A DNA stretch of 64,000 bases from Akkermansia muciniphila (GTDB taxonomy: Bacteria; Verrucomicrobiota; Verrucomicrobiia; Verrucomicrobiales; Akkermansiaceae). How positions within the stretch are numbered: the first letter of the stretch is position 1; every line of letters begins with the position of its first letter. The notes below the pieces were generated by a model that saw only the letters and a list, made by a program, of their open reading frames with translations, made no database searches and had not been told where the DNA came from. This document shows, in pieces, positions 1 through 64,000 of the stretch. The DNA lies in assembly GCF_002884975.1 (NCBI RefSeq), contig NZ_PJKB01000001.1:558001-622000 (forward strand), written 5' to 3'. A program made the translations under genes and the position numbers.

Positions 1-203
1 TGCGGCAAGGGGATGATCTCTCCCGTATCCGAGTCCCGGCTGCACAATCCCAGAGGAAAACATTCCTTGAGAACGATATTGCGCCTGAGCTGATTATCCC
101 AGGCGATGTAAGTGATGCCGAAGCCTCCCTGGCCCAGCGCCTTGAGCAACTTGTAATTGCCCAGCAGAGTTCCCGGAGGCAATGCGAAGCCAGAGACATC
201 CAT
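1..203 (-). CDS. Serine/threonine protein kinase, N-terminus only (runs off left edge)
   Basis: Only the first 67 residues are in the window. After an ATG at 201-203 the protein reads into a Hanks-type kinase N-lobe. A glycine-rich ATP loop (GQGGFG, about residues 24-29) follows a GNYKLLKAL strand, and the segment around LKECFP holds the candidate ATP-binding lysine. Such kinases phosphorylate Ser/Thr on partner proteins; no substrate can be inferred. The gene lies 4 bases downstream of the small DNA-binding protein gene on the same strand, so the two are probably co-transcribed. The rest of the kinase and any C-terminal domain are outside the window. Confidence 0.8.
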   Translation of the reverse strand, partial: MDVSGFALPPGTLLGNYKLLKALGQGGFGITYIAWDNQLRRNIVLKECFPLGLCSRDSDTGEIIPLP

Positions 204-207
204 ACAA

Positions 208-564
208 TCAGGCAAGCGGGGGATTGCCGAGCCTCGGCACTTCGTCGGCCAGGAACTCCTTCAGGGTCTTGCCCTGGGAGAAGGCTTTTTTCTCAAGAAC
301 CTTGCGGGTATCCGGATCGAGCTTTAGGGTAATCAGCGTTTCCTCTTCCACCTGCACCCGGCTCGGAAGGGTCAACGGGAGCTGCTTGATGAGTTCCCGG
401 ATGATGTGTTCCTTGGCGGCGGGAATGGGCTTTTTCGCCATCCAGTTGCGGACGGTCGCTTCCGTCACGAAACATCGTTCGGCGAGCCATGAATAATCGA
501 AGTTGTTGGCCTTGAGCCACAGCTTCACGTTCATTTTCAGCTCATCCTGATTCACTCCTGCCAT
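208..564 (-). CDS. Small helix-turn-helix-like DNA-binding protein
   Basis: About 118 residues. The N-terminal part (FDYSWLAERCFVTEATVRNW and following) has the spacing of a helix-turn-helix: the first helix is at LAERC and the recognition helix at EATVRNWM. The C-terminal half is charged, with a ribbon-helix-helix-like stretch (LITLKLDPDTRKVLEKKA). It probably regulates itself or the divergent zinc-ribbon gene, because both start in the same 140-base region. The start is uncertain: ATG at 564 is used here, a further ATG is at 534, and the frame is open to 600, where a start would overlap the likely promoter. No family name was recognised. Confidence 0.65.
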   Translation of the reverse strand: MAGVNQDELKMNVKLWLKANNFDYSWLAERCFVTEATVRNWMAKKPIPAAKEHIIRELIKQLPLTLPSRVQVEEETLITLKLDPDTRKVLEKKAFSQGKTLKEFLADEVPRLGNPPLA

Positions 565-649
565 GCTTCGGAATGTAGCATTATCGCTCTGTAATGGCAA
601 TATGGTTATATAACATTCCTATTTCTGAGATCATAATGAGATTTTTATG

Positions 650-706
650 TTGACTAAAGTCGCAAAAAAGAGGCATACAAGCAATGCAAACGAGATACAA
701 GCAATG
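650..706 (+). promoter_or_regulatory. Promoter-like region with two direct repeats before the zinc-ribbon gene
   Basis: A TTGACT box (650-655) is followed 18 bases later by CATACA (674-679), a moderate sigma-70-like pair. The 12-base word atacaagcaatg occurs twice, at 675-686 and 695-706, exactly 20 bases apart, or about two helical turns. The second copy ends in the start codon of the zinc-ribbon gene. The placement suits an operator for the neighbouring HTH-like protein, but that is inference. Confidence 0.4.
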
Positions 707-1186
707 AAAAATATCATCCAGTTCACTTGCCCCCGATGCGGAGGCCACCAACTGATGCTCGTCGAACGGGCCATGCACCGTTATGTCGTCCAGAATCTGG
801 AGGTCGACCGACAAGGCAGGCTGGCTGTCGGACTCAAGGTTCTGGTGGACGATTTATGCGGAGAGCCGCTGGGGTACCGCTGCGCGGACTGCCGTCATCC
901 GGATTGCCGTGGGAATGATTCATCGGAAGGGTCCCATCCGTGGCGCGAATCTCCACGGCATCATCGTAAACCAGCAGCAGAACGTTCGCTCCGTCGGACA
1001 ACGTGGCAGAGGACATGCCAAGAGGAATTTTATCCAAATTACTCACATGACGCATCCCACGGCGCCTTTTGGCCCCTCCGGTTTGCAGCAATTCCATATT
1101 CAACACGCTCCTGCACCCGCGCGTGTGTGCTTCCAGCTCGACAAGCACTGCAATATATGGCGACTGTTCGCCACCATTCAGAGTAA
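704..1186 (+). pseudogene. Zinc-ribbon protein, apparently fused to prophage DNA after about residue 70
   Basis: The start at 704 gives a sensible N-terminal domain with CPRCGG (residues 8-13) and a second cysteine group, YRCADCRHPDC (about 58-68), together a plausible zinc site. From about residue 70 the frame runs antisense through a phage tail gene on the minus strand and becomes a basic, low-complexity sequence typical of a shadow frame. The original C-terminus therefore seems to have been lost at a junction near 905-945, although the frame stays open to 1186. Function is unknown; a nucleic-acid or regulatory role is only suggested by the zinc ribbon. Confidence 0.5.
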
Positions 1187-1202
1187 AACGGGTTACTTCC
1201 AT
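834..1202 (-). pseudogene. T7 gp12-like tail tubular protein B (tail nozzle), N-terminal fragment
   Basis: The first 95 or so residues follow the N-terminal pattern of podoviral tail-nozzle proteins: a FTLNGGEQSP start, a GCRSVLNMELLQTGG segment and a RRRGMRHV motif, then a beta-rich stretch ending VEIRATDGTL. Full-length members are several hundred residues. Here the similarity stops at about residue 98 and the frame ends 24 residues later, inside sequence that encodes the zinc-ribbon protein on the other strand. It overlaps the stop of the upstream tail-tube gene, as in packed phage operons. It is read as a remnant truncated by a deletion and probably makes no functional protein. Confidence 0.65.
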
Positions 1203-1833
1203 GGTAAACCCCTCCTCCTTTTGAGACTCATGCCCCGTATCAAATCCAGGGGGTCCTGGTCATTGGAAGAATCCTGCACCTTATTGGCGAACGCAGCGTC
1301 CGGGAGCACTACTTTCAGAAACTCTTCCATCAATGCCTGCCGTAACTGGGGGCGCCCTGTGATGGACATGCACACGTTAATAGCCAAACGGCATGCCAGG
1401 GCATCCACAAACAACGGGTCGAATAAATCCACCTCTTTAATATCCCGGACATAGGAAATCTTCAGCATGTCCCCCGCATCTTGACCGGTGAATAAAACCC
1501 GTCCACCCAGCACAAACCGATCTGCCGGCACATCACACACCCGCAGGCAATCTTCCGGAAGGTCGTAGGCTGCCGCCATGGAGGCAGGCATCACGGCGTT
1601 ATTACTGGACCTGGGAAGTAACGCCCATCCCATAGCAAAAGACCATCTGACGCGTACCAGCACATCTTTTCGCGCCACCTCATAATTGCTCACAAGCGCC
1701 CTGGCAGACGGGAAGGGGTGAAATTCCCATTTCCTTCCGCGGGGACTCCCTTTGCCTGGGCATACTCATCGTCGCTTACGGCCCGTTCTCCAAGCCGGTC
1801 CAATGCTAAATTGCAAATTTCTACCTCCGTCAT
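1193..1833 (-). pseudogene. T7 gp11-like tail tubular protein A, broken by a frameshift
   Basis: Two minus-strand frames each carry part of one family. The first (start ATG at 1833, stop at 1690-1692) begins MTEVEICNLALDRLGE, the usual opening of gp11-like tail-tube proteins. The second, in another frame to 1193, has YEVARKDVLVRVRWSFAM and a later LACRLAINVCMSITGR segment, the usual middle and end. The frames must join within about 1705-1725, where the sequence contains ccccttcccg, so a one-base indel there is the simplest explanation. The second frame's only nearby start is a GTG at 1693. The gene lies in the decayed prophage, upstream of the truncated nozzle gene. Confidence 0.7.
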
Positions 1834-1915
1834 AGCTTCTTTCCGTGGGTGGAAATGCGGCGGGAGGAAAACCAATCAACTTCCCGCCGCCCTACTTCCT
1901 CTTTTCCTTCCCGGT

Positions 1916-2359
1916 TTATGGAAGAATGTATGCGATACAGAACACAGCCTTCTTGCCAGCAGCCGCCGTTCCGCTGACTACTGTGGCGGTCATCCAGCAC
2001 GGTTCCTCCGTCGGCACAGGATCCATGGCATCCGTGCCCCCCGTAAAACCGTTGGTCGTTTTAGCCGTGGAGATGGGCAGGGAACTGGCGTAGCGGGAAG
2101 AATCCCGTCCATCTCCGACTTTCACAGTAAGGCCGGTTGCCTCGGAAGTCACCGAACACAGATTGGGGAGGACCACAACATGTTTGGGAAGACGCACCAA
2201 ATTCATCACGTCACCGGTTACTTCGGCCCCGGTCAAAGTCACTACGGCACGGGCCATCACCACGTTGCCGCTTACACTCTGGCCGGATGCCGTCAGCGGG
2301 CCCGTTCCGTTAATGATCTGGTTCTGCTTACCTGCAATGTCGGAAAAAAATGTAGTCAT
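1916..2359 (-). CDS. Small prophage virion-type protein, hypothetical
   Basis: 147 residues, ATG at 2359, 18 bases after the capsid gene stop. The sequence is rich in Thr, Val, Gly and Ala with alternating beta-type segments (VSGNVVMARAVVTLTGAEVTGDV, in part) and no membrane segment or catalytic motif. Position directly after the major capsid gene, together with this composition, is typical of head decoration or head-closure proteins, but no family was recognised. The frame is intact. Confidence 0.6.
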   Translation of the reverse strand: MTTFFSDIAGKQNQIINGTGPLTASGQSVSGNVVMARAVVTLTGAEVTGDVMNLVRLPKHVVVLPNLCSVTSEATGLTVKVGDGRDSSRYASSLPISTAKTTNGFTGGTDAMDPVPTEEPCWMTATVVSGTAAAGKKAVFCIAYILP

Positions 2360-2377
2360 TGTACTTGATTCCCTTCC

Positions 2378-3301
2378 TTAGTTTGCAGATTCATCACACA
2401 GGATTTTCACGAAGCCTTCTTCCTGAAGGCGGGTGGCCCCACAGGCGAACTTGGCGCGGATTTGAAGGGCTTCCTCCATGTCGTCGCGAACGGAAAGCTT
2501 CACCTTGAAATCTTCCCAAAGTCCGAATTTCGCCTTGCTCTTCACCCAGGCCAGGCAGGAGCGCGTCTTTCCGTCCTCATCCAAAGGCAGGCGCTGGGTG
2601 CGAATGAATTTGAAGCCAAGGAGGGTATCAATCTCCCCATTCACCAATGCCTTCACATTGACGAAATCAGCGGAAGTTGCCTCCGTCGTGCGCAGCAGGC
2701 TCATGATCTGGGAACTGGTCACAGCAATCACTAGCTGATCGCCGTAATTTTCGGAATCTTGACCCCACGCCTCTTCCTCCTGGAACCGTTGAAGGGCTAC
2801 ACGCAGCTTGTCGATTGTCAGGTTGGACGCTTTGGCGGAGCCTGTCTCTACGTAATTGGCTGCCACAATCTGATCAGAAGGAAGCTCTACTGCCTTCATA
2901 CCGTCTTCACCGATGTAATTCGTGCCCAGGAAGCCGGAAATCATTACGTCGTCCATGCGGCGCCCGGCGGCGGCCCGGAGACCTTCGATTGTCTTGCTGA
3001 CGGGAACGTCGATATTGCCGAGTTGCGTGCCGTCAAATTCATCATAGCCGATGGCCTTGGTGAAAATACGCGGACGCATGGAGCGGCAGTCTGTCGGCGC
3101 CTCATCGAGGACAGTCTTGCCAAGACGGGACGTCTTTTCATCGAAGTCCAGCAAGCCGAACTGGTCCATGAAAACAACCTTGCCGGAAAGTCCTGTATCC
3201 GTGCTCGTGTAATTTCGGAAACGGGCGATCGTCTGTTGAAGCAGCGTGCCCCACTTATTTGTGTACTTGACCTGATATTGGTCTGGAATTGTCATTGCCA
3301 T
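2378..3301 (-). CDS. Phage major capsid protein
   Basis: 307 residues, the normal size for a HK97-fold coat protein of podovirus or N4 type. Supporting features are the N-terminal segment TIPDQYQVKYTNKW and a RRMDDVMISGFLGTNYIGEDG region around residue 120. There is also a long central helix followed by QLVIAVTSSQIMSLLRTTEA, and a C-terminal CLAWVKSKAKFGLWEDFKV domain, all typical of phage capsid proteins found next to T7-like tail genes. ATG at 3301 is used; a second ATG at 3295 is equally possible. No protease, scaffold, portal or terminase gene precedes it. Instead the integrase gene ends 67 bases upstream, which suggests deletion of the early head genes. Confidence 0.75.
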   Translation of the reverse strand: MAMTIPDQYQVKYTNKWGTLLQQTIARFRNYTSTDTGLSGKVVFMDQFGLLDFDEKTSRLGKTVLDEAPTDCRSMRPRIFTKAIGYDEFDGTQLGNIDVPVSKTIEGLRAAAGRRMDDVMISGFLGTNYIGEDGMKAVELPSDQIVAANYVETGSAKASNLTIDKLRVALQRFQEEEAWGQDSENYGDQLVIAVTSSQIMSLLRTTEATSADFVNVKALVNGEIDTLLGFKFIRTQRLPLDEDGKTRSCLAWVKSKAKFGLWEDFKVKLSVRDDMEEALQIRAKFACGATRLQEEGFVKILCDESAN

Positions 3302-3368
3302 GCCTCAACCATGGCACACCGGCATCAAAATAAATACCGCTCTAAATCAAGTAATTCAGAAATGACTG

Positions 3369-4493
3369 TCAGAACTTGAGTTTTGAAGCTTGTTCCTTGC
3401 TGTGCTCGTCACGGAGATGTCCGTATACCCGCATGGCAAGGGCGCCTCCGTCCTGGTGCCCCAGCCACTTTGCCACAGTCGGAATATCCACCCCTTGCTC
3501 GATGCACGTTGTGGCGAAGAAGTGGCGAAGATCATGCACCCTCATGTGTGGTAATCCAAGCCGGGTGCAGGCATTTGTCAGTGCTTTCCGGGGATTATCG
3601 AGTAATAATACAGAATCCGTCGCTGCATAATAACCACGTAGCTTCTTCATCCCTTCAATCACGCCCTGTAATGCCGGATTAATATAAAGCATCCTTGGCT
3701 TCACTGCGTGCTTGATGGCCGGCACCTTCACAACATTGGGGCCAATGTCGCCCCATGTAAGGCGTCTGGCCTCTTCAATCCTCAAGCCTGAATATGCCAA
3801 AAATTCCACCATGTCAGCAGCAGGAGACTCCAACGCCTTCTTGCCTGTGTGGCCCCGTAATACGGGAGCTCTCCGAATCTCTTGAACTATCCGGGCAAAA
3901 TCATCTTTACCAGGAATGAAAAAATCAGTGGGCTTTACCCTCATCAGCTCCAACTTGGAGGTAGGGTCTTCCTTGACGGAACCAGACTCAATCAGGATGG
4001 AAAATATCTTCCGTATAGCACAAAGTGTTCCATTAGCTGTTCTTGGCGTGTTATTTTTTGTTTTTGCCGCCCACCACAACCGACACATGTGAGGCGTAAT
4101 GGATATTGCCGGTACGTCAGATGCAACCAACTCCTTAGCATGTCTGGCAAATAAGAGAATGGATTGTAATGCCAGAGGCTTTAAATTGGGCCGCATCTTC
4201 TGACGGGCTATGTAGGTATCCACTGCTACATACCAAGAGACATTCCCAATGGCTGGAGTATCGGCCCCCATCTCCTGCAAAAAAGCCGCCATTTTGGCAA
4301 TGGCCTCGGTCAGTTCCTTTGTCTTGAGAGATCGTCTCACTGTTTTTCGGCCTCCCTGCCTGGAATCCATGCGGGCATAGTAAATACCGGAATTCTTTTC
4401 CCGGTACAGATGGGCGTAATCAGTCGGCTCGAAATACTGGCGCATGTCCATCTCTTGCCATTCCTGCGGCCCCAACACAACATTTTTCCACAT
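3369..4493 (-). CDS. int: Tyrosine recombinase (phage integrase)
   Basis: 374 residues. An N-terminal arm-type region is followed by a SAM-like core-binding domain (about 80-175) and the catalytic domain. All catalytic residues are visible: R238 in YSGLRIEEARRL, K261, H320 and R323 in HDLRH, H346 in GHQDGG and the nucleophile Y357 in RVYGHL. It therefore looks active and would catalyse site-specific integration and excision. The gene starts about 85 bases from the 3' end of tRNA-Val, the classical layout for an element integrated in a tRNA gene. A start at residue 15 or 17 is also possible. Confidence 0.92.
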   Translation of the reverse strand: MWKNVVLGPQEWQEMDMRQYFEPTDYAHLYREKNSGIYYARMDSRQGGRKTVRRSLKTKELTEAIAKMAAFLQEMGADTPAIGNVSWYVAVDTYIARQKMRPNLKPLALQSILLFARHAKELVASDVPAISITPHMCRLWWAAKTKNNTPRTANGTLCAIRKIFSILIESGSVKEDPTSKLELMRVKPTDFFIPGKDDFARIVQEIRRAPVLRGHTGKKALESPAADMVEFLAYSGLRIEEARRLTWGDIGPNVVKVPAIKHAVKPRMLYINPALQGVIEGMKKLRGYYAATDSVLLLDNPRKALTNACTRLGLPHMRVHDLRHFFATTCIEQGVDIPTVAKWLGHQDGGALAMRVYGHLRDEHSKEQASKLKF

Positions 4494-4534
4494 TGACGTG
4501 TGGCCTGACGTGTGGCTACTCTAAAAGCGAGGTG

Positions 4535-4573
4535 AAAAAAGAATCCCCGCAAGTCGTTAAACTTGCGGGGATT
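4535..4573 (-). terminator. Rho-independent terminator of tRNA-Val
   Basis: A perfect 13-bp stem (4542-4554 with 4561-4573) and a 6-base loop are followed, on the minus strand, by six T residues (4535-4540). It begins 5 bases past the tRNA 3' end. Confidence 0.85.
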
Positions 4574-4578
4574 AAAGA

Positions 4579-4653
4579 TGGTACGCGGTACTGGTTTCGA
4601 ACCAGTGACCCCATGCGTGTGAAGCATGTGCTCTACCACTGAGCTAACCGCGC
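4579..4653 (-). tRNA. tRNA-Val (anticodon CAC)
   Basis: On the minus strand the 75-base sequence folds as a cloverleaf. The acceptor stem is gcgcggt with accgcgt (one terminal G-U), the D arm is tagctcagtggtagagca, and the anticodon stem is catgc/gcatg around loop ttcacac. The T arm is actgg-ttcgaaa-ccagt. The loop gives anticodon CAC, which reads valine GUG. The 3' ACCA end is encoded. A strong promoter lies upstream and a terminator downstream. Its 3' end borders the integrase region, so it is the likely integration site of the prophage. Confidence 0.95.
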
Positions 4654-4671
4654 GTTTGCAGTGCGGGAGGG

Positions 4672-4700
4672 AATATATCGTTCAAGCAGGAGATTGGCAA
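4672..4700 (-). promoter_or_regulatory. Sigma-70-type promoter of tRNA-Val
   Basis: On the minus strand TTGCCA (4695-4700) is followed by a 17-base spacer and TATATT (4672-4677), placing initiation about 12 bases before the tRNA 5' end. This is the best match to the consensus seen in the window. Confidence 0.75.
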
Positions 4701-4868
4701 GGAGTTTTTTGAAGGCGGGTGAAAAAGAGGCGTGGTTTTTCTTCCGTCAATGTTCCCGGATTCATTACTGTGAGCGGGTGGGCATTTTTTCCGGGCTCCC
4801 TTCCGGAAAGTAGGAAGGTGGCTGATTTCCGGCTTGTACAGCATGGTGCGCCTTTCTACACTTCGGGC

Positions 4869-5972
4869 ATGAGTTGCACAAGCCCTCCCAGAGCCTGGGC
4901 CGAGGTTGATACGAACGCGCTGCGGCATAATTTGAGTGTCGTTCGCCGCATTATGCCGGACCAGCGGCAGATGGCCATTGTGAAGGCGGAGGCTTACGGC
5001 CACGGTCTTGAGGGGGTGGTGAAGGCTTTGGATAACGAAGGGTGCGCCTTTTTCGGCGTGGCGACTGTGGCGGAAGCTGCGCGGGTGCGGGATACGGGCG
5101 TCAAGACGTGCCCTTTTATTCTGGGGCCCTGTTTTGCCGGAGAACGGGAGGAGATTGTGCAGAACGGCTGGCGCGCCGCTCTTTCCAGCATGGAAGAGGC
5201 GGAGCATTTCAATTCCCTGGGCGCCCTGTATAACAAGCCCGTACACGTCCATGTGGGCGTGGATACCGGGATGGGACGCAGCGGTTTTCTGCCCAGTGAA
5301 CTGCACAGCCTGACGGAGAAGCTCAGGAAGCTGGACCACCTTCATCTGGAAGGCGTGTTTTCCCATTTATCCGCGGCTTCTGACGATATTTCTTTCACGC
5401 ACGGACAGATCAGCGGTTTTACGGAGGCGGTGAATGAGCTTTCCTCCGGCTACCAGTATGAGTTCCGGCACCTGTGCAGCAGCGCGGCCGTGTTCAATTA
5501 CAAGGTTCCCTGCGCCAACATGGTGAGGCTGGGGAGAATCCTGTACGGTTTTTCCCCCATGCCTTCCCCCTATAACAAGGAATTGAAGCCCACCATGACC
5601 CTGTACAGCCGCATCACCCTGATCCGCAGGCTGCCGGGCAACCACGGCGTTTCCTACAACCATTGTTATATCACCAAGGGGAGCACGAAGGTGGCTACCA
5701 TCGGCATCGGCTATGCGGACGGCTATCTTCAATACCTGTCCAACCAGGGTGCCCGCGTGTATATCAATGGCCAGTATTGTCCCGTGCTGGGCCGTGTTAC
5801 GATGGACCAGATTATGGTGGACGTTACCTACATGGACCATGTGGAGACCGGGGACCTGGTGGAGATCATGGGCCCCAATGTGAGCTGGGAGGAGCTGACG
5901 CGCCGCGCCAATACCATTCCCAGCAATGTGCTGACCAGCATCAGCGCCCGCGTGCCGCGGATTTATGTGTAA
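4869..5972 (+). CDS. alr: Alanine racemase
   Basis: 367 residues from ATG 4869; an upstream extension in frame has no homologous character. It interconverts L- and D-alanine with pyridoxal phosphate in the cytoplasm, supplying D-Ala for peptidoglycan. The PLP lysine is K39 in VKAEAYGHG (many relatives have VKANAYGHG or VKADAYGHG), and the second catalytic base is Y282 in GIGYADGY. The N-terminal TIM barrel ([11 protein letters not shown] at the middle) and the C-terminal beta domain ([14 protein letters not shown]) are both complete, and length is normal. It stands alone, divergent from tRNA-Val. Confidence 0.96.
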
Positions 5973-6473
5973 ACGGTACCTTTAGAGGGAGGCTGGTTTT
6001 TATTTTCTGTACTCTTTCGCGCTCCGGAAGTTTCAGTTTTTAAGCCGTTCCTGGATTATTCGAAAGGGGAAAAGTCATTTTGGGCCAAGCTGGGATGGCT
6101 GGGATACGCAAAATACGCTCCGTACAGTTTTTGGAGGGTGGTTTTTAAGATGGCCGGTAAGTTTTGTTCCGGCGCCTGGCGTATCTATTGATCGCTTTCA
6201 AGAGAGGGATCGACCATATCTTTTTTCTCCCAAGCCGATGCGAGGTTGAATGCGGCTTAATGGCAGTTTTAAATTAACTAATCTTTGTTTCTTCATAAAT
6301 ATTTTACATTTTAAAATGATAATTGTTTGTTTTTGTATGAGGATAATGTAATGTGAATAATGTAAAAACCTCCATGGTTTTTCATATCGCATGGCGGTTG
6401 TTCGGTACCATTGTCCGTCAATGCAATGCCATGATCAAGCCATTGAATATAAAAATAATAGAAATAACATATC
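5973..6473 (+). other. Intergenic region before the glycine-block gene
   Basis: About 500 bases without a convincing gene or terminator hairpin. The second half (about 6230-6470) is clearly AT-rich. It contains the direct repeat ataatgtaa at 6343-6351 and 6357-6365, which could belong to the control region of the downstream gene. No clear Shine-Dalgarno sequence precedes the ATG at 6474. Confidence 0.5.
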
Positions 6474-7811
6474 ATGAATAAAGACCAGCATGAAGTACAA
6501 ATGCAGGCCATTTTGGGCCAATCAAAATCCGCCCGCAGTGAGTTCTGGAAATCCCTGGATTTCCATGAACCGTCAAAGGGTTCCCTGAGGACAGACACGA
6601 AGAAGGGAGAATTCCTTCTTTCGCCGGATTCCTCGCTTAATAATGGTCCCCCGCCCGTGATTTGTGAAATTGACAGCATTCAGAAACTGAAAAAGTTGAC
6701 AGGCTGCGACGACAGTTTATTTGATTTGGGAGTTTTCTCTTCTGAAGAACTGGAATTCCCCGTATGGGATTCCACTTATGATCATACGGTGTGGAAGGAT
6801 TTACCCGCAAGGTGGAAAGCCATTTTGTGCCGTGTCTGCCAAGCCTATATTTACGGAGATTCTCGGAAGGTGGCAGCCTATGAGGATGTACTTAACCGCA
6901 AGTATTTTCCCATGAAAATTGCTTGTTTTACAGGAGAAAGTATTGTGGTGACCAAGGACCATCCCCTTATCATTGATCCAGGTTCCAGTCCTTATCCGGT
7001 TGTGCTTCATTACGACAGTATTACTCTTGAGGAAGGGGCAAAGATCATCTCCAAGAAGGGAGCCCTGGTTCATTTGGAATCAGATTATCTGCGGCAGGAA
7101 GGACGTCCCGACATGAAAGGTTCCTTTGTATTTACAGGAGAGGGTGGCGGAGACGGAGGAGATGGCGGAGACGGGGGAGACGGTGCCCAGGGGGCAAAAG
7201 GAGCTGATGGAGGAAGTAAGTCGGCAGGGGAAAAAGGAAGTAACGGTACGGCAGGACATGATGGAGGAAATGGCAGTAACGGCATTGCCGGTTCTAATCC
7301 GACTCCTGTTTCCATGTCGGTGGCAACCATCAAAGGGGATGTCCTGGTAGCCAGTTATGGAGGTAAGGGAGGCAACGGAGGAGATGGTGGTGAAGGAGGC
7401 CAAGGAGGCAAAGGTGGTACAGGAGGAAAGGATGGAGGGGATGGCGCAGGCGAAGGGGGAAACGGCGGTAACGGAGGGAAAGGAGGAAAAGGTGGCAAAG
7501 GAGCCGCCGGGGGCTCCGGAGCGAATGTTACCATCCATTATTGGACCCTTGACGGTTCTGTACAGTTGATTCAGTCTCCTGATCCCCATGAAGGACTTGG
7601 AGGGAACGGCGGCAGTGGAGGCAAAGGTGGAAAAGGTGGTGTGGGAGGAGACGGTGGCAGCAGTTCTGTGGCAGGAGGAACCGGAGGAACACCGGGAGCC
7701 TCAGGGGAGGGAGGGACAGCCGGGAATCATGGAGCCATGGGGAAAGTGATTCTTGTCCATGACGAGGAAAACCGTGTTACCGTACTGGTTCCTGCCGACA
7801 GGAATAGTTAA
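6474..7811 (+). CDS. Protein with three polyglycine-type blocks between beta-strand segments
   Basis: 445 residues with no signal peptide or membrane helix. Residues 1-150 are an unrecognised hydrophilic domain. About 150-220 is beta-rich, with regularly spaced strands (IVVTKDHPLII, VVLHYDSITLEEG, ALVHLES) that look like rungs of a right-handed beta-helix. Then come three glycine-rich blocks of about 50 residues (about 221-277, 296-352, 371-422) built from GGX/GX units such as GGNGG, GGKGG and GGDGG. They are separated by short beta segments of about 20 residues and closed by a C-terminal strand pair (KVILVHDEENRVTVLV). The pattern fits polyglycine-II helices packed in loops of a beta-solenoid. 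It could act as a cytoplasmic scaffold, or be secreted by a non-Sec route; function is unknown. A strong terminator follows. Confidence 0.8.
   Translation: MNKDQHEVQMQAILGQSKSARSEFWKSLDFHEPSKGSLRTDTKKGEFLLSPDSSLNNGPPPVICEIDSIQKLKKLTGCDDSLFDLGVFSSEELEFPVWDSTYDHTVWKDLPARWKAILCRVCQAYIYGDSRKVAAYEDVLNRKYFPMKIACFTGESIVVTKDHPLIIDPGSSPYPVVLHYDSITLEEGAKIISKKGALVHLESDYLRQEGRPDMKGSFVFTGEGGGDGGDGGDGGDGAQGAKGADGGSKSAGEKGSNGTAGHDGGNGSNGIAGSNPTPVSMSVATIKGDVLVASYGGKGGNGGDGGEGGQGGKGGTGGKDGGDGAGEGGNGGNGGKGGKGGKGAAGGSGANVTIHYWTLDGSVQLIQSPDPHEGLGGNGGSGGKGGKGGVGGDGGSSSVAGGTGGTPGASGEGGTAGNHGAMGKVILVHDEENRVTVLVPADRNS
7135..7740 (+). repeat. Three GGN-repeat tracts within the glycine-block gene
   Basis: Purine-rich tracts at about 7135-7305, 7360-7530 and 7585-7740 made of imperfect 3- to 9-base units of the form ggaggnaan or ggcggnaan. 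They encode GGX triplets. Such tracts can expand or contract by slippage in multiples of three while keeping the frame. Confidence 0.7.
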
Positions 7812-7821
7812 GAAATATCCC

Positions 7822-7868
7822 AACCGGGAGTCCGCTGCGGTTGCCGACCAGGTGGACTCCCGGTTTTT
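7822..7868 (+). terminator. Terminator after the glycine-block gene
   Basis: A perfect 12-bp stem (7822-7833 with 7854-7865) is followed by a T-run at 7864-7868. The ABC importer operon converges from the other side, but no T-run serves the minus strand. Confidence 0.85.
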
Positions 7869-7895
7869 ACTTGGGAGACGTTTCTGGTTCCGGCT

Positions 7896-8903
7896 CTACC
7901 TCTGGCGCACTTTGTTCCAGTCCTCCGGTTCCAGGGAGCAGGGGTCCGGGGCTACCCAGTGGCCCGGTTCTATTTCCACGGGGGTGAGGTCCGCACCCAC
8001 TGTTTCCGGATAGGAGGGGTGCTGGATGCGGTGGCCGAAGGCGGAGCCGAGCGGCGGGTTGATGGGGGAGGGTACATCCCCCGGCAGGGGCTGGTGCTTG
8101 TTGGCCCGGGCGGGGTCCGGTTCCGGAATGGCGTCCAGCAGCGCCTTGGTATAGGCATGCTTAGGGGCTCGGTAGATGGTTTCCGCATCTGACATTTCCA
8201 CGATTTTACCGAGGTACATGACTGCCACGCGGTCGGAGATGTGCTTGACCACCGCCAGGTCATGGGCGATGAAGAGGTAGGAGAGCTTGCGCTCTTCCTG
8301 AAGCTCCAGCAGCAGGTTGAGCACCTGTGACTGGACGGATACGTCCAGCGCGGAAACAGGTTCGTCCAGAATGATGAGGCTGGGGTTCAGCGTGAGGGCG
8401 CGCGCGATGCCGATGCGCTGGCGCTGGCCCCCGGAGAATTCAAAGGGGAAGCGGTCGATGGCGCTGTCCGGCATTCCTACGCGGTCCAGCAGGCCGCGCA
8501 CCCATTCCCGGCGCGCGGCGGGTGTGCCCATGCGGTGGATGACGAAGGGCTCCGCTACAATCTGGCCGATGGATTGGCGCTGGTTGAGGGATTCCGCCGG
8601 GTCCTGGAAGACCATTTGAATATGGGGGCGCAGGGGCCGCATTTTGCGCTGGGAGAGCGTGGCGATGTTTTTTCCGTTGAATTGGATGGAGCCGCCCGTA
8701 GGTTTCAGCAGGCGCACGATGCTTTTCCCGATGGTGGATTTTCCGCAGCCGGATTCCCCTACCAGCCCCAGGGTTTCTCCGGGGTAGATGCTGAAGGAGA
8801 CGTCGTCTACCGCCTTGACCCAGCCCGCCTGCCGCAGGAAGATTCCGGAGCGGACGGGGAAGTACATTTTCAGGTTGTTGACTTGCAAGATTGGTTCCGG
8901 CAT
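7896..8903 (-). CDS. Peptide ABC transporter, ATP-binding protein (OppF/DppF type)
   Basis: 335 residues from ATG 8903. Longer frames upstream overlap the partner ATPase and lack similarity. It has Walker A (GESGCGKST), signature [15 protein letters not shown], Walker B LIILDEP, the H-loop IAHDLAVV, and the C-terminal oligopeptide domain with [14 protein letters not shown] and P-G-x-x-P-S motifs. It pairs with the next ATPase to drive import of oligopeptides through the two permeases. It is the last gene of the operon transcribed from about 15183, and starts 19 bases after its neighbour. Confidence 0.93.
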
Positions 8904-8922
8904 GGCTGGGAGAAAAAGGGGG

Positions 8923-9900
8923 TTAAAGGTTTGCGCAGCGGGGGCAGGCTTCCACAAAGTGGTCCGGGGATATTTCCACGAGGGGCGGGCGTTCCGTGAG
9001 TTCTTCCACAGGTACGCCCTGGCGCTGGCAGAAGCGGCAGCCGGGCACGAAGTCAGCAATGGAGGCCACCTGGCCGGGGATAGTGGGCAGCTTGGTCTTG
9101 CGCACGGAGCTTAGCTGCGGGATGGAGGCCAGCAATCCCTTGGTATAGGCGTGGCGCGGATTGGCAAAGAGTTCTCCCACCGGAGCTTTTTCCACTACCC
9201 GGCCGGCGTACATGACCACCACGGAGTCACAGCTTTGCGCGATGACGCCCAGATCATGGGTGATGAGGATGGAGGAGGAACCCATTTCCGCCTGGAGGTC
9301 CTTGAGGAGGGAAAGAATCTGCGCCTGCACGGTGACGTCCAGCGCCGTGGTGGGTTCATCCGCAATGATGAGTTCCGGATGACAGGCCAGGGCGATGGCG
9401 ATGACGACGCGCTGGCGCATGCCTCCGGAGAGCTGGTGGGGGAATTCGTCCACGCGCTGTTCCGGCGCGGGGATGCGGACGCGCTGCAGGAGCTGGATGG
9501 CGGCGTCCCGGGCTTCCCTGGCGTTCATTCCCCGGTGGAGCATCAGGGATTCCCCTATCTGCCTGCCGATGCTGTGCACAGGGTTGAGAGCTGTCATCGG
9601 TTCCTGGAAGATGACGCCGATGTGGCGGCCGCGGATGCCGTGCATGTCCGTCTCCTTCGCCTGGACCAAGTCACGGCCCTTGAACAGGATTTGCCCGTCC
9701 AGGATTTTTCCCATGGGCTGGGGCAGCAGGCGCACGATGGACATGGCCGTGACGCTCTTGCCGCAGCCGGATTCCCCCACGATGCCTACACAGGTACCCT
9801 TGGGTACGGTGAAGCTGACGCCGTCCACCGCTTTCAGCAGGCCGGATTCCGTCTCGAATCCGGTGACCAGGTTCTTGATTTCCAACAGGGGTTCGCTCAT
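8923..9900 (-). CDS. Peptide ABC transporter, ATP-binding protein (OppD/DppD type)
   Basis: 325 residues, complete. It shows Walker A GESGCGKS, signature LSGGMRQRVVIAIAL, Walker B LIIADEP, switch histidine in ITHDLGVI, and the OppD-type tail with YTKGLLASIPQL. The C-terminus has four cysteines (CRFC and CPRC) in the position where many OppD/DppD proteins bind an iron-sulfur cluster. The start is 3 bases from the stop of the binding protein gene, so translation is probably coupled. It forms the heterodimeric motor with the OppF-type protein. Confidence 0.93.
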   Translation of the reverse strand: MSEPLLEIKNLVTGFETESGLLKAVDGVSFTVPKGTCVGIVGESGCGKSVTAMSIVRLLPQPMGKILDGQILFKGRDLVQAKETDMHGIRGRHIGVIFQEPMTALNPVHSIGRQIGESLMLHRGMNAREARDAAIQLLQRVRIPAPEQRVDEFPHQLSGGMRQRVVIAIALACHPELIIADEPTTALDVTVQAQILSLLKDLQAEMGSSSILITHDLGVIAQSCDSVVVMYAGRVVEKAPVGELFANPRHAYTKGLLASIPQLSSVRKTKLPTIPGQVASIADFVPGCRFCQRQGVPVEELTERPPLVEISPDHFVEACPRCANL

Positions 9901-9903
9901 TTG

Positions 9904-12153
9904 TTATTTCTCCGTGGCAGAGGGTTCCAGGGGGCCGCCGTTTTCCGGAATGACGGGCACGGACGGCAGTTTGCCGCTTCCTTCCTTATTGTCCAGGCTG
10001 TCGATGGAGTCCATGTAGCGGTACTGGTCGTACACGGCGTCCACTTCCTCGAAGGTTCTTCCCTCCCGCTTGGCTTCCATCGTTTCCTTCTTGATGTCAT
10101 TATCCACCCAGTAGAGGTAGCTTTCCATCGGGTCAAATACGACGGGATGGCAGAATTGCGTGGTGGAGCTGTCAGGCCACCTGACCCAGCGCCAGTAGCC
10201 CAGCCGGACGAATTCCGTGGTCCAGGCCGGAACCCACAGGGCTTCATCATGGATTTTCTGCTGCACCTTCCACGTGGCCTTTTGCAGCTCGTCTTCCGTA
10301 GCGGCATTCGTTTCGTCGTCCAGCAGCTTGTCCATCTCCTTGTCCGCATAGGCGCAGATGTTGTTGGTGTAGGTGATGAGGCTGCCGCGTTCGTCATAGG
10401 CGTAGCGGGAATGGAAGCCCTGCTCGTTCATCGGATGGGGCGGAGTGAAGCCCCAGGCCATGAAGGAGGCCTGAACGCGCTTTTCCATGATTTTGCGGAA
10501 GGCTACGGTGGAGTCCAGCGGGTCCAGCTGGATTTCCAGGCCGCACTTGCGGGCGTCTTCCTTCAGCTTGCCCAGCGTGGAGGCCAGGGAGGGGGAAGAG
10601 TTGGGGAAGGTGATGGCGGCGGTGAGCCGGGTGCCGTCCGGCTTGCGGAGGATTCCATCCGGGCACGGGATGGTGTATCCGGCTTTGGCAAAGCAGGAGC
10701 GGGCCTGTTCCGGTGAGTAGGGCCGCGCCTTGATGTAGGGGTTGGTGAATTTGCCGAAGCCGGAGTTGTAGGAGTTGAGCCTCTGGTAGTCTCCGCGGAA
10801 GGTGATGTCAATGATGTTCTGGATGTTCAGGGCGTACTGGAAGCCCAGGCGCACGTCCAGGTTATTGAAGGGGGCTTTGGAGGTGTTCAGGAAGAGGCCG
10901 TACGGAGGCCGGGGGTAAATGGTGTAAAACGTGCTGCGGTTGATGTAGCCGTTGTGGACTTCCGGAATTTCCATGCGTTCGTGCCACAGCTCCGGCTTCG
11001 TGATGTTCATCACGTCCAGCTCGCCGATGCGGAAGAGCTCAATGGCCTTGGACGGTTCCGCGATGAAGTTGTACACGATCTGGTCCACGTTATACATGTA
11101 CTTCGTGAATTTCTTGTCCCTGGCCCACCAGTCCGGCACGCGCTGGAGCGTTACCTGGCGGCCGCGGATGATGCCGTCCGGCTTGACGACGTAGGCGCCC
11201 GTGGTGGGCGGCACGCGCCACTGGTAGCGTTCCACGTAACTGGGGCCGAATTCGCAGTAGAAGTGCGGTGGGGAAGGGATGAACAGCGTGCAGTAGTACG
11301 GGAGCAGCGGCTTGGCGAAGGGGAGGGTGATGGAGAAGTGGCTGTCGTCGTAGATGGTGATGTTTGACGCGTTCTGGTAAAAGAAGTTGTTGTAGAAGAC
11401 GTCCCGGCTGTATTCCGAGGTGCGGATGTACATGTTCACCAGCAGATCAATGGCTTTTACCTTGGCCCCGTCCGAGTAGCGGGCGTCCGGGTCCAGCTCA
11501 AAGTAAACGGTGCGCCTGTCTGCGGTTTCCGCCCATTTATGGGCGATGCCGGGGATGATTTTCCCGGTGACCGGATGGATGGAGACGAGGCCTATGATGA
11601 TTTCATCATACAGGGGGCCGCGGAAGCCGCTGTTGCTGTTCGGGCCGTTGGGGCGGAATGTGTCCGGATAGGACCCCGGAGCCCACTGGCGCAGCACGCC
11701 GCCTTTTTTGGCGTTCGGGTCGCCTATTTCCGGATTATCCATCCCGTCTTCCCATTTAAGGTCCCGGGGGATGTCTGCCGGAGTCTTGAACTTGATGTAG
11801 TCTCCTTCCGTCTGCCTGCGGTGGATGACGGACAGGGCCGCTTCATCCGCAATGAGCTTGCTTTGCAGCTTTTCCCTGATTTTGGGGTCTTCCTCTTTGA
11901 AGAATTGATCACGAAGGTTCTTGATTTCCTTTTGCTTGGCGGCTTCTTCCCTTGCCAGGCGGTCATTGATCTGCTTGTTCCACCGTTCCGGGAAGGAGTC
12001 AAACCCGGGGGGAAGCGTGCCGAAAGGCACGTTAGGCTGCCAGCCCACCCCCTGGGATTGGGAGGAATCCTTGCAGCCGGAGCCGGCTGCCAGCAGAAGG
12101 GACAGCGTCACGGAAGAAAGGAGGGTGCGGAGGATGGAGGACAGCTTGAGCAT
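9904..12153 (-). CDS. Peptide-binding lipoprotein of ABC importer (SBP family 5, YejA-like)
   Basis: 749 residues, longer than the usual 530-600. A signal peptide ends near C27 in LLAAGSGC, a lipobox-like site with an unusual glycine at -3. Residues about 58-115 form a charged, probably helical extension rich in Lys, Glu and Gln that is not part of the standard family-5 fold. The binding domain starts around GGVLRQWAPG and continues with the typical YSDGAKVKAIDLL, LFLNTSKAPFNNLDVR and ALWVPAWTTEFVRLGY segments. It captures oligopeptides in the periplasm and hands them to the permeases. YejA-type proteins are the closest by feel; the substrate is not known. Confidence 0.9.
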   Translation of the reverse strand: MLKLSSILRTLLSSVTLSLLLAAGSGCKDSSQSQGVGWQPNVPFGTLPPGFDSFPERWNKQINDRLAREEAAKQKEIKNLRDQFFKEEDPKIREKLQSKLIADEAALSVIHRRQTEGDYIKFKTPADIPRDLKWEDGMDNPEIGDPNAKKGGVLRQWAPGSYPDTFRPNGPNSNSGFRGPLYDEIIIGLVSIHPVTGKIIPGIAHKWAETADRRTVYFELDPDARYSDGAKVKAIDLLVNMYIRTSEYSRDVFYNNFFYQNASNITIYDDSHFSITLPFAKPLLPYYCTLFIPSPPHFYCEFGPSYVERYQWRVPPTTGAYVVKPDGIIRGRQVTLQRVPDWWARDKKFTKYMYNVDQIVYNFIAEPSKAIELFRIGELDVMNITKPELWHERMEIPEVHNGYINRSTFYTIYPRPPYGLFLNTSKAPFNNLDVRLGFQYALNIQNIIDITFRGDYQRLNSYNSGFGKFTNPYIKARPYSPEQARSCFAKAGYTIPCPDGILRKPDGTRLTAAITFPNSSPSLASTLGKLKEDARKCGLEIQLDPLDSTVAFRKIMEKRVQASFMAWGFTPPHPMNEQGFHSRYAYDERGSLITYTNNICAYADKEMDKLLDDETNAATEDELQKATWKVQQKIHDEALWVPAWTTEFVRLGYWRWVRWPDSSTTQFCHPVVFDPMESYLYWVDNDIKKETMEAKREGRTFEEVDAVYDQYRYMDSIDSLDNKEGSGKLPSVPVIPENGGPLEPSATEK

Positions 12154-12181
12154 GGGTATGTGGAGGAACGGATGTCTTTTG

Positions 12182-13789
12182 TTATTTATAGGTGGTGAAT
12201 TTCTTGGGGTCGAAGGCCTCGCGGATAGCCTCTCCGATGAAGGTGACGAGCAAGAGCGTGATTACCAGGGCGGCGAAGGCGGAGGTGACCACCCAGCTTG
12301 CGGAGAGGTCCGCCAGGCCGTCATTGAGCAGGCGCCCCCAGCTGGCGTACGTATCCGGCAGGCCGAAGCCCAGGTAGTCCAGGGAGGCCAGGGCCAGGAT
12401 CAGGGCGGAAACGCTGAACGGAACCAGCGTGACCAGAATGGCTACCAGGTTCGGGAGAATGTGGATGAAGAGGATGCGGCTGGTGGAGGCCCCCAGCACG
12501 CGGGCGGCCGCCACGTAGTCCCGCGCCTTTTCCTTCATGGTGGAGGTCCTGAGCTGGTAGGTCATGGACATCCACCCGAACATGATGAGCAGGCTGATGA
12601 TCAGGAACATGCCCTTCATCTGGAGCGGCACCATGTCTGAAATGATCATGATGATGAACAGGAAGGGAACCTGGGAGAAGATTTCAATGAGGCGCTGCAT
12701 GCCGAGGTCGAACATGCCGCCGAAGTACCCCATCATCATCCCGAAGGTGATGCCGATGAAGTACACGATGGGGAGATAGAAGATGGCGGCCTTCATGTTC
12801 ACCTGGAGCCCGCCGTACAGGTACGCCAGGATGTCCGCGCCCTGGGTGTTGGTGCCCAGCAGGTGGCCGCCCTTGAGGGGAGGGGCCGGGTGGTAGAAGA
12901 TGCGGCTGATCTTGTTTTCGTCCGTTTGTTTCAGGAAGTCCTCCTTGGTGCCGGGGCCGCTGTAGTGCTCCGCCACGATCTGGTTGTTTTCATACGTGGC
13001 GCTGTACACCTCCGTCCGGTCTTCCAGCCAGCCGGTGGCGCGGTCCACCTTTTTTCCCTTTCGGAATTTGTAGCTGACGTGGGGGAGTGCTTCTTCATCC
13101 TTGTGCAGCCGGGAGGCCAGGCCGGAGTATGGTTTGCCGCTGGACTCGCAGACGAGGCCGTCTTCATTTACCACCAGGGCCTCGGAACCGGGATTGGTGG
13201 AATCCCCCGTGGGATCGTACGGAACCAGGGGCATGATGACCAGGGAGGGCTTGCCGGGTTGTCCGGCCTGTTTTTTCAGTTCGCGGTAATTGGCTTCCGC
13301 ATCCGCAAAGTCCCCGGTCTGGCCAAAGGTGGAACCCTGGTACACCTTGCGCATGATGGCGGGGAAGTACCAGGAACCGTCCTGGACCACAAGGAGCGCC
13401 CGCTTGCCCACCAGGCACTGGTCCATGCAGGCCAGCAGCGTCAGCACCAGCAGGATGATCAGGGAAACATATCCGCGGGAGATGCTTTTAAAGCGCTGGA
13501 TGCGGCGCCTGGTGATGGGCGTGGGATTAAAACGGCGCGGGCCTTTCAGCATGATCCAGACCCCCACTCCGGCCATGACCAGCACGCAGGCCCAGCCGAA
13601 CCACAGGAATTTTCCCTGCGGCGTCAGGAGGCCGCCGTTGTTCTGGTCCGTGCAGACGATGTTAAGCATGCTCATTTCCCGTGAGACGGTAAAGGGCCAG
13701 CTCAGTGTGGGCAGGAGCAGGCCGCACAGCTCTCCCACGGCGGTGAGGACCGCCAGAATGACCAGAAGGTATGCCAGTTTTCTAACCAT
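12182..13789 (-). CDS. Peptide ABC transporter permease (OppC/YejE type)
   Basis: 535 residues against about 300-350 in most relatives. The C-terminal part is the standard permease: membrane helices and the coupling EAA-like loop VAAARVLGASTSRILFIHILPN, ending in LDYLGFGLPDTYASWG. The first 300 residues carry three extra hydrophobic segments (about 5-25, 60-80, 107-125) and a large extracytoplasmic domain with PGKPSLVIMPLVPYDPTGD. YejE proteins have a smaller version of this extension. The stop overlaps no gene; the downstream binding protein begins 28 bases later. Confidence 0.9.
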   Translation of the reverse strand: MVRKLAYLLVILAVLTAVGELCGLLLPTLSWPFTVSREMSMLNIVCTDQNNGGLLTPQGKFLWFGWACVLVMAGVGVWIMLKGPRRFNPTPITRRRIQRFKSISRGYVSLIILLVLTLLACMDQCLVGKRALLVVQDGSWYFPAIMRKVYQGSTFGQTGDFADAEANYRELKKQAGQPGKPSLVIMPLVPYDPTGDSTNPGSEALVVNEDGLVCESSGKPYSGLASRLHKDEEALPHVSYKFRKGKKVDRATGWLEDRTEVYSATYENNQIVAEHYSGPGTKEDFLKQTDENKISRIFYHPAPPLKGGHLLGTNTQGADILAYLYGGLQVNMKAAIFYLPIVYFIGITFGMMMGYFGGMFDLGMQRLIEIFSQVPFLFIIMIISDMVPLQMKGMFLIISLLIMFGWMSMTYQLRTSTMKEKARDYVAAARVLGASTSRILFIHILPNLVAILVTLVPFSVSALILALASLDYLGFGLPDTYASWGRLLNDGLADLSASWVVTSAFAALVITLLLVTFIGEAIREAFDPKKFTTYK

Positions 13790-13794
13790 GTGTG

Positions 13795-15183
13795 TTATTC
13801 AAATTTAATGCGGGGATCCACGGCGGCCACGATGATGTCTGAAAGCAGGTTGCCCAGCACCATCAGGAAGGAGGTAAGCAGCAGCGTGCCCATGATCAGG
13901 GCGTAGTCCTTGTCCATCAGGGCCTGGTAGCTCAACATGCCGAAGCCCTGGATATCAAAGACCTTTTCCACCAGCATGGAGCCAGCTACAATGAGGCTGA
14001 TGAGGCTGCCCAGCGTGGAGGCGATCGGGATGAAGGAGTTGCGGAAGGCGTGCTTGATGACGGCGCCCTTGAAGCTCACGCCCTTGGCCATGGCCGTCCT
14101 GATGTAGTCGGAGGAAAGGTTGTCCATCAGGTTGTTCTTCATCATCATGGTGGTGATGGCGAAGGAGCTGACCACGTAACAGATCAGCGGGAGCACCGTA
14201 TGGTGCAGCAGGTCCCCGGCCTGTCCCCAGAAGCCCATGTCCGCAAAATCCGGCGAGGTCAGGCCGCAGAGCGGGAACCATTCCAGCCGCGCGCCCAGAT
14301 ACACCACCAGCACCGCGCCCAGGGCGAAGCCGGGGACGGAGTACCCCAGGAAAATCAGGACGGAGGAGATGTTGTCCACCAGGCTCTTGTGCCGGATGGC
14401 CTTCACCACCCCCAGGGGAATGCAGACGGAGTAGGTGATAATGGCGCTCAGGATGCCGAAGTACAGGGAAACGGGGATGCGCTCCTTGATCATGTCCCAC
14501 ACGGGTTCATTATACTTGAAGGAATTGCCCATGGTGCCCTGCAGCAGGCCGTCAAAGCTGGTCTTGTACATCACGGCGCGCCACGCATAACTCTTCGCCT
14601 TGTCCTGCACGGCTGCCGTATTGTCCGTCTGCCTCATGCGGCGCGCCCAGCGTTCCGCCCGGTCCATGGGGGATTCAATGTCCACGGTCCAGCCTTCCGT
14701 GGCGGCTTTCCGGGACGGAGTGCCGGAAAAGAAGGCGTCTTTCACGCTCCCGGAATTTTTGTCCGGACGGACGACAACGACCTGCTCCCCGGTTTCATTC
14801 AGGTTGATCCGCGTGTGCGTATCGGAAATGCCGGAATATTCATCCTCCTTGTCGGACGGTTCCATGCCGCCGATGTCTCCGAATTCCTCGCGGGAAATGA
14901 AAATCTTTTTCGGAAGCACTCCCAGCCATTGCAGATAGGCGGTGATGATGGGCTCCTGGAGGCTGTACTGTTCTTCCAGCCGCTCCATATCCGCTTCACT
15001 CAGGTTGTTGTCTCCGCGCTGGGAGCCCGCCTTCTGGCCGGACAGGGCGCTCATGCTCTGCTGCTGCATCATCTGCTCAATGGGACCTCCCGGGACAAAG
15101 CGGGTTATGCAAAAGACGAGGAACGTGACCCCCAGAAGCGTCAGGGGCATGAGAAGGAGTCGTCTGATGATATAGGTCTTCAT
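13795..15183 (-). CDS. Peptide ABC transporter permease (OppB/YejB type)
   Basis: 462 residues, about 120 longer than typical. It starts MKTYIIRRLLLMPLTLLGVTF, and the family motif FVPGGPIEQ follows. Residues about 50-225 are an insert predicted to face the periplasm. Then comes the normal core with the EAA-like loop YIRTAMAKGVSFKGAVIKHAFRN (in part) and a C-terminal PRIKFE. It is the first gene of the five-gene operon; the next permease begins 5 bases after its stop. The unusual inserts in both permeases may form a docking surface for the extended binding protein. Confidence 0.9.
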   Translation of the reverse strand: MKTYIIRRLLLMPLTLLGVTFLVFCITRFVPGGPIEQMMQQQSMSALSGQKAGSQRGDNNLSEADMERLEEQYSLQEPIITAYLQWLGVLPKKIFISREEFGDIGGMEPSDKEDEYSGISDTHTRINLNETGEQVVVVRPDKNSGSVKDAFFSGTPSRKAATEGWTVDIESPMDRAERWARRMRQTDNTAAVQDKAKSYAWRAVMYKTSFDGLLQGTMGNSFKYNEPVWDMIKERIPVSLYFGILSAIITYSVCIPLGVVKAIRHKSLVDNISSVLIFLGYSVPGFALGAVLVVYLGARLEWFPLCGLTSPDFADMGFWGQAGDLLHHTVLPLICYVVSSFAITTMMMKNNLMDNLSSDYIRTAMAKGVSFKGAVIKHAFRNSFIPIASTLGSLISLIVAGSMLVEKVFDIQGFGMLSYQALMDKDYALIMGTLLLTSFLMVLGNLLSDIIVAAVDPRIKFE

Positions 15184-15370
15184 TCGTCGCGCAGAACTCT
15201 ACTGGTTTGTGGCATGCGAGGCAAGTAGCAATGCAAATTTGTGAGCCTTTGCTAACATGCGGGCATCCCTGTTTTTCTCAATGCCGGTGCGGAGGGGCGG
15301 AGAAACAATGAACAATGCCGCAGGGGATCAGAGGGCTGAACCTGCATGATCCTGGAAGGGCGGCGGAACA

Positions 15371-16108
15371 CTAAATGCCTTCCCCCAGGCGGCGTGCCAG
15401 CATGTCCGGAAGCCCGGCGTCCAGGATGCGCCTCTGCGCCTCCTCCACGTCGTACTCCACCCGGCGCTGGTAGTAAACCATGCTGTCCACATCCAGCACG
15501 CCGTAGGCGGCGCGGGGGTCTCCGTCCCGGGGCTGGCCGACGGAACCCACATTGATAAGGTACTTGTTGGCCTTGAGAAGCTGGATATCCCCGGATTCAT
15601 ATTCCTGGATGCTCCCTTCATGGCGGATGAAGGTGCGCGGGACGTGCGTGTGGCCGTTGAAGCACAGGAACTGGTTGTCGCGCAGCATGTTGATGCTGTG
15701 CGTGGCCGTATCCACATTCGTGACGTAGGACCAGGAATTGGGCTTGTCCTGAGTGGCGTGCACCAGAACGATTTCATTGGGCAGGATGCGCTGGAACGGC
15801 GCGCGGCGCAGCCATTTTTTCTGTTCCTCGGAAAGCTGCTGCCGCGTCCACATCAGGGCATTGTACGCCACGGGATTCATGCCTGCGGGATTGTCCTCCC
15901 CGATGGCTTCCTCATCATGGTTGCCGCGCACGGTGGGAATCTGGCGTGCGCGGATGAATTCAAGGCATTCGGAAGGATTGGCGTTGTAGCCTACAATATC
16001 ACCCAGGCAGTAAACGGCATCGCATTGCAGCTGTTCTATATCCTTCATCACCGCTTCCAGAGCGGGCAGGTTGGCATGGATGTCACTGATCAGGGCTATT
16101 CTACTCAT
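15371..16108 (-). CDS. Calcineurin-like metallophosphoesterase
   Basis: 245 residues from ATG 16108, chosen because similarity begins at SRIALISDIHANLPALEAV. All metal motifs are present: D-x-H (SDIHAN), GDxVGYN, GNHDE and GHTHVP. The fold and order match the YfcE/DR1281-like group of small cytoplasmic phosphodiesterases; the substrate cannot be told from sequence. The C-terminus has a beta segment GSVGQPRDGDPRAAYGVLD typical of this subgroup. It is a single gene with about 190 non-coding bases between it and the importer operon. Confidence 0.9.
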   Translation of the reverse strand: MSRIALISDIHANLPALEAVMKDIEQLQCDAVYCLGDIVGYNANPSECLEFIRARQIPTVRGNHDEEAIGEDNPAGMNPVAYNALMWTRQQLSEEQKKWLRRAPFQRILPNEIVLVHATQDKPNSWSYVTNVDTATHSINMLRDNQFLCFNGHTHVPRTFIRHEGSIQEYESGDIQLLKANKYLINVGSVGQPRDGDPRAAYGVLDVDSMVYYQRRVEYDVEEAQRRILDAGLPDMLARRLGEGI

Positions 16109-16195
16109 GATGTTGCGGGCAAAAAGCATAGCATCTTTCCGGGGCTTTGCCAAGCGCGGCCCGTAAAATAAATGCTAAATACGAAAGGCCGGGGA

Positions 16196-17104
16196 CTAAA
16201 GTTTTCCCCGTTCAGGATTTTGATCTTCAGTCTTGGTCTTTTCTTCCGGTAAAGACTCCAGAGTCTCCTTCAGGCCGTCCACGGGGTATCTGAGGGAATT
16301 GGCCAGGTGGCTGGTCATCAGGTCGCGGGCGATCTCATCCGTAGGGAACAATTCCCGGAAGGGGATGCGGTCCTTTTCCGGAACTTTCAGCCTGTTTTCC
16401 AGGACGAAAATATTGCTCACCAGGCTGGGTGTCCGGTTCCGCGGGTCCTTGAACAATTCCTTGCCCAGTTCCAGCGCCTCACGGGATTTGGAGGGAACGC
16501 GGGCAAGCGCGTAAAACTCCTTGCGGGCCGTCAGGGGGGGAGCGCCCAGCTCCCGGGCCTTGCGGTAGGCTTCCGCCGCCTTTTCAAAATCCGGCTGCCG
16601 GTAGGTATCACTGTACATGTTGCCCAGCAGGGACTGCAAATACCAGCTGCCGGGGTTGACGCTGACGCCTTTTTCCAGAAAATGGCGGCCTTTCTGGATG
16701 TACTTCCGGAATCCTTCCCGGCGTTCCATGGGGGAAAGCCGTTTATTGTCCAGGTAACTGGAGGAGGCGTTGTTTCCCAAATGCCACGAACCGTTATCCC
16801 AGTAAAAATCGGAATGGGGGGCGAGGGAGGTAATCTGGTTGTAGCGGCGTTCCAGATTGGTCCAGTCGGAAATCAGGAAGCAGTCAAAGGCCTCCATGCT
16901 CAGCACGGCCGCTACCAGGGAGCGCAGCCCGCCCAGGGAAACCATGGCGAGCTGTTGTTCCAGATAATCGGAAGAGGAAAGCTCCACCGGGTCATCCAGC
17001 AGCCCCGCCGCCTTCTCCTGTTCCAGAATATGGTTCTGCAAAGGCAGCCGGATCATGCCGAAGCCCAGCAGGGCAATGATGAAAATGACGATGGTTTTCA
17101 GCAT
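16196..17104 (-). CDS. Membrane-anchored TPR-like protein, unknown function
   Basis: 302 residues. A single N-terminal hydrophobic segment (3-21) suggests an inner-membrane anchor or uncleaved signal. The remainder is helical and resembles tetratricopeptide repeats (FLEKGVSVNPGSWYLQSLLGNMY and DFEKAAEAYRKARELGAPP, in part). The C-terminus is charged (EEKTKTEDQNPE). No enzyme motif was found. Proteins of this kind often hold envelope complexes together, but no partner is evident here. Confidence 0.75.
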   Translation of the reverse strand: MLKTIVIFIIALLGFGMIRLPLQNHILEQEKAAGLLDDPVELSSSDYLEQQLAMVSLGGLRSLVAAVLSMEAFDCFLISDWTNLERRYNQITSLAPHSDFYWDNGSWHLGNNASSSYLDNKRLSPMERREGFRKYIQKGRHFLEKGVSVNPGSWYLQSLLGNMYSDTYRQPDFEKAAEAYRKARELGAPPLTARKEFYALARVPSKSREALELGKELFKDPRNRTPSLVSNIFVLENRLKVPEKDRIPFRELFPTDEIARDLMTSHLANSLRYPVDGLKETLESLPEEKTKTEDQNPERGKL

Positions 17105-17162
17105 GATAGTATACAGAATGATTCAGCTGTTCACCTCAAGAAAAAATACTTCCTGGTAATCC

Positions 17163-19124
17163 TTATAGCTCCTTTATTCCTATTTCCTTTAAATAATAAT
17201 AAATACCATCATAAAAGGAGCATTGCCGAGTCAAATCCGCGTCACAACCTTCTGGTATAAAGATCACAAATCCTTGTCGGGCCCGTGTCAATAAGACACG
17301 GTAGGTATTTTTAAGATAGAGCTGGGCATCTCTTTTACCTACTGTTTTCCAGCTAGATCCTGTAAAGTTGTAAGATTTAAAATGTCCGTTTTCAATGCGG
17401 TAATCTGCGTCCCACGCTACAATGGCCCAATCAATTTCCAAGCCTTGAATATCAAATTCCGTGGCCGTATCTTCCAGGAAATAGGAAGAACGGACGTCCT
17501 CCTTACCATTTAAAAACCAGTTTTCTGCCTGAATACTACTTTGTACCCAAATTCCAAATTGGCGTAAACGTTTGGCCCCAGAACTGGCAATGACTCCATA
17601 ACGTTCTGTTCCTCTAGCTTGCTCTCGTATCCATTGACGCGCTTTTTCCAGGTTACGAGTAAGCACAATGGGATAGTTAGATGAGAGGGCAGAATAGAGG
17701 TGCTGGGCTGCTGGCAAATCTTTATCCAAGAGTGATTTTACAAATGCTGAGACTTGTTCATTCCGGAAAGAACGGATAGAAATAGAAAGGTGCAGGTCTG
17801 TGGTTTCATAAAGAGGTAACCCTTTAAAGAAAGTTTTAAGGGAGGTTCCTCTCGTATATTCTGTGTCAGAGATTTGAGGAGAGGCATAAACATTCCAATG
17901 GGGAAAACGTTCCCTTAACGCGTCAAACCAAGCAGGCAATCCTGCTTCTCCTGTGTGGATTTCTTGCCCCCCTCCGATTAAACAGATAATAACTGCCCAA
18001 TCTTGGTGGCGGTCCATTACACTAATTAGAAATTCAGGTTCAGACATGTCCCATGAAAGGCCATGGCGTTTCAGCATAAACTTAGCCGTTTGTTCTTTTG
18101 TCCAAGCACGTTGTGCCTCGTCAAAAATGGCTACTTTCTCCGCAGGAGCTTTGGTAGTGGGAGGTAAGGCTGCATTACGAAAGTGATGAATGTTCTGAAT
18201 AAAGGCAGAAACTTTTCTTTTAGATTCTGTTTTTGTAATTTCACCTTTAGAACGTGTAACTTCATCCCGCGTCAGAGCTTCTCGTAAGACAGAAACTAAT
18301 GGACCATTACCGGAAAGAAAAACAGCATGTTCTTGTTCATCATATTGATGCCGTTCATTGGCAATGTTAAGACCTACCAACGTTTTTCCTGCACCAGGCA
18401 CTCCTGTGACAAAGCAAATAGATTTTTCATGGTTTTGTTTACTTTGATCAATAATACGGTTCAGTGTCTGTGTGGTACGGCTCAAGTTGTAAGCTCCCGC
18501 ATCACTCCGTGAAATTTCTTTAACATCATGCCCACGGTAAAGCGCTTGTGCTGCTTCAATAATGGTTGGAGTTGGCATGTATGGTGAAGCTAGCCATTGT
18601 TCAAAAGAGAACTCCTCATCAAATAACTGATCAGTAAGCTTTCTTAAGGTGGGACCTAAAGTATCAGCATTACAGAAAAGAGGGTGATGTACTCCATCTT
18701 CGTATGCTTTAAGTTCATGTTCCTTAGGGGGAGCGTTAGTGCAAACAACAAGAGGGATAATTTTCTTATGGTGGCTCTCTTGATGAAAATATTTAAGAGC
18801 CAGGGCATAGTCTACTACCTGATCCCTAGCGTATCTGGGATAGTATGTTTCTCCTACTTTAAATTCAAGGATGTAGAGAATACCTGCATAGGCTATCACT
18901 ACGTCTATCCGTTCTCCAATACGGGGAATTGTGTATTCAAAGGCCAGTGAACCAGTAGGAAGATCTTGAAGAACGTGTTGGAGTAATTTGATTTCGTGAA
19001 TCCATGAATCACGCAGATTTTGTTCTAAGTTAAATGAGTTATTAACAGCAAGTTGACCTAAAATTTCTTCTAGAGATTGGGTACAAAATGAGTGTATATC
19101 ATTAGAATAATAGGCTTGTTGCAT
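17163..19124 (-). CDS. PD-(D/E)xK nuclease-like domain fused to DUF2075 P-loop helicase domain
   Basis: 653 residues. The N-terminal domain (about 1-140) has a nuclease-like signature: E63, D74 in RIDVVIAY and E87-x-K89 in LEFKVGE, followed by Q102 in a helix. The second part is the DUF2075 (Schlafen group 3-like) ATPase, with Walker A GVPGAGKT (241-248), Walker B DE (335-336) in VAIFDEAQRAW, and later GSSWKTVGKRD and YRVLLTRARQGFVIFIP, the superfamily 1 motif VI region. It probably acts on DNA or RNA with ATP. Hand counts of two 60-base samples give about 40-45% GC against about 62% in the neighbouring fhs gene, a sign of transfer. A defence role is plausible but unproven. Confidence 0.8.
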   Translation of the reverse strand: MQQAYYSNDIHSFCTQSLEEILGQLAVNNSFNLEQNLRDSWIHEIKLLQHVLQDLPTGSLAFEYTIPRIGERIDVVIAYAGILYILEFKVGETYYPRYARDQVVDYALALKYFHQESHHKKIIPLVVCTNAPPKEHELKAYEDGVHHPLFCNADTLGPTLRKLTDQLFDEEFSFEQWLASPYMPTPTIIEAAQALYRGHDVKEISRSDAGAYNLSRTTQTLNRIIDQSKQNHEKSICFVTGVPGAGKTLVGLNIANERHQYDEQEHAVFLSGNGPLVSVLREALTRDEVTRSKGEITKTESKRKVSAFIQNIHHFRNAALPPTTKAPAEKVAIFDEAQRAWTKEQTAKFMLKRHGLSWDMSEPEFLISVMDRHQDWAVIICLIGGGQEIHTGEAGLPAWFDALRERFPHWNVYASPQISDTEYTRGTSLKTFFKGLPLYETTDLHLSISIRSFRNEQVSAFVKSLLDKDLPAAQHLYSALSSNYPIVLTRNLEKARQWIREQARGTERYGVIASSGAKRLRQFGIWVQSSIQAENWFLNGKEDVRSSYFLEDTATEFDIQGLEIDWAIVAWDADYRIENGHFKSYNFTGSSWKTVGKRDAQLYLKNTYRVLLTRARQGFVIFIPEGCDADLTRQCSFYDGIYYYLKEIGIKEL

Positions 19125-19157
19125 CTTCTCTAGAGTAGTTGAACAAAATCAGGAGAA

Positions 19158-20075
19158 TCAGTCCATATTCAGGCGCTTGCGGATGTCACGGTCCAGCTGT
19201 TCCCATTCCGGCAGGGAGGCTCCGGCCTGGTGCGCCTTGGCGAGGGGATCGCCCCAGATGGCCGTATATTCAATGGGGCGCCCTGCGTTGTAGTCCACGG
19301 CGCTGGACGGGATGAAGGAGCCCATGCTTTCCGTGCGGGAAAGGTGGAATTCCACCAGATCGTCAGGCAGGGTGTAGCCGCGGGCCCTGGCCGCCTGCAC
19401 TACTTCCTCCATGATGCGGCGCGCCCGGGCGACGTTTTCCGGGTTTTGATAGAGTTCCGCAATGCTGATGCCGCCCAGCGCCAGGCACAGCCCGTTGAAC
19501 GGGATGTTCCAGACGAGCTTGTACCACTGGATTTGCTCCGCGGCGTCAAAGGCGCGCGTCTTGATGCCGGCGCTGGCAAACAATTCGGAGAGTTCCCGGG
19601 CCTTTTCAGAGCCTTCCGGAGAGGGGACGAAGGGGGCAAACTGGATGTTGCCGCCTTCCAGATGGGTGACGTGGCCCGGTTCCGCGCGCATGGCGCAGAT
19701 GAAGCAGAGGCCCACATAGATGCGGTCAGCCGGGATGATGCGGGCGATTTCTTCTGCGTTCCCCATGCCGTTTTGCAGGGTCACCACGACCGTATCCGGT
19801 CCCATCAACGGGGGAAGAGCTTTGGCGAACCCGGCATTTGCCGTGCTTTTCCACGCAACCACGACGAGGTCCACCGGCCCAACTTCCGCCGGGTTCCGGT
19901 ATACCTTGACATGGGGCAGGGAGATGTCTCCATGCAGGCTTTTGACTTCCAGGCCGTGTTCTTTCAGGTAGCCGTATTCCGAACGTACAATGAAGGAGAC
20001 GTCCTGGCCAGATTCCTGAAGCCTGGCTCCGTAGTAGCAGCCGAGGGCCCCGGCTCCCAGAATGGCGATTTTCAT
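19158..20075 (-). CDS. panE: 2-dehydropantoate 2-reductase (ketopantoate reductase family)
   Basis: 305 residues. The NADPH-binding motif GAGALGCYYGARL is at the very N-terminus (7-19). The core has VVAWKST, where K is the proposed catalytic lysine, and TLQNGMGN. The C-terminal domain has KLVWNIPFNGLCLAL and RTESMGSFIPSSAVDYNAGRP (in part), including the E and S of the substrate site. It would reduce ketopantoate to pantoate for coenzyme A synthesis. Related ApbA/PanE-fold reductases with other substrates exist, so the exact role is likely rather than certain. Confidence 0.85.
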   Translation of the reverse strand: MKIAILGAGALGCYYGARLQESGQDVSFIVRSEYGYLKEHGLEVKSLHGDISLPHVKVYRNPAEVGPVDLVVVAWKSTANAGFAKALPPLMGPDTVVVTLQNGMGNAEEIARIIPADRIYVGLCFICAMRAEPGHVTHLEGGNIQFAPFVPSPEGSEKARELSELFASAGIKTRAFDAAEQIQWYKLVWNIPFNGLCLALGGISIAELYQNPENVARARRIMEEVVQAARARGYTLPDDLVEFHLSRTESMGSFIPSSAVDYNAGRPIEYTAIWGDPLAKAHQAGASLPEWEQLDRDIRKRLNMD

Positions 20076-20113
20076 GGTGTGCGGTGAGGTGTTGATTCTT
20101 GCGTTGAGATTGT

Positions 20114-21736
20114 TCAGAGTCCCTGGACGTTGCCTTTGTTGTCCAGATAGATGTGCATGGCGTTGGGGGAGACGGGCAGGGCGGGCATGCGCATGATTTC
20201 CCCGCAGAGGGCCACCAGGAAGCCGGCTCCGTTAGCGATTTCAAAGTCGCGGACGGTAACGGTGAAGCCGGTGGGGCGTCCGCGGAGGCGGCTATTGTCG
20301 GAAAGGGAGTTCTGGGTTTTTGCCATGCAGATGGGCAGGTCCGTGAGGCGGCTGGCTTCAAACTGGGTCAGCTTCTTTTTGGCCGCGGGCGTCAGTTCCA
20401 CGCCGTCCGCACCGTAAATGCTGCGGGCGATGATGTTGAGTTTTTCTTCCACCGGAAGGGCGGATTCATACAGGGGCTTGAAGGGGGTGGAGGGCGTTTC
20501 CGCGGCTTCCACCACCATTTGGGCCAGGTCTTTGCCGCCTTCCCCTCCCTGGGAGAAGATGTCCGCAATGGCGCAGGGGATGCCGCGTTCCGCACAGTGC
20601 GCCACGATGGCGTCCAGTTCCTCCTGGGAGTCGTCAAAGAATTTGTTGACGGCCACCACCACGGGCCGCTTGTAGTGGGCGGCGGCGTCCAGATGGGCGT
20701 CCAGGTTGGCGAGGCCTTTTTTCAGTGCGGCCACGTCCGTGTTTTTCAGGTCCGCCAGGGCGGTGCCTCCGTGCATTTTCAGGGCGCGCGCCGTAGCTAC
20801 GATCACGATGGCCGCCGGGTCCAAGCCGGACTGGCGGCATTTGATGTCCAGGAATTTTTCCGCACCCAGGTCAAAGGCGAAGCCGGCTTCCGTGACGGCA
20901 TAGTCACCGAAGTGCAGGGCCATTTTGGTAGCCAGCACGGAGTTGCAGCCGTGGGCGATGTTGGCGAACGGGCCGCCGTGCAGGAAGCAGGGCACGCCTT
21001 CCACGGTCTGCACCAGGTTGGGCATCAGGGCGTCTTTCAGCAGGGCCATGACGGAGCCGGTAATGCCCAGTTCCCGCGCGAACACGGGCTTGTCATCCGA
21101 CGTGAAGCCGATGACGATGCGGTTGATGCGGTCTTCCATGTCCTTGTAGGAGGTAGCGAGGCAGAGGCATGCCATGATTTCCGAAGCCGGGGTGATGTCA
21201 AAGCCCGTTTCACGCGGAAAGCCCTGCTTGTTAAGTCCCACGATGACGGAGCGCAGGGAGCGGTCATTCATGTCCATGACGCGCTTCCAGGTGACTTTGC
21301 GTTCGTCAATGTTCAGCGTGTGGAAGAACATGGCGTTGTCAAGGATGGCGCTGATCAGGTTGTGGGCGGACGTGATGGCATGGAAGTCCCCCGTGAAGTG
21401 CATGTTGATTTCATCCGGAGGCGTCAGGGAGCTTTTACCGCCGCCGGTGGCACCGCCCTTGCGGCCGAATACCGGGCCCATGGAGGGCTGGCGGAGCGCC
21501 AGGCAGGCTTTTTTACCGATGGCCTGCAGTCCCTGCGCCAAACCGATGGAAACGGTGGTTTTTCCTTCTCCGGAAGGGGTGGGCGTGATGGCGGAGACCA
21601 GGATAAGTTTGCCGGGAGCGGACGGCTTGTTCAGTACGTCCAGGGAAATCTTGGCCTTGTTGCGGCCGAAGGGGATCACGTCGTTTTCATCGACGCCCAG
21701 CTTGTTGACACAATCGGAGAATGCAGGTGTGACCAT
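20114..21736 (-). CDS. fhs: Formate--tetrahydrofolate ligase
   Basis: 540 residues from ATG 21736; an upstream extension of the frame overlaps the neighbouring gene and is not homologous. It makes 10-formyl-THF from formate, THF and ATP in one-carbon metabolism. The ATP loop TPTPSGEGKTT, the GGAxGGGxSxLxPxDExNxHFTGD-type block around residues 105-130, and the C-terminal catalytic GEGGKDLA segment are all recognisable. It is close to the usual length of about 555. Confidence 0.96.
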   Translation of the reverse strand: MVTPAFSDCVNKLGVDENDVIPFGRNKAKISLDVLNKPSAPGKLILVSAITPTPSGEGKTTVSIGLAQGLQAIGKKACLALRQPSMGPVFGRKGGATGGGKSSLTPPDEINMHFTGDFHAITSAHNLISAILDNAMFFHTLNIDERKVTWKRVMDMNDRSLRSVIVGLNKQGFPRETGFDITPASEIMACLCLATSYKDMEDRINRIVIGFTSDDKPVFARELGITGSVMALLKDALMPNLVQTVEGVPCFLHGGPFANIAHGCNSVLATKMALHFGDYAVTEAGFAFDLGAEKFLDIKCRQSGLDPAAIVIVATARALKMHGGTALADLKNTDVAALKKGLANLDAHLDAAAHYKRPVVVAVNKFFDDSQEELDAIVAHCAERGIPCAIADIFSQGGEGGKDLAQMVVEAAETPSTPFKPLYESALPVEEKLNIIARSIYGADGVELTPAAKKKLTQFEASRLTDLPICMAKTQNSLSDNSRLRGRPTGFTVTVRDFEIANGAGFLVALCGEIMRMPALPVSPNAMHIYLDNKGNVQGL

Positions 21737-21920
21737 GAATGCATGATGACGGAAGCCCTCTCTTTTTGCAAGAAGGTTCAGGGGCATTCCGGACCTTGCA
21801 TAAGGAACCTGCGCCGGATGGATGAACACGGCTTCCACCCTGTGCTCCTGAAGTGGGCCGGGCCATTCCGGGGAGCGCCACCGGGAGCCTGTGATGGCCA
21901 GCTGCGCCAAGCCGGGGAAT

Positions 21921-22520
21921 TCAGGAACCGGCATCCTGTTTTGCCACATTCAGCACGGGGCGGTAGTGGCCCGTGATGGTATAAAGGAACAGGCAGTCTT
22001 CCTCCTGCGTGCCGCAGCCGATGTTGTGAATGATCAGCGGCGTGCCTTCCTCCGTCTTTTTGTCGGAAACGATGCCGATATGGGGAACCGCATCCCCAAG
22101 GTTCCAGGTAACCAGGTCTCCGGGCCTGTAGTCCGCCGCTGTTTTAGTGATGGGGACGGACCATCCCTGACGGCTGAAGAAGGTGCGGAGGTTGGGTACC
22201 CTCCGGTGGTCAATGCTGCGGTCCGTGGTTTTCAGGCCCCAGTTTTTAGGGTATTTGGAGAAGTGGGCCTTCATATCCTCATGCACGGCTTTCTGAAGGT
22301 CCAAGCCAAAGGCCCTCATGGCGCGGATGACCACGTCCGTGCACACTCCGGTTTCCCTGGGAACATCCCCGTTGGGGTAGGGGATGGACTGGTAGCCTCC
22401 GTTATAGGAGACCGTTATTCCTATCTGTTCGCGAGCCTTGGCGGCCAGCGCGGCGTTGTCCGCCATCAGGCACGCGGAACAGGAGAGGAGCAGGAGGGAG
22501 AGAAGGGCGGGTATTTTCAT
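21921..22520 (-). CDS. DUF1287 exported protein (NlpC/P60-like fold)
   Basis: 199 residues with a signal peptide ending about residue 20. The mature part carries the DUF1287 pattern: YNGGYQSIPYPNGDVPRETGVCTDVVIRA (key C in GVCTD), then IDHRRVPNL, and PGDLVTWNL followed by PHIGIVSD. The Cys and His residues match a cysteine-protease-like arrangement, so it may hydrolyse a cell-wall or peptide bond in the periplasm. The start of fhs lies 184 bases downstream, and purD precedes it by 27 bases on the same strand. Confidence 0.85.
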   Translation of the reverse strand: MKIPALLSLLLLSCSACLMADNAALAAKAREQIGITVSYNGGYQSIPYPNGDVPRETGVCTDVVIRAMRAFGLDLQKAVHEDMKAHFSKYPKNWGLKTTDRSIDHRRVPNLRTFFSRQGWSVPITKTAADYRPGDLVTWNLGDAVPHIGIVSDKKTEEGTPLIIHNIGCGTQEEDCLFLYTITGHYRPVLNVAKQDAGS

Positions 22521-22547
22521 GGGGTAGCCGGGTGGGGATGGGGAAAA

Positions 22548-23804
22548 TCAGACGAAGCTGGTAAAGCCTATGTCCGGACGGCGCTGCATGCCGTCAAATT
22601 TGACCTTCTTGGTTTCATTATGGGCGCGCTGGCGCGCTTCTGACAGGGTTTCTCCCTGCGCCACCACGGCCAGCACGCGGCCGCCGTTGGTTTCATAACA
22701 GTTTTTGTCCGCGTTCCATTTGGTGCCCGCGTGGTAAACGGAGGCGTTCACCACGTCGTCCAGCCCCTGGATGCAGTCACCGGAATGGGAGGTTTCCGGG
22801 TACCCCCGGGAGGCCAGCACGCAGCAGACGCTCCACCCGTTTTGGAAGGAGATTTCTTCCGGGGTGAATTCCCCCCTGGCTCCATGGAGGCAGAAGGAGG
22901 CCAGGTCTCCGGAAAGCAGGGGCATGACAGCCTGGCATTCCGGGTCGCCAAAGCGGCAGTTGTATTCAATCACCTTGGGCCCGTTCGGGGTCAGCATCAG
23001 GCCGAAGTACAGGAAGCCGCGGTAGGGCAGTCCGTCCTTTTTCAGTCCGGCTACCGTGGGGGCCACGATTTCCTTTTCAATGCGTTCCAGCATGTCAGGT
23101 TCCACGAGCCGGCGTGAGGCCACGGCGCCCATGCCGCCTGTATTGGGGCCCGCGTCGCCTTCCTTGAGGCGCTTGTAGTCGCGCGCCGGGCAGAGGATGA
23201 GGTAATGGTCATCCACCAGGGCGCCGAAGATGGATACTTCCGGCCCCGTTAAAAATTCTTCCACCAGCAGTCGTCCTTCACCGAAGCGCCTGTCCGTAAA
23301 TACTTCCTTCAGGAACGCGTCCGCTTCCTCCCTGGTCATGCAGACGGCCACGCCCTTGCCGGCGGCCAGACCGTCAAATTTCAGCACGGTGGGGTAAACG
23401 CCGCCGATGAATTGCTGCGCCTCCTCCAGGGTGGCGGCCACACGGGCCTGTCCGGTGGGGATTTGGTGGCGGAGCAGGAATTCCTTGGCAAATTCCTTGC
23501 TGGCTTCCAGCTGGGCGCTTTCCTTCACGGGGCCCCAGCAGGGGATGCCGACACGGGCACAGGCGTTCGCCAGGCCTTCATCCTTCACCAGATAGCTTTC
23601 CTCCCCGGCTACGCAGAGGTCCACTTTATTGGAAACCATCCAGTCGATCAGCGTAGGCAGATCCCTGGCGGGGATGGGGGTGGCCAGGCGGTTGATGGCG
23701 TCGCTGCCCGGGAAACAGTACATTTCCGGGGCGGAGGGGGATTCCTTGAGAGCCTTGACCAGTGCGTGTTCACGCCCACCTTTTCCAATGACGGCTATTT
23801 TCAT
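22548..23804 (-). CDS. purD: Phosphoribosylamine--glycine ligase
   Basis: 418 residues from ATG 23804, chosen because the family begins MKIAVIGKGGREHAL. It joins glycine to phosphoribosylamine using ATP, the second step of purine synthesis. The ATP-grasp features are clear: PTVLKFDGLAAGKGV, LVEEFLTGPEVS, the PNTGGMGA block, and the metal site in VIEYNCRFGDPECQ. The length is normal. It is probably co-transcribed with the DUF1287 gene. Confidence 0.96.
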   Translation of the reverse strand: MKIAVIGKGGREHALVKALKESPSAPEMYCFPGSDAINRLATPIPARDLPTLIDWMVSNKVDLCVAGEESYLVKDEGLANACARVGIPCWGPVKESAQLEASKEFAKEFLLRHQIPTGQARVAATLEEAQQFIGGVYPTVLKFDGLAAGKGVAVCMTREEADAFLKEVFTDRRFGEGRLLVEEFLTGPEVSIFGALVDDHYLILCPARDYKRLKEGDAGPNTGGMGAVASRRLVEPDMLERIEKEIVAPTVAGLKKDGLPYRGFLYFGLMLTPNGPKVIEYNCRFGDPECQAVMPLLSGDLASFCLHGARGEFTPEEISFQNGWSVCCVLASRGYPETSHSGDCIQGLDDVVNASVYHAGTKWNADKNCYETNGGRVLAVVAQGETLSEARQRAHNETKKVKFDGMQRRPDIGFTSFV

Positions 23805-23994
23805 ACGCGGGAAGTATGCCGGGACGGACCTGTTTTGCCAAGCTGAAATGAACGGGAAGCGCGCTCCGTCAACTGGTGAAGGGCACTGGGCGTTTCCGTG
23901 CTTTCCCGGGGAATTCATGATTCCGCAGAATATTTTCCTGTGAATGCGCTTCCGCATGGGGAGCGTGCCGCCTCCCCCCGGAATTCAGGGCATG

Positions 23995-24025
23995 AAAAAG
24001 CCGCCTGACACGGAGGAAAGGCGGC
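23995..24025 (-). terminator. Terminator of ssb
   Basis: A 7-bp stem (24000-24006 with 24019-24025) is followed on the minus strand by five T residues (23995-23999), about 30 bases after the ssb stop. Confidence 0.75.
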
Positions 24026-24055
24026 CTGGAAAAAGAAGGGGAGAGCTCCTGGAGT

Positions 24056-24562
24056 TTAGAATGGAATTTCGTCGTCCATATCTCCAAAGTCGTTGGAAGA
24101 CTGATTGTTGGACGGCATGGGGGGAGGATTGTAGTTCTGGGCCGGGCGGGGTTGGGACTGCCCGTAGTTGCTGGAGCGAGGAGCGCCCTGGGACTGCTGG
24201 CGCGGAGCGCCGCCCATGTCGCCTTCACCGCCGCGGGGGAAGAGCTGGATGTTTTCACCGATTACCCGCAGCTTGGTGCGCTTCTGGCCGGAGGCCTTGT
24301 CTTCCCAGGAGTCCAGTTGCAGGCGTCCTTCCACAAAGACTCCGCGGCCCTTGCTGAGGTAGTTGCCGGCCACTTCCGCCTGACGGTTCCAGAGGGTGAC
24401 GTCCACGAAGGTGGTTTCTTCCTGGCGTTCGCTGTTGTCGCCCGCATAGTAGCGGTTGATGGCAAGGCGAATGTCCGTGACGGCGGTGCCCTTGGGGGTG
24501 TAGCGCAGTTCGGGATCAGCGGTCAGGTTGCCCATTAAGAAGACTTTGTTGAGATTGGCCAT
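24056..24562 (-). CDS. ssb: Single-stranded DNA-binding protein
   Basis: 168 residues. The OB fold (1-110) includes NKVFLMGNLTADPELRYTPKG, then FVDVTLWNRQAEVAGNYLSKG (in part) and VEGRLQLDSWED. A Gly/Pro/Gln/Ser linker (about 118-155) leads to the acidic tip DMDDEIPF, which recruits replication and repair proteins. It coats single-stranded DNA as a tetramer. It is the only obvious SSB gene in the window and has its own terminator. Divergent from the tonB operon. Confidence 0.96.
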   Translation of the reverse strand: MANLNKVFLMGNLTADPELRYTPKGTAVTDIRLAINRYYAGDNSERQEETTFVDVTLWNRQAEVAGNYLSKGRGVFVEGRLQLDSWEDKASGQKRTKLRVIGENIQLFPRGGEGDMGGAPRQQSQGAPRSSNYGQSQPRPAQNYNPPPMPSNNQSSNDFGDMDDEIPF

Positions 24563-24754
24563 ATGGGGTGGGTGTTAACGAGGTGTATATGGTAATGTAT
24601 AGGAGAGACGCCTTGCCTGTCGGGGCGTGTGGTTGGTCGCTAGCAACTATGGGCCTGAGCGGGCTCTTGTGCAATACTAAATTGCGGAATCGTCCTTCAA
24701 TCATGTCTCCTTTCTACATTGCATTTGTCATGGAACCGTGAAAACTTTACCTCC

Positions 24755-25972
24755 ATGAGTTTCAAGCAACGACGGCGAAACGGACTGTTCCGGGTTTCCT
24801 GGGGCATGTGCCTGCTGCTGTCCGTGCTTGTGCACCTGTTTTTACTGGCGGGAAGCTACCTGGTTCCGGAGGAATGGCTGGTTTCCCCGCGGCCGCCGGA
24901 AGCGGAAAAGCGGCAGGTGGTGGTGAGCGCCCGCATGGTGAAGAAGGTAGAGGCCCCGCAGGAGGGCCGGAGACAGGCGCCGGAGGAACGCCAGCCTTCC
25001 ATCGTGAAGACCAGTGAGGAGCAGGAGAGCGCCACCAGGCCGGAAACGCCCAAATTCCAGAGCAACAGGAATACGCGGGCGGAAGGCGGCCGCAAGGACC
25101 CGGACAGCAGCAGGGATATGCCTGCGCAGGACGGCGTGGAGCGTGAAAACGGAGAGATTGTCCTTTTTGACCAGGAGAGGCAGGATGGCGATATGAGCCA
25201 CGAGCGGGAAGGCAACAAGGAGGCCGCTCCCGGGGCTTCCGCCAACGTTCCGCCCCAGCCCCTGGAGCCGTCCATGCCTCCCGCGGGGCATCCGGATTCC
25301 ATGGACCCTTCCTCCAACAAGACAGGCGCGCCCGGCAAATCAAGCGAGGAAGGCTTGGCCCGGCAGAACCGCCGCCCCGCGCAGGAAAGGGCCATGCAGC
25401 TTCCCCATGCGGTGACACTGCCCCGGCCCGGCGGCCCGGAAAAGCCGGATCCCCTTGAGGAGCTGGCCAGGAGCATTGCGAAGGGAGCCGAAAATCCCCA
25501 TCTGAATCTTCCGAACCTGAACCTGCCCCCCAATACGCGCCCGGTGCAGAAGCAGCCCCTGTATGACCCCATGTTCAATGCGGAGAGCCAGCCCGGCTTC
25601 AAGACCCATGAGCAGAAGACCAAGCAAACGGGCAAATTCAGTTTCGGGCGCCGTCCCACGCTGGATGTGGAGGCTACGCCCATGGGCATGTACCAGGCGA
25701 TGGTTTACCGGGCCATCGGGGAGCAGTGGTACCGCCAGTGTGACTTGAACCGGGACCTGATCGTTACCGGGACCGTGCGCATCCGCATCCTGATCGGCAA
25801 GAATGGCAAGGTCTCCTCCATGCGTCAAACTTCCCGCGTGGGGGCCAGTGAGGTGCAGAAATCCTTCACTTTCCTCGCCATTAAGCTCGCGCGGCTTCCC
25901 GCGATGCCGCCGGAAGTGAAGAGCACGCTCGTCGGGGAGTCCCTGGAAATGTATTTCGACTTTAATTTCTAA
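24755..25972 (+). CDS. TonB/TolA-type energy-transducing protein
   Basis: 405 residues from ATG 24755 (MSFKQRRR). A cytoplasmic basic tip is followed by one membrane helix (about 15-34), a long charged, Pro-rich periplasmic spacer (35-300), and a C-terminal domain. The C-terminal part (YQAMVYRAIGEQWYRQC, then GTVRIRILIGKNGKVSSM) has the TonB/TolA C-terminal style. With ExbB and ExbD immediately downstream, it should carry proton-motive energy to outer-membrane transporters. The spacer is low in complexity and may vary in length between strains. Confidence 0.85.
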   Translation: MSFKQRRRNGLFRVSWGMCLLLSVLVHLFLLAGSYLVPEEWLVSPRPPEAEKRQVVVSARMVKKVEAPQEGRRQAPEERQPSIVKTSEEQESATRPETPKFQSNRNTRAEGGRKDPDSSRDMPAQDGVERENGEIVLFDQERQDGDMSHEREGNKEAAPGASANVPPQPLEPSMPPAGHPDSMDPSSNKTGAPGKSSEEGLARQNRRPAQERAMQLPHAVTLPRPGGPEKPDPLEELARSIAKGAENPHLNLPNLNLPPNTRPVQKQPLYDPMFNAESQPGFKTHEQKTKQTGKFSFGRRPTLDVEATPMGMYQAMVYRAIGEQWYRQCDLNRDLIVTGTVRIRILIGKNGKVSSMRQTSRVGASEVQKSFTFLAIKLARLPAMPPEVKSTLVGESLEMYFDFNF

Positions 25973-26013
25973 TAACCTACCATCCTACAAACACTATTCA
26001 CTGATACATCATT

Positions 26014-26640
26014 ATGAACTTTATCAAGGATTGCATCATATTCTTCCAGGCAGGCGGCGTCTTCATGTATCCGCTGGCGGCCTGTTCCATCCTCCTCATT
26101 GCGGCCGTCATTTACCGCATGTTCAATATGAAGAGGAGCATCATCTGCCCCGCCAGGCTGATCCGGGCCGTGGAACAGTACACCGGCGGCTCCCTGGAGC
26201 GCGGTGAGCTGGAGAAGATCGCCGCGGCTTCCAATTCCGTGGAAGGCCGCCTGGTGCTGGAGGCACTGAATTCCCCCCTGGAGGATGAAGCCTCCCTGAA
26301 GGAGATGATCCAGGTGAAGGCCCGTGAAGAATTCGTGATGCTCCAGGCGGGCCTCCCCCTGCTGGACATGATTGTAATGATTGCCCCCATGTTCGGCATT
26401 CTGGGGACGGCCAGCGGCCTGGTACAGATTTTCAGCGTGTTCGGCATGGATGAAAGCCACGGCATGATTGCCCAGGGGATTGCCCAGGCGCTGAATACGA
26501 CGATCGCCGGCCTTGCCATCGCCACTCCCGCCGTAATCGCGCACGTTTATTATTCCCGCAAGCTGGAGCGCATCTCCGCCTCCATGGAAGTCCTGCTGAC
26601 GGAGCTGATTTCCTTCCGCTGCCATCATCCCCAACACTGA
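26014..26640 (+). CDS. exbB: MotA/TolQ/ExbB proton channel protein
   Basis: 208 residues with three membrane segments: about 10-33, 110-135 and 155-180. The family core PLLDMIVMIAPMFGILGTASGLVQIF is followed by GIAQALNTTIAGLAIATPAV (in part), in which the conserved small-residue helices line the channel. It forms the pentameric stator of the Ton system, with the ExbD dimer inside. It lies 41 bases after the tonB-like gene and 7 bases before exbD, so the three are an operon. Confidence 0.92.
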   Translation: MNFIKDCIIFFQAGGVFMYPLAACSILLIAAVIYRMFNMKRSIICPARLIRAVEQYTGGSLERGELEKIAAASNSVEGRLVLEALNSPLEDEASLKEMIQVKAREEFVMLQAGLPLLDMIVMIAPMFGILGTASGLVQIFSVFGMDESHGMIAQGIAQALNTTIAGLAIATPAVIAHVYYSRKLERISASMEVLLTELISFRCHHPQH

Positions 26641-26647
26641 CCCGGCC

Positions 26648-27076
26648 ATGCAGTTTTACCGCAAGAAAGCAAGAACCATGGGGGTGCCGATTGTCCCCAT
26701 GATTGACATTTTAACCATTCTGCTCATCTTTTTCATTGTCCATACCCAGTGGAAAAAGCCGCAGTCCCTGCTGAAGATAGACGTTCCGGGCGCGGAGTTC
26801 ATGGAAGGGGCTCCTTCCGCGGAACAGCGCGCCGTTCTGGCCGTGACGGGGGAATCCTCCATTTCCCTGAATGGGAACCTGGTGGAGATGAAGGAGCTGG
26901 CAGCCGCCCTGGAAGCCCTGAAGAAGGAAAATCCTGAGGTCAAGCTGCAGCTTGACGTGGATAAGAAGGCGGAGTTTGGTGTCATTGTAGGCATTTGGGA
27001 TGCGCTGACATCTGTGGGTATTGACGCAGGGGATGTTCCTGCCAGAATAGAAATCAACAAGTCCGGCGCCCGGTAA
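26648..27076 (+). CDS. exbD: ExbD/TolR biopolymer transport protein
   Basis: 142 residues. One N-terminal membrane helix contains the essential aspartate D20 in VPMIDILTILLIFFIV, and the periplasmic domain ends VPARIEINKSGAR. It is of normal size. It couples proton flow through ExbB to the TonB-like protein encoded two genes upstream. Confidence 0.92.
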   Translation: MQFYRKKARTMGVPIVPMIDILTILLIFFIVHTQWKKPQSLLKIDVPGAEFMEGAPSAEQRAVLAVTGESSISLNGNLVEMKELAAALEALKKENPEVKLQLDVDKKAEFGVIVGIWDALTSVGIDAGDVPARIEINKSGAR

Positions 27077-27107
27077 ACGCCTTAACACATAACACTTCTC
27101 CCTCCCG

Positions 27108-27656
27108 ATGTTGTTGGAAATCGCACAGTATGGAAGTCCGGTATTGAAAGAAAAATGCCGTCCCGTGGAACATTTTGACGAAGGCCTGAAAGCTCTGGCG
27201 GAAAACATGCTGGAAACCATGTACGCCGCGGAAGGAATCGGCCTGGCGGCTCCGCAGGTGAGCATTCCCGTTCAACTGGTGGTGATTGACATTCCCCAGG
27301 AGGAAGAATCCGTGACGTGGCTGAAAGTGAACGGGGAAGACAAGGAGTTGTCCGACATCATGCCCCTGATGTTCGCCAATCCCGTTCTGGAGCCTTACGG
27401 TCCCATGCACCCTTTCCATGAAGGCTGCCTGAGCGTGCTCAAGATACGCGCCTCCGTCGTGCGACCGGATTTTGTCAAAGCTACGGTGCTTCTGATAGAT
27501 GGCAGGGAAGTGACGATTGACTGCAACGGGCTGCTGGCAAGGTGCCTGCAGCACGAATGCGACCATTTGAACGGCATCCTGTTTGTGGAGCGCGTTTCTT
27601 CCGCCCAGAAGATCACCCTGCGCAATAAATTGAAGCGCCTGGCAACCGGGTATTGA
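27108..27656 (+). CDS. def: Peptide deformylase
   Basis: 182 residues. All three metal motifs are intact: GIGLAAPQ (43-50), EGCLS with metal ligand C107, and HECDH (H149, E150, H153). It removes the formyl group from nascent proteins. It has an insert of about 15 residues (QEEESVTWLKVNGEDKELSD, 64-83 region) before the second motif, as in many type I enzymes outside the proteobacteria. It lies 31 bases after exbD on the same strand and may share its transcript, which is an unusual partner for def. Confidence 0.95.
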   Translation: MLLEIAQYGSPVLKEKCRPVEHFDEGLKALAENMLETMYAAEGIGLAAPQVSIPVQLVVIDIPQEEESVTWLKVNGEDKELSDIMPLMFANPVLEPYGPMHPFHEGCLSVLKIRASVVRPDFVKATVLLIDGREVTIDCNGLLARCLQHECDHLNGILFVERVSSAQKITLRNKLKRLATGY

Positions 27657-28017
27657 CGGGTTTCCCGGATGGGGCCGCCTGTTTGGCAAAAAGTCCCGCC
27701 GTCAGGGGAAATCACTTTTGAGTTGCCACGATAAAGCGCGGGTTTAACTGGTCTGTTGCACCCTGAGGTATAACGGTCTGTGAAATTTCTGGACTGGGTT
27801 TCTTTCTGCACGTGCCTGAATCCTTCTCCATGAACTTTATTTCACTCCGCATCTGCTCAGGGAGCCAGATTGGGGTGCGCAGAAAATCTTGATCTCTTTT
27901 TCTTCAAACAGAGTGATGATTTCCCGTGGTCCCGTTATTCATATCCGGCATGGTTTCCTGCGGTGCAGAGGAGGGAGGAGTGTCGCCTCTTTCTCCAGCC
28001 AATGATTAGGCCGGTCA
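27657..28017. other. Intergenic region between convergent def and sdpI
   Basis: About 360 bases with no supported gene. Short frames here lack ribosome-binding sites or family features. No convincing terminator hairpin was found for either converging gene. Confidence 0.5.
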
Positions 28018-28812
28018 TCAACAAACGCCGCTGTCAGATGAAGATGGAGGTTCCGTCCTGTTCCTGCGGGGCTTCCAAAGAAGTATGATCAATGCCTGAA
28101 GCAGAAGGGAGGCCATGTTAAAAATGAAGATTGCAGGAAAGGAGCCGGGCAGGAGAAGCGTCACAAGGATGTTGAACAGGCTTCCGCAGAATAGAAGCCT
28201 GCCGCCCAGGCGCTGAACACTTACCCATGCTCCATCACTACTGAAGGCGTAAGGGGTGCGTATTCCGAACCATTTGTTGGGAGTTATCTTGGGACAAACG
28301 TTGGCCAGGAGCAGAAGAAATATGTTCATACTTATGAAGATGACTTTGGCCGTGTCTCCCAGGCTGACCGTATTTGTCAGGCTTGTCTTTTGAATGGCCA
28401 GGCAAAGATAGGAAAACAGTCCGACCAGGAAGAATTCCGCGTACGTGGCTATCCTCGCACCAATCTGCCTGTTATTTTCATTCCTGCTGAAATGAATGGG
28501 CAAAAGGATGATCAGACGGAGAATCTTCCCGATGAGGAAGCCGAGGATTCCCAGGCCAATGAGTCCCAGAAGGGCGTCCATGCCGTCCTTGTCCTCAAAA
28601 CGGGTGGGAATGCCGTATTCATTGAAATGGACGGCGACGCGGGCGGGCAGCCGTGACGATACGGCTGCATAGTAAGTCAGCATGGGAAACAGGGCTATGA
28701 CAAGTTCGTTGAAAATTGGCCCGATCCACCAGGATGGGGAAGATTGAGCAGAGGGCGAGGCTGGCTGCATGGCGTTTAATGATTGGGCTGGGTTCCGATG
28801 ATTTTGTTCCAT
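28018..28812 (-). CDS. sdpI: SdpI-family membrane protein
   Basis: 264 residues with six likely membrane segments: about 37-52, 83-103, 121-142, 156-176, 205-224 and 226-247. It has the DUF1648 region VAVHFNEYGIPTRFEDKD and, later, the SdpI signature NKWFGIRTPYAFSSDGAWVSVQRLGGR (in part). SdpI confers immunity to the SdpC toxin in Bacillus and senses it by sequestering SdpR. Its start overlaps the 3' end of the sdpR-like gene by 37 bases. No recognisable sdpC gene is present. A start at the second ATG (28770) is also possible. Confidence 0.82.
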   Translation of the reverse strand: MEQNHRNPAQSLNAMQPASPSAQSSPSWWIGPIFNELVIALFPMLTYYAAVSSRLPARVAVHFNEYGIPTRFEDKDGMDALLGLIGLGILGFLIGKILRLIILLPIHFSRNENNRQIGARIATYAEFFLVGLFSYLCLAIQKTSLTNTVSLGDTAKVIFISMNIFLLLLANVCPKITPNKWFGIRTPYAFSSDGAWVSVQRLGGRLLFCGSLFNILVTLLLPGSFPAIFIFNMASLLLQALIILLWKPRRNRTEPPSSSDSGVC

Positions 28813-29105
28813 TTTCCGGAGGATGTTTCGCGGGCCGCCTTGAAATTGCCTATCCAGACCAGTATTTCTTGGAGAACGCTCAGGTTGACATCGTAAAAGA
28901 TGAATTTGCCTTCCCTGTGGTCGCGGACGAGGTCGGCTTCTTTTAAAACAGACAGGTGGCGGGAGATAGCGGCTCCGGTAATACTGAAATGTTCCGCGAT
29001 TTCTCCGGCCGGCATGGCGCCGTTTTTAAGTATTTCCAGAATTTCACGGCGCGTGGGGTCAGCCAGGGCTCTGAGCGTAGGTTGCAGGGAAGAGGGATTA
29101 TTCAT
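28776..29105 (-). CDS. sdpR: ArsR/SdpR-family transcriptional repressor
   Basis: 109 residues, a compact winged-helix repressor: LRALADPTRREILEILKNG, then the recognition helix GAAISRHLSVLKEADLV and the wing REGKFIFYDVN. No metal-binding cysteines are present, consistent with the SdpR branch rather than ArsR metal sensors. It overlaps sdpI. A perfect palindrome 3 bases upstream of its start codon is its likely operator, so it probably represses its own operon. Confidence 0.88.
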   Translation of the reverse strand: MNNPSSLQPTLRALADPTRREILEILKNGAMPAGEIAEHFSITGAAISRHLSVLKEADLVRDHREGKFIFYDVNLSVLQEILVWIGNFKAARETSSGKWNKIIGTQPNH

Positions 29106-29108
29106 TTT

Positions 29109-29160
29109 ACATTTAACTTTAATGTTAAATGTTTCTAATATGGATTCCCGGCGAGGTCAA
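29109..29160 (-). promoter_or_regulatory. Promoter and palindromic operator of sdpRI
   Basis: A perfect inverted repeat (acatttaac at 29109-29117, gttaaatgt at 29124-29132, 6-base spacer) lies just upstream of the sdpR start. On the minus strand TTGACC (29155-29160), a 17-base spacer and TAGAAA (29132-29137) make a promoter whose start would fall inside the palindrome. A plus-strand TTAACT (29113-29118)/TAATAT (29136-29141) pair also overlaps it. Repressor bound here would cover both. Confidence 0.65.
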
Positions 29161-29165
29161 CAAAA

Positions 29166-29282
29166 ATGAAGAGAAGGAACGAACGGGAACGCTTGTTTAC
29201 CACGTTACTGCGTGTCGTGATAGCCCCTCTGATGGGATCATTCCTGAAACCGGACTGCCGACGGATTCCAAGGATAAAATAG
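29166..29282 (+). CDS. Possible 38-residue cationic peptide divergent from sdpR
   Basis: A short frame with ATG at 29166 and TAG at 29280-29282. A GAGG (29153-29156) sits 9 bases before the start. It encodes a basic N-terminus (MKRRNERER), a hydrophobic centre (LFTTLLRVVIAPLMGSFL) and a basic end (RRIPRIK), with 11 Lys/Arg against 3 acidic residues. No homology is recognised and chance frames of this length are common. Its position across the sdpR operator is the only reason for attention. From here to 29426 nothing else was seen. Confidence 0.25.
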   Translation: MKRRNERERLFTTLLRVVIAPLMGSFLKPDCRRIPRIK

Positions 29283-29426
29283 TCTAAAACTTTCCCGCGC
29301 CGCAAACCTTTGCAGCAAACTGAATCATTGTACGGATGGAGAACGTACGTTGTGGGGAGGAGCGTTCGCTGACGCTTTCAGTTTCAGGCCGAATGCTGCA
29401 AATGCCCGCTGCGTTCCAAGGGGAGC

Positions 29427-30608
29427 TTAGGAGACTGCCGCAGGGACCGGAGCGTTCTGTGATTCCCTTTTAACGCGGATTTGAAGGTCCGCCAGAGCGT
29501 TCATGTAGTAAATGTACGCGTCAAAGGCGGAGGCATACGGGGTGAAGGAGTTTTCCTTCTGCATGTAATGGAAGTGGTCCGCACTCTGGAGCTTGCGCCA
29601 GACGTGGGTGAGGTCCTTGTCATTGGCCGCCTTCACCGGTTTTTCCAGCCGGTAGATTTTGCGGATGGCTTCATCCTGCATGACGTTGCCGTTCCAGTGG
29701 GACATGGTTCCGAAGGTGGAGCAGGTCATTTCCTGGGTGCATTCACAGACGGAGACGGGCTTGATTTCCTGCACTACTTCGGACGGGGTCATGAACCGGT
29801 TGCCCGCGTCCAGGCAGGCGAGAATCATGGTGCGCCAGAATTCAAAGACGCCCGTAGCGTCGGACTGGCGTTCGCCCAGCGTTTCATAGTCCATGGACAG
29901 GGTGGTGACGCTGCCCTGCTGGTGCGTCAGCCAGTCTGCGAAGGTGGTGGGGGAAAGCGGGTATTCCGGCCATTCCGGATCAGTCCGCATGATGGCCAGG
30001 TCATTGGAGAGTTCCCGGTTGCGGAAGATGGTAGTGGTGTTGTACACCCACGGAGCCAGAAATACTTCATTGCTGGTGAATCCCTTGAGCATGGCAGGGT
30101 TGCCGTCCGCCATGATTCCTTTGAATCCGAGCGTTTCCGCCTGCGCCGCAATGGCGTTGGAGTACAGCATCCCGGTGTTCATCAGCACGTCTGATTCCTG
30201 GCGGAAAAGTTTTTTGAGAAGTTCCCGGTGTTCTTCAATCTGTTCCGCGAATTCCTGGGGGGAATAGACGGAGGCCAGGGAGTTGTAGTACGGCATCACC
30301 AGAAAGTCCACGCAGCCGGTTTCCGCCAGTTCCTTGAAGGCGGCGATGAGGTCCGGCCTGTGGTACAGGGCCTGTTCCAGAATGACGCCGCTGAGGGCCA
30401 GCCCGAAACGGAATTTGCCCTCCGTCAGTTCAATGAGCTGCTTCATCAGCCGGGTGGCCGGGAAATAGCAGCGTTCCGCCACTGTGCTGAGCACGCGGGC
30501 ATTCAGATCGTCATCTTCATAAAAGGCGTGTTCTCCAATTTTGAAGAAATCGTAATGAATCAGCCGGTTGGGCTGGTGTGCCACGAAAGTGAGGGAAATA
30601 TTGCTCAT
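29427..30608 (-). CDS. Glycoside hydrolase family 57 protein, putative nucleophile missing
   Basis: 393 residues. GH57 features are HQP at 11-13, the acid/base aspartate D240 in MDYETLGE, and the FRNRELSNDLA segment. Related alpha-amylase-type GH57 proteins, as I recall them, have an NTEL motif whose glutamate acts as nucleophile. Here the matching place reads NTGML (G146, codon GGG). It may therefore be inactive, carry the nucleophile elsewhere, or act as a binding partner. It is followed on the same strand, upstream in transcription, by a glycogen synthase gene 52 bases away, so an alpha-glucan role is likely. Confidence 0.8.
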   Translation of the reverse strand: MSNISLTFVAHQPNRLIHYDFFKIGEHAFYEDDDLNARVLSTVAERCYFPATRLMKQLIELTEGKFRFGLALSGVILEQALYHRPDLIAAFKELAETGCVDFLVMPYYNSLASVYSPQEFAEQIEEHRELLKKLFRQESDVLMNTGMLYSNAIAAQAETLGFKGIMADGNPAMLKGFTSNEVFLAPWVYNTTTIFRNRELSNDLAIMRTDPEWPEYPLSPTTFADWLTHQQGSVTTLSMDYETLGERQSDATGVFEFWRTMILACLDAGNRFMTPSEVVQEIKPVSVCECTQEMTCSTFGTMSHWNGNVMQDEAIRKIYRLEKPVKAANDKDLTHVWRKLQSADHFHYMQKENSFTPYASAFDAYIYYMNALADLQIRVKRESQNAPVPAAVS

Positions 30609-30660
30609 TGGAAGGGGGGAGAGGGCTGTGAGTTATCGTGTGGGTTGAAAGGGGAAGTTT

Positions 30661-31959
30661 TCAGCGGTTCAGCACGTGTTCATAAACCCGGATGACCTTG
30701 TCCGCGGCGGCGTCCCAGGTGGAAGCCTTGATGTCTTCCGTGCTCTGTTCCACCACTTTCCGGTACAGCTCCTCATCCGTGCAGAGGTGCACGATGTGTT
30801 CCGCCATCTTGTTGACGTCCCAGAAGTCCGCTTTCAGGGCTCCTTTCATGACTTCCGCCACGCCGGATTGTTTGGAGATGACGGCGGGTATGTTGAACTG
30901 GGCCGCTTCCAGGGCGGAAAGGCCGAAGGGTTCCGAGACGGACGGCATGCAGTAGATGTCCGTGATGGAGAGCAGGTCATTGACCTTGTCCTTGTTCAGG
31001 AATCCGGTGAAGTGGAATTTATCTCCCACCCCCTTGAATGCGCCGGATTCAATCAGCTGGCGGAGTTTTTCCCCGGTACCGGCCATGACGAAGCGTACGT
31101 CGTCCGTCTGTTCCAGCACCTTGGCGGCGATTTGCAGGAAGAAGCCCGGGCCTTTCTGGGCCGTGAGGCGCCCCAGGAAGAGCACGAGCTTTTCCGGGAA
31201 TTTTTTCTTTCCCTTGAACACCTTGACGGGATCCGCTCCGTTGTGGATGGGGAAAATCTTGTGGGGGTCAATGGCATAGTGCCCGCTGGCGATCGTGCCC
31301 GTGTATTTGCTGACCGGAATGACGGCGTCCGCCTGTTCCATGCCGAATTTTTCAATGTCGTAAATCCAGCCCCGGGCGTCCGCCCCGGCGCGGTCAAACT
31401 GGGAGGCGTGCAGATGAACCACCAGGGGCTTGCCCGTGGCTTTTTTCACTTCCACCCCGGCCAGGTAGGTCATCCAGTCATGGGCATGGATGATGTCAAA
31501 ATCCTGCTGCATGGCCACTTTCACCGCTATTTTGGAGAACTGGATGACTTTCAGGGCCAGGTCTCCGGCATAGAGGTCTTCCTTGTTCTTGAACAGCTGG
31601 AGGTCAGCTTCATGCGTCCTGGAGAAGGTGATGCGGCCTTCCTTGGTGAACTGCACGGTGCCGGATTCCCCTTCCACCGTGGTGTAGGGGTCCAGTTCAA
31701 TCGGGGCATGCTCCACCAGGGCGAAGCTGTCATAGGAATATTTCTGGTCCACCTGCTCCACTTCCCGGTAGGAGACATTGTTGAGGCCAGTGAGCTGGAA
31801 CCCGTCGAAAAGGGCGGAGGGATCGGCTTTGGGAACGATCACCCTTAAATTCACTTTTTTTGCCAGCGCCTTGGAAAGGCCAAGGCAGGCAATGCCCAGC
31901 CCCCCGTTAACCAGGGGTGGGAATTCCCATCCTAATGTAAGAACTCGGATTGTGCTCAT
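30661..31959 (-). CDS. Glycogen synthase-type glycosyltransferase (GT-B fold, GT4/GT5)
   Basis: 432 residues from ATG 31959. The N-terminal domain opens VLTLGWEFPPLVNGGLG, the acceptor/donor loop of starch and glycogen synthases. The C-terminal domain has HNGADP and VLFLGRLTAQKGPGF, then the nucleotide-sugar E-x7-E motif SEPFGLSALEAAQ. It would extend alpha-1,4-glucan from a nucleotide-glucose. With the GH57 gene it forms a two-gene operon, an arrangement seen in other gut bacteria that store glycogen. Confidence 0.85.
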   Translation of the reverse strand: MSTIRVLTLGWEFPPLVNGGLGIACLGLSKALAKKVNLRVIVPKADPSALFDGFQLTGLNNVSYREVEQVDQKYSYDSFALVEHAPIELDPYTTVEGESGTVQFTKEGRITFSRTHEADLQLFKNKEDLYAGDLALKVIQFSKIAVKVAMQQDFDIIHAHDWMTYLAGVEVKKATGKPLVVHLHASQFDRAGADARGWIYDIEKFGMEQADAVIPVSKYTGTIASGHYAIDPHKIFPIHNGADPVKVFKGKKKFPEKLVLFLGRLTAQKGPGFFLQIAAKVLEQTDDVRFVMAGTGEKLRQLIESGAFKGVGDKFHFTGFLNKDKVNDLLSITDIYCMPSVSEPFGLSALEAAQFNIPAVISKQSGVAEVMKGALKADFWDVNKMAEHIVHLCTDEELYRKVVEQSTEDIKASTWDAAADKVIRVYEHVLNR

Positions 31960-32178
31960 TGGTTGATGTGGGTTGTTGGTGTCGGGAAGGATGCGGCGCC
32001 ATGCCGTATTGTACACCAAGGCAATAAAACCAGATTTTTCATGTGCGGTCTAGAGTAATATTAGTAATTTTGTCTTAATAATGAAAAGAAAAGCGGTGGT
32101 TTAGTTCAATCTTGCGTTCGTCATAAAATTGATTTAATCTGAATCGAACGCTCTGGTACTTTCTTCTGTTTGGCTTCA

Positions 32179-34575
32179 ATGCGCTCCTTTTCCAACATCC
32201 CTGAAAAGCGGAAAACGCCCCCTCTCCGGGGGCGGCTCGTTAAATGGGAGTATACGAATGCCGTTTCTAAAATAACTCTCAGCGTGTGCATTGCGGACGC
32301 CGGAATTGTCCGCGTGACGTATTTCACCGGACCGGTGCCCGAAGACGAGCCCAGTTATGCCGTGAGTCCCGCGTATGAGGCCCCGGGAGCGGAAATCCGG
32401 GAGCATGACGAAGCGGGAGTGCATGTCATTGAAACATCCCTGTTGCGGATACGCATCCGCACGGAGGAGCAAAAGGTGGATTTTTACGATATTGTCACGG
32501 ATGAGCCCCTGCTGGCGGATGAAGGCGGCTTTGGCCGGGAGTCCAAGGACTGGACGGGGGACGCCCGCGTGTGGATACGGAAAAAACTCCAGGAAACGGA
32601 GCACTTCTTCGGCCTGGGGGACAAGCCCTGCGCCCTGAACCTCCGGGGCAAGTATTTTTCCATGTGGGGGGCGGACCATTATGATTTCCATGAGGAGTCA
32701 GACCCCCTGTACAAGAGCATCCCGTTCTTCCTGAGCCTCCGGGACGGGAAAGCGTACGGCCTGCTTTTTGACAATACCTGCCGCTCCTACTTCGACTTCG
32801 GCGCTACGGATGAAAAGGTGCTGACCTTCGGTTCGTTTGGGGGCCTGATGAATTATTATTTCATTTACGACCGCCGCCCGCTGGACATCGTGGCCGCCTA
32901 CACCCGCCTTACCGGCACGCCGGAACTGCCGCCGCTGTGGGCGCTGGGCTACCACCAGTCCAAATGGAGCTATTACCCTGACAAGGCGGTGTACAACCTG
33001 GTGGAGCGTTTCCGGGACCTGGGCATTCCGTGTGACGCCGTCCATCTGGACCACCATTACATGGAGAAGAAGGAGGGGTTCACGTGGGACAAGTATAATT
33101 TTCCGGATGCGGCGGGCATGGTCCGCTCCCTGGAGGAGGACGGGGTGAAGACGGTCCTGATCGTGAATCCCGGCGTGAAGATCAATCCGGCCAGCCCGGT
33201 CTGGGCGGAGGGCCTGGAACGTAATTATTTCTGCCGCCGGGCGGAAGGCAGCCTTTTATCGGAGGAAGTCTGGCCCGGACTCTGCAATTTCCCGGATTTC
33301 ACGGCTCCTGCCGTCCGGAGCTGGTGGGCGGACCTGTTCCGGCATGACCTCCGGGAGGTAGGCGTGCGCGGACTATGGAACGACATGAACGAACCGGTCA
33401 TTTTTCCGGACCGCACGTTCCCGATGGATACGCGGCATGAATATGACGGCATGCCCTGTTCCCATGAAAAGGCCCATAACATTTACGGGCAGTGCATGGC
33501 GGAAGCCTCCTGGCTGGGCATGAAACGCCACGCGCCGGACAGGCGCCCCTTCCTGCTGTCCCGCTCCGGTTTTGCCGGGCTCCAGCGGTTTGCCGCCACC
33601 TGGACGGGGGACAACCGTTCCAACTGGGAGCACTTGAAGCTGGCCAACTTCCAGTGCCAGCGGCTTGCCGCCTCCGGCATTTCCTTTGCGGGGGCGGATG
33701 CGGGGGGCTTCATGGGCCATCCCACCCCGGAGCTGTTCTGCCGCTGGATGCAGATGGCCGCGTTCCACGGCCTTTTCCGCAATCATTCCTCCGGGGAATT
33801 CGGCGGGCAGGAGCCCTGGGTGTTCGGCCAGGAGGTGACTGGATACGTGAAGGCCGCCATTGAAGGGCGGTACCGCCTTCTTCCCTATATCTATACCCAG
33901 TTCCGCCGTTATGCGGAAACGGGCATGCCCGTGCTGCGCTCCCTGGCGCTGCAATGCCATGAGAACCGGGATACCTACTGGCGCGGAGCGGAATATTTCT
34001 TTGGGGACCATTTGTACGTCGTCCCCATCCATGAGCCGCAGGAAGGAGGGCGTTTCCTGTATATCCCGGAAGGCGTCTGGTATTCCTACCACACGGACAG
34101 GCTGATGGAGGAGACCGGAAAGGACGTGTGGGTGAAGTGCCCGCTTTCCTTCCTCCCCGTATACGTCCGCGGCGGGGCGGTAGTGCCTCACTGGCCCGTC
34201 CAGCAGCACGCGGGCGAGCTGCCGCGGCCTCCGCTGTCGCTGGACGTCTGGTGGGCTCCGGAGGCGGAAGCGACCTCCCACCTGTATGAAGACGCCGGGG
34301 ACGGCTACGGGTACAGGAACGGGGAATGCGCCATGCATGAGTTCCTGTACCGCGGCGGCTCAAGCTCCCTGGAACTGGGCTGGAAGTGCGTGGGGGACGC
34401 CTGCGCGTTCCATGAGTCCGCGGAAGTGGTCCTGCACGGCCTGCCGGCGGGGATTCCCGTCAGCGCATTGATGGATGGAGTCCCGTGCAGCGGCGTGGCC
34501 AGGGATGGCCGGGTATGGAGAATCCCGGTGAGGGCCAAATTTGAGACTCTTTCCGTGAGCTGGGCGGGGGAATAA
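32179..34575 (+). CDS. Glycoside hydrolase family 31 alpha-glucosidase
   Basis: 798 residues from ATG 32179; an in-frame TTG lies 9 bases upstream. Order: an N-terminal beta domain, then the (beta/alpha)8 barrel. The nucleophile is D402 in GLWNDMNEP and the acid/base is D478 in WTGDNRSNW. A C-terminal beta-sandwich completes it. The segment GADAGGFMGHPTPELFCRWMQ is also typical. No signal peptide, so it probably acts in the cytoplasm on alpha-linked glucosides or maltodextrins released by neighbouring enzymes. It is divergent from the glycogen synthase operon. Confidence 0.92.
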   Translation: MRSFSNIPEKRKTPPLRGRLVKWEYTNAVSKITLSVCIADAGIVRVTYFTGPVPEDEPSYAVSPAYEAPGAEIREHDEAGVHVIETSLLRIRIRTEEQKVDFYDIVTDEPLLADEGGFGRESKDWTGDARVWIRKKLQETEHFFGLGDKPCALNLRGKYFSMWGADHYDFHEESDPLYKSIPFFLSLRDGKAYGLLFDNTCRSYFDFGATDEKVLTFGSFGGLMNYYFIYDRRPLDIVAAYTRLTGTPELPPLWALGYHQSKWSYYPDKAVYNLVERFRDLGIPCDAVHLDHHYMEKKEGFTWDKYNFPDAAGMVRSLEEDGVKTVLIVNPGVKINPASPVWAEGLERNYFCRRAEGSLLSEEVWPGLCNFPDFTAPAVRSWWADLFRHDLREVGVRGLWNDMNEPVIFPDRTFPMDTRHEYDGMPCSHEKAHNIYGQCMAEASWLGMKRHAPDRRPFLLSRSGFAGLQRFAATWTGDNRSNWEHLKLANFQCQRLAASGISFAGADAGGFMGHPTPELFCRWMQMAAFHGLFRNHSSGEFGGQEPWVFGQEVTGYVKAAIEGRYRLLPYIYTQFRRYAETGMPVLRSLALQCHENRDTYWRGAEYFFGDHLYVVPIHEPQEGGRFLYIPEGVWYSYHTDRLMEETGKDVWVKCPLSFLPVYVRGGAVVPHWPVQQHAGELPRPPLSLDVWWAPEAEATSHLYEDAGDGYGYRNGECAMHEFLYRGGSSSLELGWKCVGDACAFHESAEVVLHGLPAGIPVSALMDGVPCSGVARDGRVWRIPVRAKFETLSVSWAGE

Positions 34576-34594
34576 TCCCTTCCGTGTATAGTGC

Positions 34595-35608
34595 TTACGG
34601 AAGCTGGAAACTGTGCCTGACGGTATCCCTCTTTAATTTCAGCTCCCGCCATTCATGCGTCAGGGTGGAGGAGGCCACGACTCCCCCTCCGGTGCATAGC
34701 GCCAGCCGCTGTCCCTGCCAGTACAGGGACCGGATACCCACCAGGCAGAAGAAGTCCCCGTCCTCCAGGAATCCGAAGGGGGCACCGAAATGGGCCGGGC
34801 AGCGCAGGCGTGAACGCCAGTCGTCCAGTTGGGCCAGCGTCTTTTCCGTGCGGGGCTGGGACCCCAGGGCCGGGGTGGGGTGCAGCAGCCGTATCCAGTG
34901 GTCCGGGGGCATGGGGGCGTCCGCTTCCAGGGTGAGGTGCGTGACGAAGTGAATCAGGGTATCCAGGTTCAGCACGCCGCGGGACGTTCTGGTGACGCTG
35001 CCGTAGGGGGACAGGCGGGAAAGGATGCTCCCTGCCACGATTTCATGCTCGCGGATTTCCTTGTCGTCATTGATGAACACCCCCTCGTCCTCGGGGCGCG
35101 CCGTTCCGGCCAGGGCCATGGTCGCCAGGCGGCGGCCCTGCTGGTGGAACAGGGTTTCCGGAGTGGCTCCGCAGAAGCCTTCCTGCTCCGTCCACCAGGC
35201 ATAGGGGTAATGAACCGTGGAACCGTTGACGGCCCGCAGGATGAGTTCCCGTGGAACGTGGGGAGCCTGCATTTCTCCGAACTGGGGCGTGGCGGGAACG
35301 CTTTTCACCAGCTGCCCGGAAGCGATTTGTTCAATGATTTCCGCAAAAACCTGGGCGTACGCGTCCGGTGACGGTTCCGCCCACCGGATTTCCGGAGCGG
35401 GGGGCAGGGCGCCTTCGGGTTCCGGAATGGAGTGGAGGGCGGTGGGTATCTTCCAGGGTTGCGGGTCGTCCAGCCGGAACGTGTTGACGTAAAAGGCGGG
35501 ACCGGATTCCGGGGGCGCGGCTGATTCCCGGAACGGCCCGGTTCCGAGAAGCAGTCCGCGGGAAGGGTGTCTGATCAGGGCTCCGGAAGTCAGCGTGCTT
35601 ATGTCCAT
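34595..35608 (-). CDS. menF: Isochorismate synthase (chorismate-binding enzyme)
   Basis: 337 residues, a chorismate-binding fold with the expected motifs: VKSVPATPQFG, GATPETLF, MALAGTARP, KEIREHEIVAGSIL and IRLLHPTPALGSQPR, then CTGGGVVASSTLTHEWREL (in part). It would convert chorismate to isochorismate, the first step to menaquinone. It could alternatively serve a siderophore pathway, but no such genes are nearby. It converges with the GH31 gene at a 19-base gap. A respiratory operon starts 320 bases away in the opposite direction, which makes a menaquinone role attractive. Confidence 0.85.
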   Translation of the reverse strand: MDISTLTSGALIRHPSRGLLLGTGPFRESAAPPESGPAFYVNTFRLDDPQPWKIPTALHSIPEPEGALPPAPEIRWAEPSPDAYAQVFAEIIEQIASGQLVKSVPATPQFGEMQAPHVPRELILRAVNGSTVHYPYAWWTEQEGFCGATPETLFHQQGRRLATMALAGTARPEDEGVFINDDKEIREHEIVAGSILSRLSPYGSVTRTSRGVLNLDTLIHFVTHLTLEADAPMPPDHWIRLLHPTPALGSQPRTEKTLAQLDDWRSRLRCPAHFGAPFGFLEDGDFFCLVGIRSLYWQGQRLALCTGGGVVASSTLTHEWRELKLKRDTVRHSFQLP

Positions 35609-35931
35609 GCGCAGCCCATCTTAAAATGCCAGGTGGGGGAATTCCAGCTATTTGAATGTTTGTGAAGGGCCGTTTGAAGCCCGCAGGGCGGACGAATCAG
35701 CCCCTTACCCTGTGGAAAGGTTGTTGCAAGGGCCGGAATCCCCTTGTTTCCAGCACGGCGGGCCGTTAAGAAAACGGCGCAGTTCCCGTTTGTTTATCAT
35801 GTCCTCAACCACCCATGGCGCGCCGCACGGGCCTGTGGCTCTCCATAACGGTTAACAGATTTTTTGAAAGAATACGGACTTTCACTCCGCATGATATTCC
35901 GTAACGCCGCCATTGCCGGGAACCGCGCGCC
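35609..35931 (+). other. Divergent intergenic region before the respiratory operon
   Basis: About 320 bases between menF and actC. No actA/actB remnant, no convincing small gene and no clear promoter box could be identified by eye. It must hold promoters for both flanking genes. Confidence 0.5.
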
Positions 35932-37347
35932 ATGTCACGCGCCTTCCCTTTTGAATTGACGGGAAAACGCACTCAAGTAAGCTCTAGCGAGCTTCCGCCC
36001 ATGCAGATGATGACCAGACCAGCACCAGCCGTTTCTTCCGCCGCCGTTCCGGTGAAGACCATGCTGGCGGAGGTTCGCAGGCCGCTGGGGCCTGTATGGT
36101 GGTGCGTGTTCCTTGCCAGCGCGTTGCTGGCGGCATGGGGCGTGGGGTGGAGTTCCTGGCGCATCGCCGCGGAGGGCGTGGGGGTGCTGGGGCTGAACAA
36201 TAACGTGGTGTGGGGGCTGGACATCGTTCACTTCGTCTTCTGGATAGGCCTGGGCCACGCGGGCACCCTGATTTCCGCCGTTCTGCTCCTGACCCGCCAG
36301 TCATGGAGAAGCCCTATCGCCCGCGGAGCGGAACAGATGACCCTGTGCGCGGTCATCTGCGCCGCCGTCTTCCCCGTGGTGCACGTGGGGCGCGTCTGGA
36401 TGGCGTGGATGGCCTCCCCCCTGCCGGAGGTGAGCGGCATCTGGCCGGACATGGCCTCCCCCCTGATGTGGGATGTGATGGCTGTCAGCACGTATTTTCT
36501 GCTCTCTGCGTTGTACTGGTACATCGGGCTGATTCCGGATTTCGCCCTGCTGCGAGATTGCTGTACGGGGCGCCTGCGGCGGCGGTACGGCTGGCTGGCG
36601 CTGGGCTGGCAGGGAACAGGCCGCCAATGGCGCGCCTATGAGAAGGCCAGCCTCCTTTTTGCGGTCATCCTGACTCCCCTGGTGGTATCCGTCCATTCCG
36701 TCGTGAGCTTTGACTTTTCCGTGACGCAGGTGCCGGGCTGGCACCAGAGCATTTTTCCCCCTTATTTCGTGGGCGGGGCCATTTTAAGCGGCATGGCCAT
36801 GGTCCAGCTGATTTTGCTGGGGGTGCGCCGCCTGATGTCCGGCAGCGGCGTCCGGCAGGCCATCACTCCCGCCATTCTGGATTTGAGTTCCCGGTTTGTC
36901 CTGGCCCTGAGCCTGGTGATGGGGGCCATGTACCTGTGGGAGCACATGGCCGTTCTGCTGAATGGCGGCGGTCCGGAGCTGTTCCCGGGCAGGAATCCGG
37001 TCAATGCCGTGTTCCTGGCGGCCATGGTCGCCGGGAACGTGCTGCTGCCCCAGCTGTTCTGGTTCCGTTCCCTGCGCACCAGCCGCTGGGTGATTGCCGT
37101 CGTGGCCCTGGGCGTGCTGGCGGGCATGTGGATGGAACGCTTCTGGATTGTGGTGAATTCCCTGAAGGCGTCCCTGCTGGCCGCCAACATCGGGGATTAT
37201 TACCCCAGCCTGACGGATCTGGCGATGATGGCCGGGAGCGCGGGACTGTTCACGGCGCTGTACATGGCGCTGGTGCGCGTGACTCCGTTCTTTTCCCTGT
37301 GCGACGTGCGGGAACAGCAGTCCCTGAACAAGGAGGGCGGCGCATGA
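35932..37347 (+). CDS. actC: Alternative complex III subunit C (NrfD-like quinol-binding membrane protein)
   Basis: 471 residues with about ten membrane helices. NrfD/PsrC-type features include LNNNVVWGLDIVHFVFWIGLGHAGTLISA in the first third, KASLLFAVILTPLVVSVHSVVSFDFSV in the middle (the quinol-site region), and PGWHQSIFPPYFVGGAILSGMA. In alternative complex III, ActC holds a quinol site beside the iron-sulfur protein ActB. The usual upstream actA and actB genes are absent here. The first 23 residues are unusual and a start at 36001 is possible. The stop overlaps actD. Confidence 0.9.
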   Translation: MSRAFPFELTGKRTQVSSSELPPMQMMTRPAPAVSSAAVPVKTMLAEVRRPLGPVWWCVFLASALLAAWGVGWSSWRIAAEGVGVLGLNNNVVWGLDIVHFVFWIGLGHAGTLISAVLLLTRQSWRSPIARGAEQMTLCAVICAAVFPVVHVGRVWMAWMASPLPEVSGIWPDMASPLMWDVMAVSTYFLLSALYWYIGLIPDFALLRDCCTGRLRRRYGWLALGWQGTGRQWRAYEKASLLFAVILTPLVVSVHSVVSFDFSVTQVPGWHQSIFPPYFVGGAILSGMAMVQLILLGVRRLMSGSGVRQAITPAILDLSSRFVLALSLVMGAMYLWEHMAVLLNGGGPELFPGRNPVNAVFLAAMVAGNVLLPQLFWFRSLRTSRWVIAVVALGVLAGMWMERFWIVVNSLKASLLAANIGDYYPSLTDLAMMAGSAGLFTALYMALVRVTPFFSLCDVREQQSLNKEGGA

Positions 37348-37901
37348 AGAAGAGGCGCATCACCTCCGGATGGGTGCTTTCATTCCGTTCGGAAGAAGAC
37401 CTTTACCAGGCCGTCAGAAGGCTGGTGAAGGAGGATGGCGTGCATTGGGAGGTCTGCGCCCCCTATCCCTGCGCCGCCGTGCGGCTTGCCAACCGCCATG
37501 CCGGAAGGGCCGTGGGCGCAGGCGTGCGCCTGTGGGCCGTGGCGGGCGCCCTGTGCGGGTTCCTGGCCGTGGCCCTGTGGATTTACTGGACGCAGTTCTG
37601 CGCGGACCCCCTGGTGGCCCAGGGCCGGGTGCAGGGCTGGGATAACTGGCCCGCGTACGTTCCGCCCGTGTTTGAAGGTACGCTGCTGGGGGCGGGCCTG
37701 CTGACCGCCGCCGGATTCCTGAAAGGGGCCGTTCTCCCCAGGTGGAACGACTGGGCGTTTGAATGTGATTTTTTCAGGACGGACGAACACGGAAACGGTT
37801 ACTTCATTCTGCTGGAAGGGGGACAAGAAGGAGCCGCCCTGGCCGTGGCCCTGCAGCCGGAGGCTAGCGAACACATCCATGCGGAAGGGGGGCTGTCATG
37901 A
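37344..37901 (+). CDS. actD: Alternative complex III subunit D (DUF3341)
   Basis: 185 residues from ATG 37344, overlapping the actC stop. The DUF3341 pattern is visible: an N-terminal soluble alpha/beta part (LSFRSEEDLYQAVRRLV, then VHWEVCAPYP), two membrane helices with WIYWTQF between them, and a small domain near FECDFFRTDEHGNG. ActD is a membrane-bound structural subunit at the cytoplasmic side of the complex. Start chosen by the ATGA overlap. Confidence 0.88.
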   Translation: MKKRRITSGWVLSFRSEEDLYQAVRRLVKEDGVHWEVCAPYPCAAVRLANRHAGRAVGAGVRLWAVAGALCGFLAVALWIYWTQFCADPLVAQGRVQGWDNWPAYVPPVFEGTLLGAGLLTAAGFLKGAVLPRWNDWAFECDFFRTDEHGNGYFILLEGGQEGAALAVALQPEASEHIHAEGGLS

Positions 37902-38569
37902 GAGGCGGCGTGATGGCGGTCGCCGCCCTGGCGGTGCTGGGGGCGGCCTGGTTCCTGGTGCGGGATGACGGCGGCAGGAATCCCGTTCCCCATTTGTTTG
38001 ACAATATGAATGAGCGTCCGCTGGCGGACGCCCAGCAGGTGCAGGAACCCGTTTTTACCCCCGCAGGCCGTAACGTGCGCCTGACTCCGCCCCGCGCCGT
38101 GGCCCGGTCCCTGGGAGGGGCCGGAATGGAACGCGGAGGCGGCCGGGATTCCTTTGCCGCGGACGGTTCCTATTTTTCTTCAGGCCGCATGCAGGGCGGG
38201 GAGGAGGATTCCATGCCTCTGGAGCTGGGCGGCGTTTCCCGCAGCCGTGACGTGCTGGCGGAAGGCCGCGCGCTGTATCTGGCGCACTGCGCCGTCTGCC
38301 ACGGAGCAGACGGCCGCGGCCGCGGCGGCATGGCGGCCTATGACACCTACCCCCAGATAGGCTCCTTCCGGGATGAAAAGTACGCCGCCTACTCCCCCGG
38401 AAAGATGTTCCGGAGCATCCGGCTGGGGCAGGGGAACATGCCCGCGTTCGGGAACATTCTTCCGGCACGGGAAATCTGGTGCCTGGTGGCGTTCATCCGC
38501 CAGCTTCAGGCGCTGCCGGGTTCCCCGGAGGAGCAGGCCTTCATGAAACAGGAGAAACACCGTCCATGA
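37898..38569 (+). CDS. actE: Alternative complex III subunit E (mono-heme cytochrome c)
   Basis: 223 residues. An N-terminal hydrophobic segment (about 5-20) anchors or exports it. One c-type heme site is present, C131-x-x-C134-H135 in CAVCHGADG, with the axial methionine likely in GNMPAFGN. The middle section (VRLTPPRAVARSL) is a linker typical of ActE. It would pass electrons from the complex to the next carrier. It overlaps actD and actF by 4 bases on each side. Confidence 0.9.
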   Translation: MRGGVMAVAALAVLGAAWFLVRDDGGRNPVPHLFDNMNERPLADAQQVQEPVFTPAGRNVRLTPPRAVARSLGGAGMERGGGRDSFAADGSYFSSGRMQGGEEDSMPLELGGVSRSRDVLAEGRALYLAHCAVCHGADGRGRGGMAAYDTYPQIGSFRDEKYAAYSPGKMFRSIRLGQGNMPAFGNILPAREIWCLVAFIRQLQALPGSPEEQAFMKQEKHRP

Positions 38570-39795
38570 ACAGAAATACATCGTCAACCGGAAGGGAGCA
38601 CCGGGACAGGCCGGGATTCGGCTGGGCCGGGCGTTCCGCCGCCCTCGCCCTGTGGATCATCTCCGTCCTGCTCTGGTGCGTGCTGATGCGCCAGTCCTTT
38701 ACGGCCATGCCGTGGGATGACATGACGGTGGCCGGGGAACGGCTCCAGGAATTGAGGCGGCCGTTTGCCGTCGCCGGAATGGCCGTGGGCATGCTGGGAA
38801 CCGGCGTGTGCCTGGGAACCCTGTTCTGGCTCTGCCTGTCTTCCGTGACGGGAGCCCGCTGGGGCATTGAGCTGAGGCGCGTGCTGGCGGCGGGATGCTG
38901 GGGGTTCCTGCCGGGCGTTCTGGTGCTGGCGGGTACGGCCGGCTGCCTGACCACCGTGATTTTTCCGGAAGCGGCCCGGTACTGGGGCGTTGCGGATATT
39001 TCCCTTCCCGGCGTCAGGGCCTTCGGCGTGCTGGATTTGACGGATGCCGCGTGGTGGAACCCGGCGTGGCTGTATGTGCGCATGGGCATCATGGTGGTCC
39101 TGGCCTGGAGCATGGCCCAGGTGTGGGCCGTCCTGTCCGCGGAAAAGGAGGTCTGGCAGCCCTCCTTCCACAGGGGAGCGGCGGCGTTCTGCATGATTGC
39201 CGCCGTCATGGTGCTGGGCGTGCTGGGCTTTGACTTGCTGGGGGGCACCGGGAAGCCCGTTCTTTCCATGTTCCCCGTGTACATGATTGCTTACGCCCTG
39301 CTGGTTTCCCTGGCATTTGCCGTGCTGGCCGCCGCCGGCCTGAGGAAGCTGGCCGGGGGCAAAGGGCTGCCCTGGCCCCACCTGGGGGGCATGCTGGCTG
39401 CCGTGGTGCTGGTGAAGGCGTATATCACGTACTCCCAGTACATGATTACCTGGTATGCCTCCATTCCTGATGAAATGTCCTTTTATGACGCCGCATCCTC
39501 CGGCTGGTCCGGACTCCTGTCCGCGGGGCTGGGGCTGGAGCTGCTGCTGCCCTTCCTGGTCCTGCTCTTTCCCGCGTTGAGGCGCCGCCCGTCTGCGCTG
39601 GCCGCCGTCAGCGCCAGCATGCTGCTTGGCTCCCTGCTGGAAGCGTGCTGGATGTTCGGCCCCGGGCTGGGGCTGCCGCCGGATGCGTGGGGAACGTGGG
39701 TCCCCCTGGTTCTGCTCCTGGGGGTGATGGGCGCCATCTGCTGTTTTTCCTTCCTGGGGGCCTTGAGCGTCCGCAGGGTATTTCCCGAATCATGA
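38566..39795 (+). CDS. actF: Alternative complex III subunit F (membrane protein)
   Basis: 409 residues from ATG 38566, overlapping the actE stop. About ten hydrophobic segments. The region KAYITYSQYMITWYASIPDEMSFYDA matches the ActF family hallmark, a quinol/proton path residue-rich loop. It is a partner of ActC in the membrane. It overlaps the next gene by 4 bases, so the five genes are translationally coupled. Confidence 0.88.
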   Translation: MNRNTSSTGREHRDRPGFGWAGRSAALALWIISVLLWCVLMRQSFTAMPWDDMTVAGERLQELRRPFAVAGMAVGMLGTGVCLGTLFWLCLSSVTGARWGIELRRVLAAGCWGFLPGVLVLAGTAGCLTTVIFPEAARYWGVADISLPGVRAFGVLDLTDAAWWNPAWLYVRMGIMVVLAWSMAQVWAVLSAEKEVWQPSFHRGAAAFCMIAAVMVLGVLGFDLLGGTGKPVLSMFPVYMIAYALLVSLAFAVLAAAGLRKLAGGKGLPWPHLGGMLAAVVLVKAYITYSQYMITWYASIPDEMSFYDAASSGWSGLLSAGLGLELLLPFLVLLFPALRRRPSALAAVSASMLLGSLLEACWMFGPGLGLPPDAWGTWVPLVLLLGVMGAICCFSFLGALSVRRVFPES

Positions 39796-42119
39796 TGAAC
39801 CTTTCCGCCTCCGTTTCCTCCCTGTTCCGCCGCCGTCCGGACGAGTGGCTGCCGCTTTTCTGGCTGGCGGCGGCCTGCGTGCTAGGGCTGGTGTGGTCCC
39901 TGGTCCATGCCTCCGGGCTGGTGGCGGGGGCTCCGCTCCCCTGGTCGGCGGGGCGCCTCATGTTCGCCTTTTACGGCGTCCTGGTGTATGGCTGGGCTTT
40001 CCCCTGCCTGTTCTCCTGCATGACGGGAACCGGGGGGCGATGGCTGAAACCCGCGGAATGGCTCTGGCATGCCTGCGTCCTTCTGGGGCTGGGGACGATA
40101 GCTGCGGGTGACGGAAGCGGCCTGCTCCTGATGCCTTTTGACTGGTGGGTTTGCCCGGTTTTTGCCCTTCTTTCCGCCGTGATGGCGTGCGCTGCGTGGT
40201 TCAAGCCCTCTCCCTGGTCCGTGCGTCTGCTGTTCAGTTCTTCCGCAGTGGGCGCGGCGGCCGCTCTCCTGGCTCTGGGGCATACGCAGGCTTTGTCCAT
40301 GAACGGCTTGCTGGACGCCTCCTCCCTGGGAGGCTCCCTGTCCTGCGGGCTGATGTTTGCCGCCCTGGGGGCGGCGGCCCTCCGCCTGGATGCGGCGCAT
40401 GGCCGGATGTTCGGAATCCTGTCCGTCTGGGCGGCCGTGGTGCTGCTGGCGGCTCCGGTGATTGGCGGCCTGGCGGGGCTCCGCGGTTTTCCCGTGCCGT
40501 GGGCGCTGGTGGAGGCCGGAGCGGTCTGGGCCTGGTGCGCCGCTCTCCCCGCCGTGCTGATGGTTGTACTATTCTGGATGAAATCCGGTCCGGAACCGGG
40601 AATGTGGCTGAAATCCGGCTGCTCCGCGCTCGCGTTGCTGGCGGCGTGGAACGTTCTCTCTGGTTCCTGCCTGGAACTGATGCAGTTTTCCCTGTGCGTG
40701 TGGCATGAGGCGGAATTATGGGTGCTGCTGGCCGCCGCGGTGCTGATGATGGCCGGGAGGAAGAGCCCCGCACGGTTTCCCGTGGCGTGGTGGCTGTTTT
40801 CCGCGGGCGTCTGCGGCGTGCTGCTGGCTTATGCCGTGGGCGTGGTCGCCGCGATGGATGTTCAGGCCTTTCCCGTAGCCCGGCGCGCGGAATTGATGAG
40901 CGGCTGGGTGGGCATGGCTGCCTGCGTCCATGCCGCCGCCATGGCCCTGTGCCTGGCGGGCAGCCTCTGCCTGTGGCGTCCGGCGCGGGCGGAGGCCGGA
41001 GCGCCGGAAACGGAAACTCCGGTTCCCGGACGTCTTTTTTCCGTCTTTACCGTTCCTGCGGCGCTTGTTCTGGTGACGGCCGCCGTCGTGCTGCTGCATG
41101 CCCCGGCTCCGGATTCCCTGGAGGTGAGGCGTCCCGCCCAGGATGCGGAAGGAGCCCGGATTTATGCCGCGGAGGGGTGCGCCCTGTGCCATACGCAGAT
41201 GATCCGGCGTTCCATGTCCGGCAGGGACTGGCAGACGGCGATTGACCGCGGGACGGACCCGGATTTTCCCTACCGCGTCAGTGAACCGGAAGACATGGAT
41301 GCCGAGTTCAACAGGGAAGGGGCCCCGCAGGCGGGCGTGGCGGCCATAGGCCCGGACCTGAGCAATGCGGCGGAATACGCCGCCGGAAGGCTGGAATATG
41401 AAGACGCCGTGTCCGGCGGCACGCTCCGGGCCGCGCAGGTCCGGGAATGGCTGGCCCTGCATCTTTACAACCCGCGGGAGACGCAGTTCAAAAAGCCCTG
41501 GACCGTGTGCCCCGCCATGCCCGGATTATTTGAGGAACGCCCGGTAGAGGGGAACGCACCATCCACAAACGCCCTGCCTGTCCGGATGGAGCAGGGCCGG
41601 GAGCTGGTTCCGTCCCGCCGGGGGGAGCGCCTGCTGAACTACCTGGCTTCCCTCCGGAGGGTGGAGCCCTCCGTGAAGCGTGACCGGATCCATTCCCTCC
41701 CGGCCTTGTCCCATATTCATCCGGATTATGCCGCCCATCCTCCCGCCGTGGACATGGAATGCCTGAAAAAGGCCCGCGCCGCCGCCGTGATGGAAAAGGG
41801 CAGGGGCGTATACCTTTCCAAATGCGCCATCTGCCACGGCAACGGCGGCATGGGGGACAAGGTGACCTATCCGCCCCTGGCCGGGTCCGAATGGCTGAAG
41901 GAAAAGCCTGACGCGGAAATCGTGAAGATCATCCTCCAGGGGCTGACCGGACCAATAACGGTGAACGGGAAGGAATGGGATTCCACCATGCTGCCGCCCG
42001 GCGTTACGGATTCCCGTGACCTGGCGAACCTGCTCACGTTCCTTCGCCGCCAGTTCGGCGGCGTGGAAAAGGCGGCCTATACGCCGGAACAGATGGACGC
42101 CATCCGCCGGGAGCTGTAA
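39792..42119 (+). CDS. Polytopic membrane protein fused to two cytochrome c domains (CcoO- and CcoP-like)
   Basis: 775 residues from ATG 39792. Residues 1-440 contain about ten to twelve hydrophobic helices, resembling in outline the cbb3 oxidase subunit CcoN. The heme-copper histidine pairs of CcoN (the adjacent HH and the late HxH) are absent. Residues about 455-645 resemble CcoO: heme site C463-x-x-C466-H467 within YAAEGCALCHTQMIR, then GPDLSN and LHLYNPRE. Residues about 670-775 hold a second heme site, C678-x-x-C681-H682 in KCAICHGNGG, as in CcoP. It would carry electrons from ActE to an acceptor, but cannot itself reduce oxygen as an oxidase unless ligands are provided elsewhere. Confidence 0.75.
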   Translation: MMNLSASVSSLFRRRPDEWLPLFWLAAACVLGLVWSLVHASGLVAGAPLPWSAGRLMFAFYGVLVYGWAFPCLFSCMTGTGGRWLKPAEWLWHACVLLGLGTIAAGDGSGLLLMPFDWWVCPVFALLSAVMACAAWFKPSPWSVRLLFSSSAVGAAAALLALGHTQALSMNGLLDASSLGGSLSCGLMFAALGAAALRLDAAHGRMFGILSVWAAVVLLAAPVIGGLAGLRGFPVPWALVEAGAVWAWCAALPAVLMVVLFWMKSGPEPGMWLKSGCSALALLAAWNVLSGSCLELMQFSLCVWHEAELWVLLAAAVLMMAGRKSPARFPVAWWLFSAGVCGVLLAYAVGVVAAMDVQAFPVARRAELMSGWVGMAACVHAAAMALCLAGSLCLWRPARAEAGAPETETPVPGRLFSVFTVPAALVLVTAAVVLLHAPAPDSLEVRRPAQDAEGARIYAAEGCALCHTQMIRRSMSGRDWQTAIDRGTDPDFPYRVSEPEDMDAEFNREGAPQAGVAAIGPDLSNAAEYAAGRLEYEDAVSGGTLRAAQVREWLALHLYNPRETQFKKPWTVCPAMPGLFEERPVEGNAPSTNALPVRMEQGRELVPSRRGERLLNYLASLRRVEPSVKRDRIHSLPALSHIHPDYAAHPPAVDMECLKKARAAAVMEKGRGVYLSKCAICHGNGGMGDKVTYPPLAGSEWLKEKPDAEIVKIILQGLTGPITVNGKEWDSTMLPPGVTDSRDLANLLTFLRRQFGGVEKAAYTPEQMDAIRREL

Positions 42120-42501
42120 CGGCGCGCGGCATTGTTTTTTCCTCCCCCCGTTTCAAGCGGGGCAGAGGGGCGGCCGTGGAAAAATCCCACGCTTTACACT
42201 TCTTGAATGCGCGGCGGGAATAGAAGCAAATGCCATTCTATGAATTTGGAAAATACGTCCGCCATTGCTCCGGACAAAAACGTTGTTATCGGAACCTTCC
42301 CCCGCCGCTTTGTCTTCCCGGAAATCCCGGGAAGCGGCGCCTGAACGGACCGTTCCGCCGGAACCCTACGAACTGACGGAAAAGGGGAGCGTCTGAATGA
42401 AAAGAGTTTCCGTGACGGACTGACGCCGTTTCCCAGGAAACATGACGGGGCTGCCGCGCCATATCCAAGTGCGGCAGCCCTTTTATTTAAATAGTTCCGG
42501 C
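42120..42501 (+). other. Intergenic region after the respiratory operon
   Basis: About 380 bases. It holds a 34-codon frame (ATG 42240-42242, ending TGA 42342-42344) with no recognised product, and the isolated plus-strand terminator annotated separately. The distance from the operon stop to that terminator (about 330 bases) leaves room for a small RNA or mini-gene, but no firm promoter was seen. Confidence 0.4.
42448..42484 (+). terminator. Plus-strand terminator
   Basis: A perfect 10-bp stem (42448-42457 with 42471-42480) is followed by TTTT and an AT-rich tail. It is oriented for plus-strand transcripts. The nearest such gene ends 330 bases upstream. Confidence 0.8.
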
Positions 42502-42945
42502 TTACAGGACGAGCATGTCCCGGTCGTCAAATTCATCGTTCGGTCCCCAGGCAACCTCCCAGTAATAGCCGTCCGGGTCCGTAAAATAGCCATGGAAGCC
42601 GCCCCAGAAAACATCCTGGGGTTCCTTGACGATTCTGGCTCCCGCATTCCGCGCCAGTTCAATGACTTCAACTACCTCCTCCTTCGTTTTTGCATTATAG
42701 GCAAGCGTAATTCCTCCGAACCCGGCGCCGATGGGCGGAGGATTCTCTCCGTTGATGTCCTTTGCCAGCAAATCCAGCGGATACAGCTCCAGTTTGGTGC
42801 CGGGAGTGCTGAAAAAGACGACGTCCGGGTGGTCGCCCGTCTCATCCGTTTTAAAACCGAGTCCGTCACGGTAAAATTGCAGCGCTTTCTTCATGTCCCT
42901 GACTCCAAGGCAGACGATGTTCATTCTGTTCATGTTCTTCTTCAT
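42502..42945 (-). CDS. VOC-superfamily (glyoxalase/dioxygenase fold) protein
   Basis: 147 residues, one compact VOC domain. The N-terminal half has VCLGVRDMKKALQFYRDGLGF, and the second half has GGITLAYNAKTKEEV, then the C-terminal metal motif region HGYFTDPDGYYWEVAW. The likely metal ligands are E53 and the final E in YYWEV. Glyoxalase I and related members detoxify methylglyoxal or antibiotics; this member cannot be assigned further. The start is uncertain between the ATGs at 42945, 42933 and 42924. Confidence 0.85.
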   Translation of the reverse strand: MKKNMNRMNIVCLGVRDMKKALQFYRDGLGFKTDETGDHPDVVFFSTPGTKLELYPLDLLAKDINGENPPPIGAGFGGITLAYNAKTKEEVVEVIELARNAGARIVKEPQDVFWGGFHGYFTDPDGYYWEVAWGPNDEFDDRDMLVL

Positions 42946-42999
42946 GGGATGGTATTTGAAATGTTTGATGGGGGATGGCCCGGATATCGGTTCCTTTGC

Positions 43000-43041
43000 A
43001 AAAAAGGGCTGCCCCCCGCACCATGTACCGGGAAGGCAGCC
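43000..43041 (-). terminator. Terminator of icd
   Basis: A 7-bp stem (43007-43013 with 43035-43041) is followed on the minus strand by six T residues (43000-43005), about 27 bases after the icd stop. Confidence 0.75.
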
Positions 43042-43067
43042 ATATGAGAAAGTGGCGGGGAAAAAGG

Positions 43068-44315
43068 TCAGCTCAGGGCTTCCACCAGCTTGTCGCCATA
43101 GGCGGAGCAGGAAAGCTCCGTGGAGCCGGGAATCATTTCCGCGAGGTCAAACGTGACTGTTTTTGCGGCAATCACCCGGTCAATGGCCTGGATCAGCAGG
43201 TCCGCCGCTTCCGTCCAGCCCATGTAGCGCAGCATCATTTCCGCGGACAGGATGACGGAACTGGGATTGGCTTTGTCCAGTCCGGCCAGTTTGGGCCCGG
43301 TGCCGTGCGTGGCTTCAAAAATGGAATGGCCCGTCAGGTAATTGATGTTGCCGCCGGGGGCGATGCCGATGCCGCCTACCTGCGCCGCCAGGGCGTCGGA
43401 AATATAATCCCCGTTCAGGTTCAGCGTGGCGACCACGTCAAAGTTTTCCGGATGCAGCAGGATTTCCTGAAGGAAGGCGTCTGCAATGCAATCCTTGATC
43501 ACGATTCCGTTGGGGAGCTTCAGCCAGGGGCCGTCTCCGATGGGCTGGGCTCCGTATTCCCGGCGCGCGACGTCGTACCCCCAGTCGCGGAAGCCGCCTT
43601 CCGTGAACTTCATGATATTGCCCTTGTGCACCAGCGTGACGCTCTTGCGCCCGTTTTCCACGGCGTAATCAATGGCGGCGCGCACCAGGCGCTCCGTGCC
43701 TTCACGGGAAACGGGCTTGATGCCGAAGCCGGAGCTCTCCGGGAAGCGCACCTTCTTCATGCGCTCCGGGAAGATGCGGTTCATGGTGTCGAAAAACAGT
43801 TGGGCGTCCTCCGACCCTTCCTTGAATTCGATTCCGGCGTAAATGTCCTCCGTATTTTCCCGGAAAACGACCATGTCCACTTTTTCCGGGGCCTTCACGG
43901 GAGTTTCAATGCCGTTGAAATAGCGCACCGGGCGCAGGCAGACGAACAGGTCCAGATCCTGCCGCAGCGTGACGTTCAGGCTGCGGATGCCGCCGCCCAC
44001 CGGGGTGGTGAGGGGGCCCTTGATGCCGACCAGGTACGTGCGGAAGGCTTCCACCGTCTCATTCGGGAGCCAGGTTCCCAGGTTGTCAAAGGACTTTTGC
44101 CCGGCAAAAACTTCATACCAGGCAATGGAGCGCTTGCCCTGGTATGCCTTCTTCACGGCCGCGTCAATCACCCGGGAAGCCGCCGCCCAGATTTCAGGCC
44201 CGGTTCCGTCACCGATGATGAAGGGAATGACGGGCCTGTCCGGAACGCAAAGCCTGCCGTTCTGCATGGTGACGGCTGCGCCGTCCGTGGGAGGGGTGAA
44301 TGTTAAATTGGCCAT
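43068..44315 (-). CDS. icd: Isocitrate dehydrogenase
   Basis: 415 residues from ATG 44315 (MANLTF). It oxidises isocitrate to 2-oxoglutarate in the TCA cycle. The substrate loop [13 protein letters not shown], the metal aspartates region [10 protein letters not shown], and HGTGPKLAG near the C-terminus are clear. Coenzyme-specificity positions differ from E. coli Icd. K344 is kept, but Y345 is Leu, V351 is Ala, Y391 is Phe and R395 is Glu (E. coli numbering, aligned by eye). NADP specificity should therefore not be assumed. The gene is a single unit with its own terminator. Confidence 0.93.
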
Positions 44316-44502
44316 GACGTGCGTTCCTTTATAGGACCCAGCGCGTTTTGGCAAGATAAAAGAACGGCAGGGAACGCCGCGTACTTCTGCGGCAACTGAA
44401 CCGGGAGACGGCCGCGGGGCGTGCCTCTTTTAAAAAATATCCGCCGCCCCTCACGCTGGTTTTAGGTGACACAGGGGCTTGCCGGGCTCCATGAGCGTAC
44501 AA

Positions 44503-45198
44503 TCAGAACCAGCGGTCTTTTCCGGGCTGTTCTTCCGGCTGCCGGGCTTCCTCACGGAGGCGGCGCATGAAATTTTCTTCCGCCTGGCGTTTTAAATCGC
44601 TCTCCATGATGTGCTTCCGGGCGCTTTCATTCAACTGGTTGACGGCGATGGCGGAGTCCTCAGGGGTCAGCCTGTTCCAGATTCCGGCATCATCCTTTAC
44701 AACGCGGAGTGTGCCTTCCACCATCTCGCATGAAATCAGTTTTCCGTGAAGCCCTTCCGCGGTAATGGGGCCTTTGTTCTCCGCGGGAATGATGATCCGG
44801 AGCGGCTCGGGCCCCTCCAGGTCGATGCCCCCGTGGGCGCGGTAGGCCGCTTTCAGGACCAGCGTCTTTTTACTCCACCACCACGTGGTGGAATAGCGGT
44901 ATTCATACTCGAACGTCCGTTCCACGGTCACCAGGTTGGCTACTTTTTCATCCTTCTGCACGATCAGGGCCACGCCGCCGTGGTCGGAGGAAAACCCCTT
45001 GTTGATCAGGGTGAGGCCTACCTCCCTGCCTGCTTCAATCAATTTTTCCGCCACCTCCATCGGTTTTTCCACCGGAGCCGTAAGGCAGGACCGCACGCCC
45101 CAGAACAGCACGGCCAGCGCCCCGATCAGGACGGCGCCTTTAACCAGAACGACGACAGCAGGGGAATGCAGGAAGGAGGATGGGGGGGTATCACTCAT
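44503..45198 (-). CDS. Single-span membrane protein, possibly DUF4230-like
   Basis: 231 residues. One membrane helix (about 12-37), then an alpha/beta domain with VERTFEYEYRYSTTWWWSKKTLVLKAAYRAHGGID (in part), and a charged helical tail. The tryptophan cluster and the beta pattern recall DUF4230, but this is a guess. The topology suggests a periplasmic domain held at the inner membrane. It lies 23 bases downstream of the YkvA-like gene and shares its strand. Confidence 0.65.
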   Translation of the reverse strand: MSDTPPSSFLHSPAVVVLVKGAVLIGALAVLFWGVRSCLTAPVEKPMEVAEKLIEAGREVGLTLINKGFSSDHGGVALIVQKDEKVANLVTVERTFEYEYRYSTTWWWSKKTLVLKAAYRAHGGIDLEGPEPLRIIIPAENKGPITAEGLHGKLISCEMVEGTLRVVKDDAGIWNRLTPEDSAIAVNQLNESARKHIMESDLKRQAEENFMRRLREEARQPEEQPGKDRWF

Positions 45199-45221
45199 GA
45201 AACGTTGTACGGGACGGGAAC

Positions 45222-45509
45222 TCAGGGTTCCGGGTCTTCATGGGAGCCATCCTTTTTGATAGGAGGCAGGAACATGGCCAGGAACGCAAAGGCGATGACG
45301 GTCAGGTCGTCTATCTGGCCTACTCCGGGAATGAAATCCGGAATCAGGTCAATGGGGGAAAAGGCGTAGAGCGCCGTCAGGATGAGGAGAACAAGCTTGC
45401 GTTTGGTGAAAAGGCGCGGTTCTCCTTCCCGGCTGCGGAAATAATTGATGGCTCTGGCCAGGAATTGCTGCTTGGGGCCGTGGGGCGGAATAGGAAGCTT
45501 GCTGCTCAT
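45222..45509 (-). CDS. YkvA-like protein (DUF1232)
   Basis: 95 residues from ATG 45509, or 102 from 45530; neither has a clear ribosome-binding site. The DUF1232 signature SPIDLIPDFIPGVGQIDDLTVI spans two hydrophobic segments. The family is a small membrane protein of unknown function, widespread in bacteria. It is in a probable two-gene operon with the next downstream membrane protein. Confidence 0.85.
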   Translation of the reverse strand: MSSKLPIPPHGPKQQFLARAINYFRSREGEPRLFTKRKLVLLILTALYAFSPIDLIPDFIPGVGQIDDLTVIAFAFLAMFLPPIKKDGSHEDPEP

Positions 45510-45851
45510 GGGGGGCTGGAAGGGTGACATAAAAATTATCTCATGCGCCCCCGGCTGCGTCCAGAGCAATTCCCGGATGCCGCTGGGTGTATGTTTCCTG
45601 TCGTTTCAAAGAGAGCGGAATGTTTACGGTAATTACGTTAGACAGGAGAAACGTCTTTCCCGGATATCCCTTCATGACATTTAAACCGGCAGGGGGGGAA
45701 AGAGAATCAGGAGCCAATAAATGCTGAAAGGAAGGAGCGGTATGGCGTGCCGACAAGGGAACGCGGCAGGGAAAGAGAGGGCTCCTGGGGAATTGCTTCC
45801 GTTTCTCCGAATCTTGTTGCACTCCCTTTTGAGATGTGCTGGAATCGTCTG
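45510..45851 (+). other. Intergenic region between divergent YkvA-like and exported-protein genes
   Basis: About 340 bases with no supported gene or hairpin. Several AT-rich words (for example aattacgtta near 45631) could be promoter parts. The open frames crossing it are basic and low in family features. Confidence 0.45.
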
Positions 45852-46631
45852 ATGAACAAGTGGTTTTTGTTTTCTCTGTGCATGTTGTTCGGTGCAGTGC
45901 TTTCACCTTTGCTGGCAGGTGAAGCCGAGAGTTCTCCCCCTGACAGCGGCAGGGAGCAGGTTGATTCTTCCGTCTGGATCAATGGTGAATCACTCCATTT
46001 GGCTCCCGTTTATTTTACAGGAGTCATGCACAAGCGGAGCAGGTGGGAAATTGATATTATTTCCCTTAACAGTCATGAACTGCCGGAACCGATGACCGTG
46101 GCTTTGGAAAAGAAGCCTGCGGGGTTCACGTCTTTTGCAGGAGGCACGCCCTGCTGCGGGATTATTCCCCTCCTGATCCCCTCCGGAGCGGAAGAAGAAC
46201 CCCGGCGGTGGCGTGATGCGGGAGCTTATCCCTCTCTGGTGAAGGAAAACACCCCTCAGGCTCTTTCCCTTTTGCAGGAATCCGTTTTACAAAGCTACCA
46301 GCATCAAATTATTAAATCCGTAAAAATGTCCATCGGCATTCTTGAACGGATGACGGATGAAAAACAGGCGCTGGCGCTGGAAAAGAGCTGGGCTTATGAA
46401 ATCATGGATTATACTTTCTGGATATTGCTGGAAGGAAGCGTTCCCGTTGATGCAAGAATGGCTTATGTCCAACGTAATCCGGATGTCCTGAGGCAATCGC
46501 AGAAGGAGTCGGATACCTATTGTGAAAGGGTTCGCATTCTCCGGAGCAAGCCGTGGAGCGGCAAATTGCGCCTGTTGCAGGATAAAAAGGAGAATCTTCC
46601 GGCGGGGACTCCCAGTTGCCTTAATCCCTAA
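45852..46631 (+). CDS. Exported protein of unknown function
   Basis: 259 residues from ATG 45852. A signal peptide is clear: basic MNK, hydrophobic core, and likely cleavage after LAGEA (about residue 25). The mature protein has two nearby cysteines (CC in TPCCGIIP) and a helical C-terminal half rich in Glu, Lys and Gln. No domain was recognised. Longer in-frame starts upstream lack signal-peptide logic. Confidence 0.7.
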   Translation: MNKWFLFSLCMLFGAVLSPLLAGEAESSPPDSGREQVDSSVWINGESLHLAPVYFTGVMHKRSRWEIDIISLNSHELPEPMTVALEKKPAGFTSFAGGTPCCGIIPLLIPSGAEEEPRRWRDAGAYPSLVKENTPQALSLLQESVLQSYQHQIIKSVKMSIGILERMTDEKQALALEKSWAYEIMDYTFWILLEGSVPVDARMAYVQRNPDVLRQSQKESDTYCERVRILRSKPWSGKLRLLQDKKENLPAGTPSCLNP

Positions 46632-46642
46632 TTATTTTGTTC

Positions 46643-47140
46643 ATGAACCACGGAAACATTGAATTCAGGAAAGTAAGCGGCTTTAAGCGGGGAACGTTGT
46701 TTGAATTACTGTCGGACGCCTATTCCTTTGACGGGAGGTGGGAAGATTGTTGCGGCGCAGACTGGAAGGAGTTTGATGATTTTTTCTTTGATAACCCGCA
46801 GATTGCGGACCGATACGGTTTTATAACCGTCTTGAATGGCAAGGCCGTCGGGCTGGCGTCGTGGGACCCGAGGAAGATGCCCGAATATGTGGAGATAGGC
46901 CACAATTGCATCATATCATCCCACAAGGGCAATGGTTACGGCGCGGTTCAGCTCCGGGAAGCGCTCCGTAGAATAGCCGGGCAGGATGCGGGGAAAATAG
47001 TCGTCACCACGAATGCCCGGATGCTTCCCGCCCGGCGGATGTATGAAAGCGTGGGTTTCAAGGTTTGCGGGAAAAGGAGGAACGAAAGCCATACCGCCTT
47101 TTTCGGGGACTACATTGATTATGAAATGATGCTGCCCTAA
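46643..47140 (+). CDS. GNAT-family N-acetyltransferase
   Basis: 165 residues from ATG 46643; an in-frame TTG is 6 bases upstream. The acetyl-CoA loop is visible in the segment HKGNGYGAVQLREALR, where GNGYG supplies the pyrophosphate-binding turn. A final strand ARRMYESVGFKVCGKR follows, as usual in GNAT enzymes. The acceptor substrate is unknown. It follows the exported protein gene by 11 bases and may be in one operon. Confidence 0.88.
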   Translation: MNHGNIEFRKVSGFKRGTLFELLSDAYSFDGRWEDCCGADWKEFDDFFFDNPQIADRYGFITVLNGKAVGLASWDPRKMPEYVEIGHNCIISSHKGNGYGAVQLREALRRIAGQDAGKIVVTTNARMLPARRMYESVGFKVCGKRRNESHTAFFGDYIDYEMMLP

Positions 47141-47323
47141 GGACGTTTGTACGGAACTGCCAGCCAAACGGATTCCGGGGCTGAATGGTTCCGCGGAGGA
47201 TGAAACAGGGCGGTTTTTCCCTTGATTCGCCGCCATTTCCGGGAACGGGACCGTCCTGCTCCCGCAAACATGAAGGCGGCATTGACACGGCGGAGGGCGC
47301 GGGGTACTCTCCTGCCGCATATA

Positions 47324-48694
47324 ATGATCAGTTTTACGAATATCAGCGGGGCCGAGGAGATTGGGGCCAATTGCTATTTGCTTGAGATGGACGGCACCCG
47401 GATCATCCTTGACAGCGGGATGCACCCCAAGAGGGAGGGGCTGGCGGCCATGCCGGATTTTGATTCCATGGAGCCCAATTCCGTGGAAGCCGTTTTTTTA
47501 AGCCATTCCCACCTGGACCACCTGGGAACGCTGCCCGTGCTTCAGGAGAAGCAGCCCGCGGCGGATGTGTTCATGACGCCCGCCGCCGCCGCCCTGTCTG
47601 AAGTGATGCTGCACAATTCCGTGAATGTGATGAGCTCCAAGAGGCTGGACCTGGGCATTGTGGAGTATCCCTTTTTCACCCATAACGACCTGGACAGGCT
47701 GAGCGACGCCTGGCATGCCAAGTCCTGCAACGAGGTGTTCCGCGTAGGGTTCCGCCAGAACGTGCTGGCTACGTTTTATGACGCCGGGCACATTCTGGGT
47801 TCCGCAGGCGTGATGCTGGAGGGCGAGAGCGGCCACACCGTGTTTTATACGGGGGATGTGCAGTTTGAGGACCAGAGCATGATTCCCGGCGCGGATTTTC
47901 CGGAGTCAGGCGTTGATACGCTGATTATGGAGTGCACGCGCGGCGGCTTCCAGCGCAGCGCCCATTATTCCCGCCCGGAGGAGATGGTGCGGTTCGGCAA
48001 GGCGATCGCGGAGACGCTGGAACGCGGCGGCGCGGTACTGATTCCGGTATTCGCCATCGGCAAGAGCCAGGAGATGCTGTTTAATATCCACCGTTTCAAG
48101 CAGCAGGGGGTGATTCCCGCCAATACGCCCGTGTACTTCGGCGGGTTGAGCGCCAAGGTTTCCCTGCTTTACGACCGTTTTGCCGGGCTGACCCGCAGGC
48201 ATGACCATGAGTTCAAGCTGAAGGAGGAGATCAAGACCGTGCCCCTGCCGCGCAAGGGAAAGGCGCCCCTGGTATGTTCCCCCGGTAATATTTACGTGGT
48301 TTCCAGCGGCATGATGACGGAGAACACGCTCTCCAACGTGATGGCGGAGCAGGTTCTTCCGCATGAGAAAAACGCCATTCTTTTTGTGGGGTATGCGGAT
48401 CCGGATTCCCCGGCGGGCCAGTTGAGGGCCGCTCCGGCGGGGGAACTGGTGAAGATGCGTCCCAAAGGCCAGCCGGTGCGCCGCAACTGTACCGTGGATT
48501 GTTTTGACTTTTCCGGGCACGCCACCCGTGACGCCCTGGTCAATTATGCCGTGAAGCTGAATCCCAGGCAGGTGGTTCTGGTGCATGGTGATCCGGACGC
48601 CGTGGAGTGGATGCATGATACGCTTTCCGCCAAGATGCCGGATTCCACTATCATCGCGCCCGTGCCGGGACAGCGCTACACGTTTGAGTCATGA
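47324..48694 (+). CDS. Metallo-beta-lactamase/beta-CASP RNA exonuclease-like protein
   Basis: 456 residues from ATG 47324, where similarity begins (MISFTNISGAEEIGANC). The MBL zinc motif HSHLDH is at 61-66, followed by GHILGSAG and TGDV. The beta-CASP domain has the typical GGLSAKVS and CSPGNIYVVSSGMM blocks, and the C-terminal RMM region has FSGHATRDALVN and VHGDPDAVEWM. Homologues process or degrade RNA (CPSF-73 and RNase J type). It overlaps the start of tmk by 4 bases, so the two are coupled. Confidence 0.92.
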   Translation: MISFTNISGAEEIGANCYLLEMDGTRIILDSGMHPKREGLAAMPDFDSMEPNSVEAVFLSHSHLDHLGTLPVLQEKQPAADVFMTPAAAALSEVMLHNSVNVMSSKRLDLGIVEYPFFTHNDLDRLSDAWHAKSCNEVFRVGFRQNVLATFYDAGHILGSAGVMLEGESGHTVFYTGDVQFEDQSMIPGADFPESGVDTLIMECTRGGFQRSAHYSRPEEMVRFGKAIAETLERGGAVLIPVFAIGKSQEMLFNIHRFKQQGVIPANTPVYFGGLSAKVSLLYDRFAGLTRRHDHEFKLKEEIKTVPLPRKGKAPLVCSPGNIYVVSSGMMTENTLSNVMAEQVLPHEKNAILFVGYADPDSPAGQLRAAPAGELVKMRPKGQPVRRNCTVDCFDFSGHATRDALVNYAVKLNPRQVVLVHGDPDAVEWMHDTLSAKMPDSTIIAPVPGQRYTFES

Positions 48695-49311
48695 GTTTTA
48701 CCGGAGAGAGAAAGGGCCGTCTGATCGTCTTTGAAGGCATTGACGGCACCGGAAAGTCCACCCACATCGGCCAGTTGCGGAAGCATCTGGAGGGGAAGGG
48801 GCTGGAAGTGGTGCAGAGCTTTGAGCCCACCCGCGGGCAGTGGGGCCGTATGCTCCGGGATTCCGCCGTGACGGGCCGCCTTTCCGTGGAGGAGGAGGTA
48901 GACCTGTTCCTGAAAGACAGGCGGGAGCATGTGGAGACGCTGATCGCCCCTGCGCTGGCGCGCGGCGCGTGGGTCCTGCTGGACCGCTATTATCTTTCCA
49001 TGATGGCCTACCAGGGCGCGCGGGGGGTGGATACTTCCGTCATCCGCGCCGCCAATGAAGAGTTTGCCCCGGTGCCGGACGCCGTGGTCTGGCTGGATAT
49101 TCCCGTTTCCGTGGCGCTGGAGCGCATCGGGAGCCGTGGGGAACGCGACGCTTTTGAAACGGAGGCGGGCCTGGCGGCCTGCCGCAATGTATTCGCCTCC
49201 ATCCATGAACCCTGGATGCTCCGCGTGGACGCGGACGCCGGGAAGGAGGAAGTGGCGGCAAGAGTACGGAAGGCCCTTTCCGGGCATTTTCCCGAAGTGA
49301 CAGGTGAGTAG
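48691..49311 (+). CDS. tmk: Thymidylate kinase
   Basis: 206 residues. P-loop FEGIDGTGKST (14-24), the substrate motif EPTRGQWGR, the DRYYLS block, and the lid RIGSRGERDAFE. It phosphorylates dTMP to dTDP for DNA synthesis. The length is normal. The start overlaps the stop of the upstream exonuclease gene (ATGA). Confidence 0.95.
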   Translation: MSFTGERKGRLIVFEGIDGTGKSTHIGQLRKHLEGKGLEVVQSFEPTRGQWGRMLRDSAVTGRLSVEEEVDLFLKDRREHVETLIAPALARGAWVLLDRYYLSMMAYQGARGVDTSVIRAANEEFAPVPDAVVWLDIPVSVALERIGSRGERDAFETEAGLAACRNVFASIHEPWMLRVDADAGKEEVAARVRKALSGHFPEVTGE

Positions 49312-49353
49312 GTTTATTCCACTGGCCGGAGGCCGGGAGTTTTCCTTTAATAT

Positions 49354-50046
49354 TTAATCCCTGGTATTTGGCCGCTGCGCCGCAGGCGCATAAACCGTCG
49401 GGTCCGGGATTCCCGCTTCCCGGAAGGCTTCCCGGCGTTCCATGCAGGTGGAGCAGGCGCCGCAGTGGACGGGGCCGCCCTTGTAGCAGGAGTAGGTGCG
49501 GGAGAAGTCTACGCCCAGTTCACGGCCCATGGCGGCGATGCCCCCCTTGGACGTGTGGATGAAGGGCCGCAGGATGCCCAGCCCGGCATAGGTCCCCAGG
49601 CGGACGGCCTCCGTCATGGCGGCCATGAATTCCTCCCGGCAGTCCGGATAAATGCTGTGGTCCCCGGAGTGGGCCGCAATGACGAGCTGCTGCGCTCCGC
49701 AGCTTTCCGCCACTCCGGCGGCGATGGACAGGAAGATGCCGTTGCGGAAGGGGACGACAGTCTGCTTCATCAGCTCCTCGTCATAGGAGCCGTCCGGGAT
49801 GTCTTCCGCGCCGGAGAGGAGGGCTGATTTCAAATGGGCGGAGATGGCGGAGATGTCAATCACGCGGTGTTCTATGCCCAGGCTGGCGGCCTGCCAGGCG
49901 GCGCATTCCAGCTCCCGTTCCGCGTGGTTGGAGGCGTAGTCAAAGCTGAGGGCCACCCGCACGCGGTGGTTCCGGTGCGCCCAGTGCAGGGCTACGCTGG
50001 AGTCCAGCCCTCCGCTGAGCAGCACGGCGGTTTCCGTCTTGTCCAT
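49354..50046 (-). CDS. queC: 7-cyano-7-deazaguanine synthase
   Basis: 230 residues. The PP-loop ATPase signature SGGLDSS is at 11-17. The C-terminal zinc site has four cysteines within SCYKGGPVHCGACSTC. It makes preQ0 from 7-carboxy-7-deazaguanine using ATP and ammonia, in queuosine synthesis. It lies 9 bases downstream of queF and forms a queuosine operon with it. It converges with tmk at a 42-base gap. Confidence 0.95.
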   Translation of the reverse strand: MDKTETAVLLSGGLDSSVALHWAHRNHRVRVALSFDYASNHAERELECAAWQAASLGIEHRVIDISAISAHLKSALLSGAEDIPDGSYDEELMKQTVVPFRNGIFLSIAAGVAESCGAQQLVIAAHSGDHSIYPDCREEFMAAMTEAVRLGTYAGLGILRPFIHTSKGGIAAMGRELGVDFSRTYSCYKGGPVHCGACSTCMERREAFREAGIPDPTVYAPAAQRPNTRD

Positions 50047-50055
50047 GGCGGTGCG

Positions 50056-50463
50056 TTAGAGGGGGCGGTTTTCCGGGTTGTGCTCCGCCATGGCGCTGAG
50101 CTGGATGCCGCCGCGGGGGGAGAAGCGGCCCTCCACCTTCAGCCACCGGGGGGAGATGGCGGCCACCAGGTCATCCGTGATGCGGTTGACGATCTGTTCA
50201 TTGAAGGCCGGGTAGTTGCGGTAGGAGGCCAGGTAGTATTTAAGGGATTTGGTTTCCACGCATTTTTCGTCCGGAACGTAGGTGATCACCAGGTGGCAGG
50301 AATCCGGCTGCCCGGTGACGGGGCAGAGGGAGGAGAATTCATGCGTGTCCAGCGTGATGGTGTAGGGACGCGTGCCGCGGTTGGGGAAGGATTCCAGCTT
50401 GGCGTCGTCAGGGCTGGTGAAGAAGGAGCTTTGTGAGCCGAGTAGAGTCAGAGGTTCGGACAT
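50056..50463 (-). CDS. queF: NADPH-dependent preQ0 reductase
   Basis: 135 residues, the short (unimodular) QueF form. The covalent catalytic cysteine is C47 in SSLCPVTGQPD, with the conserved D54. The second conserved part KSLKYYLASYRNYPAFNEQ (in part) follows. It reduces preQ0 to preQ1, the step after QueC. The two genes are adjacent and in the order of co-transcription. Confidence 0.95.
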   Translation of the reverse strand: MSEPLTLLGSQSSFFTSPDDAKLESFPNRGTRPYTITLDTHEFSSLCPVTGQPDSCHLVITYVPDEKCVETKSLKYYLASYRNYPAFNEQIVNRITDDLVAAISPRWLKVEGRFSPRGGIQLSAMAEHNPENRPL

Positions 50464-50493
50464 GGATGGTTGATGTTGTGTTGTAGTGGAGAT

Positions 50494-52953
50494 TCAGTTT
50501 TCCTGCGCGGCGGCGTCTTTTTCCTGAACGGGTTCCCTGCCGGGGAATTCCTTCACGTACAGGTCCTGCTGGGGGAAGGGGATGGAGATGCCGTGTTCGT
50601 TGAACGCATTATAGATGTTTTCCCGCACGGTGGAAAGGCTGGATGCCTTCGTCATGACGGGAACCCATACCCATACGCCCAGGTTGACGGAGCTGTCCCC
50701 GAAGCTGTCCAGCACCACGCTGGTTTTCTTCACCTTGGAAAGGAAGGGCAGGGAGGAGAGCGTTTCCAGAATGATGCCGCGCGCACGCTCCACATCCGTT
50801 CCGTAGGAGATGCCCACTTCCACCTTGGAGCATTCGAACTTGTGGTTGCGGGTCATGTTGCGGAAGTTCTTGTTGAAGAGCTGGGAGTTCTGGAAGGCGA
50901 TGATGGAGCCGTCCAGCGTCTCAATCATGGTGGAGCGGTAGCCCAGGGAGGAGACGCGCCCCCGGTAGCCGTCGCATTCAATCATGTCCCCCTGGCGCAG
51001 GCGGCCCAGCATCAGGGACAGGCCGCTGATGATGTTTTCAATGGTGTCTTTCAGGGCAAAGCCGATGCCCATGCTCAAGCCGCCCATGACCATCAGCAGC
51101 CCGTTGTAGTTGGCGTCCATGATGATGAGGGCCGTGAAGACGAAGAGCCCCCACAGGAACAGGGAGGAGAGGGTGATGAAGGTGGGGATGATGCCCACCT
51201 CATAGTCCTCCCCGTAAATTTCATACAGGGTGTTTTTACCGATGAAGATCAGGTAGTTGAGCACGATGGCAATCAGGATGACCGTGATGACGTGGCTCCA
51301 GCTGAAGGTGAGCAGGTCCTTGACTTCCGTGGTGGCGAAGATTTTGCTGATGATGAGGTCCCCCATGTCGAAGGTGGCGGCGGGCCAGATGAGGCTGAAC
51401 AGGATGAGGAAGATGGCCAGGCACGGGAGCACCAGCTTGGAGACGAAGGGGCGGAACCACACGATGTCCTTTTTGTTCCGTTCCTTGCGGTGGTTTTCAT
51501 AGTGGTGCAGCAGGTCCCACAGCCCCACCAGGAGCAGGATGCTGGTCATGAGCATGATCCACGTCATCAGCACCAGGAAGGCCATGAAGCTGAACCCGGC
51601 CCAGCACAGGCCGCTGCCCAGGATGGTGAGCACCAGGGAGATGGTGGCGAAGAAGCGGTCCAGCCGGGGCAGCTTGTGCCTCTGGCGCACCCAGGTCAGC
51701 AGGGAAAAGAGGGAGACCAACGTGAACAGGACGGGCATGAAGATGTCCACGATGATGTTGGGGGCCATGAACATGCGCAGCAGCATGAAGAAGCCGCCCA
51801 GGAGCAGGTAGGGCATGTAGATGCGTATGCCGGCGTTAATGGTACCGTATTTGAGGCGCGTCACCAGGGAGAACAGGATAGCGCTGACCAGCAGGAGGAA
51901 TTCCGCGCCCAGGGAGGCCGCGCTTTTCAGCAGGTAGTCCGGCGTGCGCAGGGAGGAGATGACGAGGACCAGCGCCACGATGAGGATGGTGGTGACGTTG
52001 GTGAAGGCGTGGCGCTTGTTGACGTGGCCCGTCTTTTCCAGCGTTTTTTTGAAACCGAGAAAGACGATGAAGCGGGAAAGCCAGTAGGAGCAGAAGATGA
52101 TGCCCAGCAGGATGAAGCCGTAGTGCTTGAGCGTCTGCGGGTCCGACGGGAGCTGGAGCTTGCTGTCCGCGGAGGTTTCCCACGCCGCCATGCACACTTC
52201 ATAAGTCTTGACCGGCTTCAGGAAGATGTATTTGGCCGCATTGGACGGGGTGTAGAATACCCGGTTGAACAGGGAGGTGAACAGCTTGCCGCTTTCATTG
52301 TTCAGGATGTCTATTTTTGCCGTCATGCTGTTGAACAGCTCCTTGAGGTAGCTGATCTGCTCCTTTTCCTTTTGAAGGGCTTCCTCCAGGGAGCGGCAGG
52401 TGTACAGGGCTTCATCCCTCTGCACCAGGGACGGTTCCGAGAGGTTGTCCGTATTCACTTCCTCCAGGGATTCCATCAGTTTTTTGATGCGCCCTATTTC
52501 CTTGTCCAGCCGCTCTTCCTGCCCCTGGAAGTCCGGCCTCCGGGAGTAGTACTGCTTCACCAGGCTGGTGGCGGCCTTGCAGTAAAAGGCCAGCGTAAAG
52601 ATTTTCTGGTCGTCCAGCGCGTAGAGCACGGCGGACATTTCATAAACCCTGGTGTCAAAGTAATTGTAGGTGTCGTCCGCCTCCTTCACCAGCGTCTCCC
52701 GGATAGCCATCCTCTTCTCTTCATTCTTTTTCAGGATGGCTATTTCATGGCACAGGGCCATGATGACGGTGTCCATTTCCGTATGGTCCGGTTCCGCCGC
52801 CTGCGGCTCCGCAGGGGGCGTTTCCCGCGCCTGTTCCGGAACGGCGGGGGGCGCTTCAGCCTGCTGTGCCGCAGCGTGGCCCATGGCCAGGAAACCCGCC
52901 AGGAGGAAGGCGGCGCAGCAGCGGAAAAACGTCCGGTAATCAGGGATGCTCAT
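50494..52953 (-). CDS. Large mechanosensitive channel of the MscS/MscK type
   Basis: 819 residues, start ATG 52953. A signal peptide (about 1-30) precedes a helical periplasmic region (about 60-260) with coiled-coil character. About ten hydrophobic segments follow (from residue 260 to 610). The MscS core is at about 600-800: GGLSMGIGFALKDTIENIISGL (in part), then GDMIECDGYRGRVSSLGYRSTMI and the C-terminal VWVWVPVMTKASSLSTVREN. It would release solutes on hypo-osmotic shock. Confidence 0.9.
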   Translation of the reverse strand: MSIPDYRTFFRCCAAFLLAGFLAMGHAAAQQAEAPPAVPEQARETPPAEPQAAEPDHTEMDTVIMALCHEIAILKKNEEKRMAIRETLVKEADDTYNYFDTRVYEMSAVLYALDDQKIFTLAFYCKAATSLVKQYYSRRPDFQGQEERLDKEIGRIKKLMESLEEVNTDNLSEPSLVQRDEALYTCRSLEEALQKEKEQISYLKELFNSMTAKIDILNNESGKLFTSLFNRVFYTPSNAAKYIFLKPVKTYEVCMAAWETSADSKLQLPSDPQTLKHYGFILLGIIFCSYWLSRFIVFLGFKKTLEKTGHVNKRHAFTNVTTILIVALVLVISSLRTPDYLLKSAASLGAEFLLLVSAILFSLVTRLKYGTINAGIRIYMPYLLLGGFFMLLRMFMAPNIIVDIFMPVLFTLVSLFSLLTWVRQRHKLPRLDRFFATISLVLTILGSGLCWAGFSFMAFLVLMTWIMLMTSILLLVGLWDLLHHYENHRKERNKKDIVWFRPFVSKLVLPCLAIFLILFSLIWPAATFDMGDLIISKIFATTEVKDLLTFSWSHVITVILIAIVLNYLIFIGKNTLYEIYGEDYEVGIIPTFITLSSLFLWGLFVFTALIIMDANYNGLLMVMGGLSMGIGFALKDTIENIISGLSLMLGRLRQGDMIECDGYRGRVSSLGYRSTMIETLDGSIIAFQNSQLFNKNFRNMTRNHKFECSKVEVGISYGTDVERARGIILETLSSLPFLSKVKKTSVVLDSFGDSSVNLGVWVWVPVMTKASSLSTVRENIYNAFNEHGISIPFPQQDLYVKEFPGREPVQEKDAAAQEN

Positions 52954-53151
52954 GAACGGTTCCAGTTCTAGGGGCTGGGGGCATTACGGTCAAGGCTATA
53001 TTCCCCCGCTGCCTGAGACGGCTTTGCGGGGGGAAGGCGCGCGCTTTCCGGCGCCTCGTCCGGCCGCTTTTTCAGGAACCGGCATTCCATGCCCTTATTG
53101 ATTTCATGATTGATTTTTTAACGGAATATTGGTTAATTTGAAAATAATTCC

Positions 53152-54474
53152 ATGAATTGTATGAAGGAGCCGGAAATTTTAACCATAGACGCCCATTGCC
53201 ATTTATTCAACCACGAGGTTCTTTCCTGGAGGCTCCTGATGGATTTCATCCTTTCCCGCATGCGTCCACGGGGAACGCGGGCGCGTCTGGAAACGGCGGG
53301 AGGCATCAGCGAGTTGAAGAGGATCATCCGTTTTTTCAAGACGGGCTTGATGGATACGGAGAATATTTACGGCAAGCTGCTGGCGGAGGGCGGCTGCAAT
53401 ACCGTCGTGCCGCTGATGTTTGACCTGGATTACTGCATGAAGGGCGCCGGGTGTTCCGATGGACTCCGGCGGCGCAAGGGGTATAAGAAGAATGTAAAAA
53501 AAGCGGCGCGGAAGGAATGGGCCGCGCTCCGGAAGGAACTTGATGAGCTGGCGTCCCGCGCCGGGAAGGGGGAGAGAAGGGAGCTGGGGGAGATGAAGCA
53601 GGCCCTCCGCCGCCTGTCCAGAAAGACGGAACGGCTTTCCCTGGGAAAACGGGATGCGTTCCGGGCGCAGGAGGAAGAACTGCTCAAACTGGCGGCGGCG
53701 CATCCCGGCAGGGTGCTTCCGTTTTACGTGGTGGACCCGCGCCGCCCCGGCAACTGCGTGCACGGTCCGGACGGGACGATGGACGTTTCCCCCCTGACGG
53801 ACAGGCTGGTTCCAAGGCTGGGCGGGAAGGGCGGTTTTTACGGCTTCAAGCTGTATTGCCCCAACGGCTATTCCCCTACGGACCCGGCGCTGATGGCCCT
53901 GTACGAGTATTGCGAACGGCACGGGGCGCCGCTGACGGCCCATTGCTCCGGCGGCGGTTTTGCCAGTTTTTCCCCTTCCATCGCGGTGCACGGCCATGTT
54001 TACCGGAATGGAGAGGTTGTTCCGCATGACGGCGTTCTGGAGTTCAGGCACTACCGCCTGACGGACAAGCTCCGGGTGAAGGAGAAGGCGGAACTCCTGA
54101 ACCATCCCCGGCTGTGGGAGAAGGTAATGGAGGCTTTTCCGCGCCTCCGGCTGAACCTGGCCCACTTTGGCTGCCAGGACGAGGGCACGGAGTGGACGGA
54201 ACTGATTTACGGCATGATGGAGAAGTTCCCCGGCCTTCATACGGATTTGTCCTGCATTACGGAGGCGTCCAGGCTCAGGGAGATGCGGGAGTACTTCCTC
54301 AGGGCTCCGGAACAGGTGCGCCGCAAATTCCTGTTCGGCAGTGATTTTTATCTGAACCTTCTTTTTCTGGACGGGATGAGGGAGTACATGGAGAATTTCC
54401 GGAACACGTTCACGGAGCAGGAAAGGCGGGAGCTGATGACGGCCAACCCTTCCGACTTCCTGGGATTGTCCTGA
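53152..54474 (+). CDS. Amidohydrolase-family protein with a basic helical insert
   Basis: 440 residues from ATG 53152 (a second ATG is at 53161). The metal motif DAHCHLF (14-20) starts a TIM barrel. Later motifs are YGFKLYCPNGYSP, LTAHCSGGG, LNLAHFGCQDE and LFGSDFYLN, where H and D complete the metal site. Residues about 105-190 are a very basic, helical insert absent from simple members of the family. It may be a hydrolase or decarboxylase; no substrate can be named. A strong bidirectional terminator follows. Confidence 0.8.
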   Translation: MNCMKEPEILTIDAHCHLFNHEVLSWRLLMDFILSRMRPRGTRARLETAGGISELKRIIRFFKTGLMDTENIYGKLLAEGGCNTVVPLMFDLDYCMKGAGCSDGLRRRKGYKKNVKKAARKEWAALRKELDELASRAGKGERRELGEMKQALRRLSRKTERLSLGKRDAFRAQEEELLKLAAAHPGRVLPFYVVDPRRPGNCVHGPDGTMDVSPLTDRLVPRLGGKGGFYGFKLYCPNGYSPTDPALMALYEYCERHGAPLTAHCSGGGFASFSPSIAVHGHVYRNGEVVPHDGVLEFRHYRLTDKLRVKEKAELLNHPRLWEKVMEAFPRLRLNLAHFGCQDEGTEWTELIYGMMEKFPGLHTDLSCITEASRLREMREYFLRAPEQVRRKFLFGSDFYLNLLFLDGMREYMENFRNTFTEQERRELMTANPSDFLGLS

Positions 54475-54484
54475 CGGAAACAGG

Positions 54485-54514
54485 AAACGCTCCGGAGGAA
54501 TGTCCGGAGCGTTT
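54485..54514. terminator. Bidirectional terminator between amidohydrolase and gltX
   Basis: A perfect 12-bp inverted repeat (54485-54496 with 54503-54514) and a 6-base loop, with TTT/AAA at the stem ends. It lies between convergent genes (10 bases after one, 26 before the other). Confidence 0.75.
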
Positions 54515-54540
54515 GAAAGAAGGACCGTTCCCGGCGGGAA

Positions 54541-55842
54541 TCAGTTCAGGGAGAACGCACGGATTCTCCGCACGGATTCCTCCCGGCCCAGCAGGGAGAA
54601 GACGGAGGAAAGGTCCGGTCCGCCGCTCAGCCCGGTGAGGGCCACGCGGGCGGGGAACATGACGGCTCCCATCTTCACGCCGTTTTCCTTGGCAAAGGCT
54701 TTCAGCACGCCAATGAGTTCGTGGCCGTCCCATTCCGGTTCCTGCTCCAGCCTGTCCGCCAGTTTGGAAAGCAGTTCCAGGGCTTCCGGCTGGACCTTGG
54801 CAACGGCTTCCGGGTCCATGCTGAGTTCAAAGAAGAAGCGGATTTTGTCCGGCACTTCCGCCAGCGTCTGCACCTTCGTCTGCACGGTGGCGATGGCGTC
54901 ATCCAGAATGGGGGAGTCCGGCAGCCCGGCGTTCAGGCAGAAGGGCCGCGCCTGGGCCGTGAATTCCTCCGGAGCCAGGGCGATGATGTGCTGCTGGTTG
55001 ACCCAGCGGCACTTGGTGATGTCAAATTTGGCGGCGGAGTGGTTGACGGCTTCCAGGGAGAAGCGTTCAATGAGCTCCTGCGGGGAGAAGATTTCCGTGT
55101 CGTCCTTGGGGGACCAGCCCAGCAGGGCCAGGAAGTTCATCACGCCTTCCGGCAGGAAGCCTTCTTCCGGATATGTGCCCAGGGCCGCGCCCACGTCGCG
55201 CTTGGACATCTTGGAACCGTCCTGGTTCAGGATCAGCGGCATGTGGGCGAAGACCGGGGGAGTGACGCCGAAGGCCTCAAACAGCTGGATGTGCTTGGGC
55301 GTGTTCATGATGTGGTCTTCCCCGCGGATGACGTGGGTCATCTTCATTTCAATGTCGTCCACCACGTTGACGAAGTGGAAGATGTAGGAGCCGTCCGCCC
55401 GGCGGATGGCCATGTCCGGCGTGTTGGAGGCGTCCCGGTAGTCAATGGTGATGTCCCCGCAGATCAGGTCATGGAAGGTGACGGGCTTGGAGCGGTCAAA
55501 GCGGAAGCGCCAGGCGCCGTCGTCCTCGTACACGCGTCCGGCGTCCTGGAGCTTCTTGAAATAGGCGTCGTAAATATCATTGCGCTGGCTTTGGAAGTAG
55601 GGGCCGCAGTCGCCGCCCTTCATGGGGCCTTCATCCCAGTCCAGCCCCAGCCATTCCATGCCGGTGAAGATTGCGCGGGTGGCTTCCTCCGTGTTGCGGG
55701 CGTTGTCCGTATCCTCAATGCGAAGGATGAAGGTGCCGCCCGTCTTGCGGGCGAACAGCCAGTTGAACAGGGCGGTGCGTGCGCCGCCGATGTGGAGGTA
55801 GCCCGTGGGGGAAGGTGCGAATCTTGTTCTGACGTGACTCAT
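54541..55842 (-). CDS. gltX: Glutamyl-tRNA synthetase
   Basis: 433 residues from ATG 55842. It charges tRNA with glutamate. The HIGH-type motif is APSPTGYLHIGGAR, and the KMSKS-type loop is GSKMSKRDVG. The tRNA-binding C-terminal domain is shorter than in the usual 465- to 485-residue enzymes. The enzyme may be non-discriminating if no glutaminyl-tRNA synthetase is encoded elsewhere, which cannot be seen here. Confidence 0.94.
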   Translation of the reverse strand: MSHVRTRFAPSPTGYLHIGGARTALFNWLFARKTGGTFILRIEDTDNARNTEEATRAIFTGMEWLGLDWDEGPMKGGDCGPYFQSQRNDIYDAYFKKLQDAGRVYEDDGAWRFRFDRSKPVTFHDLICGDITIDYRDASNTPDMAIRRADGSYIFHFVNVVDDIEMKMTHVIRGEDHIMNTPKHIQLFEAFGVTPPVFAHMPLILNQDGSKMSKRDVGAALGTYPEEGFLPEGVMNFLALLGWSPKDDTEIFSPQELIERFSLEAVNHSAAKFDITKCRWVNQQHIIALAPEEFTAQARPFCLNAGLPDSPILDDAIATVQTKVQTLAEVPDKIRFFFELSMDPEAVAKVQPEALELLSKLADRLEQEPEWDGHELIGVLKAFAKENGVKMGAVMFPARVALTGLSGGPDLSSVFSLLGREESVRRIRAFSLN

Positions 55843-56004
55843 GATGGGTAAGAGAGTAAGGGCCTGCCTGCCCGCGTCAAGCAGATACAGGGGGTGCATG
55901 CCAAAAAGGGCGGCGCTGCGGCGGGGAGGGGGACAGGCGTTTTTTACGGGTGTTGTCGGCCTTGCGGCTTGCCTGGAAGGGGTTTTTAGGGTTCATTTAA
56001 CGCC

Positions 56005-57153
56005 GTGTTCTTTTTAAAGCACATATTCCGTCTGCGGGAGAAGTGGCAGATTGAGCGGGAGGACGAGGAAAAGCCCTTTCTGGAGCATCTGGACGACCTG
56101 CGCACCATGCTGCTGAGGATGGCCCTGTGCCTGACCGTCAGCACGATTCTGTGCGCCGGGTTCGCGTCCAATCTGATGGACATCCTGAGGCGCCCCGTCA
56201 ACCAGGTGTGGGACATGTTTGAGGAATCCCACCTGCCCGCGGGAATCGGGCTGGACGCCTGGGGAAAGGCCAAGGAAACGGCCACGGCCATGATGAGCCT
56301 GGACGGCGCCCAGCGGAAGCTGCTTCTCCGGCAGATTTCCCCGTCCCTGGCGGACTTGACGGAGGCGGCCCTGGTGCTCCGCGGAGCGGAGTCCCTGCCG
56401 GAGGACAGGAAGGAGATTTTCATCAGGGAGGGAAGCCCCAGCTCCACGGTGCGGGAACTGGCGGAATCCCTGTTTGCCAAGGAGGCCATTCTGACGGACG
56501 GCACGGGACGGGGGGCCCTCAAGATGATGAGCGCGTTCCAGCCCGGGGAGGCGTTCATGCTGACCATCAAGCTTTCCCTGTATGCCGGGGTGGTGATCTC
56601 CTTTCCCCTGTTGCTGTACTTCCTGCTCCAGTTCATTATTCCGGGGCTGCTGGAGCATGAGCGCAAGCTGCTGTACAAGTGCATGGCGGTCGGCTTCGGC
56701 CTGTTCCTGGCCGGAACGCTGTTCTGCTACTTCATCGTGCTCCCCAGGGTGCTCACCTTCTTTTACACGTATTCCCTGGAATTCGGCATTTCCAATGAAT
56801 GGCGCATCGGCTATTACCTGTCCTTCGCCACGCAGATGATCCTGATGTTCGGCCTGGCGTTTGAACTGCCCGTGGTGGTGATGCCCTTCGTCAAGCTGGG
56901 CGTGCTGACCTATGACATGATGAAGGCCACGCGCCGCTACGCCATTGTGGCGATCGCCATCCTGGCCGCGGTCATCACCCCTACGCCGGACGTAGCCACC
57001 ATGATGCTGATGGCCGTCCCCATGTACGCGCTGTATGAAATATGCATCATCCTGGCCTGGATGCATGAGCGCAAGGAGGCCGCCCGTGCCCGGGAGGAAG
57101 TAGCCCGGTTTGAAGAAGACTTCAACAACGACAATTCTCCCTACAACCACTAA
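56005..57153 (+). CDS. tatC: Twin-arginine translocase subunit TatC with a long first periplasmic loop
   Basis: 382 residues, against about 240-260 in typical TatC. It starts at GTG 56005. The signature FLEHLDDLR is at 25-33, the first helix at about 34-55, and the second periplasmic-edge motif FQPGEAF at 178-184, followed by FIIPGLLEHER and the remaining helices. The loop between helices 1 and 2 (about residues 66-177) is about 110 residues, roughly 90 longer than usual, charged and probably helical. TatC recognises twin-arginine signal peptides. The gene is 26 bases before uppP. Confidence 0.9.
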   Translation: MFFLKHIFRLREKWQIEREDEEKPFLEHLDDLRTMLLRMALCLTVSTILCAGFASNLMDILRRPVNQVWDMFEESHLPAGIGLDAWGKAKETATAMMSLDGAQRKLLLRQISPSLADLTEAALVLRGAESLPEDRKEIFIREGSPSSTVRELAESLFAKEAILTDGTGRGALKMMSAFQPGEAFMLTIKLSLYAGVVISFPLLLYFLLQFIIPGLLEHERKLLYKCMAVGFGLFLAGTLFCYFIVLPRVLTFFYTYSLEFGISNEWRIGYYLSFATQMILMFGLAFELPVVVMPFVKLGVLTYDMMKATRRYAIVAIAILAAVITPTPDVATMMLMAVPMYALYEICIILAWMHERKEAARAREEVARFEEDFNNDNSPYNH

Positions 57154-57179
57154 AACACACATCCAACTGACACCATAAC

Positions 57180-58016
57180 ATGAATCTCCTGGACATCATC
57201 ATCCTGGGCATTGTGGAAGGCCTGACCGAGTACCTGCCGGTCAGCTCCACCGGGCACCTTCTCCTGACGGAATCCCTGCTGAACATGTCCCAGAGCAAGG
57301 AGGCCCTGGACGCCCTGGCCGTCTGCATCCAGGGCGGGGCCATCCTGGCGGTGCTGAGCCTGTATTTCCCCCGGGTGAAGGCCATGGCGCAGGGCTTGCG
57401 CGGCAATAATCCCGCCGGGCTGAAGCTGCTGGTGAACCTCATTCTGGCCTTTCTCCCCGCCGCCGTGGTGGGCCTGTGCTGCGCCTCCCTGATCAAGGAG
57501 TACCTGTTCAATACGTACACGGTGGCCTATTCCTGGATTGTGGGCGGCGGCGTGATTCTGGCGTACTGCGCCTGGCGCGCCAGGCAGGGACGTTCCAATG
57601 AGGGGAACTCCGGTGCCTCCATTGAAAGCCTGACCCCGGCCAAGGCCCTGACGGTGGGCGCGCTCCAGTGCGTGGCCATGGTTCCCGGCACCAGCCGGAG
57701 CCTGATGACCATGCTGGGAGGCATGTTCGTGGGGCTTAGCGTGGAAGCCGCCGTGGAATTCAGCTTCCTGCTGGGCCTGATTACCCTGGGCGCGGCCACG
57801 GCGCATGATGCGTACAAGGATGGGGCGCTGATGCTGGAAGCCTTCGGGTGGGAAGCCCTGGCCGTGGGAACGGTCGTGAGCTGGCTGTCCGCATGGCTGG
57901 CTGTAAAATGGATGGTCTCCTACCTCCAAAAGCACAGTTTTGCCGTATTCGGCTGGTACCGCATCGCCATCGGCATCGTGACCCTGGTTCTGCTGGGAGC
58001 GGGGTTGATGCATTAA
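57180..58016 (+). CDS. uppP: Undecaprenyl-diphosphatase
   Basis: 278 residues, an all-helical membrane protein with the BacA/UppP motifs LGIVEGLTEYLPVSSTGHLLL (in part, with catalytic E and H) and VPGTSRSLMTMLGG. It dephosphorylates undecaprenyl diphosphate to recycle the lipid carrier of cell-wall synthesis. Its close spacing to tatC suggests a shared transcript. A terminator follows. Confidence 0.95.
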   Translation: MNLLDIIILGIVEGLTEYLPVSSTGHLLLTESLLNMSQSKEALDALAVCIQGGAILAVLSLYFPRVKAMAQGLRGNNPAGLKLLVNLILAFLPAAVVGLCCASLIKEYLFNTYTVAYSWIVGGGVILAYCAWRARQGRSNEGNSGASIESLTPAKALTVGALQCVAMVPGTSRSLMTMLGGMFVGLSVEAAVEFSFLLGLITLGAATAHDAYKDGALMLEAFGWEALAVGTVVSWLSAWLAVKWMVSYLQKHSFAVFGWYRIAIGIVTLVLLGAGLMH

Positions 58017-58041
58017 AATTGATTCCTCTTTATTGAATGTC

Positions 58042-58079
58042 AAGAGCCGCTGCCCGGTCCGGGAAGGCGGCTCTTTTAT
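58042..58079 (+). terminator. Terminator after uppP
   Basis: A perfect 9-bp stem (58042-58050 with 58067-58075) runs into TTTTATTTTT on the plus strand, about 26 bases after the uppP stop. Confidence 0.85.
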
Positions 58080-58161
58080 TTTTCAGCCGCGGGGAAAGGA
58101 GGTTTTGAAAATGTAACCTGATTGTAACACACGGGATGGATTTTTCCGGCATCATGGAGGC

Positions 58162-60441
58162 ATGAACATCATGTGGTGCCTGATAGCCGTATGGGCGGGA
58201 ATAGCCGTTCCGGCCCATTCCCGGGATGCTGATGACGGGCTGGCTGCCCGGAACATCATCCTGCCGCAGAGGCGCGTCATTCTCCCGGCGGACCGGGCGG
58301 TCCGGCAGGCGGTGGGGATGGAAAAGGTGAACGCCCGCGTTCTGGTGAACGGACGCAGCGCCGTAACCACTCTGGAACTGAACGTGCGCAATGACGGTTC
58401 CTCCCCGGCGGAGGCGGAGCTGCTGCTGCCCGTTCCGGAAGGCGTGGTGGTGAAGGGATTTTATTACGGGGACGGAAAGACGGCATGGCAGGCGTCCCTG
58501 ATGCCTGCGGCAGAAGCCCGCCGCCTGTATGACCGCATTGTGGCGCGCAGAAAAGATCCGGCCCTGCTGGAATTTGCGGGCTATGGCGCCATCCGGACCA
58601 GCGTGTTTCCGGTGCCGCCCCGGTCTTCCGTGAAACTGGGCATGGTTTACGAACAACTGCTGGCCCCCACGGACCACCGTCTGGATTATGTCCTGCCCAG
58701 AACGGAAGCCCTGTCCGGCGGCGCGCCGTGGACGGTGAGGGTGGAGCTGGCCCCCGGAAAGGGCGCTCCGGGCAACGTTTTCACCCCCTCCCATCAGATG
58801 AAGCGCCATGAGCTGGAGGATGGAACCGTGGTTCTGACCCTGGCGGAGGAGAGGATGAGCCCCGGGCCCTTCCGCCTGTCATGGCTGGAGGCGCGCGGAA
58901 AAAAGGGGGAAGCCCACGCCGCTCCGGATACCAGCATTTATGCTTCTCCTGACGCGGAAGGCGGCAAAAACGGCTATTTCCTGGCGATGGTGGGCAAGGA
59001 CGGCACTCCCGGCGCAAACACCATCCTGCGGGAAGTTACGCTGGTGCTGGACAGGTCCGGCAGCATGCGGGGGGAAAAGCTGGCCAGCATGAAGGAAGCG
59101 GCCAAGCAGATTGTTTCCGGCCTGAATCCCGGAGAACGCTTCAACATCATCACTTATAATGAAGGGGTCAACCTGTTTGAGGCGGCTCCTGTGGAAAAAA
59201 GCGGAAAGACGGAGAAAGCGGTTCATGCTTGGCTGGACGCCGTGGTGGCGAGGGGCGGCACCAACGTTCATGAGGCCCTGTCCGCCGCGCTGGCCCAGCC
59301 CTCCCATGAGGGAATGCTGCCCGTGGTGCTTTTCCTGACGGACGGCCTTCCCACGATCGGCCGCACTTCTGAAAAAGACATTGTGGCTCTCGCGGGAGAG
59401 GGGAACAAGGCGGAGAGGCGCATTTTCACCATCGGAGTGGGGGAAGACGTGAATGCCCCCCTGCTGAGGCGCATGGCTGAAATTTCCGGAGGGCTGCCGT
59501 CCTACGTTCTTTCCGGAGAAAACCTTGAAGTCAAGCTGGGGCAGGTGTTCCGGCAGTTGTACGGCCCTGTTTTCCGGAAGGTCCGCTATACCGTCTGTTC
59601 TCCGGATGGCAGGGAACAGCCGGGAAGGGTGCAGGACGCCATTCCCTCCGGGACGCTGCCGGATATTTATTCCGGCGCCCCCGCCGTGCTGGCCGGCAGG
59701 TACATAGGTACGGAACCGTTCCTGGTCAAGGGAACCTGTGTGGACCGGAATAACACGGAATGGACTTTTTCCATCACTGTGGACCCGCAGCGCATCGCCA
59801 GCATGAAGGATGATTTTGTGGCCCGGCTGTGGGCCGCGCGTAAAATAGGCAGTTTGGAAACGGCCCTGATGGATATGGGGGAAGATTCTTCCGGTACGGG
59901 AGAGCTGAGGAATTATCCTGAAACACTGGAATTGACGGAGGAAATTATGCGGCTTTCACGGGATTTCGGGATCATGAGTTCAGCCACCGCCTTTTTTGCG
60001 GATGACGGGAGTTCCGGTTCATGGCACGTTCCGGGAGCTTCCCCGCTGGGGGGGCAGATGGGAAGAGTGATGCAGGAGTCACGGGAAGGGATGGATGCGA
60101 TTTCCCTGCAGGAGAATGCCGTAGCCAAGAAGAAGGAGCTGACCCTGAACAAGTACAACATCCAGCTGGACCGCAGGGGCCGTGCCGTTTCCTTCCTCCA
60201 TACGGCGCAAATTGCGCAGAACGGATATTTTAACAGGAACGGGGTCTGGATGGAAAACACGGTGCTTTCCCGTCCGGACAGGGGCCGCGCCGTGAGGACG
60301 GTCCAGGTGGGCACGCCGGAATATGCCGCCGTGGCGGACAAGCTGGTTAAGACCAACCGCCAGGGGCTCCTGGCCCTGGACGGCTCCGTGATGCTTCTCC
60401 TGGATGGAGAAACCGTGCTGATGCAGAACAGTTTTCCGTAA
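58162..60441 (+). CDS. Exported VIT-VWA protein (inter-alpha-trypsin-inhibitor-like)
   Basis: 759 residues with a signal peptide ending near AHSRD (residue 20). A VIT domain (about 35-200) has LELNVRNDGSSPAEAELLLPVPEG and YDRIVARRKDPALLEF (in part). It is followed by a von Willebrand A domain (about 290-480) with the metal-binding MIDAS motif DRSGSM (D297), the threonine region GTNVHEAL, and LTDGLPT. The C-terminal 270 residues are unrecognised. VIT-VWA proteins bind partners at the cell surface; a periplasmic or outer-membrane role is inferred. Confidence 0.88.
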   Translation: MNIMWCLIAVWAGIAVPAHSRDADDGLAARNIILPQRRVILPADRAVRQAVGMEKVNARVLVNGRSAVTTLELNVRNDGSSPAEAELLLPVPEGVVVKGFYYGDGKTAWQASLMPAAEARRLYDRIVARRKDPALLEFAGYGAIRTSVFPVPPRSSVKLGMVYEQLLAPTDHRLDYVLPRTEALSGGAPWTVRVELAPGKGAPGNVFTPSHQMKRHELEDGTVVLTLAEERMSPGPFRLSWLEARGKKGEAHAAPDTSIYASPDAEGGKNGYFLAMVGKDGTPGANTILREVTLVLDRSGSMRGEKLASMKEAAKQIVSGLNPGERFNIITYNEGVNLFEAAPVEKSGKTEKAVHAWLDAVVARGGTNVHEALSAALAQPSHEGMLPVVLFLTDGLPTIGRTSEKDIVALAGEGNKAERRIFTIGVGEDVNAPLLRRMAEISGGLPSYVLSGENLEVKLGQVFRQLYGPVFRKVRYTVCSPDGREQPGRVQDAIPSGTLPDIYSGAPAVLAGRYIGTEPFLVKGTCVDRNNTEWTFSITVDPQRIASMKDDFVARLWAARKIGSLETALMDMGEDSSGTGELRNYPETLELTEEIMRLSRDFGIMSSATAFFADDGSSGSWHVPGASPLGGQMGRVMQESREGMDAISLQENAVAKKKELTLNKYNIQLDRRGRAVSFLHTAQIAQNGYFNRNGVWMENTVLSRPDRGRAVRTVQVGTPEYAAVADKLVKTNRQGLLALDGSVMLLLDGETVLMQNSFP

Positions 60442-60473
60442 ACGAACAAACAAATAAATAATAATCAACAATC

Positions 60474-62369
60474 ATGAACCATATTATTGCATGTACATTG
60501 GGGCTGCTGGGCGCCGGAGCACTTTGCTCGCATGGCGAATCCGCTGCCGCTCCCGCGAACGGGCGCCCCGTTGCGCCGGAAAAGGATAAATACTCCATCA
60601 CGCCGGGACGGCAGGGGAATGCGCAGGAGGTGAAAAAATCCGTGGCTTCCGTTACCGTGAGTTCCGCCATGGGGCACGCCTCCTGCGTGAAAATAAGCAC
60701 GTCTGAACCGGAAAAGGCTGAGGGAATGAAGAGTGGCGCCTATTCCGTCACGACCAGGAATGGTCCCGCTCCGGGAGAGATGGAGATCAGCGTAACTCCA
60801 AAGACGGAAGCCCTCCTCACCCGGAAAGTGGCGGTTTCCGCCGGGGCAGGGTGCGTTCCCACGGATAAGGCAGGGGCGTTCAAGGAAGCTGCCTATTCCA
60901 TCAAGACGCAGGAAAAGGACAACTCCGGAAAGATGGAAATGATTGTGACGCCCCGGCAGGAAGGAGTTTCTGACGAAATTTCAGCCGTTCAGGGAAAAGA
61001 ACAGGTAGTTGTCATTACACAGTCCAGGGGAACGGCTCCTGCCATGGAGTTCATGGGCGGGGACGGCGCCAGCTCCGGCATCATCATAAGTACGGTGAAA
61101 GGGGAGAAGGCTGAGGGGGTGAAGGAAGCCGCTTATTCCATTACCACCGCAAAGGATGCCGTTCCCGGCAGCATGAAGATCAGCGTGGTTCCCGTGAAGG
61201 AGGAAGCTTCTTCCGGAACGCCTGCCGCGCCGGACCAGGCGGCTGTAAAAAAGGATGACCGCGCCGTGATCCAGATTGCCCTTTTGCTGGATACCTCCGG
61301 CAGCATGACCGGACTCATCAACCAGGCGCGCACGTACCTGTGGAAGATTGTCAATGACATGACGCTGGCGCGCCAGAACGGCAAATTGCCCGACATCCGG
61401 ATTGCCCTGTATGAGTACGGAAATGACGGGCTGTCTTCCAAAGATGCCTGGATCCGCCAGGTGCTTCCGCTCACGGATGACCTGGACAAGGTTTCCGAGG
61501 AGCTGTTCAAGCTGAAAACCAACGGCGGCACGGAATGCTGCGGCGCCGTCATTGACCGGGCCGTGAAGGAGCTGAAATGGAACACGGAGGATCCCAATGC
61601 GCTGAAACTGGTGTTTATTGCAGGCAATGAACCCTTCAACCAGGGCAGCGTGCCGTATGCGGAGTCCATCGCGCGGGGGCTGGCCAAGGGCATTACCGTC
61701 AACACCATTCATTGTGGGAATGCAGGGGACCGGGATACGGCCCTGTGGAAGGACGGAGCCAAGAAAGGGGACGGCAGTTTCCTGAATATTGACCATAATG
61801 CCACTCCCCCGGACCCGGAAACGCCCTATGACGGAGAGCTTGCCAAGCTGAGTTCCTCCCTGAACGGGACGTATCTGGCCTACGGTTCCCGGGAGGTGCA
61901 GGCTGAAAGGCTGAGCAAGCAGGAAAGCCAGGACAGGCTGGCCCAGGAGCTGTCATCCACGGCTTACGCGGGTCGCGTCAAGGCGAAGGCCAACAAGGCA
62001 GCGTACCGCAACACCTCCTGGGACCTGGTGGACCTTTATGAACGGGACGGAACCAAGGCTCTGGGTAATTTGAATGGCGCCGGGCAGCTTCCCAAGGAAC
62101 TGGAAGGCAAAACCCCGGAAGAAGTGGAGGCCGTGGTGAAAAAGAAGGCGGAAGAGCGCGGAGCCTTGCAAAAGAAGGTGATGGAGCTGGATGCGCAGCG
62201 CAGCGAATGGCTGGCCAAGTGGAAGGCGCAGCAGAGCGTTTCCGGGAATGCCGGGCCGGACAGCCTGGATGACGCCATTATCCGTGCCGTACGGAAGCAG
62301 GCTTCCAAAAAGCAGTTTTCCTTTGTGAAAGAGAACGGAGCGGAAGGAAAAAACTCCCCTATGAAATAA
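60474..62369 (+). CDS. Exported VWA protein with three N-terminal internal repeats
   Basis: 631 residues with an N-terminal hydrophobic stretch typical of a signal peptide (about 5-20). Residues about 35-255 contain three copies of a unit like GAYSVTT...G.MEISVTP, two of them preceded by KAEGMK or KAEGVK. A VWA domain follows, with MIDAS motif DTSGSM (D273), GGTECCGAVIDRA and FIAGNEPFNQG. A charged, coiled-coil-like tail (about 545-600) completes it. It starts 33 bases after the VIT-VWA gene and is co-transcribed with it. Both proteins may act as partners in one surface complex. Confidence 0.85.
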   Translation: MNHIIACTLGLLGAGALCSHGESAAAPANGRPVAPEKDKYSITPGRQGNAQEVKKSVASVTVSSAMGHASCVKISTSEPEKAEGMKSGAYSVTTRNGPAPGEMEISVTPKTEALLTRKVAVSAGAGCVPTDKAGAFKEAAYSIKTQEKDNSGKMEMIVTPRQEGVSDEISAVQGKEQVVVITQSRGTAPAMEFMGGDGASSGIIISTVKGEKAEGVKEAAYSITTAKDAVPGSMKISVVPVKEEASSGTPAAPDQAAVKKDDRAVIQIALLLDTSGSMTGLINQARTYLWKIVNDMTLARQNGKLPDIRIALYEYGNDGLSSKDAWIRQVLPLTDDLDKVSEELFKLKTNGGTECCGAVIDRAVKELKWNTEDPNALKLVFIAGNEPFNQGSVPYAESIARGLAKGITVNTIHCGNAGDRDTALWKDGAKKGDGSFLNIDHNATPPDPETPYDGELAKLSSSLNGTYLAYGSREVQAERLSKQESQDRLAQELSSTAYAGRVKAKANKAAYRNTSWDLVDLYERDGTKALGNLNGAGQLPKELEGKTPEEVEAVVKKKAEERGALQKKVMELDAQRSEWLAKWKAQQSVSGNAGPDSLDDAIIRAVRKQASKKQFSFVKENGAEGKNSPMK

Positions 62370-62389
62370 CAGAGTGAAGAAATGAGTGC

Positions 62390-62433
62390 CCTGCGGGGCT
62401 GTCCGGGAGTACGGGCGGTCCCGCAGGATTTTT
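62390..62433 (+). terminator. Terminator after the VWA operon
   Basis: An 8-bp stem (62390-62397 with 62420-62427) and a T-run at 62429-62433, about 20 bases after the stop of the second VWA gene. Confidence 0.7.
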
Positions 62434-62491
62434 CTTTCTGAAAAAACCGGTTTTACCGGAACGTTTATATTTGATAGATTGCCCTGCATAC

Positions 62492-63181
62492 ATGCACCGC
62501 TACCGCATTCTGGTCGTAGAAGACGACCATGCCATCAGAAACGGCCTGTCGGACGCCCTGGCGGTGTCCGGCTACGACGTGCTGTCCGCCAGGGACGGTT
62601 ATGAAGCCCTGGAGATGATCCATGCAGAGGAGTATGACCTGGCCCTGCTGGATGTGGTGCTGCCCGGAGCGAACGGATTTGACCTGCTGAGGCGCATCCG
62701 GGAAGACCGGGCTACCGTTCCCGTGCTGATGCTTACCGCCAAGGGGGCGGAGGCGGACAAGGTCAAGGGGCTGAAGCTGGGGGCGGATGATTATGTGGTG
62801 AAGCCGTTCAGCCTGCTGGAGGTGCTCGCCAGGATAGAGGCCGTGCTGAGGCGGTCCCCGGAAAGGCCCAGCGCCGTCAGCCGCGTCATGCTGCCGGAAG
62901 GGCATCTGGATTTCGCCACCCGCGCCCTGGTGCTGGAGGAGGGCCCTGTGACGCTGACGACCAAGGAATTTGACCTGGCGCGCCACCTGGCGGCCAATGC
63001 CGGAAGAATCATCACCCGTGAGGAAATTCTGGCGAGGGTCTGGAAGATGGACCCCCGGCTGGTGGAAACGCGGAGCATTGACACCACGATCGCCCGTTTG
63101 CGGGAAAAAATGGGGAAAAGGAACGCTGCCGTCATCCGCACCCTCAGGGGGCAGGGCTACATTTGGGAGGATGATGCATGA
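62492..63181 (+). CDS. OmpR-family response regulator
   Basis: 229 residues from ATG 62492; an in-frame TTG upstream at 62471 is less likely. The receiver domain (3-120) has acidic D11/D12, phospho-acceptor D54 in LLDVVLPG, T82 and K104. The winged-helix DNA-binding domain (about 130-225) ends with IRTLRGQGYIWE. Its overlap of 4 bases with the kinase gene shows a cognate pair. The downstream target genes are not known; the upstream VWA operon is a candidate by proximity. Confidence 0.93.
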   Translation: MHRYRILVVEDDHAIRNGLSDALAVSGYDVLSARDGYEALEMIHAEEYDLALLDVVLPGANGFDLLRRIREDRATVPVLMLTAKGAEADKVKGLKLGADDYVVKPFSLLEVLARIEAVLRRSPERPSAVSRVMLPEGHLDFATRALVLEEGPVTLTTKEFDLARHLAANAGRIITREEILARVWKMDPRLVETRSIDTTIARLREKMGKRNAAVIRTLRGQGYIWEDDA

Positions 63182-64000
63182 GCAGCCGTTTTTCCTTCCA
63201 TCTTCTGTTGTGGTCCTGCCTGCTGATTCTGCTGGGGGTGATGGGGTGGCTCAGCCATTCCATGCTGGACGCGGAGAAGCGCAGGCTGGCGGAAACGCAC
63301 CAGATACGCCTGGTGGAGCAGAGCCGCCTGGCCCTGTGGCGCATGGATTCCCTGCTGGCCTCCATGATTGCCGGGGAAAACAACCGTTCTCCCGGAGAAT
63401 ATTTCCAGAGGGGCGCGCTGGCGGAATCCCTCAAGAAGGAGGGCTCCATGCCGGATTTATCCGGGTTTGCCAAGCTGTACTTCCAGATAGACCCGCAGGG
63501 GAAAGTTTCCTCTCCCCAGAAAGGTGCGGAGCGTCTGGAATATGTCATTCAACTGGGAAAATCCGGATGGGGCAGCCATGTGGTGGACGCCATGAAGAAT
63601 TTTCCGCAGCCTTCCTCCATTGACAGAGAGGAAGTAGTACAGCCGCAGACAGATGTTTTTTCCGTCTCTCCCCCGGTGGAAACGGTGCAGATTTCTTCCG
63701 TAACCATCGCGGACGGAAAAGAGCAGCAGAAAAACGGCGTGCAGCAGGAACTGGCGGTAGAAAGCCGGAAGGCCTTCCAGCAGGGAATGGAAGACTACAA
63801 TATGCGTAAAAACCTTTCCAACAGCCAGCAGGAGTACAATGTCAGCGTCAAGGTAAAAAAGAAAGCCGCGGAATCCCTCCAACGCGAGAAAAAGGATGTT
63901 AAGGTGTCAGGCCGGATGACCGTTTCAAGGGCGGTAAATGGCATGGAAAATCCGGATCGGAAGGGATATGCAGATTCCGTGAAGGCCGGGAAAAAGCGGG
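63178..64000 (+). CDS. Sensor histidine kinase, N-terminal part (runs off right edge)
   Basis: The first 274 residues are in the window. An N-terminal membrane helix (about 8-25) is followed by a large extracytoplasmic region with no recognised sensor fold, rich in Lys, Gln, Glu and Val after residue 150. No HAMP, HisKA or ATPase domain is reached, so the assignment rests on the ATGA overlap with the response regulator and on the topology. Confidence 0.7.
   Translation, partial: MSSRFSFHLLLWSCLLILLGVMGWLSHSMLDAEKRRLAETHQIRLVEQSRLALWRMDSLLASMIAGENNRSPGEYFQRGALAESLKKEGSMPDLSGFAKLYFQIDPQGKVSSPQKGAERLEYVIQLGKSGWGSHVVDAMKNFPQPSSIDREEVVQPQTDVFSVSPPVETVQISSVTIADGKEQQKNGVQQELAVESRKAFQQGMEDYNMRKNLSNSQQEYNVSVKVKKKAAESLQREKKDVKVSGRMTVSRAVNGMENPDRKGYADSVKAGKKR

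Follow-up and report, generated by a model that had tools for sequence, protein, structure and literature searches.

A glycine-rich protein of Akkermansia muciniphila, predicted to carry three polyglycine-II hairpins with variable tips on a beta-solenoid, and its relatives in Photorhabdus and Xenorhabdus

We analysed a gene in a 64,000-nucleotide stretch of the Akkermansia muciniphila genome (contig NZ_PJKB01000001.1, positions 558,001 to 622,000; hereafter the window). With a probability that we put at about one in two, it encodes a rigid display protein in which a beta-solenoid carries three stacked polyglycine-II (PGII) hairpins, a slab that shows variable tips, most likely for binding. The architecture taken by itself is highly probable; binding by the tips is a more tentative proposal, drawn by analogy. 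The existence of a family, the architecture, a pattern of six glycine runs, the variability of the tips and a foreign origin of the window copy are all supported by the analyses described here.

Three glycine-rich blocks of about 50 residues, described from the sequence in an earlier note, were confirmed within a few residues of the limits first proposed (Table 1). They are 52, 54 and 50 residues long, and the non-glycine segments between them, put by the note at about 20 residues, measured 20–24. Glycines spaced three residues apart were more frequent than in composition-matched shuffles (18 versus 9.3, 28 versus 19.7 and 20 versus 11.7 in blocks 1–3), and none of 5000 shuffles per block equalled the observed count. 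The note had treated each block as a single GGX/GX unit and overlooked a phase break in the middle, which splits every block into two period-3 runs of 22–29 residues. The six runs cover residues 222–246, 252–273, 296–324, 326–349, 374–395 and 402–423. A run, a break and a second run in every block is what one expects of a hairpin whose tip lies mid-block. Conservation at the protein level across phyla, together with a strong intrinsic terminator, indicates that this is a real gene; the terminator folds with −35.1 kcal/mol (z −4.9), a value reached by 0 of 200 shuffles.

Table 1. Parts of the glycine-rich gene and its flanks, in window coordinates.
Feature	Position	Strand	Basis
Whole gene, three-hairpin Gly-rich beta-solenoid protein	6474..7811	+	ORF, 445 aa; relatives 36–41% identity, same architecture
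N-terminal domain, residues 1–145	6474..6908	+	Family conservation; motif AYIYGxSxxVxxYEDxLNxKxFPMK near domain end
Beta-solenoid opening rungs, residues 147–221	6912..7136	+	Model strands 147–159, 176–185, 190–194, 197–206, 215–221
Gly block 1, predicted PGII hairpin 1, residues 222–273	7137..7292	+	pLDDT 82–95; Gly phase, 54 proteins
Hairpin 1 tip, residues 247–254	7212..7235	+	Family alignment
Beta rung between blocks 1 and 2, residues 279–295	7308..7358	+	Strand in AF2 model
Gly block 2, predicted PGII hairpin 2 (central), residues 296–349	7359..7520	+	pLDDT 83–96 over 301–350; Gly phase
Hairpin 2 tip, residues 319–327	7428..7454	+	Family alignment; relatives' inserts up to 17 residues
Beta rung between blocks 2 and 3, residues 350–373	7521..7592	+	Strand 352–365 in model
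Gly block 3, predicted PGII hairpin 3, residues 374–423	7593..7742	+	pLDDT 86–95 over 381–420; Gly phase
Hairpin 3 tip, residues 396–401	7659..7676	+	Family alignment; most variable part, 2–21 residues
C-terminal beta rung, residues 424–445	7743..7808	+	Strands 425–429 and 434–438 in model
Intrinsic terminator, 12-bp arms AACCGGGAGTCC / GGACTCCCGGTT then T run	7822..7867	+	Sequence and fold
AT-rich leader	6030..6473	+	GC 0.38 versus 0.58 for window

The window protein had no match in Pfam, NCBIfam, PHROGs or PDB sequences; a known secreted repeat family, which the note had said would speak against its reading, was not found in the Pfam and NCBIfam searches. The first relative was a Xenorhabdus bovienii protein detected by tblastn in plasmid records (39.6% identity, E 3e-17). 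The plasmid search, of 72,556 records, and a search of 50,697 phage records gave no further relatives, and scans of viral contigs returned none. A genome scan with the window protein alone also gave no relative, but a scan with the window and X. bovienii proteins as a pair recovered 22 loci, all in Photorhabdus and Xenorhabdus. Since the pair scan was built on two short peptide patterns, it may miss distant relatives elsewhere. A Photobacterium match was rejected as a family member, being a thiolase.

Besides the window's own, we read 56 family ORFs from these loci (X. bovienii plasmid record counted); leaving out three truncated, frameshifted or partial ORFs and including the window protein gave the set of 54 proteins used below. 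A Photorhabdus khanii copy (L009:9845-10969) is frameshifted inside Gly block 2, either a pseudogene or a sequencing error. The six Photorhabdus genomes searched hold two to seven copies each and two Xenorhabdus genomes hold one each. The relatives are 413–464 aa long and are annotated as 'hypothetical protein' (e.g. XBW1_RS22190, WP_046338261.1), and we found no literature on these genes in either genus. The order of parts is identical in all: N-terminal domain, solenoid opening and then three Gly blocks, each followed by a beta segment. The N-terminal domain, solenoid, six Gly runs and three tips are common to the relatives and the window protein, which also has the N-terminal motif of Table 1, whose columns are invariant across the family. 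The statement that the N-terminal 150 residues match nothing therefore holds for Pfam, NCBIfam, PHROGs and the PDB and fails for genomes, where the Photorhabdus/Xenorhabdus family has the domain.

The relatives carry a 10-residue segment, MEPHHPLPEP, that sets them apart from the window protein, and the window protein has an extra segment around residues 95–115. Tip 1 of the relatives contains a 5-residue insert and a conserved cysteine, both missing in the window protein. In the 54-protein alignment, cysteines number about 0.98 (tip 1) and 0.94 (tip 2) per protein, and the window tips have none; the tip cysteine in blocks 1 and 2 is a common rather than a defining family feature. Where present, the cysteines of tips 1 and 2 may form a disulfide or a metal site between stacked hairpins.

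We then compared how runs and tips have evolved in the 54 proteins. Each run segment occurs in only one or two distinct lengths (19; 19; 21/24; 22; 19/20; 23/24), whereas tip lengths vary (5–10; 8–10 and a junction of up to 17 gap columns; 2–21). Most insertions and deletions fall at the three mid-block tips, which also have the highest entropy. Without alignment, six period-3 segments were counted in 46 of the 54 proteins and five in the other 8, compared with 0.6 after shuffling. The number of glycines per turn is likewise fixed run by run along the family, as 1,1,2,2,2,1. Both legs of hairpin 1 have one invariant glycine per turn, both legs of hairpin 2 have two (glycine by phase 1.00/1.00/0.04 and 0.84/0.96/0.00), and hairpin 3 has two in leg a and one in leg b, so that glycine is densest in the middle block. 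This rule is what a 2x3 slab would lead one to expect if two faces of its middle hairpin, but fewer faces of the outer hairpins, are buried. Run lengths, tip indels and the glycine rule thus lend the predicted fold support that is independent of structural models. Among 116 related pairs, dN/dS was highest at the tips (0.65) and ranged from 0.11 to 0.30 elsewhere, with the lowest value in the central hairpin (0.11) and 0.15 in the N-terminus. Relaxed constraint fits the tip value as well as selection for binding does.

A collagen-like triple helix is a very improbable reading of the same repeats. Collagen was the only Pfam model matched by family members, weakly and in 13 of 32 relatives (best E 6e-4), but the window protein lacks this match and proline occupies 0–7% of non-Gly positions. 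Furthermore, an in-register trimer would sit badly with blocks that each change phase between two runs, and with a GGX pattern in the central one.

The full-chain structure prediction suggested in the note gave confident Gly blocks (pLDDT 82–98) and none of the low confidence that would mark disorder, the other outcome that the note had named as speaking against its reading. The AF2 model of the window protein was built from 21 relatives, with an alignment that did not include the row from the plasmid collection. Its mean pLDDT is only 68.8 because the N-terminal 145 residues pull the average down (31–77 in that domain); the Gly blocks reach 82–96 per ten residues, with dips at 241–250, 321–330 and 391–400, the predicted tips. 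Neither helix nor strand was assigned in the blocks. A model of a Photorhabdus relative from 32 sequences was better, also in the N-terminal domain (mean pLDDT 85.3, pTM 0.72, Gly blocks 87–98). In both models the PGII geometry and the stacking of hairpins are predictions, and AF2 may favour PGII bundles for whatever GGX repeat it is given. The composition is of low complexity, and a Gly region that is disordered and has no fixed structure would be compatible with this and with models that are predictions only. We consider disorder improbable: besides the high pLDDT across the blocks, in proteins that have diverged by about 60% and differ at their tips, a disordered region would not keep run length, phase and glycines per turn unchanged.

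In Foldseek searches against the PDB, the top match of both models was the springtail antifreeze protein with nine PPII helices (7JJV; E 1.2e-4 and 1.2e-5), followed by the snow-flea antifreeze protein, then by the beta-helices of SufB/D and Cthe_2159 and, weakly, by gp38 of phages PP01 and S16 (E 3–6, insignificant). TM-scores were low (0.05–0.28) and rmsd high, so the matches reflect local fold type and not whole-chain likeness; common glycine composition also feeds the score. In BFVD, a DUF7932 protein of Terrestrivirus (A0A3G4ZNF8) matched with probability 1.00 and E 8.9e-6 over 332 columns at 20% identity. The Pfam search of family members gave no DUF7932 match, and we found no paper on DUF7932.

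Although 7JJV, 3BOG and 2PNE, the springtail and snow-flea proteins, are the best PGII/PPII fold matches, an ice-binding function is the least probable of the readings we weighed. The PGII/PPII bundle accounts for the match. In the central hairpin, Asn and Asp fill most of the outward positions across the family instead of making a flat small-hydrophobic or Thr face, and the outward residues do not look like those of an ice-binding protein. The antifreeze proteins are short, secreted, of animal origin and without a beta-solenoid, and the hosts here are gut or insect bacteria that are not known to be exposed to freezing.

Another likeness in build is to the gp38 adhesin of T-even phages (S16, PDB 6F45; PP01, 9V85), in which PGII helices grow from extended beta-helix turns and hypervariable distal loops bind the receptor (PMC6851490, PMC12892980). 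The same build is predicted here, and variable distal loops are also a trait of this family, as judged from entropy, indels and dN/dS at the tips. However, gp38 has ten short helices and the window protein three long hairpins with legs of 22–29 residues. Whereas gp38 docks on the gp37 tail fibre, the window gene lies outside any tail-fibre locus, between alr and an ABC-transporter gene, and we detected no sequence kinship to gp38 or phage adhesins among PHROGs, phage records and viral contigs. Given this locus and lack of kinship, the best reading is that the protein would work like gp38 without being a member of its family. The proposal of a PGII slab on a beta-solenoid thus stands on two AF2 models, on fold matches and on the evolution of run lengths, tips and glycines per turn, with the geometry itself predicted. 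The suggestion of a 'new type' was too strong, since PGII helices that extend from the turns of a beta-helix are already known in gp38 (PMC6851490).

Mycobacterial PE_PGRS 'sails' are a further comparison, for which a PGII sandwich has been predicted from Gly-rich triplets. In the available text of that account (PMC9436101) their helices comprise 3–4 triplets, compared with 7–9 here, and a beta-solenoid carrier such as we predict is not described. PE_PGRS proteins begin with a PE domain; Pfam found none at the N-terminus of the window protein, and identity with PE_PGRS is disfavoured.

We next considered the surroundings of the family genes. In Xenorhabdus and Photorhabdus, one copy lies in an operon with genes for a 1482-aa protein, a 217-aa Gly-rich protein, an 823-aa pentapeptide-repeat protein and a 1712-aa type I PKS. 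Every copy of the 1482-aa protein ends in the family's solenoid opening (profile E down to 1e-7, calculated on a small set); it has no Pfam or NCBIfam match at threshold. Its gene (L003:3410-7858 and equivalents) overlaps the family gene by 8 nt, and the protein has hydrophobic stretches at 500–518 and 561–579. The 217–223-aa Gly-rich protein (L003:9126-9779 and equivalents) has the three-hairpin run pattern without the N-terminal domain, with five segments over threshold. The note had suggested a search with residues 1–150 to tell whether other C-termini exist in the family. All relatives found share one type of C-terminus, but the 217-aa partner consists of the C-terminal fold by itself, and the solenoid opening recurs at the end of the 1482-aa partner. 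Further copies stand in tandem arrays, and directly upstream of these lies an aminochorismate-type natural-product operon (L005:326-8779; also L010, L011, L016, L026) with genes for an FAD oxidoreductase, a methyltransferase, a BioF-like enzyme, PabAB, a prephenate-dehydrogenase-like protein and an MFS pump. We dropped its identification as pcfABCDEF because family searches gave these protein families (DAO for the oxidoreductase) and the ORF list shows no adjacent LuxR gene.

This context bears on a reading in which the same PGII-on-solenoid fold is a passive structural or assembly part, such as a scaffold, spacer or coat, stacking end to end with the 1482-aa and 217-aa partners in Photorhabdus and Xenorhabdus. 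The solenoid module at the C-terminus of all 1482-aa partners, the 8-nt gene overlap and the Gly-run pattern, mostly repeated in the 217-aa partner, would all fit. So would the apparent lack of an export signal in the window protein: as the note had stated, no signal peptide is seen, and the top 11-residue Kyte-Doolittle mean in the first 45 residues is 0.09. We nevertheless regard this reading as less likely, though it is the main alternative. The Photorhabdus/Xenorhabdus copies, up to seven per genome, lie beside natural-product genes and large partners, whereas the window copy is single. The window genome gave no match to the 1482-aa partner, in a search run with a positive control, and holds only one Gly-rich copy, which suggests that the window protein works alone there. 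Moreover, evolution is fastest at the tips, which would sooner point to binding or display than to the label 'scaffold' used in the note. The display reading has its own difficulty: the window protein lacks a signal peptide and its genome a partner gene, so that exposure is putative, and transport to the cell surface or outside, by an unspecified route, is something we infer.

Across the genomes searched (76 from the genus, 289 from the phylum), the gene occurred once in each set, in the window's own genome. Its GC3 is 0.44, compared with 0.70–0.85 for ten other measured window genes. Two close relatives, 89% and 86% identical along the alr stretch, have only about 0.4 kb between alr and the ABC-transporter gene; nothing in this interval matches the gene, and the leader did not align with it. 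Lone occurrence, low GC3 and leader GC, and the empty site in both relatives are most simply explained if the gene was acquired horizontally. The known Photorhabdus/Xenorhabdus lineage is not the direct donor, given 36–41% identity to all its members and an end branch near 5 for the window protein. Elsewhere in the window, prophage genes for a tail protein (1193–1693), a major head protein (2378–3301) and a tyrosine integrase (3369–4493), all on the minus strand, abut tRNA-Val(cac) at 4579–4653; the integrase is missing upstream of alr in the two close relatives. These genes, at 1–4493, are separated from the window gene by the tRNA and alr.

For the display protein we propose that the N-terminal domain would lead into the beta-solenoid, where one turn at each of three successive rungs would extend as a hairpin made up of a pair of PGII helices. 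At 3.1 Å per residue, helices of about 22–29 residues would measure roughly 70–90 Å. Stacked, the three hairpins would give a 2x3 slab in which the middle hairpin (GGX) has two buried sides and the outer hairpins (GXY) have fewer; the three variable tips would sit at the far end of the slab. Once the protein had reached the cell surface or the outside, these tips may bind a ligand or receptor, in analogy to gp38.

To our knowledge, few PGII sandwiches have been solved, with only a small number besides the animal antifreeze proteins and T-even gp38. It is possible, although we rate it below even odds by some way, that these proteins form a family of recognition proteins, bacterial and not of phages, that has not been described before and is built on PGII hairpins, with legs exceeding in length those reported for gp38 and PE_PGRS. 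Such a family would have diversified as tandem arrays in insect pathogens, with up to seven copies and fastest-changing tips, and would have reached a gut bacterium by horizontal transfer, a lone copy functioning there in the absence of the large partners. As a bacterial chromosomal family with predicted PGII legs about twice the sail length given in that PE_PGRS account, a rule visible by eye (a single glycine per turn outside, two in the centre) and tips with the variability of binding loops, it would be a test bed for polyglycine folding and for its use in bacterial recognition. It also accounts for a string of 'hypothetical protein' genes, several kilobases in all, in Photorhabdus and Xenorhabdus.
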